Shown: positions 1 through 64,000 of the stretch, piece by piece
Numbering within the stretch: the stretch's first letter is position 1
Layout of the letters: the number at the start of each line of letters is the position of its first letter
Source: Ricordea florida
Taxonomy: Eukaryota > Cnidaria > Anthozoa > Corallimorpharia > Ricordeidae
Assembly (NCBI GenBank): GCA_949710005.1
Contig: OX453284.1
Location: 6,115,235 to 6,179,234, forward strand
Direction of reading: 5' to 3'
DNA length: 64,000 nt
Notes under the pieces: generated by a model
The model's input: only the letters and a program-made list of their open reading frames with translations
Database searches by the model: none
What the model was told of the DNA's origin: nothing
Position numbers and translations under genes: made by a program

Positions 1-43
1 TTCCATCCATCTTACACCGAGTCAGTTCTCTTTTACTTGTCAG

Positions 44-3000
44 GGATTTAAGGCGTACGATCTCGGGCGCGTATGGGCAGCTTTGCGATGACAAACATGA
101 AGCTCAGCTTGCGCCCATTGGCGTTGATCACTCAAATAATGCGGAATGGAACATTGGGAGTTCTGTTGGTAGTACGTTGATACTTGCAGGTACTATGGAA
201 GTTGAGGTCGCCATTGAACCTGGGATACTGTCGCCTGGTCTTTGCACCAAACTAAAAGAAATTTTTCCCAACAGAGGACGAATAGACCTCGTGCCAGACT
301 CGGCCCTTGTCTTACAAGCGTTGACGACAACACATGCTGGGGATGCATTCAACCTGGAGAGATTGGAGATGCTAGGGGATGCCTTTTTGAAGTTAGCAGT
401 TTCCCTTTACCTCTTCTGTACTTATCAGAATAAAGACGAAGGGAAACTGACAGAAAGGAAGGTCAGACAGTTAAGCAATCTGGCACTATTTCGAGCAGCT
501 GAGAAAAAATCTTTAGCTGCGTACCTGCAGAGCACGCAGCTAGCACGTGACGTGTGGTGTCCTATTGGATGTCGAGTCATAGAAAATACGATTGCTCAAG
601 GAAGCGAACCGATGGATGTGGACCATGAAAGCACGAGAGGTACTGGTGACGTTCACATGGAATTCGAAGAAGGGAGCATAGGTGGCACTGAGCATGCTCG
701 ATGCAGTCGCACAACACAGAGAATATCTGACAAGTGTGTAGCCGACAGCGTCGAGGGGCTGATTGGTGCGTACTTGATATCCTGTGGTTATACGGGTGCC
801 CTTCATTTTATGAACTTCCTTGGGCTTAAAGTTCTCCCCGAGGATATTGCCAGCCACGGTCATGATAATGAAAGTGCAAAGAGTGGAAAGTATGCTGTTT
901 TTACTGTTGATCCACCTTCACTGTTGGGAAAGGAACCCAGTGAGGACATGTTGAATATCATGACTTCTGGTTTGGAATCGTTCGAGAAATGCATCAATTA
1001 CCGCTTCCAATCAAAACTGTATTTGTTGGAAGCTTTGACACATGCGTCCTACCACGCTAATCGTGTCACATACTGCTACCAAAGACTCGAGTTCCTGGGT
1101 GATGCTCTTCTAGATTTTTTGGTCACGCAACACTTGTACTTCCGTCACGCCAACCTGTCTCCCGGTCAGTTGACGGATGTGCGGCAGGCGCTGGTAAATA
1201 ATAACATATTTGCAACCATCGCTGTAAAATTCCAGTACCACAAGTTCTTGAAGCAGATGTCGCCACAATGGTTCAAGACGATTGAAAAATTCATAAAACG
1301 CGTAGAGGAGGAGACAACAGATGGGAAGGTGGGGGAGAGGGGAGCGTCTTAAATGTGCAGTCTATAAGGGAAGTACCCTTCGTTGACTGAATAGGGAGCT
1401 TAAGCACGCGCGTTTTTTAAACGAGGACGGCAACCAGAACAGAACATTTCACGTGCCAGGACTGGGGTGTCTCCCAGATTTTTATAGAAGATACTAATCA
1501 ATGTAAATGTGGTTGTGTAAAGACAAGTTAAAAGAGAAAACAGCTCACTTCAGGTTGTCGTCCGCGTCTCAAAAACGCACGTGCTTAAGCTCCCTATTGA
1601 GTTGTGTTGACGGTGGTTACCACTATGTCCAACCTTCCATAGTAAGTTGCCACCCTGACTTTGGTCGCCTCCCCTGCTCACTCTCAGCCCCGGAACTGAG
1701 GGATCAATATCAGTTTCTGGGCAACTGTGCACCTACCCCTCCCCTAATCCAACAAGTTATAATGAGTTAAAAAGTTAGCGTTAATGTTGGTTTAGGGGAG
1801 GTGCACGGTTGCCCAGAAACTAATATTGATCCGAACTGAGCTACTACCCCTCTCTGTCCCCTCGCTTTCCCTTGTGGGTTGTACAAACTGGGTATACTTT
1901 CAACAGGCACAGGAGCCCATTACCAGACAGGCAAGACTTCCTTAACAGAACTGCGTCAAATCACTGCAATAGCTCTGTTCCTAGTGACCGGTTAGCTCAG
2001 TTAGTAGAGCACGGGACCACGAATCGATATCTCTCTGATTTCAGGGTTTAACTGTTCTTATTTATCTACGCATGCGCATTACGACCAAACCCATCAGGCG
2101 GAGGGGCGTTGATTAGAACCTCGGCCGGATCATCAGTTGGAGAAAGTGCTGCCTTTGTAATGACATCTGTAAATGGTTAGATTTTCTAGTCTTCTCGGAT
2201 AAGGATGATGAACTATAGGCCCCGTCTCACAACCCTTGTTCGTAATAACTTAGTGCGACGTTAAGAACCCACACAGAAGAACACACACACCCAAGTACCC
2301 GGTGTTGTGGTTAATCCCTTACAGTAATGCAGTTTTAATTTATAGGTCAAGCGTTTCTTACATGAGCCCCTGGCTCGAAAGATTGGGCAACCACTCCCCA
2401 CGTTATCGACAATGAATAAATAAATTACTTACCGAGGATTTTCTAGGGATGTCTTATAACCTTGCTTTTCTTTGCTATTCTCTGACTTTCTCTGTCTTCC
2501 TTCTGATGTTAGGTGACTGCAGACTCCTTCATAATCGTGTCAGAGGAAGACGAGGAAGGAATTGAAGCTCCCAAGGTCCTCGGCGACATTTTTGAATCTG
2601 TAGCTGGCGCCGTTTTCTTGGACAGCGGCATGGACCTAACCACAACTTGGCGAGTCTACTATCAAATGATGAAACCGTACATAGGTAAGTATTCAGTGCA
2701 GCTTCTTGCTAACCAGAGTTTTGGTAACGGAAGTTGACAGGGCTGGGTATTCAACTCACTGTCATCTCTAGGATCGTGTCTTCGTGCTGTCTGCCGGTCA
2801 CAGTTAAATTTCAGAAGTGAGAGGTATTTATAACACAAGACGCCTTCAAATGTGTTGAGCTGAAAAAAAAATCGCTGCAGTTCTTCATGGAGTGTTCTAA
2901 TCGTCCTGCGTTCTTTTACAGATAACTATTCCCACCGCGTACCAATCAATCCCATCAGAGGGGTTTATGAAAATGATTCGGACGCTAAATTCAGGTTAGT

Positions 3001-3369
3001 TCACCAAAAGGAAAAAAGAATGTTGTGGTCCGCCTAGATCATTTCCGCCCGCAACTGAACAACGTTGATAAGGGTGGGGTGGGGACTGGGGAGAAGGGTC
3101 ATTGTGGCACCAAAGCCCTCCTGGGGTAAGAAGGTAAAAAACTGTTAACACTTTTTGTGCAAAATTGTAGCACAAAGCAAACTATAATTTATGTCCTGAT
3201 TATTTTCCACTTCAGCGACGCAGAGGATCTTGGTGATGGAAGAATCAAACGGACCCTGCGGGTGTCCTGGGGCGAGTTTGTTGGTAAAGGTGCTAACAGC
3301 CGCATAGCGAAAGTTACGGCTGCTAAGTTGGCCCTAAAGAACCTGCAGCTTCCCAAAGACACGTATTAA
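44..3369 (+). CDS. DICER1: Dicer, C-terminal part (RNase IIIa, RNase IIIb, dsRNA-binding domain); 5' end outside window
   Basis: Endoribonuclease that cuts dsRNA and pre-miRNA hairpins into small RNAs. Exons joined by eye: 44-1328, 2513-2684, 2922-2994, 3216-3369; all introns are GT-AG and the phases agree, giving 560 visible residues and a TAA stop. The first exon carries RNase IIIa ([12 protein letters not shown], then ADSVEGLIG) and the start of RNase IIIb ([12 protein letters not shown]). The second exon supplies the other half of the IIIb site ([14 protein letters not shown]), so the acidic metal-binding residues of both sites are present. The last exon is the dsRBD ([10 protein letters not shown]...[13 protein letters not shown]). 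Exon 1 begins after an intron acceptor (ttgtcag, 37-43), so the helicase, PAZ and platform regions lie upstream of the window. The open frame runs past 1328 to 1352, but the donor at 1329 restores homology. Cnidarians can have more than one Dicer; I cannot say which paralogue this is. Confidence 0.96.
1392..1596. mobile_element. MITE with about 48-bp terminal inverted repeats, in a Dicer intron
   Basis: The left end TAGGGAGCTTAAGCACG is repeated inverted at the right end (cgtgcttaagctcccta), and similarity continues inward through a CGAGGACGGCAACC-like block. There is no coding frame. A second element with the same terminal sequence lies at 57789-58163, so this is a dispersed family. Confidence 0.8.
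1701..1832. mobile_element. 132-bp MITE with GG...CC ends and a perfect 8-bp target duplication
   Basis: The arms are about 47 bp, beginning GGATCAATATCAGTTTCTGG on the left and mirrored at the right end with a few mismatches. The flanks at 1693-1700 and 1833-1840 are both gaactgag, an exact 8-bp duplication. A GG terminus with an 8-bp duplication fits Merlin-type or hAT-type non-autonomous elements; the superfamily is inference. Confidence 0.85.
1985..2050 (+). mobile_element. tRNA-like SINE head fragment
   Basis: An A-box-like stretch (ggttagctcagttagtagag) is followed by anticodon-arm-like sequence, but no complete cloverleaf can be closed. It is read as a decayed tRNA-derived SINE head in a Dicer intron, not a functional tRNA gene. 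Confidence 0.5.
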
Positions 3370-4116
3370 CCAATTTTCCAAATGAGGTCGAATGCGTTAC
3401 ATGTAACATCTTCCCTAAAGGGACAGTAAGGAGTAGTGTCACGCAATCTGGTTTTGCGTGCTTCACAACAGCAAATCCCAATCCGCCGCGCGGGAAAACA
3501 AGCAACGGAGCAATGATTTCAAAGGCCCTGGGTACTAAATTGAGGTGAAAACAAACTGAACATTCTTGCTACTCTTTCCATAGCTTCACTCAATCAATAC
3601 GTCTTTCAATTTCATTTGACTCATTAGGGTTCATTTTATAACCATAGAATTTAAAATTATAATACTCTTGGAGCTTTTTTTACGGTAAGGTTTTTATTTC
3701 ATAGAATAATTTCTTAGGAATTTGTCCAACAGACTTGGCAGTATTTAGTATAAGCTACATACTGAAATACCTACTATCCAACATCAGGGAGTTTAAGATC
3801 TCCGAAGGCTACGGTAGACGAAAACGTCACCTAAGAATATAACTTGGCTCTATCATACGTCTTTCGCGATTATTCAGTCCGTTCACGTCCTACAAATGGG
3901 CGAAGTATCCTAAAAATATATTGGTACGAGCGGTTTCAGAGTCAAAATAGAGTGAAATATTCTGTTACATGCCTACGTTGTCATCAAAACCTCAAATTTG
4001 GTGATTTTACGTCGTCGTTATGCAGAGGACCACTAACATACTTGCTAAAATCCGTGCTGCACGTGCAGCACGATTATATATGCTCTTTTAACCAATGATA
4101 TTATCGTTTTGTGGGG

Positions 4117-4117
<1 letters not shown>

Positions 4118-4198
<81 letters not shown>
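4118..4198. repeat. (ATT)n microsatellite
   Basis: About 80 bp of uninterrupted ATT/TTA repeat lies between the Dicer stop and the retroelement remnant. The rest of 3370-4395 shows no coding frame or recognisable repeat; its beginning must include the Dicer 3' UTR. Confidence 0.97.
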
Positions 4199-4199
<1 letters not shown>

Positions 4200-4394
4200 A
4201 CTAGAGGAGGTGAAGAACTCTCTCCCACAAAGAGCAACAGACCTGTCCCGCGAAAAGGGTGCTTCCAGTTGGCTCACAGTAATCCCTTGTAAGGATATGA
4301 ATTTCGACCTTAATAAGCGTGAGCTACTTTAACGTTGACCACGCAATGACGTCAACACGGAGGCCTAATCATCTAGCGTCACAACGGAATCCAC

Positions 4395-5110
4395 GACCTT
4401 GAGGCTGAGTTGCTCGAAATGGTTTGCCATGACGTAGAAATTGAGCCCTGCCTACAGCCTATCACGGGGATTGAGCTCAACAGAGGTGCTGACAAAGCCC
4501 CAGATGCACGGCTTGACGTGCATTGCCGTGGGTTTTGGGAAAGGCAGCGGGCCGCACTCTTCGCTATTCGGGCATGTCACCCAAATGCGGACTCGTACCT
4601 AGAACCTACCCCAAAATAGATTTATCACTTGCACGAGAATAAAAAGAGGAGGAAGTACGGGTCCGGGTGACGGAAGTAGAGCATGGCACATTCACACCCC
4701 TCGTTTTTACCACTGCAGGGGGAATGGCAAATGAATGCCTGCGTTGCCATTCACGACTAGCAGAACTCATCGCCGCCAAAAAGCAGGAGACCTATTCCAC
4801 AACAGTCTCTTGGATAAGAGCTTGCAATTCTACGGAGTGCGTTGCTCTACATCAGAGGTTCAAGGACAAAGAGGAGAAGAAGCGAAGATGTTAAAGAGAG
4901 GGACCTAGAAATTGATAAAGAATCAGCAGGACTGAACTGAACGTTACTTATTATTTGTATTATATGCGCTTTATTTTATTTTTTTTTTTTTCTGTTCATC
5001 GTTTTATCAGTTTTTATCAATTTTGATGACACCTTTAAGCCATACTGATTTTTGATCTCTTTTTCTTGTACATGTGGTTTTGATGATGAAATAAAATATA
5101 TTATTGAAAA
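4395..5110 (+). pseudogene. Broken C-terminal remnant of a retroelement polyprotein
   Basis: Two frames (4410-4619 and 4667-4894) carry blocks that I recognise from the tail of a reverse-transcriptase polyprotein family abundant in cnidarian genomes: a segment with [21 protein letters not shown], then [16 protein letters not shown] and [10 protein letters not shown]. The blocks are in order but separated by a stop and frame changes, and the conserved end is lost. An AATAAA followed by an A-rich run near 5090-5115 looks like the old 3' end. It lies between the 3' ends of Dicer and DHX57. The family assignment is from memory. Confidence 0.65.
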
Positions 5111-5237
5111 AAATTATTACTATTATTATACATTATTGAATGAGACACCTTCAAAGAAATTTCGCGATTGAATATTCGCAAAATTTAACCCTGATAAGAT
5201 TGCTTGCCTGGTTGTTAGTACATCCCTGTTGATATAA

Positions 5238-22124
<16,887 letters not shown>

Positions 22125-22321
22125 TTTGAATGACTTAAAACTTCATTACATAAAATTTAAAGTAAACCTACCGACCTTTCCGCTTGCAAAAAGTGTTAAA
22201 TCATCATCCCCGTACCGCCACGAAAACACAAAATTAGTCAGGCGTTCTTTGCACGTCAGCCTTAAATTGCCAACTTGTTCCTAGGCTTCCGCGCTGTCAC
22301 ACACCACAGATACCCCAGACT

Positions 22322-22566
22322 AAACGACCTGGGACCGGTTCGAAGGCCGATCAGCGCCAAGCCAGGGTTAAATTTTAACCCGGTTTTCTTTTCCCCAAAG
22401 CATTTTCTCCGATAACTTTCCCTATTTATTTCAGAACATACAATAATCAAATTGTTATAAAAAAGAATTATACTGAATGTGCTTTTTAAGCTCTCATACC
22501 TGCATTTAAATACCTCACTAATGCTGGGTTACCTTAACCCTGCTTCGTACAACCCAGCCCTGGTGT
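22322..22566. mobile_element. About 245-bp dispersed element, copy 2
   Basis: Same family and orientation as 7467-7714 (shared agccagggttaaattttaac, cattttctccgataacttt and gaatgtgctttttaag). Its position just upstream of the DHX57 start means it could contribute to the promoter or 5' UTR; that is inference. Confidence 0.78.
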
Positions 22567-23439
22567 TGTGTTTGCCGGCGTGGGATTTTTACTAGTTTAT
22601 TGTTATAGTTGCATGTTAATGTCACCAACTTGTAATCATCAGTCATTTTTTCACCAGTTCATTAGATCTTCATTCTTTCTTTGCCACTTCGTTCCAATAG
22701 CCAATCATTTGTAATTGTTAATAGTAACTTTCTCACAAGTCATTTCAGCATATATTACGTCCAAAAAATATAAATACTCGCTGTCACTCTCTCCCTCTCT
22801 TTCACTTCATTTTACTTTATACGTTTTGTGTAGTTGTTCTAAAGTTTGTTCCGTATGCTGTAAGAAAATGATTTCTCCTTAGAGAATAAAACCAGTCGAA
22901 CAAGGCAAACAAATGAAAGGAAAAAAAGGTAATCAAATGAATAAAGTCAGGCTCATTTTATGTTAATTGATTGGGGTACAAAGAAAATCCCACAAAAGAG
23001 GGCATGCTGAATAGCAAATTAGAACAGGGGACTTCTTTTGTGTTACTCCAACCAGAAATTTCCCTGAACAAATGAAGAGGTAGGGTCCTGTATATCACAG
23101 GAACTCAATCACACATAAGCTGTACAACCAAGGTTAAAATGTTTTTAATTTCCAGCTCTCTTCCAAGAATAACAAGCAAAACCAACAGTCCAGCCATTGT
23201 AAGAAGATAAAGATTGTGACAAAAAAAGGAAAAACTTGAAGGTAGCTGGAGAACTATTATTTTACCAAAATATTCCAAGCGATCTCTTAACAAATGAATA
23301 AGAAACTATTTTCTCTACATTTTCAGTCACCTATCTCTTCCTTGGAGAACTCAAGTTTGTTTCAGAGTTTCTGCACAAGGTGAGAAAATCAAACAGTTGC
23401 ACTAATTTTTTTTCTGAAAAATTATAGTAAATGGTTATG

Positions 23440-23600
23440 ATTGATTGGTAACAGGACTGAGTGTTGTGCAATTCAGTTTGTAATCATCCTCCTGATTAAC
23501 AAATCAGACTCCTGTCCTATGATCATCCAACTTTGTCATCACTTATATGATAGCAGACTGAACTGGACTTCATTCGGTCTCTTGACCATTACTAATGCAT
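23440..23600. repeat. Fold-back repeat, related to 45745-45905
   Basis: The arms are around gcaattcagtttgtaatcat and atgatagcagactgaactgg, with inner inverted blocks (gattaacaaatcagactcc and a decayed partner). The same plan, better preserved, is at 45745-45905 in SCFD1. Confidence 0.65.
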
Positions 23601-24409
23601 GAGAAAGCTTTCACAGTTATGGAACACCTTGAGGTAATTCTGAATGGAAATGTATTTGCAGACACTTGTCACAATCTTCCACTTTGTTTGCAGGAACTGT
23701 TTTTTTTTGTTGTTGTTTACATGGACAATAGTAATCATTCCATATAAAAACTTGCCATGAACCCTGTTGATACATCCATTGCAGAAATCACTTAGAGGTA
23801 TTCACCTAAACAAAACAACACCAAGTTGCTGCTGTCCTTGATAAGAGGTAGGGTTGAAAATATTGACAGAGCTGTGGTAAACTCAAATAAAATTAACCCA
23901 TTAACTTCAAGGGTAAAACTTAAAGGCGTGATTTCAACTTCCTGATTGGCTTTTAACACTACTATGATGTTCCATGTTGTTTTATTAATTTCTTTATTGC
24001 TTTTGGGAAGGCCAAATGAACTTCCACGACTTTTATCTTTGTCAAATTCTTTAGGAATCAAATGAGCAAACAGTAGTTATAAAACACAAATTTATAATTT
24101 CTGCAACGATGTAGTCTGATACTTTTGGGGGTGATTGGCTAGCATTATTCAGTCCTAAAAGCCTTCTTAACAATAGAGATGTTTTTAAGTGTTTCTTTTT
24201 ACAATCCAGCATTAATATTATTACAAACTCTAACCAAAACAAGAGAATCATATCTTCATACAAAAACCTAGCATTTAAATTTCAACCTAACAAACTGTTT
24301 CTTGTCTCAAAGTGAAAGGCCATTAAAGAACATTTCAATACGGAATTTTCACATTTCAACAATGTTCAGCTGATGAGGAGTTACTATGTATATTACTAGG
24401 AGAGCTAAC

Positions 24410-25425
24410 CTAGCTGACTTTTACACCTAACTTCTCTAGAACTTTAATTCCTTTTTCTTCATATTCCTGTTTTGTCATCCAGAAGCCTTCCTTGTCCTTC
24501 ATGATGTCTGCCAATACAGCACCTCCCAGGAAAACCATGTGCTTCCTCCGTGGAGGGTCTTCAATGCGGATTTTAAATTTCTGCAAAACCAGAATATACC
24601 CGCAGTTAACAATGGTTTGCTTTCATATATCCCCCCTTTAAGGTATTACGTACGGGGCAGATGGGTCCAAAATGCATCAATTTTTCAATATTTCATAAAC
24701 CTTTTTTCCATGTCTATGATAGGTACCCCAGGATTATTTTTCTGCAGATTTTGAATTTTAAGTCGAAAGTGACTATTTGATCAGAAAGGTGTGAAAATTA
24801 GCACCTAAAAATGTCACTCAAATCAACAATTATTTTAATTACTCCATAGATTTTAATTAAAAAGGTTTTTGCTTTCCGGTATTTAATACGTGTAAAACAA
24901 GGACTATTTTGTGACTTAGCCAACATCCAGATCCCAATCCTTCAAGAAATAGTCGCAGCATTTGAAACCAATCACGTGACATATCCTTAAATCGTTCCAA
25001 TGAGACGATACATGTCGGCTAAGTCAGCCAACATAGCTTCATTTGTATTTGTAAAGTCTGTCAAATATCAGAAGAATTCATTAAAAGGAACAGAAAACAT
25101 ATCTCTTTTCACCTGTTACATGCCGAGAATGCGTCAAATTTTGCTTGTTTTTGCGTCTTCGTTCGAATAATGCTTATCCGCTATGTTTGTTTTCTGTGTT
25201 TTATGCTGCATTGGCTTATGGGACACTTAGTTCGTGGAAGAAAGGAGAAAAATGATGTATTTCAAGGGTTACGTCTTCCTTCAGCTCAAAACAGTAGGGG
25301 GTTTCTTAGCAACAAATCCAATATGGCCACACAAAATGGTGGACCTTGACAACGGAATTCAACCATTTATTGCTCCAAAACCAACACACAGATAGGCTTT
25401 AACCCTTTCACTCCCAAGAGTGACT

Positions 25426-25470
<45 letters not shown>

Positions 25471-25539
25471 ATGGAGACCCCTTGGGAGTGAAAGGGTTAA
25501 AAACTATCTCCCTTAACCCTTTCACTCCCAAGAGTGACA

Positions 25540-25584
<45 letters not shown>

Positions 25585-27908
25585 ATGGAGACCCCTTGGG
25601 AGTGAAAGGGTTAAATTTTGCAATTGTTCAGAAATAGGAATAAAGATTAATTTGACAGAAAATGAAAGTAGGTTGTGTTTTTACCCCTGACCCGTACATA
25701 ATATCTTAAGGTGTAATTGTCTTCCACTGACCAAATCACTGGCTAAGAATATTATGACAACAATGGGACTCACAGACAACTTTGATGTATCACCCTTGAG
25801 AACCCTCTCAAGATAAAGCTGTTTGATTTCCCTTTCAAGCCGACTAGGTAATCCAGGGTACATAGTGGAACCACCAGAAAGCACAATATGCTTGTAGAAC
25901 TCTGATCTTGTGTCAATGTCAGCTGCCTGTATTGTGTTGAATAAAAGCTCGGCAACACCGACTCCTTCAATATTTATGAGGTGTGGCTGGAACAGAGCCT
26001 CTGGGGCCTCAAATCGTTCTCCACTCAGCTTCACAACACGTCCATCAGGAAGCTGGGAAAACAGAATAACCATTATTTAGTTTAAGAGTTAAATGCACCA
26101 TGTCTCCAAAGAGAGAGAGAGAGTTGATAATTAAAACAAATTTCTTATCATACATCTGACATATGGTGTATTTTGATCAACACTTACCACATATTGTTCA
26201 ACAAGAACTGTTGTCTCCAAAGCCAACTTCTGTTCTTGCTCGATGTTGTACCTTGAGAAATGGGATATTTGAGAAAGGCATTAGGTTAACATTTGACATA
26301 ATATAACTCCAGACAATAACTGATTAATATAACTTACCCTACATAGCAAAGCTTTTCCTTCATCATACGCACAGTCTCAAAATCAGCTGTGTGATTGAAT
26401 GCATACCCTCTTAGCAGCAGTAGCTTCAAATTAAAAAAACAAAGACATGCCAGCATTTTATGAAACTCCTACCAATCCAGACACAAACAAACAGCAACAA
26501 CAGTACAACATTTCTATAAACATGTTTGCCAGGAACAATTACTAACATGTTTTCTATAACACTTACTACCAACGATATCATAATTTCAAGAGTTCAACGC
26601 TGCTGCATCAAATTCCAGTTGGTAAAAAACCAACAATGGTTAGCTATTCTGTAGAATGTTTATGGATAGATCTTTTATTTGCCTGTTTTGGAAAACTGAC
26701 AAATATCATCTTTCAAAAATTATCAACATTTTCTTTGATTTAATTTAATATGATTTGATTTCACTTGTGCTTTACAGTGTCACCAATTAGTATGTCAGTG
26801 TTGAACACAGTTGGCATTCAAATAAAGGTCTTTCCCATTGGTCATATTCTCACCTGGTTGTTGTACATATATTTTCTGTTTGCTTGTTTGTTTGTTTCTT
26901 TTTTTTTTAACATCCAGTCTAAAATTAAGTAGGGCTAACGAAGGGCTAACGCTCGAAACGTCAGCACCTCCCTTTTACCTTACGGTGGTATAACTTACTT
27001 AATCAACTCGTTTGATTTAGCCAATTTCTTGTGTTAAAATTAAGTAGCCTGCCTAGAATAGCTATGCTAATTGTGGGCTACTATGGTCTCTGTATTGGTT
27101 TTAAAATAAAGTGCATGTTGTTGTTGGAGTAAGAGGGAAACAAAATACATATTTCAGTATAATACTATTCTACTGCTTGAACAACAGACCTTAATAAGGT
27201 ACTTTGTGATATCACGACCAGCAATATCCAGTCTTCTTGTGAGATGTGGCAAGGCAAAGCCTTCATACACTGGACAAATGTGGGTCACTCCATCACCTGA
27301 ATCTATCACTACACCAGTCAGCAGACCTGTAACAGACAACTCCAATGATTCATCATTACAACAAGAAGTCAATCAAAGTATCCATCAATAGTAGTAGTAG
27401 TGGTAGTAGTAGTAGGAGGAGGAGAGTGTTAATAAACAAACGGATGAACTAACCTTGTGCATACAACGTAAGTACTGCTTGTATAGCAATGAACACACCC
27501 TCAAACTGATAGTGCTCAAACATAACCTGTAAAGAGTAAAAAGGCTCAGAGGAAAATACATCCCTGGGATGAAAAGGGTGGAGGGGACCAGCACAATGAA
27601 AGACAGAATGTTCTGTTATTATTATCATTATCATTATTACCAGCACAATGAGGGAAAACTTAAAGTGGGAATATTGCATCTTTCTCAAGGGCAACTTATT
27701 TTGGCTATCATATGGCATAACTGGGGAATAAATGTGACAGGGAGAGAACCTAAACTTGTGACCCTACGTCAAAATGATTACTGTTGTTCACAAGGCCTAT
27801 GGTTTCAGTTTGGTTTTAACCACAAATATTGAAGAGCTACAAGGAACTATTTAAGAAATAGAAAACATGTACCGTGTTTCTATTGAGTTATAGAAACACG
27901 AGTGGAAG

Positions 27909-27939
<31 letters not shown>

Positions 27940-29436
27940 GAGCCGCAGGCGAGTGTTTCCACAGATTTTTCGTGTTCTCCCAAACTTTCAAGAGTGTTTC
28001 TATAACTTGATAGAAACACAAAGAATGTGTTTTATATTTCTTTTGGAAAACACAGCGATGAAAAAAGGAAAACAACTTGTTAACTTTGATGACCAAAGTG
28101 TAAATTCTCTTTGGTCGCATCATCATTACGTCAACAGCTCGTGCTAGTTCTGTGTTTCTATCAAGTTATAGAAACATGAATTCTAACAAATAAGCGCACG
28201 TACTTTCTTAGGACTGTTTTCCAATGTGCTATACTATAGGTTTAGAAACCTTTCAGATACATTGTTCATAAAGGGCAACACACAAAAGAATTCTTTTCTT
28301 GTCTACTCTTTCATCAACATAATTACTGTGCTTCTTTGATCACATAAACCAAATGAGGTTGTATTCCAAAACCATAAGTATGAATAATATCCGGACACAG
28401 GTATGTTTCATGAGTATTAACATTCAAGAAGTTATTTTGGAATGATTTCCGCACAGGTCCCTACTTCACTATGCATGCTTTAGTTGAATTGTCTTGGGAA
28501 GTGCGCGTGCAAACATTTCTTGTACGGCTACAGCATGCATAATGAAGTAGGGACCTGTGCGGAAATCTTACCGTTATTTTCCTTGACTATACTAATATAT
28601 AATACAACAATCTAAGTGATAAATCTTAATTATTTTTAATTACTTTTAATAAATACATACTTGCTGAAATGAATTGTTTATAACAGCGAATTTAGTTTCA
28701 GACCTTTCACTATGATGACAAGTCACCCATCACTTTAATTTCATTTTACCTCGATCATTTTCTGTCTGTTCTTCAGTGGGTTCATCGGCGGTTCTGTGAG
28801 CAAAACCTGCATGGAATGAAGTCCCACATTTTAATAAATACCACATTTCAGCCTGACAAAAGTTCAAGCACTTTAGGAGTTTTAATTAAATTAAAGAGAC
28901 TCGATCAACCCGACGTTCTACCTTGCAGTTCCGTGGATTCACATTGAGTTTGGTCTCTCCAAACGTGTAATCCCACACATGCTTCATGTCGTCCCAGTTT
29001 CGCACAATTCCGTTGTCCATGGGATAGTTTACCTCTAGCATATGTCTGAGTTTGCTGGCTTCGTCTCCTACCATTAGATCCTTAAAAAAATTACGTACAG
29101 TAACAAAGTTGGCGTGAACTCCTTTACTCTGTGGATGAGTGCCTCCGTTTAAAATCAATGAACTGACAACATACTCAAACCATCAAGTGAAGAAAGGCTA
29201 ATTACCTTGACTTCGATGTCTCCCACTTTCGCTGTTGATCGTATGATGGGTCTTCCCACCATCGAAGGGAAGATGTGAGCCGGAAAGTTGGAGCCTGCAT
29301 AACCACACTTGACGAACTGTTGAACAACAACCAAGGTAAATACAGTTAGCATGTAATTTAAACTAGTGTAAACTAAGATGAGGCTTACCCCTGTTCCATT
29401 GTCACAAACGAGCACTTTGTTCCCCTTGGAATCCAT
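24410..29436 (-). CDS. ACTR2: Actin-related protein 2 (ARP2), complete, 10 exons, 394 aa
   Basis: Actin-like subunit of the seven-protein Arp2/3 complex, which nucleates branched actin filaments in the cytoplasm. Exons in transcript order: 29436-29389, 29316-29206, 29080-28922, 28806-28750, 27526-27454, 27326-27190, 26423-26338, 26251-26188, 26052-25774, 24580-24410. All phases agree and the total is 394 codons plus stop, the usual ARP2 length. The start [16 protein letters not shown] and the block [20 protein letters not shown] are the actin-fold phosphate-1 region; [20 protein letters not shown] is phosphate 2; [20 protein letters not shown] is the adenosine-side motif. The insert-rich stretch after [13 protein letters not shown] and the end [15 protein letters not shown] are ARP2-like rather than conventional actin. 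Several introns carry young MITEs (25399-25614 and 28439-28572). Confidence 0.97.
25399..25500. mobile_element. piggyBac-like MITE, copy 1 (TTAA-flanked, 20-bp TIRs)
   Basis: Begins TTAACCCTTTCACTCCCAAG and ends with its exact inverse. TTAA at both ends plus a CCCT terminus is the piggyBac signature. The interior has no gene. It is in the ARP2 intron 24581-25773. Confidence 0.88.
25513..25614. mobile_element. piggyBac-like MITE, copy 2
   Basis: 102 bp in the same orientation as copy 1 and differing from it by one base by eye (tgacatta versus tgacttta). The two copies are separated by only 12 bp, so this is either a double insertion or a local duplication. Confidence 0.88.
26930..27030. mobile_element. 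Fragment of the fold-back family seen at 44452-44740 and 57382-57565
   Basis: Contains gggctaacgctcgaaacgtc, cctcccttttaccttacggt and ggtataacttacttaatcaa, ending near the block ccaatttcttgtg. It is one arm of a longer element and lies in the ARP2 intron 26424-27189. Confidence 0.75.
27845..28235 (-). mobile_element. Fold-back element, copy 2 (inverted relative to 16490-16850)
   Basis: Carries the same repeated palindrome (gtttctattgagttatagaa and relatives), the block with catcattacgtcaac, and the terminal block ending cttaggactgttttcc. Overlapping short frames on both strands (27851-28147) are by-products of the palindromes. It is in the ARP2 intron 27527-28749. Confidence 0.82.
28439..28572. 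mobile_element. 134-bp MITE, copy 1, with perfect 8-bp target duplication
   Basis: The TIRs run about 41 bp with three mismatches and begin GGAATGATTTCCGCACAGG. The flanks 28431-28438 and 28573-28580 are both gttatttt. The sequence is identical over all 134 bp to 35489-35622. It is in the same ARP2 intron as 27845-28235. Confidence 0.95.
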
Positions 29437-29604
29437 GGCGGTGCTTCTCACCACCACTTTAGCCAAAAACAAAATGGCTGCCGTTCACTTCCTCAACGCC
29501 TTGTCACGTGACAAAAGTATATTCCGACACCTCCCCCAGCCTCGAGATAGCGCGGCGACACGAGTCTGTCAACAGGAAGAGAACGCCCAGGCTCTGTCGA
29601 CTCG

Positions 29605-29760
29605 GGAAAGGGTTGACTCCAAGGCTTAGTATGGGAGATAGAATGATGGGCTCAGGACTGCGTATATCCAGATTAGTGGTCAGGACGGATATTGAACCCG
29701 GGACGGTGACCAGATTACAAGTCCAGTGCCCTAACCACTCGGACATACTGCCCCTACAAC
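29605..29760 (-). mobile_element. tRNA-derived SINE near the ARP2 start
   Basis: On the minus strand it starts ggggcagtatgtccgagtgg, then ttagggcactggacttgtaa and a B-box-like cccgggttcaata, as in a tRNA with a long D arm. A short body follows to about 29605. The anticodon-loop position reads TGT. The arms are imperfect and a body follows, so it is called a SINE. Confidence 0.7.
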
Positions 29761-30687
29761 TATGGTAGGTATTTACTCACAATATCACCGTCCTGTCAGA
29801 AACAAAGTTTCAAGCTTTCAGGGGCATACACCCCCAATTCCTTACCAGTGGAGCACAGAACCCAGACTTGTGTAGTGTTTTTCACTTTTTTTTTTTGCGC
29901 AAAAACTTCGCACCTTATCTGCCTCCCAGGTCCAAGTTTTCTATTGTTCTTATCGAACAATGCTTCTTGCGTATTTTCAGCTAAGACAGGGCCTACTTTT
30001 GGTGACCTTGTGGCATTAACCTATCTTATTGCCAACCTGACATTTGAATCGGAAACTGTGTTCGATCGGCAAAATCAGTTCAAATGTGACAAGTGTTAGA
30101 TCTGTTACCCCAAATGACAAGAACATGAAAATCTTGGAGGTCAATAGTCCAAAATGTGACTGTTTTTAAGAGTGGTTAAGTTTGCATCGGATTTTTTGGC
30201 TGATTTTTAATACTTCTCATATCTCCGATTATTGGTTCCTGAAATTTTCATGGAACATCAGTACGCGAAAACAGAACTTATCCCCTCCCTGTTAGACAAG
30301 GATGAAATCCCCCCAGCCAGTGCTACTTAAATAATATTACAAGACGAACCCTAGGAGAAAAACAATGTCAAGTAAGAGTGGATGATCAAACCCTTTATTC
30401 TCTTTGGACTGTATCTTTTTAAGTTCTTTTTCATCCAAAATGGATAAAGTCCGACTACATTAACGTGGCTGCTGCTGTAGTGTTAAACTTTTTTTGGTCT
30501 TTATTTCTAGGGACCTATACAGACAGGTAGTCTTTTCGCATACAAGGCACAAATTTACACAAGACTGTTACAGCCTAAAATGAAGAGACCATCTTGCTAT
30601 TTGTATTTGGAAAGCCATCCAGAAAAGATTGATTCCTAACCACCACTCATTTCAGAGTAGAACGGGGAAATTCAAAATAAAAGTACA

Positions 30688-30745
30688 AGGTCCTTTAGGT
30701 AATGAATCAAATAAAATACTAAATGATTCATTACCTAAAGGACCT
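30688..30745. ncRNA. 58-nt hairpin with a perfect 22-bp stem (possible miRNA-like precursor or small MITE)
   Basis: Left arm 30688-30709 (starts AGGTCCTTTAGGTAATGAAT) and right arm 30724-30745 are exact inverses, with a 14-nt AT-rich loop; pairing stops at both ends of the stem. Size and stem length resemble a small hairpin precursor, but a decayed palindromic element is at least as likely. There is no expression evidence. Confidence 0.25.
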
Positions 30746-30959
30746 CATAACATGCAAGTGTTATGAGATCTTCAAGCTGAAAATTAATGGAGGCAAGAGC
30801 AGCTAAGTCTGATATTTAAAAATAATTGTTAGTTGGTTATTAGCCTACTAGTTTGAGTTTTTAAGACTCAATAATTATTGAGAGTGCATATGTGTATCAA
30901 GTTTATTAATGAACTCACAGCAGGCAAGCACAAATAGTGTAACCTTCACCTTTCATTTC

Positions 30960-31075
30960 ATGTATAAAAGGAGCCCCACAGCCTAGCCTAATCACCATGG
31001 AAGAAGACGCTAGACAGGAGTGTCAAAACGTCAGGTTGGCGAACTGTAACTTTTGTGTCATAATTATTATTTTAA
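30960..31075 (+). repeat. Dispersed repeat, copy 1 (second copy at 46080-46195)
   Basis: Shares in order: ccacagcct/ccacagcca, taatcacc/taaccacc, gaagacg, gacaggagtgt/gacaggggtgt, ggttggcgaa/ggttggtgaa and tgtaactttt with the SCFD1 intron copy. It has no inverted ends or coding frame that I can see. Confidence 0.65.
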
Positions 31076-31974
31076 ACCAGCATAGCCTTGAACTACGCCA
31101 GTTAGAGTAACTGTTTAAGTGTTAACCAACTGGCATACTTCCTTTTGTTCCACAGCAATATTTTTTAAATTTTACATTAGAAAATAAAACATATTGCTTT
31201 GCTCCAGGCATGTATGCTTTTTCAACTAGCAATCTACTACCAAATAGAGTACATTGACCAATCAGATTGCAGGATTCATGATAGCAGGTGAGTTGGTTTC
31301 TACTAATGTAGAAAACAAAATCAGCAAGAGTGGCAAAGCCAAAACAGCCCTTTACTGAACACCCCAATCAATATTAACCTAACTTAGCAAAATTTACAAA
31401 TATTTTCACTGATTTTATACATTCCTTTATATTTTAGTGAGAATACTATGAATGACTGCGTGTGTCCAAGAAAACTAAATTAACAGTTATTGAAATGTTA
31501 ATTATCCCCAAAGAAAACAAGATATAAGGACACAAGTGAACAGATTCTTATCACCCATTGACTTAAAGGTAAGTTTCACTTCAATGACCACTAGGATTGA
31601 AGGGACTAATGAAGTCAAATGAGATCAACTGTTCTCCAAAAACCACTATACATTATAAGAAAAGAAAAACAAGATGTGAAAAGAGAATAAAGATATTGAT
31701 AATCTGAGGGAAATTTTTTCTAAATCAGTACAGTGATAGTTTCCTCTCCAAATATTCTGTCATGGCTTTGGAATATTGCAATAAAAAACAGCATTACCAA
31801 AGCCCTGTGGACAATATGCAAAATTGCAAAGCACCCTAATAAATTAAAAACAGTACCATTTACATTGCAATCCTGACCATAAAAGAGGAAATACAAAATT
31901 ACTGGCATCATCTTTGCTGAGTTCATGTTCAAGAAATTAACAATAGAAAGTAAATGTGTGATTAATCCCTATAA

Positions 31975-34900
31975 TTATATGGTTTGTGGATATGATGAGT
32001 TCTGTATCTGTACACCTTGGGCAGAATCTGTCTCTTCATCGCTTATACTACTGTTCCTGTTGGTTGAACACCCTAGAAAAAATGGTGCATGTACTTATCA
32101 GCCCAGAAACTCTGCCACAATGTATAGAGCCATATCTATTGGAAGACATGATCATACTCTGACTTCTAACTTTTAACCTCTCTTCCTCATTATTCTAGTT
32201 TAAAATAATGGGATTGTAAAACGAATGTATTTAATTAATGTATTGACAACATATTAAGTTTCTAACAATCACAATAATTAATTTTCAAGTTTAAGTGAGC
32301 ATAGTTTTTTGTTTTTAGCAAGTCAAATGCTTGCATAACCAAAATATCACAACCCTGTGACCCAAATTCTTTCTCCCTCGAACAAATCAGACAGATCCCA
32401 ATCATACTTGAAGGTGAAACTGGAAGTTCTCCTGGCAAAACCATCCAATATGACTATTTAAACCAAATGCCATCTTTACATTACACCATCCCAATTGTGG
32501 AGTGATCACCCCCAATTCAAACTTTTTGACTGGAAATAACAGCAAAAAGCTGGCAAACTGATGCATTCCCAATCAATTGAGTACTGCAGACATTTCAAAG
32601 GTATACTGAATAGGAATTTGCACCCTAAAAAGCCAGTTGAAGCCTTTCAGTACCACTTACCACTTTACCTGGTCGCGCCCAAGTACGGATGAACCCCTCC
32701 TGACACGCCATCACTATACAATCTTCTTTAAATGCCAGAGCTGTTAACCGTTCATTGGCAACTTTCTTAGCTACTAAAGGTTCTAACATGGGTACTTCTT
32801 CCATTCTAGGACACAAAACTGTTCCAGGTGTCACATTTCCAGCATTTACCAAATGCTCAACTGACCTGCTTAAGGAATGCACTTGTGTTAAACTCTTTGG
32901 AGTGTCATAAGAAATTGGTGCAACAGCATTGCCGCTTCCAACATGATTCACCTCATGGGTGATTGGACCATTAGTAACACATTGTGCTGGAGCTGAATAA
33001 GAGTTTGATATCGTGGATGCACGAATGCTTCTGCCACGCGGTCGCTGTGGTTTTAAGACATCTTCACTTAAATCCCACAACATTAGGTTAGTATCTTGTC
33101 CAACAGAACCAAATCTGTATGAAGTAATACTTTTGTCTTCTGTATTTACAGAATTAAAGCCTTGTGGAGATGCAACTCCATTCTGTTCTATTTCTTCTTC
33201 ATCGCTGTCATCAACACGTTCGCCTCCACTTACACTCGTTGTGTAAGGATCAAAAGCAACTACTGTTATCCATGATTGGTGACCCCCACCACGTGCAATG
33301 ACTCTTCGCTCATGAAAACACCAGACTGTAACAAGATCATCCTCACCACCAGTGACTAAGTACTTACCATCAGGACTCCAACACACACATGTCAAACCAC
33401 CAAAATAACTCTTCATCACACCATATAGAGTTTGTGAATCAAAATCAAAAACACGAAGAAAACCATCTTGATTGACTGTTGCAATATGTTTACAGTCTGG
33501 AGAAAAGGTGAACTCATTTATTGAGCCACTGCCAATCATCCATTTACACACTGGGTTGCGTGTTGTCTTGGATTTTCCACTATGTATAGAATATCCTGGT
33601 CCTTGTTTCATTATTGCATATTGTGGGGGACCCACTCCTGCTGGGTGTTCTTTATTGTACACATACATATTTCCACTTTCATGGGCAACTAGAAACAAGT
33701 TCTCAGATCCAGGAATCCACTTGAGACATGTCACCTTTGTTTTGTCCACAAGTCTCTGAAAAATAGTGAAACAAGATTGTGAGAAAAATTCTTAACATAG
33801 TTTGAGGATTACACACACACGCATCTTTTTAAATTGGCTTTCAAGTTTACCTTCTACAAAGAAGAAGGTCAGAATTTGATTGAAATGAATGTAATAGTTT
33901 GAGATCTTTATCATTATGTTGCAGACTACATAGTGTTTTCCTTGAGTAGCCAGCATTTTTGTATATCATCTGGAACATTTCATATTCCATTTGCTGCACA
34001 TGTGTGGTGTCAAAGGTTACAGACAGTACCTTTGTTGAAACTGCCAAGTTTGATACCTCAAACCTTGAAGCTGTGCTGGTTTTATTGATAACTCACCTCT
34101 TCATTGAAAAGTTTGTTGACTTCGTGTTTGACGGGATCAAGCAGTTGTACTTGACCTGCTGAGAACCCAATCAATAGCTCCAAGCTATCAGATGACCTTG
34201 TTAACAGGTTAAAGTCATGACACGTGGGTATGGTCCCTTTGTAAAGGCGCTTGTCAAGTGGCTTTGTAAGGTCAGCAGCCTATAAGTCATTTGTGGCAAA
34301 ATCAAAAAAAAAATAAAGCCACGTACCATTAACTCTATCAAGTCACAGATCATCAACATTTCTTGACCCTGACATTCTCAATAGTGATCATCAAAGAACT
34401 TCTCTTTTCGATAACAATACAATGTAATTAAAGTGCTAAAAAAAAGAACTGAGAAATTGATCTCACACAACATTCTCTAAACTCAAACAACAAAATGTAT
34501 GTCACTCATGCAGGATAAATGCGACTAAGATCTTGTTATCAGGTGCTAATGTTTACCACCAAATGTGACTGTAGGTAACCTTTTTTCCTATTACCCCTCT
34601 TTCATTCCATATTTTAGAATCATCAGGAACTATAAGGTTTCAGATTGCAACAAAACAAACAACAAACAAAAACAAAAAAAACAACTTTATGTGAACGAAT
34701 AACATTACAGAAGCATAACCTGCAATTAGCAAAGCTATTTGAGGTGGGAAAAGGTAAGCAGGGTTTAGAATTACGACTAAAGGCTAACTAATAAGGAAAG
34801 TCCACAATTTATAAATGAGTAAAGTAAAAATTATAATAGATCAGAACTACATAACACAGCAAGGACGAAAGAATGAAACGACTTGAAGAAATAAAAACAA

Positions 34901-36590
34901 ATAGACAAGAATTTACTTATCAATGTTTTTGACTAGCTTTACCTTTATAATTAAGCTTTACCTTATTAATTAATGTGGGCAAATCAATATAGTCAATCTT
35001 CTGAATTCAAATTGCAATCAATTTTTAAAATGAAATTGTACCCTTTTTCTAGAACGTTTAGAAATTAGGTACCACTATTGAGCAAAATGGTTTAAATAAT
35101 CTGACACGCAAACACAATGCATACAAATCATTATCAAATTAAACGTTATATTCAAGGTTACTTATCCGTGTATGATCACACTGGCGACAAAAACAAAATT
35201 TTATCACTGACAATATTGCAATTTTTAGAACTAGGATAACATTCGTTTTCTCAGACATCGATTAAAACAAGCAAAAGCACCAACCAAAAACAAATCTGCT
35301 ACGAAGGCCAAATTTTAGACAGAATTTTAGAATTTTCTTCGCACTTTAAATTAATGAATAAAACGTCTTCTGGAATAAATATTGTAAAAGACCCTCGCTT
35401 CTTCGTCTGAGAACGCAGGATTCGAAAAACTTAATTCACAAATTTACGCAGAATATCCATAGACGGAGATTTCAACCTAACAAATGACGGAATGATTTCC
35501 GCACAGGTCCCTACTTCACTATGCATGCTTTAGTTGAATTGTCTTGGGAAGTGCGCGTGCAAACATTTCTTGTACGGCTACAGCATGCATAATGAAGTAG
35601 GGACCTGTGCGGAAATCTTACCCAAATGACTCTAGATGTCGAACAGCAATCAAAAGATGCTGCAAATTATCAATGATCTGGAACCTTACCACCATTTCGT
35701 ACCCAAATTCTCTTCCACAGCACTCGACAAAAGAATATATATTGACTGCATTAAACGGAAAAATAATCTTTCCTGTGGAACTTACATACATAAACATCGG
35801 AATTAGAAAAAAAACTACAACAGAATCTCGTTACTGTTCAGATATCAGGCACAAACATTCGATCCACAATTCCTTAAAATGTCTATATGCTGGACTTCGA
35901 ACGTTGACCTACGAAAATATGAGCTGATCGTTTATATAAACATTTAACAAGTTAGATGTTGGCTTGGTTAATACCTGGTAGTAAATACCCGATCGCTTTC
36001 ACTTTTAAGCAACAGTAATCAAATCACTGATACGAATGAGAGGGAGCCTCATTACAAAACAAGTTGCACATGACTTGTAAGAATGAATTCGTGTTCGTAT
36101 CCAGCTTAAAAAGATTCGTTTGATCGAATATATATTTTTAATAGTCAACAAGGTTAAAACTCGAAAATAACCGAATATCGCCCAACACAACAAATACAAG
36201 TCGGAGAAATTTATACATGAAAACCCAGATAATACAGGAAGTGTGGCAAATTCCAGAGAAATCTGTAAGTACAAGAAAACATACAAAACGGAAAGTGCAG
36301 CACATAAATACGAGACAATAAATACTTAATTCTGTTTGACATACCTTCCGTACGCCTTTGTAGATGTAAAAAAAGAGTTCCCTGCCGACATTAAATGCAA
36401 TTCGATCGTTGCAGCTACCGTGGTCTTTTACCGTCACAAACGATACTCGGACAGGGTGACATTGTTGTACATTGTACGGCACTTTGTTAGGTCGCGAATA
36501 AACCGACAGATCAAGCAATCTGTAGCAGCCCTCCTTTGTAACAAAATGCTGTTTGATTTCCTGAGCTGCTGCGCCTCTTACAGAGGCCAT
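31975..36590 (-). CDS. WDR20: WD-repeat protein WDR20, near-complete; last exon uncertain
   Basis: WD40 scaffold that, with UAF1 (WDR48), activates the deubiquitinases USP12 and USP46 (family knowledge). Exon 1 is 36590-36345 (MASVRGAAAQEIKQHFVTKE, ending RELFFYIYKGVRK), exon 2 34279-34097 (AADLTKPLDKR to KLFNEE), exon 3 from 33755. WD repeats are visible in exon 3 (CVCWSPDGKYLVTGGEDDLV; FGSVGQDTNLMLWDL), with a low-complexity insert between blades and the conserved end block CQEGFIRTWARPG. Two endings are possible. Splicing at 32669 (ccag, then gtaaag) to an acceptor before 32072 adds an acidic tail (SSISDEETDSAQG) and stops at 31975, giving 537 aa. Reading on from exon 3 without splicing stops at 32625. 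I favour the spliced form because the donor is good and the tail looks coding. Mammalian WDR20 is about 570 aa. Confidence 0.9.
35489..35622. mobile_element. 134-bp MITE, copy 2, with perfect 8-bp target duplication
   Basis: Every base matches 28439-28572. The flanks 35481-35488 and 35623-35630 are both caaatgac, a different target from copy 1, so this is an independent insertion. It is in WDR20 intron 1 (34280-36344). Confidence 0.95.
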
Positions 36591-37605
36591 TTTCCTTAGA
36601 ACACACACATGGTATAGTGAACTGACCGATCTGCTAACTTGGTTGCTTGCACTCTGTAAACTGAAAGCGAGGCAAAAAACACTGCCTCCATTGGACGCAT
36701 GCGTTGCAGCTTCTTCCCTGGACTTCATCTATGCCTACACTAAACACTGAAAGAAAGAGGTTCTGGCTACAAAGGCCTTGACAAACTGAAAATTTCCAAG
36801 TGTAAAGCGTAAAAACGTTCTATTGGAAGAAGAACTTTACTGTTAGCTTTCTAAAAAGAGAGCCTCTACGAATGCAGTTTTCACGCCCGAAAAAACGTAG
36901 GATTTCTGGAAAACTTTAGCTGGCACAATAACAACGCAAGCAAAACAAACCTGGGAACAGGGACGACGGAGCCTGGGAGACTGGAGGGCTTTTAGCCCCC
37001 CCACCACTGTCTAAACTGCTGTTTAACTTTGCTTGCAGCTTTGATATATTGTGGAGCTTAGAATAATTCTTCAAAATGCCATCAAATTCTCACCAATTTT
37101 TTTTTTTAGCCTGTTGTAAACTTGTCGTAGGTTTCATATAAGCCACAACTCACTTTGCTCTCTGACGGAGCAAGCAAAAATAAAAAAGAAACAACTCTTT
37201 TGGGATTTATTTTATATATTAACCTTATAATACATGAAACTGAAAAGGTTGGCAAATTTTCATTTCTGCAAATTCTATTTTCATTACGTTCTCTGTGAAT
37301 TACCTCAACCGAGATTCAGTTTACAAAAGTTTAGTTTTTTTTTTCCAGACTAGCAAGGCCTCGTGTGTGCTAAGAAGCTTGTTACAAGGATGTTATTTTT
37401 CCCCCGCAATTGCCATACCATCTGCTTTACAAATGAGAAAAAGAGGCTTTAATCACTTTCAAATCTTCGTGCTTGCGGAGTGTGACTTATGTTTTGGGTA
37501 TTTCCTAATTTGCAAAAAAACTTTCTACAAAATTTCCAAGGGGACTGGGAACAGGGACACGTCGGCACTCCTGATTACGCACGCGTTACTCCGGGAAAAT
37601 CCAAT
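36591..37605. promoter_or_regulatory. Shared 1-kb divergent intergenic region of WDR20 and SCFD1
   Basis: The two genes are head-to-head with start codons 1015 bp apart, so both promoters and 5' UTRs must lie here unless upstream noncoding exons exist. I see no clear TATA box in a convincing position and no repeat element. The region includes pyrimidine-rich and AT-rich stretches. Confidence 0.6.
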
Positions 37606-40600
37606 ATGGCGGCAGGCATACGAGGAAGACAGATAGGTAATTAAAATATAAATCAGGATGATACGTCTTTTTAACTTAGATCTGCCCCACTAGCATTTAA
37701 CGCTTCGAATAAAATACAAAAACTTCCCTTTTGATCTTTCTGTGGGAATATGAAATTCCACACCGAAAATGAATCTTAGAAAAAAAACATCAAGGTTGTA
37801 AACTTATTAGTTTTAAATTTTAGACTGCCTGAGTTAGTAAAATCTTCTGAAAAATATTGAATTCCAGATTCCTTGAAGCGTATGCTTAACCTCAATCAGC
37901 CTATTTCAAAATCGACTGCTGTTGAGCCGGTTTGGAAGGTAAGGACTCTTTCGCAGTTGAGCTGTTTTTGATATCAATATAATGAATTAATCCTTTTGTT
38001 TCATTCCTTGATACTCTAGACGTTTAACTCAGTTATGATAGCTTTTATTTTTCTTAGTCTTAAATTTTAGTTTCATCCCTGCTGTTTATAGAATATTAAA
38101 ATTGATGTTTTTGTTTGCTTGTTTATTTTTTTTTTAATTTGGTTGTTATTGACGAATTTCATATTACCGTATGTAGGCTTTCCTTCAAGTTAGGAAACAG
38201 TACAATATGTCTTCCATATTTGTAGGTCCTTGTTTATGACAGATATGGTCAGGATATAATCTCTCCTTTGCTGAATGTTAAGGAACTACGGGAGATTGGA
38301 ATAACACTTCATTTGTAAGTGCATTGAAATTGATGTTATTTGATGTCTTAAAATGCACAATAATTATGAGTCCACTCAACAGTTATTGCAGAGTAGCAAA
38401 GACCCATAAGACTTGAATCATGTAACTCACTGTCACAGCTTGTCCAGATTCAATAATTACCACATATTATACTTGCAAACTGCTTGTCCCAGTCTTCAGG
38501 CCTCAGTTGTCAGCACTGATTGGTTTATTTGGTTTCTCTTGCTTCCTGAATGTGGTAATTGGTAGATTGAATGTGAACAAGCTGTGGTTGAACACATTTA
38601 AAGGCAGTTACATGTTTCATGTATGATGGGTTTCTGAGAGTGGCGATATTAATAACTGCTTCTGGGTAACACATTAATTGGATCTAATATTAATTTTTAC
38701 AGATTACTGCACTCTGACAGAGATGCTATACCTGAAGTCCCTGCCATTTATTTTGTCCTTCCAACAGAAGAAAACGTCAGGAGAATATGTCAGGTTTGAA
38801 AGTATTTGGTACCCCCCACCCCCCCTAGGATGCTAGTCAATCGTAGGGTTACCCCCAGCATTACATGATGTGTACCACAGGACACCTTCAGGAGCAACAG
38901 GAGGCCCACTCCTCAAGTTGAACACACTGCACTAACATGCCGCTTCATCTAAAAAAAGTGGGGAGCATTAAGATATTACAATAGGTGATCTATAAGGTCC
39001 CTTAAACCTGGTTTATGGCCTTGCTCCCATGAGTCTCCTGTAGCTCAGTGATAGAGCGTCTGAACTAGTAATCTGAAAGTTGTAGGCTTGACTCCTATTG
39101 GTAGGACTCAGATTTGCTTTGTCAGAGTTTGCCTGTGACAGTGCCGAAAAATCCATTTTTCACAAATAGCATTAACCTTTGTTACTCTAAGGTTCTAGAA
39201 CACTGTCAATAGGTCTTTTTTGATGAAAGTCAAGAACTAACATTTTGTTCATTCCTTGTTTTAGGACTGTAGAAATCAACTGTATGAGTCATATTACCTG
39301 AATTTTATTTCTGCAATTTCAAGACATCGACTAGAAGATCTTGCCACTGCTGCACTTCAGTCCAATAATGTGACTCAGATTACAAAGGTGTGCAGAAATA
39401 AACACTTTTGTAACTATGTTGTAGGTTAAAATGGTTCCAAACTAGTTTCCTTTGTTTTCCTTTGCTTGAGATTAATTCCCATAATCCCCCAATAATCTGA
39501 AACAAAGAAAAAACAAAGCAAACTAGAAATAGAACCATTTTTAACCTGAAATTTGTTTAACCTACAACATCTACATTTATGTATCATTCAAATAGTATGA
39601 ACAAGATTGAGCTTGATGTTATCTTTAGATAGTACATTTCAGCAGGATCCATTCTTCCCAAATATCCAGCAATCGCAACAACCTCTCCAACCCTCTCCCA
39701 GACCCATGGAAGGTTTTTGGATACATATACAGCAGTCCTTCCCCACAAAATGCAGATGTCGAAAGCACAGGGCACCAAATGGCATTTTAAAATTTAATTA
39801 TTATCTAACACTAACACTATGTATTCCATTGTGTGCCATTTTTTATTACTGACAGTGTCTGTAGTAAATCACTTTTTGATTTATTATTCTTTAGGTGTAT
39901 GACCAATATTTAAATTTTATCTCTCTGGAAGATGAAATGTTTACTGTGAGAAACCAAGATAGAGATGCCATATCTTATTATGGTAAGACATGCTGAATAT
40001 ACCATAACAGGAAATGTACATTGTATTACATGATAAACTTAGTACAACTTGTTGTCTGTACACATGTTTTAAAACACAGTCTGATGCACCGGGTAATCAG
40101 TTGTTGTGGAAAATTTAATGCTTATTTTCTAGTGTTTGATCTTGCCCCTTCTCCAGGTTATATATAATGTTCTGCAGCAACAGAGCTGAAGGAAAGACGG
40201 AAACTCAGGGTAGCATAGGGGAATACTGTTATGTAGTGAGGGTAAAAATGAGTAAAGATTTAAGTTTGTCTCATGCTTTTCCCACTTGCAAAGGTGGCTT
40301 TATTTGACTGGGGTATCAATTTAGGTGTTGGTTGATCTGTTAATGCAATTAATTTACTGTTCATTTTGTAGCAATAAACAGACCTGATGCCAAGGATACA
40401 GACATTGAGATGCTCCGAGATGTGCTGGTTGACAGTCTTTTCAGTGTTCTGGTTTCTTTAGGTTAGTACATCAATAGTTATTATTGATTAAAGATATACT
40501 TATTATAGTGGAAGATGCAGCAATTTTAAGTGACTTTCATTATCATTATCATTTTTTTCCCTCGGTGGTTTCATCCTACAGAGTGTTATTAAGCGTATCA

Positions 40601-41932
40601 TCAGTCAGTATGTCAGTTGTCAGCATTTGTAGCGGTTAGCGTTTGCAGCCCTTGGCTTTTTTCATAGTTAGTTGTTTTTCGTTATTGTTTCAGTTCTGTT
40701 ATTATTTCTATCATTATTATATTATAATTTATATTATTAGTTGTCTAGTTATTTATTTATTTTTTATTTATTTAATTATTTTTTTTCATTGAGTCTGCTC
40801 AGTGTGACAGGTGCCCAGTGTATGGTGTAGGTTGTGGGGGGCTCGTGGCTGGATCAGCGGGTAGTCCCTGCTGGGTGGGTGGTCTTCCTAGGGTGGGGGG
40901 GTTTGGGCAGTCATTCAGGCCCATAGCCTCCTGGAGTACCTAACCTCCATCTTGCGACGATTGTTGTCAAAACTGTTCAACTGTGTATTTCACAGGCACT
41001 GTCCCAATTATTCGGTGCCCCAAAGGAAATGCTGCAGAAATGGTGGCAGAGGTGAGAACATGGTGAAGGGGGCTTGAAAAGTTTAAAAGTTTCACAATGT
41101 TTAATTAATTTAATTACAAATAGTTGTTTCTGTTTTCAGGGTCTGGACAAAAAGCTAAGAGAAAACTTGAGAGATTCCAGAAATAGTTTGTTTACCTCAG
41201 ACATTCCATCAGGACAATTCAGGTTTTGAAGACTTAAAATATTTTTTGTATTGTTATGGTTTTTGTTGTGTTATGATTTGTTGAACTGTAAATTATTGTC
41301 TGATCCTAGGAATTTCAATAGTTGTTGGTGGAGTTTGATCAGCCAGGTGTAGATAGTTCTGAATAGAGCTGTTGCTGATGACATGCAATGACAGTGATAA
41401 TGTCAACTGACTTCCACTCAGGTTGTCAAAACATCAGTCAGCATCATCAACAACATTTCTTTCCAGGCTTCCTACACCTGGACAGTCAAACTCTACAAAT
41501 AACTATATTTGGTTAACATTGTCATTGATCATTGCTGCAGAGGGTCATTCACGGTCCTTGTTGTTGTTGTTGTATTTTTCGTTTTACACAGTTTTCAGCG
41601 GCCTGTACTGGTTATCTTAGATCGTAATGTGGACTTGTGTACACCTCTTCATCATACGTGGACTTACCAAGCTCTTGTTCATGACATTCTGGTAAAGAAG
41701 CCACAAAATTGATTGTTGTAGTTTGTAATCATCAGCTCTTGTCCTGCTCCCTCACTTTTAAATTGATTACTAACTGATACGAAGAGAAGCTGCTAGTTGA
41801 AGTATTAATTGCTTTTAGGGTCCTCCATACATCTTGTTCATTAATATTTTTTGTATTTTCAATGGATTATAAGTCTGATTTGGTATAATTAACAATTAGA
41901 CCCGCAGCCCGCAAGGGCTACGGGTCAATAGC

Positions 41933-41966
<34 letters not shown>

Positions 41967-44900
41967 AGCCCTTGAGGGCGAAGGGTCTAATTGTTTTAGT
42001 ATCACCCAACTAGTCGGACAGAAAAAGCAATAATAAAGTTAGCAAATGCAAGTTGAAGAAAGATTTATTTGGGAATAAAACAAAAGAAAGCGCCACGAAT
42101 TTCACTACTCGAGGACTATTACTAATAGACCACTAGTAGCGTAGCCAATCAGATTGCGGCATTTGCATTAGTCCACTAGTTGGGTGATACTAATTAATGA
42201 GAGGCAGCTGTGATGTACTGCTCCAGTGGTATGTTACATATGGCTGGCTGATCAAAAGCTGCTGATGGAAATATACAGGGATTACTCTTGCAAATAACCA
42301 TCTTTGTCTTGCGACCCTCTGTACCACCTTTCCAGCTGTGGTATGATGTTATTCATACCCCTTTGTAAATTGATGATTTGTGACAGTGTATATATGTTGA
42401 TTTTTGGCTAAGCCTGTCTGTGGAAACCGATCATTCAAACTTGTTCTTGTTTATCTTTAGAGGTGACCACTAGATGACTTGATGCACATACATGTACTCA
42501 GTTCCTGCTAACGTCAAAAACCTGCATACCCTTGGTTGCAGCCCCTTGATTTTAATTCATAAACACATGTTGTCCCTTGGGGCTAGTCCAGAATTCTGGC
42601 TGCAGTAGAATAGGGCGGCATGCAAAGAATCTAACTATTATGCAGGATACACAACATTACTGGTAAATAGAACTAACTTGGGTGAAAATGATGAGTTTGT
42701 ATGTAAAGGAATGCCACTGTTATTGGTCTTTGCCTTAGGATTTACATCTAAACAGAGTTGTGGTGAAAGAATCCACTCCACAGTCCGATCACAATGCTGT
42801 AGATCCCCATCACAGGCATCCCACACAGGTCAAGAGCAAGTCATATGACCTCAGTACTGGAGACAGGTTTTGGGGAACACATAAAGGAAGGTAGAAATAC
42901 TTGAACAGACTAGAATAAGAAATGTGTTAAGGAGGGAGGCACAAGGGTTTACTGTAAGCTCCTAATACAAAGTGTAATATATTTCATGATTACAGGTACG
43001 CCATTAGTAAAATTACCTATTTAACACCTGTTACCAGTCCCCCTTGTGCCTGGTGGCACATACGGCCTTCATGTCACTTTTCCACTTTTACCTGTTCGTT
43101 GCTTTTGACCTCACCTCTTGCCAGGTCCTCCACCCTGCCTCGCCTCTCTTCTTCTCCACAGTCCTTCACCATGTTGTTTTCAGTCCTCCACACTTCCTTT
43201 TGCCTTCTGATGCCCAGGTCAATGCTGTGTTGCAATCATTCTCTTTGTCCTGCCTCAACACGTGACCAATCATTTTCCAACGCCTTCTCTTCACTTCACA
43301 GCTCAATTGCTCCATGTCTGCTTTTTTCCGCACCTCTTCGTTTGTCATATGATCTTCCCATTGAATCTTCAGAATCCTTCTCAAACACTTCTGTTGGAAT
43401 ACGTCTAACCTCTTGCCAACTTCCTTATTCATCTTCCAAGTCTCACAACCGTACAAGAAAACTGAAAGTACTAATGTCTTACAGAGTTTTATCTTTGTTC
43501 TTCTCATGATCTTCTTTGAGTTCCATATTTGTTTCAGCCTTGTGTACATAACCTGTTTCTGAGGTCCTTCATCCCACCACTTACTTGGCAGACTTTGGCC
43601 TCCTAAGTAAGTGAAATTAACCAATATTGAATAAGTTTTCCATTGTTTACTATCATTAGCCCATTTCCTACAGTGGCAGAGTCAATACAGAAAGAACTTG
43701 ATGAATATAGAGCTTCAGAAGAAGAAGTCAAGAGACTGAAGAATGTCATGGTACAATTTTACTTGTAGGATTTCTTGTAATGACATAGAAATGCAATTGT
43801 TTGAGGTTTAAGGTTATAAATATTGGATGAAAAATTTGAGCATGTTTTCAAATGTTTTCTAATAGTAATAACAGTTGTTGTTATTATTACCAGTATCAGT
43901 ATTTATTTAGTATCATCATGTGTTAACTGTTGGGCAGGTTACATTCCTGTTGTGGTATTTGATTTATACTGTATGTTGGATTTGATTGTAGGGTATTGAT
44001 GAAGATAATGAAGAGACTATGGGTGAACTTCTTTCTGACAGTACAGCCAAACTTACCTCTGCTGTCAGGTAAGATGTCTGCAACTGAGAAAGGAACTGTG
44101 CAAGTTATGGCAACTTTACGATTGTTTGGTTTGGATGTGACTGTTACTGCATATTCAAGAAAGTGCATGTGGTGCTTGCAGTAAACTTCATGTAATCAAA
44201 TATCAATCACCTTTATGTTACTGTAGCAGTGTGTGGTAATTTGTAGCAGCTGTAGTGCTATATGCTTCCCCGTTGGTGTTATTTCTTATGTGTTTCATCT
44301 TCTTGACAGTTCACTGCCTGAGCTGCTTGAGAAAAAAAGACTGATAGATATGCACACAACAATTGCTACCGCTCTTCTGGATCACATTAAGGTGCATGAT
44401 TTGTTTTTGTTGGTTATGATCTTAATCAGTGGACATTTATAACAAGTATTGTGGGGATAGTTTCTAGTAAAGAAACTGGTGCTGCGTCAGTTGGGAATTG
44501 AAACACAAGAAATTGGGTAAATCAAACGAATTGATTACGTAAGTTATACCACCATAAGGTAAAAGGGAGATGCTGACGTTTCGAGCGTTAGCCCTTCGTT
44601 GAGCGTTAGCTCTTCGTTGAGCGTTAGCCCATTCGCTCAGATGAAGGGCTAACACTCGAAATGTCAGCACCTCCCTTTTACCTTACGGTGGTATAACTTA
44701 CTTAATCAATTCGTTTGATTTACCCAATTTCTAACATTTATGACATTTAGCCTGCATTTGTTCACTATGTGTTTAACTGTTATATGAGCTGAGAACATGC
44801 TTCAGAGGAGCAGTGAAAGAACATCCTCACTCTTCCCTTATGTGGACAAGTTACTTTTGGTGAACTCCAATAGCCTGCATTTACTATGCAGACTTTCTAT

Positions 44901-47900
44901 AGAAACAGAGTCGAAACACTGTTATATGTGTTGTAGTTCAGTTTTTTCCTTGGTTCAAATTTTATTTTCCTGTGTTTTTTGGGATGGTGATGTATGATAA
45001 TGAGTTTGAAATAAAGGAAAATGAAATTTAAACCAAGGAAAAAATTGAACTACAACATACGTCTTTCACCTGATGTGTGTATGACTGCATAGAACTTTGA
45101 GTTCAGAATAAGCCTCAACAAACAATATGTTATGTCATTCTAAAAATGTTGTCAGTGTTAGGCAAACAAATCATATGCACATACTTAGACGTCGTCATAA
45201 ATTATTTGCACCTACTTGCAACCTGCAATTTGTGTTTGATTGTTTCTAGTCAGGGAAACTGGATGTTTATTTTGAGACAGAGGAGAAAATTATGAGCAAG
45301 TCAACTTTGGTAAGGAAGACAAACTGTTTTAAGGAATTTTTGTAACAGAAGGGGAATTAATTTTATAAATGATTGAACTGGAAGGATTGTTATCATTTGA
45401 AAAGGCCAATAGGCCTGATTTCTGATGCTCTCATTGCTGCAGACATTTTATTGTTTTTGTTCACTCTCAAGTTTCCTTGTAAAATCCCACCATGTGCAGT
45501 GCTTTTTTATGCATGATAGGTATGCTTGTTAGTGATAGGTCAGTATTTTTATTGTTAACAAAAGTTTTACCAAGTTTTTAAAGTATGCATCATGCCTGAG
45601 TTATTGGACTCTATGTACACCATCGCACGCTCTTAAATGGCTTTTTTTTTTTTTTTTTTGCTGCGAGCAAAATAAAATCTTGGAGTTTCATGTGTTTTGA
45701 TTGAAAAAAACAGAAGTTTAAATAACGCAAATTTTGTTAAAGTTATGATTAATTGGTAAGAAAACTTTGTGTCGTCCAATTTGGTCTGCAATCATACTCG
45801 TGATTAAACAAATCGGACTCCCACTACGTAGTCATCCGATTTTGTTAATCACTCATATGATTACAGACCGAATTGGACTTTGCTCAGTACTATTACCATT
45901 ACTTATCAGAAAAACGTTACTCTGCTCCTGTACTACAACATCTGTACTGCTCTTTCTAACAACCTAACCCTTTACTTATCAGGACAAATCAATACTGGAA
46001 ATTATTCAGGACCCAGAGGGTATGCAACATTTTGACCAAAGATGAGTTTGTAGATTCTTAGCTTAAATGTTTCATCAGAGGCATAAAAGAAGCACCACAG
46101 CCAAACCTAACCACCCCTGAAGACGACACTGGACAGGGGTGTTGTAACATGGGGTTGGTGAATTAATGTAACTTTTAAGTTCCATTCATTATCTTAACCC
46201 TTTAATCTTCAATTTCAATATTCATTTTCGCCTAACCATTTTCATGTATTTGTTATGGTACTAGTGAGGAGAATTTGTTTAAATATCAATACAACTCTTT
46301 TTGGTGATCATTTTCGTTATTCTCATAACCTGAATGGTTGAGGAACAGGGAATGTTTTAATGAGAAATTGGATGCTGGTCACTACTGGGACTTAGAGGGC
46401 TAAACCAGCCTAATAGTAGCATGAATTTGTGTCTGATCGTCCACCTGGTTGCAATGTGCATATTTCTTTTACCAATGTGCTAAATTGATAACGGTAATTG
46501 AACTGAGTGGAGCGCAATTTGGGCTGAAATCATATGCATGATTTCAAATATCACAAGTATGATTTCAGACCAAAACTGCTCGTCACGAAGTTCAAGTACC
46601 ACTTTATTACATCCAGTTTTGAAGTTGCACTATTTGATAGTCCTAATACAAGAGTTTTGGTACTTGTGTGCCAATATTTTATTTTAAATTTGATTGGTTG
46701 TTTTATTTTTGTGTTTATTCTCTTTGGCAAAAAAAAGATGCGATTTAGAACCTAAGATAGTGTGATTCTAGAATAAATCACACTGCTATGGGCCAGATCA
46801 AATTGCAGGGATCACCTGTGATTTCAAAATAGATGTAATAAAAGTATTTGAGGATAGTTTTTTTTTTTATCCACGTTCTTTCAGCTGGAACTCCTGAGGA
46901 CAAACTGAGATTATTTATTATTTATTATATCTCAGGACCTAATATGTCACCGGTAAGTAGCATTTATCTTCAGTCTCTATGACAACCAGCTGATGTATTT
47001 GTACTCTAGAACTTACATCAGGTATTGGATAGAGATGGTTGATATGTGTGGGATCATTATTTTGTTCTTTTCATCAGGCGGAGTTTGATACGTATTCTTC
47101 AGCACTGATTGCAGTAGGAGCTGATCTTGCACCCTTAACCTTCATCAAAAGATGGAAGTAAGTCGTTTTAGACTTATCATGGTTGAGCTGCCTTTTTTTA
47201 AGGGAGGGTTGGGGCTTAGCAAAGTGTTCAAAGAGTTTTAGCGGTGAGGTTGTAACAGTGTGTGATATTAGACCAAGGTTTTTAGATGCTCCTTTGGTGA
47301 CGCACATGGTTTTAGAGGAACAGGGTGTATTTCAAGCCAGCTTTTAATACTGATTTGTGTGTTTTATGTTAGAGCCTTCACTAAAATCACTGTTGGACCT
47401 CTTCAGTCTGGTGGCGGTGGACAAAACACCTACAGGTGTGTATACATCTTACTTTCTTGTATCTTTAATTCTTAGTTTTTACTTTTATGAACGCCCATCA
47501 ATTTTTCTCACTCATACCGATGTGAAGTCAGTCTGCTTGTCCGTCTGTCTCTGTCTAGTTGAATAATCACGTGACATCTCTAGTTGTCAGGATGATGTCC
47601 AGCGACTGATGGTGTGAATATGTTGTGGGGTGGGGTGGGCTGTCATTTTGTTCAAAAAAAGTTTCTTCGTCTTTGTTATATTTCCTTCTCCAAATGACTG
47701 GTACTCAACTGTGTTTAGTGCCAAGTCACAAAGCGCAAGAACTCGTTCCTAATGAAGTTCAGGGTCAAACAGCCTTAAAATGCTTATACAAACACATTAC
47801 CGAGACTTTATTTTTTGGGGTCAATTCCAAAAGAATTGTGAAGGTGTGATTTTCAAGTTTATCTGTTGTTTTTTTCAGTTTTATTGAATTAATCCCTGGT

Positions 47901-50900
47901 GGTCTTTATGACGTTTTATCTTTACTCGCTATTTAGTACTGATATATTACGAAAAGGTTGCGTCAGTTAGCAACGTTTTACTGAACGATTTTTCAGCGCC
48001 ATGTTTTCACGAATAATGAGCTCAGGCTCTCAGTTTGTCATGGAAGGAGTCAAAAATCTTGTTGTTGGAAATAAGGTGAGTAATGCCTGGTTTATTACAT
48101 AGTAAACATTTCAATCTGTTCCAGAATGCGGCATTGTGCACGGGTTGTTGCTGTCTCTTCCCAAAGCATCAGACAATGTTTGTTTCAGCGACCTCGGACG
48201 ATCTGTTAGAGCCAAAGGCCAGGAGTTTATTATAATTCTTTTTCATACGAGGAGCCACAATGACGTTGTCGAATCTGCCCCTTTCCAAATTTGTAACTGC
48301 AAACTTACTTCTGCCATGATCACAGCAAGGAGTTTGTTTTGCTCACGAACCCTAGAACGTTACAGCTTCTCGGGACAGGACTCCATCACGTGAGGGAGAG
48401 AGCCACGGGTACTGTAAAGGCCTTAGCGTCTCTAGCTTATTATTCATTCCCAAATACTTTCTAATAATGCACTTTATTATATCTCTCAGTTAGTACGCGC
48501 GCTGTGATAGGTCAATGTAGCGGGACGTACTTTACTGTACGGCTCGCGAAATTCAAAAGTTTGTTTTGAGATATAATAAATATCTTACAAACTTCGTTTT
48601 CTCGGTCTGTACTGTAAGGTACGGATCCTCGTTTTGTCCGCTTGGATTCATGGCCCGCGCGCTTCGCGCTTGGGCCATAAATCCGAGCGGAAAAACTCGG
48701 TCCGTAACTTACAGTACGGACCTCGAACTCGGGTAGTCAGAGTATGTCTTCACTCCCTCCACCCCTTTCCCCCCATTCTCCAAAACCAAAAAGTGGCAAG
48801 TTAGATACGCGCGCCTCAGCTTGCCAATTTTTTTCACCTCCCCCCCCCCCCCCCCCTTGAAGCAGCGATTTCATTGATGGGCTCCTGTTAAAACATCATG
48901 CCATTTCAAAGTATTGTGAAAATATTTCAGGTGATCCCCCGTTTTCCTTATTTTGTTTCGCATATCCCCCCCAAAACCCACCAGCCCCCCCTCCCCTTCT
49001 TCGTAAGAAATGAATCGTCCTTTATCTTATGTTTTTTTCCTTTGTAGTATTTACCTGTTACTCGTATTTTGGATGCCGTAATGGACAACAAGTCAAACCC
49101 GGTGAGCTGTCCATAATTTCGGAACATGTAGTGGGAACTTTCTTAAAGGAGACTAAGAAGCTTGATGGAGATGCTGCCTAAAAGAAACTGGAAATATTTG
49201 TGACAGTGTTAAATGCAATATATAGATTTAGCCAAGCCTAAAAGCGGAGCTCCTCACACAGCCCCTCACACATTGAAAATGCTGTCACTAAAGTTATTAA
49301 ATACGCCTGGTGTACGCAACTACTTAAAGAAGATTCGATAGCTGAAATAAATCGTCCAAAAAAAACATCTAGCTCGCGACTCAACGGAAGAGCCATTGCG
49401 CGAAAAACAAAGCCTCGTTTCGGTTTAAGACCTTCTAAATATCCCGGATGACTATGGCCGCCATGTTGGGGCAACGGACGGGGCAACGTCGTCGTCGTCG
49501 CTAGGCGCACGCGCCCGCGAGCCATGTCGCTAGCCACGGTGACCATGAAAACTCAAACGCATGGTTTTCTCAATTTCTATCCTCGCACGGTAGTTATGGG
49601 GCTCCGCTCTGCGGCTCTTCGAGCCGCTGTGGAGCTCCGCTATAACATTCACTAGTGTAATGTTCTTCAGTTTTATTTAAAATGCTTTGTTACCTAAGCT
49701 GATGTTGGTCATATCGGGAAGTATTGGTACAAGTGAGATGTGATCGTTCCCATATGAGCCGAGCGGTAGAAAACGTATGTGAACAGGGCGTGACTAACAC
49801 GTGTTTACTTTCTCTGTACTAGGAAGTGGAGGATTACAGGTACTTTGACCCGAAGATGCTGCGGGCTACAGATAGGTGAGTTAATGTTGCTGGCGTTTGT
49901 ACAGAAAAAAAAAAACTGCTGAAACTGTATAGTAAAACAATATCACTTTTCCTCTCTTTGCTGGTTTTATTAATATCGACTGAATTGTGAAGCTCAGTTG
50001 ATTGAAAAGATTCATAGGCACAATGCTTTACTGGAGCTCGAAACATGCAACCTTACTTTAATACCGCTTTACAAGAAGTTGTATATAACACTTCTCGTAG
50101 TAAAAAGGCCAACGCATGTCAGCTAAGGCAGGCTGACTTGTTAAAGCTAGGTTAGTTTCAAGTAAAATTAAAAAATGAATCTGGGTAAGGCAACTTTTGG
50201 AAGAATCTTTTCAGAATAACTATTGTAGAAGTTCATAACTATTGTAAAAGTCAATAACTATTGTAGAAGTTAATAACTATTGTAGAAGTTAATATCTATT
50301 ATTATCAAGACACGCGGCCAAATTGAAAACCGCCCTCTTGAAAACACGCGCTTTGCGGGCCGCAAATGACTCCTAGCGGGCCGTTAATGCATTAACGGCC
50401 GTGCAGCTGAGTCCATTGCCTGTGAACGGGAAGACTATTATTTTTTTAAATATAAACTGTCTTTTTGCTAATCATTGTTACCAATCTTTTTAAACTAGAT
50501 TATATTTGACATTTTATTGTAAACAAAAAGGAATTTTATTTGGCTCTTGTTTAGCTGATCGTATTGTAGCAACAACTTTCCATACCATAGTTTCATGCTA
50601 CATCTCTGTTAAACATTTTTTTCTTATTAAATGAATTTGTACGATTTGGCCTTGTGTATTGATAATAATGATAATCACATGACTTCTGTCGGTCATATAG
50701 TTTATTTGTGTCCCTCGTAGCATCATTTGCGCCCTTGCGCTTCGCGCTCGGGCGCAAATGATGCTACTCGGGCCACAAATAAACTATATGCCCTCCAAAA
50801 GTCATGTGATTGTCCTATTGTAGAAGTTAATAAATATTGTAGAAGTTAATAACTATTGTAGAAGTTAATAACCATTGTAGAAGATAATAAATATTGCAGA

Positions 50901-53900
50901 AGTTAATTACTATTGTAGAAGTTTATAACTATTGTAGAAATTAATCAGACCTGCAAGTGCAACTACGTCATAAAATGATTATCTACAGTTTCATCATTTG
51001 ATTTAATTTCAATATTTGTAGAATGATTTACAAGCTGACATGTAGGCATAATATAGTCCCGGTTTCACTGTATTTCCATATCTTCTGTGTTAACCACAGA
51101 AGGCCCAGGTAAAGGGAATTCAACAAAAGGCCGGTAATTCATCATTTCAGTCCCGGATTCTGCTGTACCCACCAGGGTGGGGTGAGTGACACATGTCTCC
51201 GTATAGGGCAGCGTGTCCATTGGTTCAACAGCGTGATCAGGTTCCAATGTGGTAGACCACTGTTGTGACCACGGGAAAGTCAGTCTCATTGTGAAAGGGT
51301 CGTGTTGACTTCCAGAGTGAAAGTTAAACCCGACTGGAGACGCCATGAATTGTGGTGATTCACAGGGAGTAGTGTCCATACGCTCTCCAATAACCTGTGA
51401 ATCAAGTAAGATCTGTGGTTGTTGCGTTTCCATTGCATCTCTGGACCCAGTAAACTTCACCGGGGCGGTGTAAGTGGGATTTGTCTCTGTGAATGGAAGA
51501 GTTTTCATAGGTTCAACATCTGGATCCTTCTGATCATGAACACGAGGTAACTTGAACGCTTGCTGTGGTTCAGTAGAGTATTCTGCCAAAAGCTCTCCAA
51601 ACTCCGCTGAACTCCTCTCGAGCTGCAGACCTGTCTGTTGCACCATAGTCGCCCTTGATCTCGTGGGTATAGCCCTCTTTCTTGGTGCGAGGATTCGTGC
51701 TTTTCTTTGTACTGATGACTGTAGCTCGTCATTACACGCTCTCCTCTTTGCGTCGCCAGGAAAGGGTGTGTCTTCATTGTCAGAATCGCTATCAAGTTCG
51801 CTCATGATAGGAACCAAGGAGGGCTCCAATGTTTGTTGTGGTTCAGTGGAGTATTCGTCAATCAGCCCACCAAACTCCACTGAATTCCTTTCCGTCTGCA
51901 GACCTGTCTGTGGTGTTATGGTCACCCTTGACTTCTTGGGTACAGCTCTTTTTCTTGCTGCGGTGGTACCTTCCTTTCTTTGTACTGTTGACGTTGGCTC
52001 GTTAGTATGCACTCGTCGCTTTGCATTACCAGGGTAGAGTCGGTCCTCGTCGTCAGAACCGCTATCCCCGTGGCTCGGGATGGGAAAGCAAACAGTCTCT
52101 GGTGCTTGCAGTGGTTCCCTCTGGCATGCGTCCAGTACCCCATTAGCAGTCACTACATCCTGCACAGCTTCAGAAGTGCTCTTCTTGTTGTCGTTGTGGT
52201 TATCAAAGTGGTCCGAGATACGAGGAGCTGGTAGCTGTGATGTTTGCAAGGGTTCTCTTTGGTGCGCATCCACTGCCTCGCTGACGGCTGCTAAATCCTT
52301 TACAGCGTGAGAACCTCTCCTCTGAGCAAAAGCCCTCCTGGATCGCCTTTCGGCAGTTTCTTTTCTCACTGTTGTTGTCCTTGGTTTCCTTGTAACAGGT
52401 GGTTCTGGTTCCTCGGTACACGCATGCTTCGTTACGTCACCTGGACCGCTGTCCCCACTGTTGGCAATGATCGCATGATACTCTGGGATAGTAAGTTCTG
52501 TGTGTTCCAACGTCTGTGGTCTGAAGCCTTTGTCATACAGGTCAGGAGTCACTTTTGACGGTCGATTCCGTAACATATCTGCCCCTTCTTTCTCGTAAAC
52601 AGGCCACGTTGTCGTTGCAGCAGTTTCCTGATCCATTTTCATTTCCAACTCTGCTGGCTGGTCATTGCACACACGCTTTCTCCGCGCCTGTTTACAACCG
52701 CTGTATAACAACGCTTCCTCTGCTTTGGAACCACTTTGAAAATGATCCAGTGTAGCAGCTTCGTGACCTCCCACTGTTTGCATTAGCTGGGCAGGATAGC
52801 CGTTGTCTATTCTATGAGTCACTGCTGTTTCTCCTGCAGCATCTGTCTTTGGTACCAGCCGCGCTCCTGTTGTCTCCTGGGAACCTGCCCACTTTCTGCT
52901 TGCAGCATCCTCTGATCTTATTTCCAATGTTTCCTTTGTCTGCGCATTGTATTCCTCCTTCTTAACTTCACCAGAATCTTGGTTGTGATGCAGGCTCTGT
53001 CTTTTATAATCCTTGTCAGTTTTCTCTGGCTCACGAACGGCAGGAGACTCCAGTACCTCTGGTTTGTTGTCAGTAGGGAGCTTGTTGAAAAGCGGTGTCT
53101 CGTGTGCCACAGGCGTCCTAATTGGTTGCGGCATTAATTCTCGTGTGGCAGTCTCGACTTTACTTCGTGAGACAGACAGTGTTTCTCCCTCAGAACCAAA
53201 GGCGGTGCAATTCTTGTGCCTCAGTGTTTCTTGACTGTTAGAGTCTTTGTCGATGACGGTACACGCTGTAAGAGACTCTTTAGACTTTCCGTCTCTTCTC
53301 TGTGGATCTTGAAAGGGGCTGCCTTGTGATAATGCGTAGTCGTGCATCTTTGTATCGACATTAGCAGGTTCCGTCTCCTGTTGATGCACAGTATTTGGGT
53401 CGGTTTCGACTTTTTCTTCTGCAGCACGAATACCACTTTTCAGTGAAGTGTTAGACTGGCTACCTTTTGCTGGTTTATCCTGTCTAACCTGTCTAGCCTG
53501 TTTAACCAGTTTCTGTGGCCCATATCGCTCTTTCTTCCGTTCTACATCTTTGATTATGTCGTTAGCAACAGGAAGAGATGGAACGCCTGTGGCATCGGTC
53601 TTGGTAAATACTTTCTCTTCTTTCTTCAGCTGGCGGAGTTCGCAGTCTTCCTTGCTACAATCAAGATCGATACATCTGTAAACCTCCGAGAACGTTGCAA
53701 CTTTTGTATGGGAACTCTTCATCTTGCGGCTTTTCTCTGACTTGCTATCTGCACATACGTGAATTCCCAAGCCATCTTTTACAACAGGTGTCGTACAGAA
53801 TTTTACTTTGTTTGTGTTTGGAACGTTAACGCGTGGAAGACGCCTCTTAACTTCTCTCAGCTGCAGCTTTCTTTCCTGGATTGCAAAGTCCTTGCATGTT

Positions 53901-56170
53901 TTTGTGGAACTGGCTTTGCAGACATTGCCGAAGACACAAAGTTTACGTCTTGTTGTGTTTTTAAGATGAAGGCATGTTGTTCTCTCTTCGTTAATTACCT
54001 TGTACTCGCCGATGGTTGATGGAGTTATCGGTTTGGCGTGTTTAGCTGGCAATATTGGTAGCCTCCACTTCCAAAACATGGACTCTTTCTCTCTGTCGCA
54101 AGCAGGTTGTCTTAGGACATTTGGCCAAATCGTTGTCTTCTTTGTTACAGGGTCATTTTGCCAATGAGTAGATGTCTCCTTAATCCAATTTGTGTTCCAC
54201 AAACTCGCTCGTACCTGTGATAAGCTCTTACTAGTGTCTTTAAGGTTGAACTCTTTCCGGTGAGCGCTTGCTGTGGTTTGCGTCTTTAAAATCATCTTGA
54301 CATTGCCTTCGGTTGGTGAAGTTAATCGTCTGTTTGTCGTTGACGAAATTGGCATCTTCAATTCAGAAAATTCTAGTCTTTTTGCTGGGATGCTATCGGC
54401 TTCTATTTTGAAGTTAACCTGAAAAGATGTCTTCAGCAACAGACCTCCCACTCGTCTACGCGAGGACCTCTCTTGATTTCCGGTTGTGTTCCACAAGCTC
54501 GGTCTAACCTTTGTCCAGCTTTTTTTGGTGTTTGTTTGCTTCGTCTCGTGCCGCCATGGTTTTTGTTCTTTTTGGCGGTTCTGTTTCCCGCTCTTTGCGT
54601 TGTTTTCATTTTTCGTAAATGCAAAAAAAGCGTTGCGTGAGTACAGGTAAAAGTATTCTAAGCTTTGAAAACTGGGCTTGCGCACTTTCGTTTGCTTCGC
54701 CGACTGACTGAGATCTTCCATGATGACGTCACCTTCGTCGTCCACGAGGTAATCGTAACTATTCGTAACTGTTTCACATCTTCGGAAAGGTGTCGGCATG
54801 TTACTTTTACACATATCGTTAAGAAAACTTGATCCGTGTTTTGATGGCTTTCCGTCGCCTTTTAGTTCCGTTCCCTTGCCACTCCTTCCTTGTGTAAATT
54901 TTTCTCGGCAGGTCTCCTTGTACATCTCGTCTTTGTCGTCTTCATTGCGACTGCAACTGTCATCGTTTTGAGTCGATTCGTTCGACTTTACACTTCCCGC
55001 GCTATGCCATCTTGGGAACCCCCTTCGACCAATCACAGCATGGTATTTAGTCTGCCGCTGAAGCGGCGGTAGATTGGTTACTACTTGAACTCTGGCTTCA
55101 CCACGTGATACCCGGACAAGCGCTCTGCCAGCAGTTGAAACGCTGTAAAGCGAAAATCCGGAGGAAGACAATCTGTTGTATACGGCGACGCAAAACCTCT
55201 TGAAATAAATAAATGTTAACACGGCAATGGTAACAAAAGGAGCTAAAATAAGTATCAAAATTCCGAGAAGACTAACAGAACTTATTGATGAATTTGCCTC
55301 CATCCGCTTTGGATCATCTGAACTTCATTTGGTTTGCGCTGTGTTTGTGACGTGTTTTTGTTGATTTGTGGCGTCGCTTATCGGTTTGTCGGTCGTGTTC
55401 TAAAAGCGTGCGCCATGAGCTTTTGCGCGCGCTACACACATAGAGGATAAATCTCTGTTCACACAGTGCCATTTTAGGTGCACTGCGCATTTGGTTAAAT
55501 TTCTCATATTTTACATGAAGATTTTTTTTTTCAACTACTTGTTAATTACTCTGGCCAATCAAAGAGATGCATACATTCCAATGAACCAATCAGGTCAAAG
55601 TAAATTTATAACTTCTAGTGCGAGAAAACGTGTGCAATCGGGTTTAGTTTTAAAACAGCAACCATTCTAACATTGCTTTGTTTGATCTTTTCATAGTACA
55701 TCGATTCCTCGAAACAAGATGCCTTTCACCGAGGTAACTAATTGCTTGCGTTACGAAATTCGCGAAAAAATTTACATTTCTGAATCAGTTGGTTGTCCTC
55801 TTAACATACGGAACATCCATACACCAACCGGGCTCAATTGCTGACAGGCCCTTAGGGCGAATTTGTGGGTCCACGCGCTTCTAGCAACGAGACAGTATTC
55901 TCCTTGGCGAACGAACGTCTGATAAAAAGCAAAAATTAGGGGGAGCAGGGTTGGCGCAGTGGTGAGAGAGCTCGCCTTCCACCAATGTGTCCCGAGTTCG
56001 ATTCTCGGCTCGGCGTCATATGTGGGCTGAGTTTGTTGGTTCTCTACTCTGCTCCGAGAGATTTTTCTCCGGTTACTCCGGTTTTCCCCTCTCCACGAGA
56101 ACCGACATTTGATTTGATTTGAACTGTTTCGGATGAAGAGCCACTTCATTGTGGAAATGCTGAAATAAAG

Positions 56171-56225
<55 letters not shown>

Positions 56226-57714
56226 ATGTCATTACACCTATTGACGTAATGAAGAAGAAACAGAAACAAACAACAGCATAAAAATCTTGTGTTTAAAGTT
56301 TGGTATTTGTCTTTGACATTTTTTTGTTCCTCGACAGGCCATTGTTTTTGTTGTTGGTGGCGGAAATTACATCGAATACCAGAATCTTATGGACTACACA
56401 AAGGTAAGTTACATTTGAGGTAAAGTTAACAGCATATATATATGTTATTTACCGGGCGGGAGGTCCGTATGGGAAAAAAACTGTGCCCGAGGTCTTGAGT
56501 ACTCAAGACCAAGGGCACAGTTTTTTTCCCATACGGACCGACCTAGACCGGTAAATAACTTATTTACTTTTTCTGTTTGTTTGCTTTTTTTTTCAATTTG
56601 CCGCGAATAGCGCGGATAAAAATCCGGACCGTGGTCCGTATCGTAAAAAGCTGGACCGGTTACGAGCGCGCGATTAGCCAATCAGATTGGAGGATTTGGG
56701 ATTCCGGCCCGCTGAGATGCTTCAGAAAAAAATAAATATATGTTATTTACCGGGCGGGAGGTCCGTATGGGAAAAAACTGTGCCCGAGGTCTTGAGTACT
56801 CAAGACCAAGGGCACAGTTTTTTTCCCATACGGACCGACCTAGACCGGTAAATAACTTATTTACTTTTTCTGTTTGTTTGCTTTTTTTTTCAATTTGCCG
56901 CGAATAGCGCGGATAAAAATCCGGACCGTGGTCCGTATCGTAAAAAGCTGGACCGGTTACGAGCGCGCGATTAGCCAATCAGATTGGAGGATTTGGGATT
57001 CCGGCCCGCTGAGATGCTTCAGAAAAAAATAAAATAACTTATTTCCCGGTGTAATCGTACATATTATATAGTATACTAAATACTTCATGCCAGTGGGACT
57101 TGTCATTTCCATCTAATTGTGGACAGAATACAGCGTGATCACTCGAGATTTTTCCGCTTGACATGTCTCCACATAATTGTACAAACTAGCTGTCAGCTCT
57201 TTGAAAACTACACAGTTCTATAAAGGCAGTATGTTTGGTTGGTTTTCAGAGACATTCTGGTGCTAAGAAAGTTCTCTATGGAGCCAGTGAAGTAATGAAT
57301 GCAGCTCAGTTCCTTAAACAGGTTGGTCTGACAGATATATAGCTTTACACGTTGAAACACTCAGTTAAGTTTAAAATAGAAGAAATTGGGATAATCAAAC
57401 AAATTAAGTAAGTTATACCACCGTAAGGTGAAAGGGAGGTGCTAACGTTTCGAGCGTTAGCCCTTCGTTAGAGCGAATGATTCTATCAATTTGATTGATT
57501 ATTCCAATTTCTTGTGTTTCAATTCCCCACCGACACAGCACCAATTTCTTTAGAAACTACCCCCACAATATAATTTTAAAATAGTCCTTGTTAAGTATTG
57601 GTGTTGTTCTTAAACGTTTTACTCATGATTAGTCGGTGCCATACAATGTGTTTTTCATCGACGCTTTGTTTTGTCATCCTGCAGTTATCACACCTTGGTG
57701 CAGAACCATCTTAG
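37606..57714 (+). CDS. SCFD1: Sec1 family domain-containing protein 1 (Sly1), complete, 26 exons, 640 aa
   Basis: SM protein that binds syntaxin-5-type SNAREs and promotes ER-Golgi vesicle fusion (family knowledge). Exons: 37606-37636, 37868-37938, 38226-38314, 38703-38793, 39265-39387, 39895-39982, 40372-40461, 40996-41051, 41140-41222, 41592-41691, 42739-42890, 43660-43750, 43992-44068, 44310-44391, 45250-45309, 45983-46019, 46885-46952, 47078-47157, 47373-47435, 47997-48075, 49048-49101, 49823-49875, 55697-55733, 56338-56403, 57250-57321, 57685-57714. All GT-AG with consistent phase; 640 aa versus about 642 in mammals. Diagnostic blocks: [35 protein letters not shown] with [47 protein letters not shown]. 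Intron 22 (49876-55696) contains a complete gene on the other strand. Confidence 0.97.
39035..39115 (+). mobile_element. tRNA-derived SINE head
   Basis: cctgtagctcagtgatagag is followed by an anticodon-like region (gaactagtaatct) and a B-box-like ttgactcctattgg. The anticodon stem no longer pairs well. It is in SCFD1 intron 4 (38794-39264). Confidence 0.65.
39416..39572. mobile_element. MITE with inverted repeats starting atgttgtaggttaaa
   Basis: The left atgttgtaggttaaaatggt, aaactagtttcctttg is mirrored by caaagcaaactag, accatttttaacc and gtttaacctacaacat. It is related in its terminal tgttgta sequence to 44925-45061 and 60512-60653. It lies in SCFD1 intron 5 (39388-39894). Confidence 0.8.
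41891..42193. mobile_element. Two abutting palindromic elements
   Basis: 41891-41995 is a hairpin with ends aacaattagaccc / gggtctaattgtt and a cgaagccgaa loop between copies of caatagcccat. Immediately after, 41996-42193 has TIRs ttagtatcacccaactagt / actagttgggtgatactaa. Its right end includes aatcagattgcggcatttgc, also found at 8579. Both are in SCFD1 intron 10 (41692-42738). Confidence 0.8.
43031..43650 (-). pseudogene. 5'-truncated LINE reverse-transcriptase C-terminus, with stops
   Basis: The minus-strand frame contains blocks typical of the region after the RT catalytic domain of LINEs: [49 protein letters not shown] and [12 protein letters not shown]. After the TTW block (about 43160) a TGA interrupts the frame and a TAA follows about 30 codons later; the last recognisable block is CATRHKGD, near the family's usual end. 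It lacks the catalytic YxDD region and all upstream domains, so it is dead. It lies in SCFD1 intron 11 (42891-43659), with its 3' end towards that intron's start. Confidence 0.85.
44452..44740. mobile_element. Fold-back MITE family, longest copy
   Basis: Both halves carry aagttataccacc...aaggtaaaaggga and tcgagcgttagcccttcgtt in opposite orientation (right half ctaacactcgaaatgtcagc, ccttttaccttacggtggta). A short internal tandem (gttgagcgttagc, about three copies) sits at the centre. It lies in SCFD1 intron 14 (44392-45249). Confidence 0.82.
44925..45061. mobile_element. MITE with about 50-bp TIRs (family of 60512-60653)
   Basis: The left tgttgtagttcagttttttc, cttggttcaaattttatttt is mirrored at the right by ttaaaccaaggaaaaaattg and aactacaacata. 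It is in the same SCFD1 intron as the previous element. Confidence 0.85.
45745..45905. repeat. Fold-back repeat, best copy of a family
   Basis: The arms gtccaatttggtctgcaatc and gattacagaccgaattggac are near-perfect inverses, with inner arms aatcggactcc / ggatgac-type remnants. Diverged relatives lie at 23440-23600 and perhaps 46500-46590 (caatttgggctgaaatcata against its inverse). It is in SCFD1 intron 15. Confidence 0.75.
46080..46195 (+). repeat. Dispersed repeat, copy 2 (first copy 30960-31075)
   Basis: Collinear with the intergenic copy over about 115 bp, with many substitutions. It lies in SCFD1 intron 16 (46020-46884), which is otherwise AT-rich and featureless. Confidence 0.65.
48605..48722. 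repeat. GC-rich hairpin with a gcgcttcgcgc loop
   Basis: The arms around ggtctgtactgtaaggtacg, gtccgcttggattcatggcc are mirrored by ggccataaatccgagcggaa and aacttacagtacgga. The loop region is cgcgcgcttcgcgcttg. It is in SCFD1 intron 20 (48076-49047), which also has a 20-base run of C near 48840. Confidence 0.8.
50217..50945. repeat. 19-bp tandem array split by inserted sequence containing a long hairpin
   Basis: The unit aactattgtagaagttaat repeats about four times at 50217-50300 and about seven times at 50815-50945. The 500 bp between holds a GC-rich palindrome (taatgcattaacggccg region, 50370-50405) and a 140-bp hairpin (50672-50812; arms aatcacatgac...catatagtttatttgtg mirrored, loop gcgcttcgcgc). 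The arrangement suggests an array interrupted by later insertion. It is in SCFD1 intron 22. Confidence 0.8.
51065..55303 (-). CDS. Intronless 1412-aa protein, N-terminal membrane anchor, repetitive and charged; family not recognised
   Basis: One uninterrupted 4239-nt frame on the strand opposite SCFD1, wholly inside SCFD1 intron 22. I do not recognise the family. Residues about 9-34 form a single hydrophobic segment ([20 protein letters not shown]) followed by basic residues, so a single-pass membrane protein with a long internal or lumenal tail is likely. Most of the rest is Lys/Arg/Ser/Thr/Glu-rich and looks disordered. Two related segments contain VRPSLWNT and VRASLWNT (about residues 267 and 366). 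The C-terminal third has degenerate repeats of about 90 residues: blocks like [19 protein letters not shown] and [19 protein letters not shown], followed by [10 protein letters not shown] or [10 protein letters not shown] and then TGLQxERxSxEFG. Shorter motifs near the end read [10 protein letters not shown] and [10 protein letters not shown]. The ATG at 55303 is first in frame and precedes the hydrophobic segment. No splice-like breaks are needed. Confidence 0.8.
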   Translation of the reverse strand: MEANSSISSVSLLGILILILAPFVTIAVLTFIYFKRFCVAVYNRLSSSGFSLYSVSTAGRALVRVSRGEARVQVVTNLPPLQRQTKYHAVIGRRGFPRWHSAGSVKSNESTQNDDSCSRNEDDKDEMYKETCREKFTQGRSGKGTELKGDGKPSKHGSSFLNDMCKSNMPTPFRRCETVTNSYDYLVDDEGDVIMEDLSQSAKQTKVRKPSFQSLEYFYLYSRNAFFAFTKNENNAKSGKQNRQKEQKPWRHETKQTNTKKSWTKVRPSLWNTTGNQERSSRRRVGGLLLKTSFQVNFKIEADSIPAKRLEFSELKMPISSTTNRRLTSPTEGNVKMILKTQTTASAHRKEFNLKDTSKSLSQVRASLWNTNWIKETSTHWQNDPVTKKTTIWPNVLRQPACDREKESMFWKWRLPILPAKHAKPITPSTIGEYKVINEERTTCLHLKNTTRRKLCVFGNVCKASSTKTCKDFAIQERKLQLREVKRRLPRVNVPNTNKVKFCTTPVVKDGLGIHVCADSKSEKSRKMKSSHTKVATFSEVYRCIDLDCSKEDCELRQLKKEEKVFTKTDATGVPSLPVANDIIKDVERKKERYGPQKLVKQARQVRQDKPAKGSQSNTSLKSGIRAAEEKVETDPNTVHQQETEPANVDTKMHDYALSQGSPFQDPQRRDGKSKESLTACTVIDKDSNSQETLRHKNCTAFGSEGETLSVSRSKVETATRELMPQPIRTPVAHETPLFNKLPTDNKPEVLESPAVREPEKTDKDYKRQSLHHNQDSGEVKKEEYNAQTKETLEIRSEDAASRKWAGSQETTGARLVPKTDAAGETAVTHRIDNGYPAQLMQTVGGHEAATLDHFQSGSKAEEALLYSGCKQARRKRVCNDQPAELEMKMDQETAATTTWPVYEKEGADMLRNRPSKVTPDLYDKGFRPQTLEHTELTIPEYHAIIANSGDSGPGDVTKHACTEEPEPPVTRKPRTTTVRKETAERRSRRAFAQRRGSHAVKDLAAVSEAVDAHQREPLQTSQLPAPRISDHFDNHNDNKKSTSEAVQDVVTANGVLDACQREPLQAPETVCFPIPSHGDSGSDDEDRLYPGNAKRRVHTNEPTSTVQRKEGTTAARKRAVPKKSRVTITPQTGLQTERNSVEFGGLIDEYSTEPQQTLEPSLVPIMSELDSDSDNEDTPFPGDAKRRACNDELQSSVQRKARILAPRKRAIPTRSRATMVQQTGLQLERSSAEFGELLAEYSTEPQQAFKLPRVHDQKDPDVEPMKTLPFTETNPTYTAPVKFTGSRDAMETQQPQILLDSQVIGERMDTTPCESPQFMASPVGFNFHSGSQHDPFTMRLTFPWSQQWSTTLEPDHAVEPMDTLPYTETCVTHPTLVGTAESGTEMMNYRPFVEFPLPGPSVVNTEDMEIQ
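55938..56224 (+). mobile_element. tRNA-derived SINE with (ATT)n tail
   Basis: The head ggttggcgcagtggtgagag with B-box-like gagttcgattctcgg is followed by a body (gtgggctgagtttgttggtt, tccggttactccggttttcc) and the end ctgaaataaagtc plus an ATT run to 56224. It is an intact-looking plus-strand SINE in SCFD1 intron 23 (55734-56337). Confidence 0.88.
56443..57036. repeat. Near-perfect tandem duplication of a 298-bp hairpin-containing element
   Basis: Copy 1 (56443-56740) and copy 2 (56741-57036) appear identical apart from homopolymer length and the extreme end. Each starts with a hairpin (arms tgttatttaccgggcgggag...ggtccgtatggg and inverse; loop around gaggtcttgagtactcaaga) and ends gcttcagaaaaaaataaa. 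The 78- and 98-codon minus frames inside are shadows of the repeat. A diverged single copy is at 5561-5850. It lies in SCFD1 intron 24 (56404-57249). Confidence 0.92.
57382..57565. mobile_element. Fold-back MITE, copy of the 44452-44740 family
   Basis: Contains aagttataccaccgtaaggt, aaagggaggtgctaacgttt and cgagcgttagcccttcgtta, and ends in a block around cgacacagcaccaatttctt. It lies in the last SCFD1 intron (57322-57684). Confidence 0.78.
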
Positions 57715-57788
57715 AAGCTTTTAAAAAGCCATGATGAATCTCAAGAAAACATCTACAACCAAGCGATGCCGTTCCTGTAGATGAACTT

Positions 57789-58163
57789 ATAGGGAGCTTA
57801 AGCAAAATACGATAACGACACGCATTAGGACGGCACCAAACAAAAGTGCTAATGAACGATACAATTAAACTGCACGTACCAAATACAGTCTGGTTGGTTT
57901 CTTTTCAGTCCTATGCAAAACAACAACCGGCGTAAAATGGCCATTTCTCAAGTTTTCTTGCGGAAGTGAATGAGCAACGCCTAAACATCCTTGTAAAATT
58001 CGAAATGAAACACGAACTTAAAATTTACAACTTAAAATTTTCGCAATCTGAAGGAAGAGTGGAAAGGAAACAGTACAAGCCCGCAGCCTACAGTGAAATA
58101 GCAAAACTGTATAATTTTTATCTTCCTCAGCGTTGCCGTTGTCTTTGCTTAAGCTCCCTGATG
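57789..58163. mobile_element. MITE with TAGGGAGCTTAAGCA terminal repeats
   Basis: The left end tagggagcttaagcaaa is mirrored at the right by tttgcttaagctccctg. The interior is unlike the 1392-1596 element, so the two share termini only. Short frames inside (57966-58166 and partners) are not supported as genes. Confidence 0.75.
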
Positions 58164-58670
58164 TAAACTCGAACTGCCTGCTTACTTTTACCACTCTTAC
58201 GAAGCTGGAAGTTTCCATAGATTACGGCGAAGTGACAGAGACAATAAAGATTGGAATTAAATCTTGTTGGCCCACAAAAAGTCACATTTTTATCCATCAA
58301 AGGTTCGTAGTCTTCATTAGGAAGCAAACGACATTCACATATGTGGGATTCCGTGGTTTGCATTGCGGTTCTCCTGAACGGCCTTTACCGCGCAAAACAA
58401 AACTTCCATTCCCGTAATTTTCTATGAATGAGTCTTAATTAGTAAGAGTAGAATAGAATTGTAACATGGAAATGTTTAAATTTATTATACTCGGCTGAGG
58501 TGTTTTAACGTCACTCAACATGTGAATAAAAACAGTTCGCAGGTAACCTCTAGTTATTGCCTTCAGCGGGTTCTATGGGTTAGTTCAACCTTTATCATCA
58601 TTAGTTGCAGAAAGAACGAAAGTTAACATTAAATGGATGTAACAATTCATTTCGGGGAAAGAAATCAACT

Positions 58671-58925
58671 GAATCGGGTTTGATTCTCAATGTGAACAGG
58701 ATTCATCCTGTTTACAGATAACTTGCACTTGTCAAGTGTTGTTGAATTCGCGATCTATCACCATGCCATATTAATAATAATCATCATCACAATTCTTTCT
58801 TGAATCGGGTTTGATTCTCAATGAGAACAGGATGCATCCTGTTTACAGATAACTTGCACTTGTCAAGTGTTGTTGAATTCGCGATATATCACCATGCCAT
58901 ATTAATAATAATCATCATACAATTA
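58671..58925. repeat. Tandem direct duplication, 131-bp unit, two copies
   Basis: gaatcgggtttgattctcaa starts at 58671 and again at 58802. Both units continue collinearly through cagataacttgcacttgtca to ataataatcatcat with only a few substitutions (for example attcatcc versus atgcatcc). Confidence 0.92.
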
Positions 58926-59979
58926 ATAGATATACCAAGAAATGTAGACACAAATCAAGAGTGTTATAGCCCGGTTCTCCCTTGTATGTAAATCGCGGCA
59001 TCTTTTGTTTTGGGAGGGAACACGTTCGAGTAATTTTCTGTAGTGTGTTTGACAAGATAATTTTTTCTGAAATCAGGGAGGGAGGTTTTCTAAGAACAAG
59101 TCATCGATTTGTCCTCAATCAGGTGATGATCTCTAATACGCGACAGGTTTTTTGGTATTCTGTCAATACAACCTATTTATGACTCCCCTTCCCAAATCTA
59201 TTATCTACTGTTATTCTTGAACAGAAGATACTGTACGTTGCCTTATAACCTAAGTTTTCCAAGCGCTAGCATAAAATGATGGCTGCCGTTTGTCTTAAAA
59301 TCAAATAGTTGTACAGAGCCCGCGCTTCACTCGTCTCTTGGGGAAGATAGATTTCACATAAAAAATGAACAGTTCAAACTGGCTCACAAGTTTTACTTGT
59401 CTTGTCAGTTTAATTTCTAATATGACAAATATAAGATTATTTAGATATTTTCATTCCCCGCCCCATACAAAGAGAAAAATTTTTCCACTCCTCAACTTAA
59501 AATTTAAAATACTCCTTTCTTGGAGGCTATGGTTGAACCGCTTACATACCCGGAAAATTTTCGTTCATATTTAATAGAAAATGAAAACAAGTGTCACCAT
59601 CCAAAGGACTGGTATCAATACTAGAGATTTTCCCTGACTGACTGATGAATAAGTTGTAAAATCTTCAGTTTATTCGCGAGGAGTCACCGCAATCAAAATT
59701 GTGGTGCATCTTCAGTTAGAAGATGTACGCAAACGCACTCGAACCGTTTTTTTTTTTTTGACTCCTTTCAATATAAACATTCCATGGGTTAGAGATTTTT
59801 CACAAGAAGCCTTCGCAACTGACGAAATATAACTTTGCTAAGCAACGTCTCTTTGACGATTCCAGGAAGCTTGATGCTACCGCCATTCTTGATGCCTAAA
59901 AATGCTTACGTTGTCTTCCTCTACGGAATGTCTCGTCACCCATGATTAAAATTGTCGTTAAATGAGTCTCACTCCACCG

Positions 59980-62900
59980 TTAGAGCATGAATTTGATCGA
60001 CTCAGCCAGACCAGAAGTTAGAGGGAACTCTTGTGATTCCTCAGACGTAAGGCTAACAACTGTATTCAGGAGATCCACAGTGTGAGACAGAGACACCATG
60101 GGACATAACAGCTTCGAGGGGTCCTGGGGAAAAAAAGGGAACAGACATAAGGGAGGGCTTGGTCATGTCAGAAAACGGCGGTTGTGATTAGCAAGAATCA
60201 CCAAAGGATAAAACAACTCGCTCACCAAACCAAAGAAAGAACTACACTTTAAACACTAGACGGCAATAGGTCTTCAAATCAGGCAATCAGTAATTTCACG
60301 CCATCGAGCGGTCTAATTAACCAAGCAAACCACACAACGAAAGGAAGATGAATACATTCCCTCCTGTCACAAACAGTGAGTCAGCTTCACTTCTAAAGGA
60401 TGCACAGTGAAACCTATCTTCACTGAACACCCTCGGGACCTCCCCTTAATAAAGGAGCCCGCTTGACCCTTTCAAGAGTGATCTCCCAAAAAGAACAGTG
60501 CAATTTAGTATATGTTGCAGTTCAATTTTTTCCTTGGTTTAAATTTTATTTTCCTCTGTTTCAAACTCATTATCATACATTACCATACCAAAAAACAAAG
60601 GAAAATAAAATATAATTTAAACCAAGGAAAAAATTGAACTACAACATATACCACACAAGTGAATAGAGGATTTCGCCCGTTCTGATTGGTTTACTCGGAG
60701 GTGATTAGCAAAGTACTATTCACCTTCGAGCAGCAGAAGAGAAACAAAACGGCCTCCCGTTTCGGTTTCTGAAGAGGAAATTATTTGAATATACGCTAGT
60801 TATTTAGCTTGTGTGGTATATACCAAAACAATTAGTCACCTCAGTGTCGGTGAGTAGTAGTGGATATTTACCTCGACTTCAGTGAATAATTGTTAACTGT
60901 GGCTAACTGTTGATGACAATCACAGAAATGATCAACTCGAACATGAATTGGTCTGACGCCAAATTCTCCAAACTAACTTAAAACCAACTGTACGGCAGTC
61001 GTTTGAGAAAATTGCTTCTCAGATCTTGGGAGTGTAACGGGTTAACAGAGGTACCACTACCCTAAGGCGATGATGTCCTCAACAGTCAGAAAGTATTTGC
61101 ATTGTTAAGACTCAACAAAGAGAATATAAGACAAGTATTTTACTTGGGACTTGATCCAGCTGCTTATCTGAGTTGGCAGGCGACTCAGTCGATTCACACG
61201 CTCACTTGACTCTGACGTGTGAAGAATCACGTGAGCAAGTCGCTGTCCCACAATTTTCAGAAGCTGTGATCCCAAACTGCGCTGATCGCGAACAGAATAC
61301 ATAGCCTGGAAACGAAGAAAGGAACATCAAGTCAAGACCACTTGAAAATGAATTATTCGTTGGTTTAAAAGAAACATTTAGGAGCGTACTGAAAAATACA
61401 ACTGACCTCCTTGGCGATTTCATCGAGTCCAGCGGAGAATAATTCACGTACATAGTGACCCTTCAGTGGGTCACTATCCATCCCAAACTGCTCTGCGAGT
61501 TTCAATACAAGTGACGGCCAATCATTGTTAGAGGTGCCAGCGGTTGTACCTGTGTTGTCATTGTCACTGTCCACTCGCCTTAGTACTTGGTGAGTAGTTT
61601 TGGAAGGGATGTTCTGCACTGCAAATGACATGGCGCGAGAGAGAAACTAGAAGAAAAGCAAAGAATTTTAATTACTCAGGACTCAGAAACCGTGGGGACG
61701 GAGTTTGCTAGGATCAGAACAGCAGAAGCTCCTATTCCATTCAACAGGATAAAACCAGGTAGAAGGAAAAACAAAACACTTGTTAAATGAGGATAAGGAG
61801 AGTTTTTTTTAAAATTGATACAAGAGCCCACCTTTTCTCTTGCTTCAATGATTGCCTTATCCACTTTGTCAGAAGACACTGAACGAGATGAGCTCAGGTC
61901 TCTCATAAATGAATCTTTGCTCTGCAACAAAACACCAAAATAAAGAATGCGAATTTTCAATGCTGAAATTAACAGACAAATCTTCACGGAAACAAATTTA
62001 AAAATAATGGACATTAAGACAAACCGAAACGAAAAGAAACATTTTGATGAAAACTATACAGAAAAACGTACAGTGCCTTACCATTGTATCAAACAACGAT
62101 AGGGGCTTTATACTTTTCATTTCAAGGCCCATTATGATCCACTGAACCGTGACCAGTTTGATATGGAGCTCTACCAGAGGCACATTACTTTGTGCCTGCT
62201 CTTGGGCCTCCGCAATGATGGACTTTACACTCCTAGGATTAAAGGTGTAAATGAGCAAAGGGAAAGGATGGGTAGCTCGGGTGTAAAATAACGAAATAAG
62301 AGTCTTAACAGAAGAAACGGGTTTTACTTACTCTTCCCCAGTGTGCCAAAAATCTTCTGTTTCCAGGGAAACTAACTCGGAGTTTTTCCAGTCGGCCTAC
62401 CAAGAAAGAAATATTTCCACTTCGTTAGATCGCTTTCAGTCAGACTGGTTTAGAGGTATGTTACTGGCTTGATACCAAGGCTAGATATTAGATCATTCCA
62501 AGAAAATTTCATCTGTTACTCCATTCCTCCACAATATCTTCAAAGGTTATCAGGATCCCGAGGGGAGAGGGGGAAGGGAAAATATGGCGCAGGTTATTCA
62601 GAAGCGGACTATAGCTAATCTACGATTATTAAGTTATTTAATAAGCCACTATAATGATATCAGTTGATTTTACCTCTGACATTAAGTCCAACAGCTGAAG
62701 TGTTGCTTTTAGAAACTGCTCAACTGCGCTGTAACTCAGCTCCACGGTCTGAACATAAACAAATAAGAAACGTGTTTGCTAGGAGTACAATAAGCGTTAA
62801 CAAATGGCTTTAACTTTGTCTGCTTGAACTGAACCCCCGCTTCGCAGTGCGAACTTACCACCATGGACCTGAATCGACAGGACGTTGAGTTTACGTTTGC

Positions 62901-63528
62901 ACAAGAGAAAGCAGATTACGAGCAGTTCTCTCCTTTTTTTGAAAACAGAGCGGAGCACGACTGTCAAGCAGAAGGCGAGGAGAAATATTTCGCTTCTTTT
63001 CTACTGTATAGACAATTCAACTATGGCTAGCTGGTCTGGTTTCAGAATTATCGTACGTTACGTCAGAGGGTGAAACCATGTTGTGCGTCCGTCATTTACA
63101 AGGCCACACTTTTTGTATTAAATTTTAGCTTTAACCTTGTTTTGAAGATGGTATTACGTGGTACAAACCTTTCGACACAGTCGATCTTTTGGAGCTTTGC
63201 CCACCTGGAAAGAACAACAAGAAAAAAGAAACATCATTGAAGCTTGAAGCAAGGTGATGTATCGCTTGACGCTTATCAAAGAATTCTAAACCGACCGGTT
63301 TTGAAGCGTCCCTTCAATATTAAGAGCAGTATTTTTCGCAATTTACGATGAAACTTTCCGCTTAGAGGAATGATAAGCGAACAACTTTGAAGTCTCAGTA
63401 CATTTTAACATTTTTGTCCTTATCAACAAGCAGAAAACGACGGACACCGTAACGAACCTTTTCCATTAGCAAAACAGTTGCTGAAACTTTTTCCTTGAAG
63501 TGCCTCTTCCATAGCATGACCACCAGAC
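59980..63528 (-). CDS. RAB3GAP2: Rab3 GTPase-activating protein non-catalytic subunit, C-terminal part; 5' end outside window
   Basis: Non-catalytic partner of RAB3GAP1; the complex acts on Rab3 and, in animals, also promotes Rab18 exchange at the ER (family knowledge). Exons in transcript order: 63528-63458, 63204-63169, 62748-62674, 62396-62335, 62232-62082, 61921-61832, 61646-61407, 61305-61144, 60123-59980. All GT-AG with consistent phases; 342 residues visible, stop TAA at 59980. Diagnostic blocks: LLMEKVGKAPKDRLCRK, a segment with IIMGLEMKSIKPLSLFD, NDWPSLVLKLAEQF with GHYVRELFSAGLDEIAKEA, and GQRLAHVILHT followed by LSRLPTQISSWIKSQDPS. These align in order with the C-terminal end of vertebrate RAB3GAP2 as I remember it. 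The first visible exon begins in phase 1, so the preceding exon lies beyond the window or unrecognised in 63529-64000. Confidence 0.92.
60512..60653. mobile_element. MITE with about 55-bp TIRs (family of 44925-45061)
   Basis: The left tatatgttgcagttcaattt, tttccttggtttaaatttta is mirrored at the right by taatttaaaccaaggaaaaa and attgaactacaacatata. It is in the last RAB3GAP2 intron (60124-61143). Confidence 0.88.
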
Positions 63529-63695
63529 CTGAAGATGTCAGAAAAGGTTGAGTGTTAATCAATAAGTCATCTTGTACCGAGATGGATAAAACTCGGTCAT
63601 GGGCCACTTAAAAGGAACTGGCCAACGAAAACAGAATAACTTAGCAAGGGAAAATGATAACTGGCCTTTGTTTATTTCAACTCTTGATTCAAGTG

Positions 63696-63981
63696 CAGGG
63701 TTCTCAATAGATTTTAAAGTAGGAGGTGATCACTGATAACGTAGGAGGCTCTTCAGCATAACGGACTCGTTACAATGTTCCACCGTGAAGGCCTGCCTCT
63801 AGTAAAATGGCGTTCATCGATCCGGTTTTGTTTGGATCACAGTGGTGCAAGAAACGAAAGAGCGATTCGGAAACACCTAAAGCAAACTTGCAGAAGAAAC
63901 AAAACAAAGCAAAGAAAAGCGACTTAAACACAAAGTAAGCGGCGATCGCTCGCCGGGTGCCGCCTTCTATTGAGAACCCTG
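63696..63981. mobile_element. hAT-like non-autonomous element with 16-bp perfect TIRs
   Basis: Begins CAGGGTTCTCAATAGA and ends with its exact inverse. The flanks caagtg (63690-63695 and 63982-63987) match over 6 bp; hAT elements normally make 8. Inside, a short plus-strand frame starts MAFIDPVLFGSQWCKKRKSD at about 63809 and runs 43 codons to a TAA, with a good donor (aaa then gtaagc) just at its end. It may be the stump of a transposase first exon. The rest of 63529-64000 shows nothing else. Confidence 0.75.
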
Positions 63982-64000
63982 CAAGTGTGGAAAGTTGATA

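Follow-up and report, generated by a model that had tools for sequence, protein, structure and literature searches.

The question raised by this locus is whether a long open frame lying inside an intron of SCFD1 is a gene in its own right and, if so, of what kind and of what origin. In the present study, we analysed a window of 64,000 nucleotides from Ricordea florida, in which a frame of 4239 nt runs antisense within a 5821-nt intron of SCFD1/Sly1 (49876-55696) and lies wholly inside it (Table 1). The limits of the intron were accepted because the three exons listed, when joined, give a 52-aa translation that matches yeast Sly1 (1mqs, E 5.2e-09). The same piece reached E 2e-05 and 24.5 bits against the Pfam Sec1 model, below the cut-off of 30.7, the query being short. 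The sequence-only reading, which had reported a clean start and an open frame of this length opposite SCFD1 in a 5.8-kb intron, was therefore right on both points, and an ATG stands at the 5' end of the frame. The explanation that we prefer, and hold to be probable, is that of a functional single-exon gene nested antisense in the SCFD1 intron and belonging, with one other intact member, to a small family.

Table 1. Positions in the window of the nested gene, its host exons and its sequence features
Feature	Position	Strand	Remark
Window gene, single-exon ORF	51065..55303	-	ATG start, 1412 aa + stop
SCFD1 exon left of the intron	49823..49875	+	by eye, GT...AG borders
SCFD1 exon right of the intron	55697..55733	+	by eye, GT...AG borders
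Next SCFD1 exon	56338..56403	+	by eye, GT...AG borders
Possible poly(A) signal AATAAA	50701..50706	-	~358 nt past the stop
5' flank alignable with the C13:6.370 Mb copy (L010)	55304..55477	-	with the C15 relative (L009) to 55430 only; 5' UTR or proximal promoter
Hydrophobic segment, aa 12-34, predicted membrane helix	55202..55270	-	hydropathy
Juxtamembrane motif CVAVYxxLS, aa 38-46	55166..55192	-	conserved, alignment of two sequences
Motif GD[VI]IM[EK]DLS, aa 191-199	54707..54733	-	conserved, alignment of two sequences
Internal repeat of 273 bp, 2.1 copies, in frame	51558..52117	-	
C-terminal repeat, first copy	51458..51526	-	BLASTN
C-terminal repeat, second copy	51170..51238	-	BLASTN
Tract shared with the broken copy in L2HGDH (L008)	51444..51958	-	515 nt, one mismatch

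Besides the AATAAA of Table 1, an ATTAAA stands ~57 nt past the stop. The transcript would be polyadenylated at a site of its own within the SCFD1 intron. Transcription would start at a promoter belonging to the gene itself and close to the ATG, where the nearest part of the 5' flank is common to the copies described below. The CpG observed/expected ratio is 1.06-1.35 across 54 to 57.5 kb, around the 5' end of the gene, and since it is likewise raised at 48.5-50.5 kb (1.03-1.12), it marks no promoter. Just downstream of the ORF, one 19-bp unit forms two arrays (50215-50300 and 50815-50945) on either side of a ~500-bp stretch, which is perhaps an insertion into one array. Another repeat (56434-57049), which follows the third SCFD1 exon on its right side, consists of 2.1 copies of a 297-bp unit with 98% matches and looks like a recent tandem duplication. 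Other genes are also represented in the window. These include a piece with two RNase III domains at 3-1349, which we take to be probably Dicer, and an exon with RWD and CCCH zinc-finger domains on the minus strand at 20697-22142, which we assume is perhaps DHX57; it lies near ORFs that appear helicase-like by eye, of which 19381-19608 matched no family. An actin-family exon on the minus strand (25684-26076) is, on our assumption, perhaps Arp2, and on the same strand the stretch at 32628-33791 stays open for 388 codons and matches WD40. Finally, an open stretch at 43169-43681 matches DUF6451 with 27.6 bits, just under the cut-off of 28, and by eye resembles a retroelement piece.

As the sequence-only reading had proposed, no known family was found for the product, which matched 0 families in Pfam and NCBIfam and no PDB entry; its intact relative on contig C15 also matched 0 families in Pfam. 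Large protein searches, run with no positive control, scored 0 relatives among 7620 (E<=0.001), 6082 and 773 (E<=0.1) candidates. Animal genomes are probably thinly represented in the protein collection searched, hence this absence of relatives does not establish lineage restriction. In the rest of the window, tblastn of the product gave one match, at the chance level of E 2.1. Relatives were obtained from the own genome of the organism. One search over 538 Mb in 48 contigs, with 14 candidates scored, gave 7 matches falling at at least four loci, two of them intact and two broken, and coming from one search these counts are lower bounds. A lone gene was thereby rejected.

The first locus is the window gene itself (C13:6.166 Mb). 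The second, at C15:1.2296 Mb on the plus strand, is intact and intronless, codes for 753 aa from an ATG, and its product is 34% identical to that of the window gene over the alignment. On one side it is flanked by a SUEL-lectin exon (E 6e-19) and on the other by a CUB exon (E 3.1e-21); these two exons are probably parts of one gene and are encoded on the minus strand, so that the copy is antisense to them. The third, at C13:6.922 Mb on the minus strand, is broken and retains no more than its 3' part, which is spread over three different frames; it stops where exactly 5000 N follow (L008:3478-8477), so that its 5' part is unreadable. This copy lies between the last and an early exon of L2HGDH, on the same strand as its host. 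Both flanking exon pieces match 8w75 (E 1.2e-23 and 6.6e-11), and their best NCBIfam model is L-2-hydroxyglutarate oxidase, under the whole-protein cut-off. Around this copy we sought eight motif patterns of L2HGDH; three of the eight were found, at both protein ends, and none of the five for the middle, which were perhaps missed owing to the N run or to exon borders. The fourth locus (C13:6.370 Mb, plus strand) is a 5' fragment whose frame is interrupted by a stop; it retains the 5' flank and has 67% DNA identity over 629 columns. Judged by these sequences, the window gene is a member of a small and fast-changing family with no match to a known one, and the earlier proposal of a fast-evolving gene is supported.

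For the spread of this family, we presume DNA-based duplication, and we prefer it weakly because the broken fragment at C13:6.370 Mb is a 5' fragment keeping its upstream flank. The sequence-only reading had suggested a retrocopy, in which the spliced mRNA of a multi-exon parent was reverse-transcribed and then diverged. The intronless state of the gene agrees with such an origin, and so does the 5' flank, where, in three pairwise comparisons, the copies become alignable 126-175 bp before the ATG, much as if a transcript started there. However, the limit of this homology also fits a proximal promoter, or simply the loss of similarity further out, and at this divergence the decay of unconstrained flanks would end the homology there too. 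The one search of the own genome brought up no parent with introns among its seven matches, the stretch from the stop to the SCFD1 exon contains no run of more than 7 A, and the fragment with a 5' end and without a 3' part is the reverse of the usual 5' truncation. The suggestion thus went unsupported, and we consider a retrocopy unlikely.

It would be more improbable that the frame belongs to a domesticated or still mobile element and happens to sit in introns. Its presence at four loci, together with the lack of introns, would suit such an element, and so would the placing of these loci, since two have exons of known host genes on either side and a third is flanked by exons that probably make up one gene. 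Against it, no transposase, reverse transcriptase, integrase or capsid was detected by Pfam in the window product and its relative, or by NCBIfam in the window product, and among 178 pattern stretches in viral contigs none was a relative. Furthermore, an element would be expected in many copies, and just four loci, as a lower bound, were seen in 538 Mb.

The coding state of the frame was judged by its codons and by its relatives. On base composition alone, the chance of a 4239-nt frame staying open is about 9e-35, and the other five frames carry 43 to 84 stops, with a longest open run of 165 codons. The codon score in frame is 0.228 bits/codon; 500 base shuffles gave 0.046 +/- 0.015, and none of the other five frames of the ORF exceeded 0.11. 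The relative synonymous codon usage (RSCU) of the gene and of the host exons correlates at 0.80, the host set comprising 1319 codons drawn from three exons in the window. These host exons score 0.19-0.29, a circular value, as the same exons trained the score; the C15 relative, which is outside the training set, scores 0.220. On the sense strand of the ORF there are 0 poly(A) signals and 0 splice donors, but synonymous permutation (P 0.146 and 0.230, respectively) gave no signal of depletion for either, and the C15 relative showed no depletion of them as well.

For the selection analysis, dN/dS was computed by our own NG86 script with a bootstrap over codons, leaving out gapped codons and stops. 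Between the window gene and the C15 relative, the ratio was 0.535 (95% CI 0.41-0.68; 507 codons). Against the broken copy in L2HGDH, with a near-identical tract left out, it was 0.647 (0.49-0.88; 290 codons), and against the broken fragment at C13:6.370 Mb it was 0.75, with an interval that includes 1 (0.46-1.23; 106 codons). Between the copies of the 273-bp internal repeat it was 0.49 (0.24-0.93; 78 codons). In a frame control on the nucleotide alignment with the L2HGDH copy, again without the tract, the true frame gave the lowest value, 0.59 (0.44-0.76), the other two forward frames 1.01 and 1.02, and the reverse frames 1.03, 0.82 and 0.69 (0.49-0.94), so that one reverse frame was also below 1. 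On three sequences (167 and 81 codons), the IQ-TREE codon models favoured default GY over GY{1.0}, the gain being 4.2 and 1.8 log units; we left this comparison out of the evidence on selection. The ratio obtained with the diverged intact relative shows purifying selection, and values of 0.5-0.65 indicate a weak constraint.

By its host-exon-like codon score and its intact, diverged, intronless relative with a dN/dS of this size, the ORF is coding, as the sequence-only reading had argued, and a chance ORF was rejected on composition, codon score and dN/dS. That the frame has no protein function, and has stayed open by chance or next to a regulatory antisense RNA, is hardly credible: the weakness of the constraint would suit it, but the composition odds, the host-like codons and the constrained relative all oppose it.

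Returning to the nested gene that we prefer, the product has pI 8.9, a GRAVY of -0.86 and one hydrophobic stretch, near the N-terminus, so that the hydrophobic segment noted earlier was confirmed by hydropathy. The membrane topology of a protein follows from the charges flanking its helix by the positive-inside rule. A single acidic residue (E2) precedes the segment and K35 R36 follow it, from which an N-out/C-in topology is predicted. The C15 relative keeps the hydrophobic stretch at pI 5.6, hence basic charge is not a family trait. In a structure model of this relative, built on a two-sequence alignment, a helix at 6-49 (ten-residue block averages 61-89 pLDDT) is the only confident part, and 703 of the 753 residues are below 50; too few relatives would give the same low values. 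The product is therefore predicted to be one N-terminal membrane helix with a long disordered tail, that is, a single-pass membrane protein with its N-terminus outside and a disordered cytosolic tail of ~1375 aa. At the juxtamembrane codons, 13 bases are identical with synonymous sites included (window 55182-55194, L009:4252 and L010:3995); they overlap the CVAVYxxLS motif, and the three copies are otherwise diverged. Besides the 273-bp repeat, two weaker same-frame repeat pairs were detected in the ORF by BLASTN. Of the structured internal repeats that had been proposed, the repeats are present, and they are probably not structured, since the model of the C15 relative is of low confidence outside the N-terminal helix. 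The tail may have grown partly by in-frame duplication of short units with basic clusters and PMDT-type motifs, and it could act as a membrane-tethered docking scaffold in which the repeats would be binding sites.

The near-identical tract shared with the broken copy in L2HGDH is bordered by differences at ORF nt 3345 and 3861. Outside it, identity is 67% with gaps counted (391 differences in 1193 columns, of which 67 are gaps), and blocks of 60 columns are 47-82% identical. In its simplest reading, the tract is probably a recent gene conversion; it could be an assembly error, which is conceivable because the broken copy borders the N run. A bolder reading, to which we would give a slender chance, is that of an orphan animal family that lives in the introns of unrelated hosts on either strand and exchanges sequence between introns 0.76 Mb apart, a broken copy donating repeat variants to an intact membrane-scaffold gene. 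In that case the family would bear some likeness to a cassette system.

The human genes EVI2A and EVI2B code for membrane proteins of the single-pass type. Like these two and OMG in human NF1, the window gene would be an independent protein gene within an intron, on the strand opposite to its host; unlike them, it is a single-exon gene of a family with no known match, with relatives in the introns of other hosts. According to PMC4394429, about 1% of the genes in human and 10% of those in Drosophila are nested, and two-thirds are antisense. In PMC13044578, the 'dark' gene families of stony corals are genes without ascribable function and often lineage-specific. The window gene is like them in that its function is not ascribable; in contrast to it, the families selected there are well conserved. 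SAFB proteins, according to PMC10901741, silence long, A-rich, intronless intronic units, with 33% A named, and bind L1 and Tigger units on the strand of the host while avoiding antisense ones. The window gene is similarly long and intronless, with 33.1% A on its sense strand, but it lies on the minus strand and SCFD1 on the plus strand. Moreover, GAAGAA is not enriched in it (3 seen, as against 2.9 in base shuffles and 3.75 by synonymous permutation).

Overall, the gene family is genuine and matches no known kind, and the nested arrangement itself is already known. The window gene is well supported as protein-coding, and annotation could overlook it, given its intronic position and the lack of any relative in the protein searches made here. 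As one genome holds an intact relative, two broken copies and a tract that looks converted, the gene lends itself to studying how genes that match no known kind originate, lengthen through repeats and survive within a host gene that is itself transcribed.
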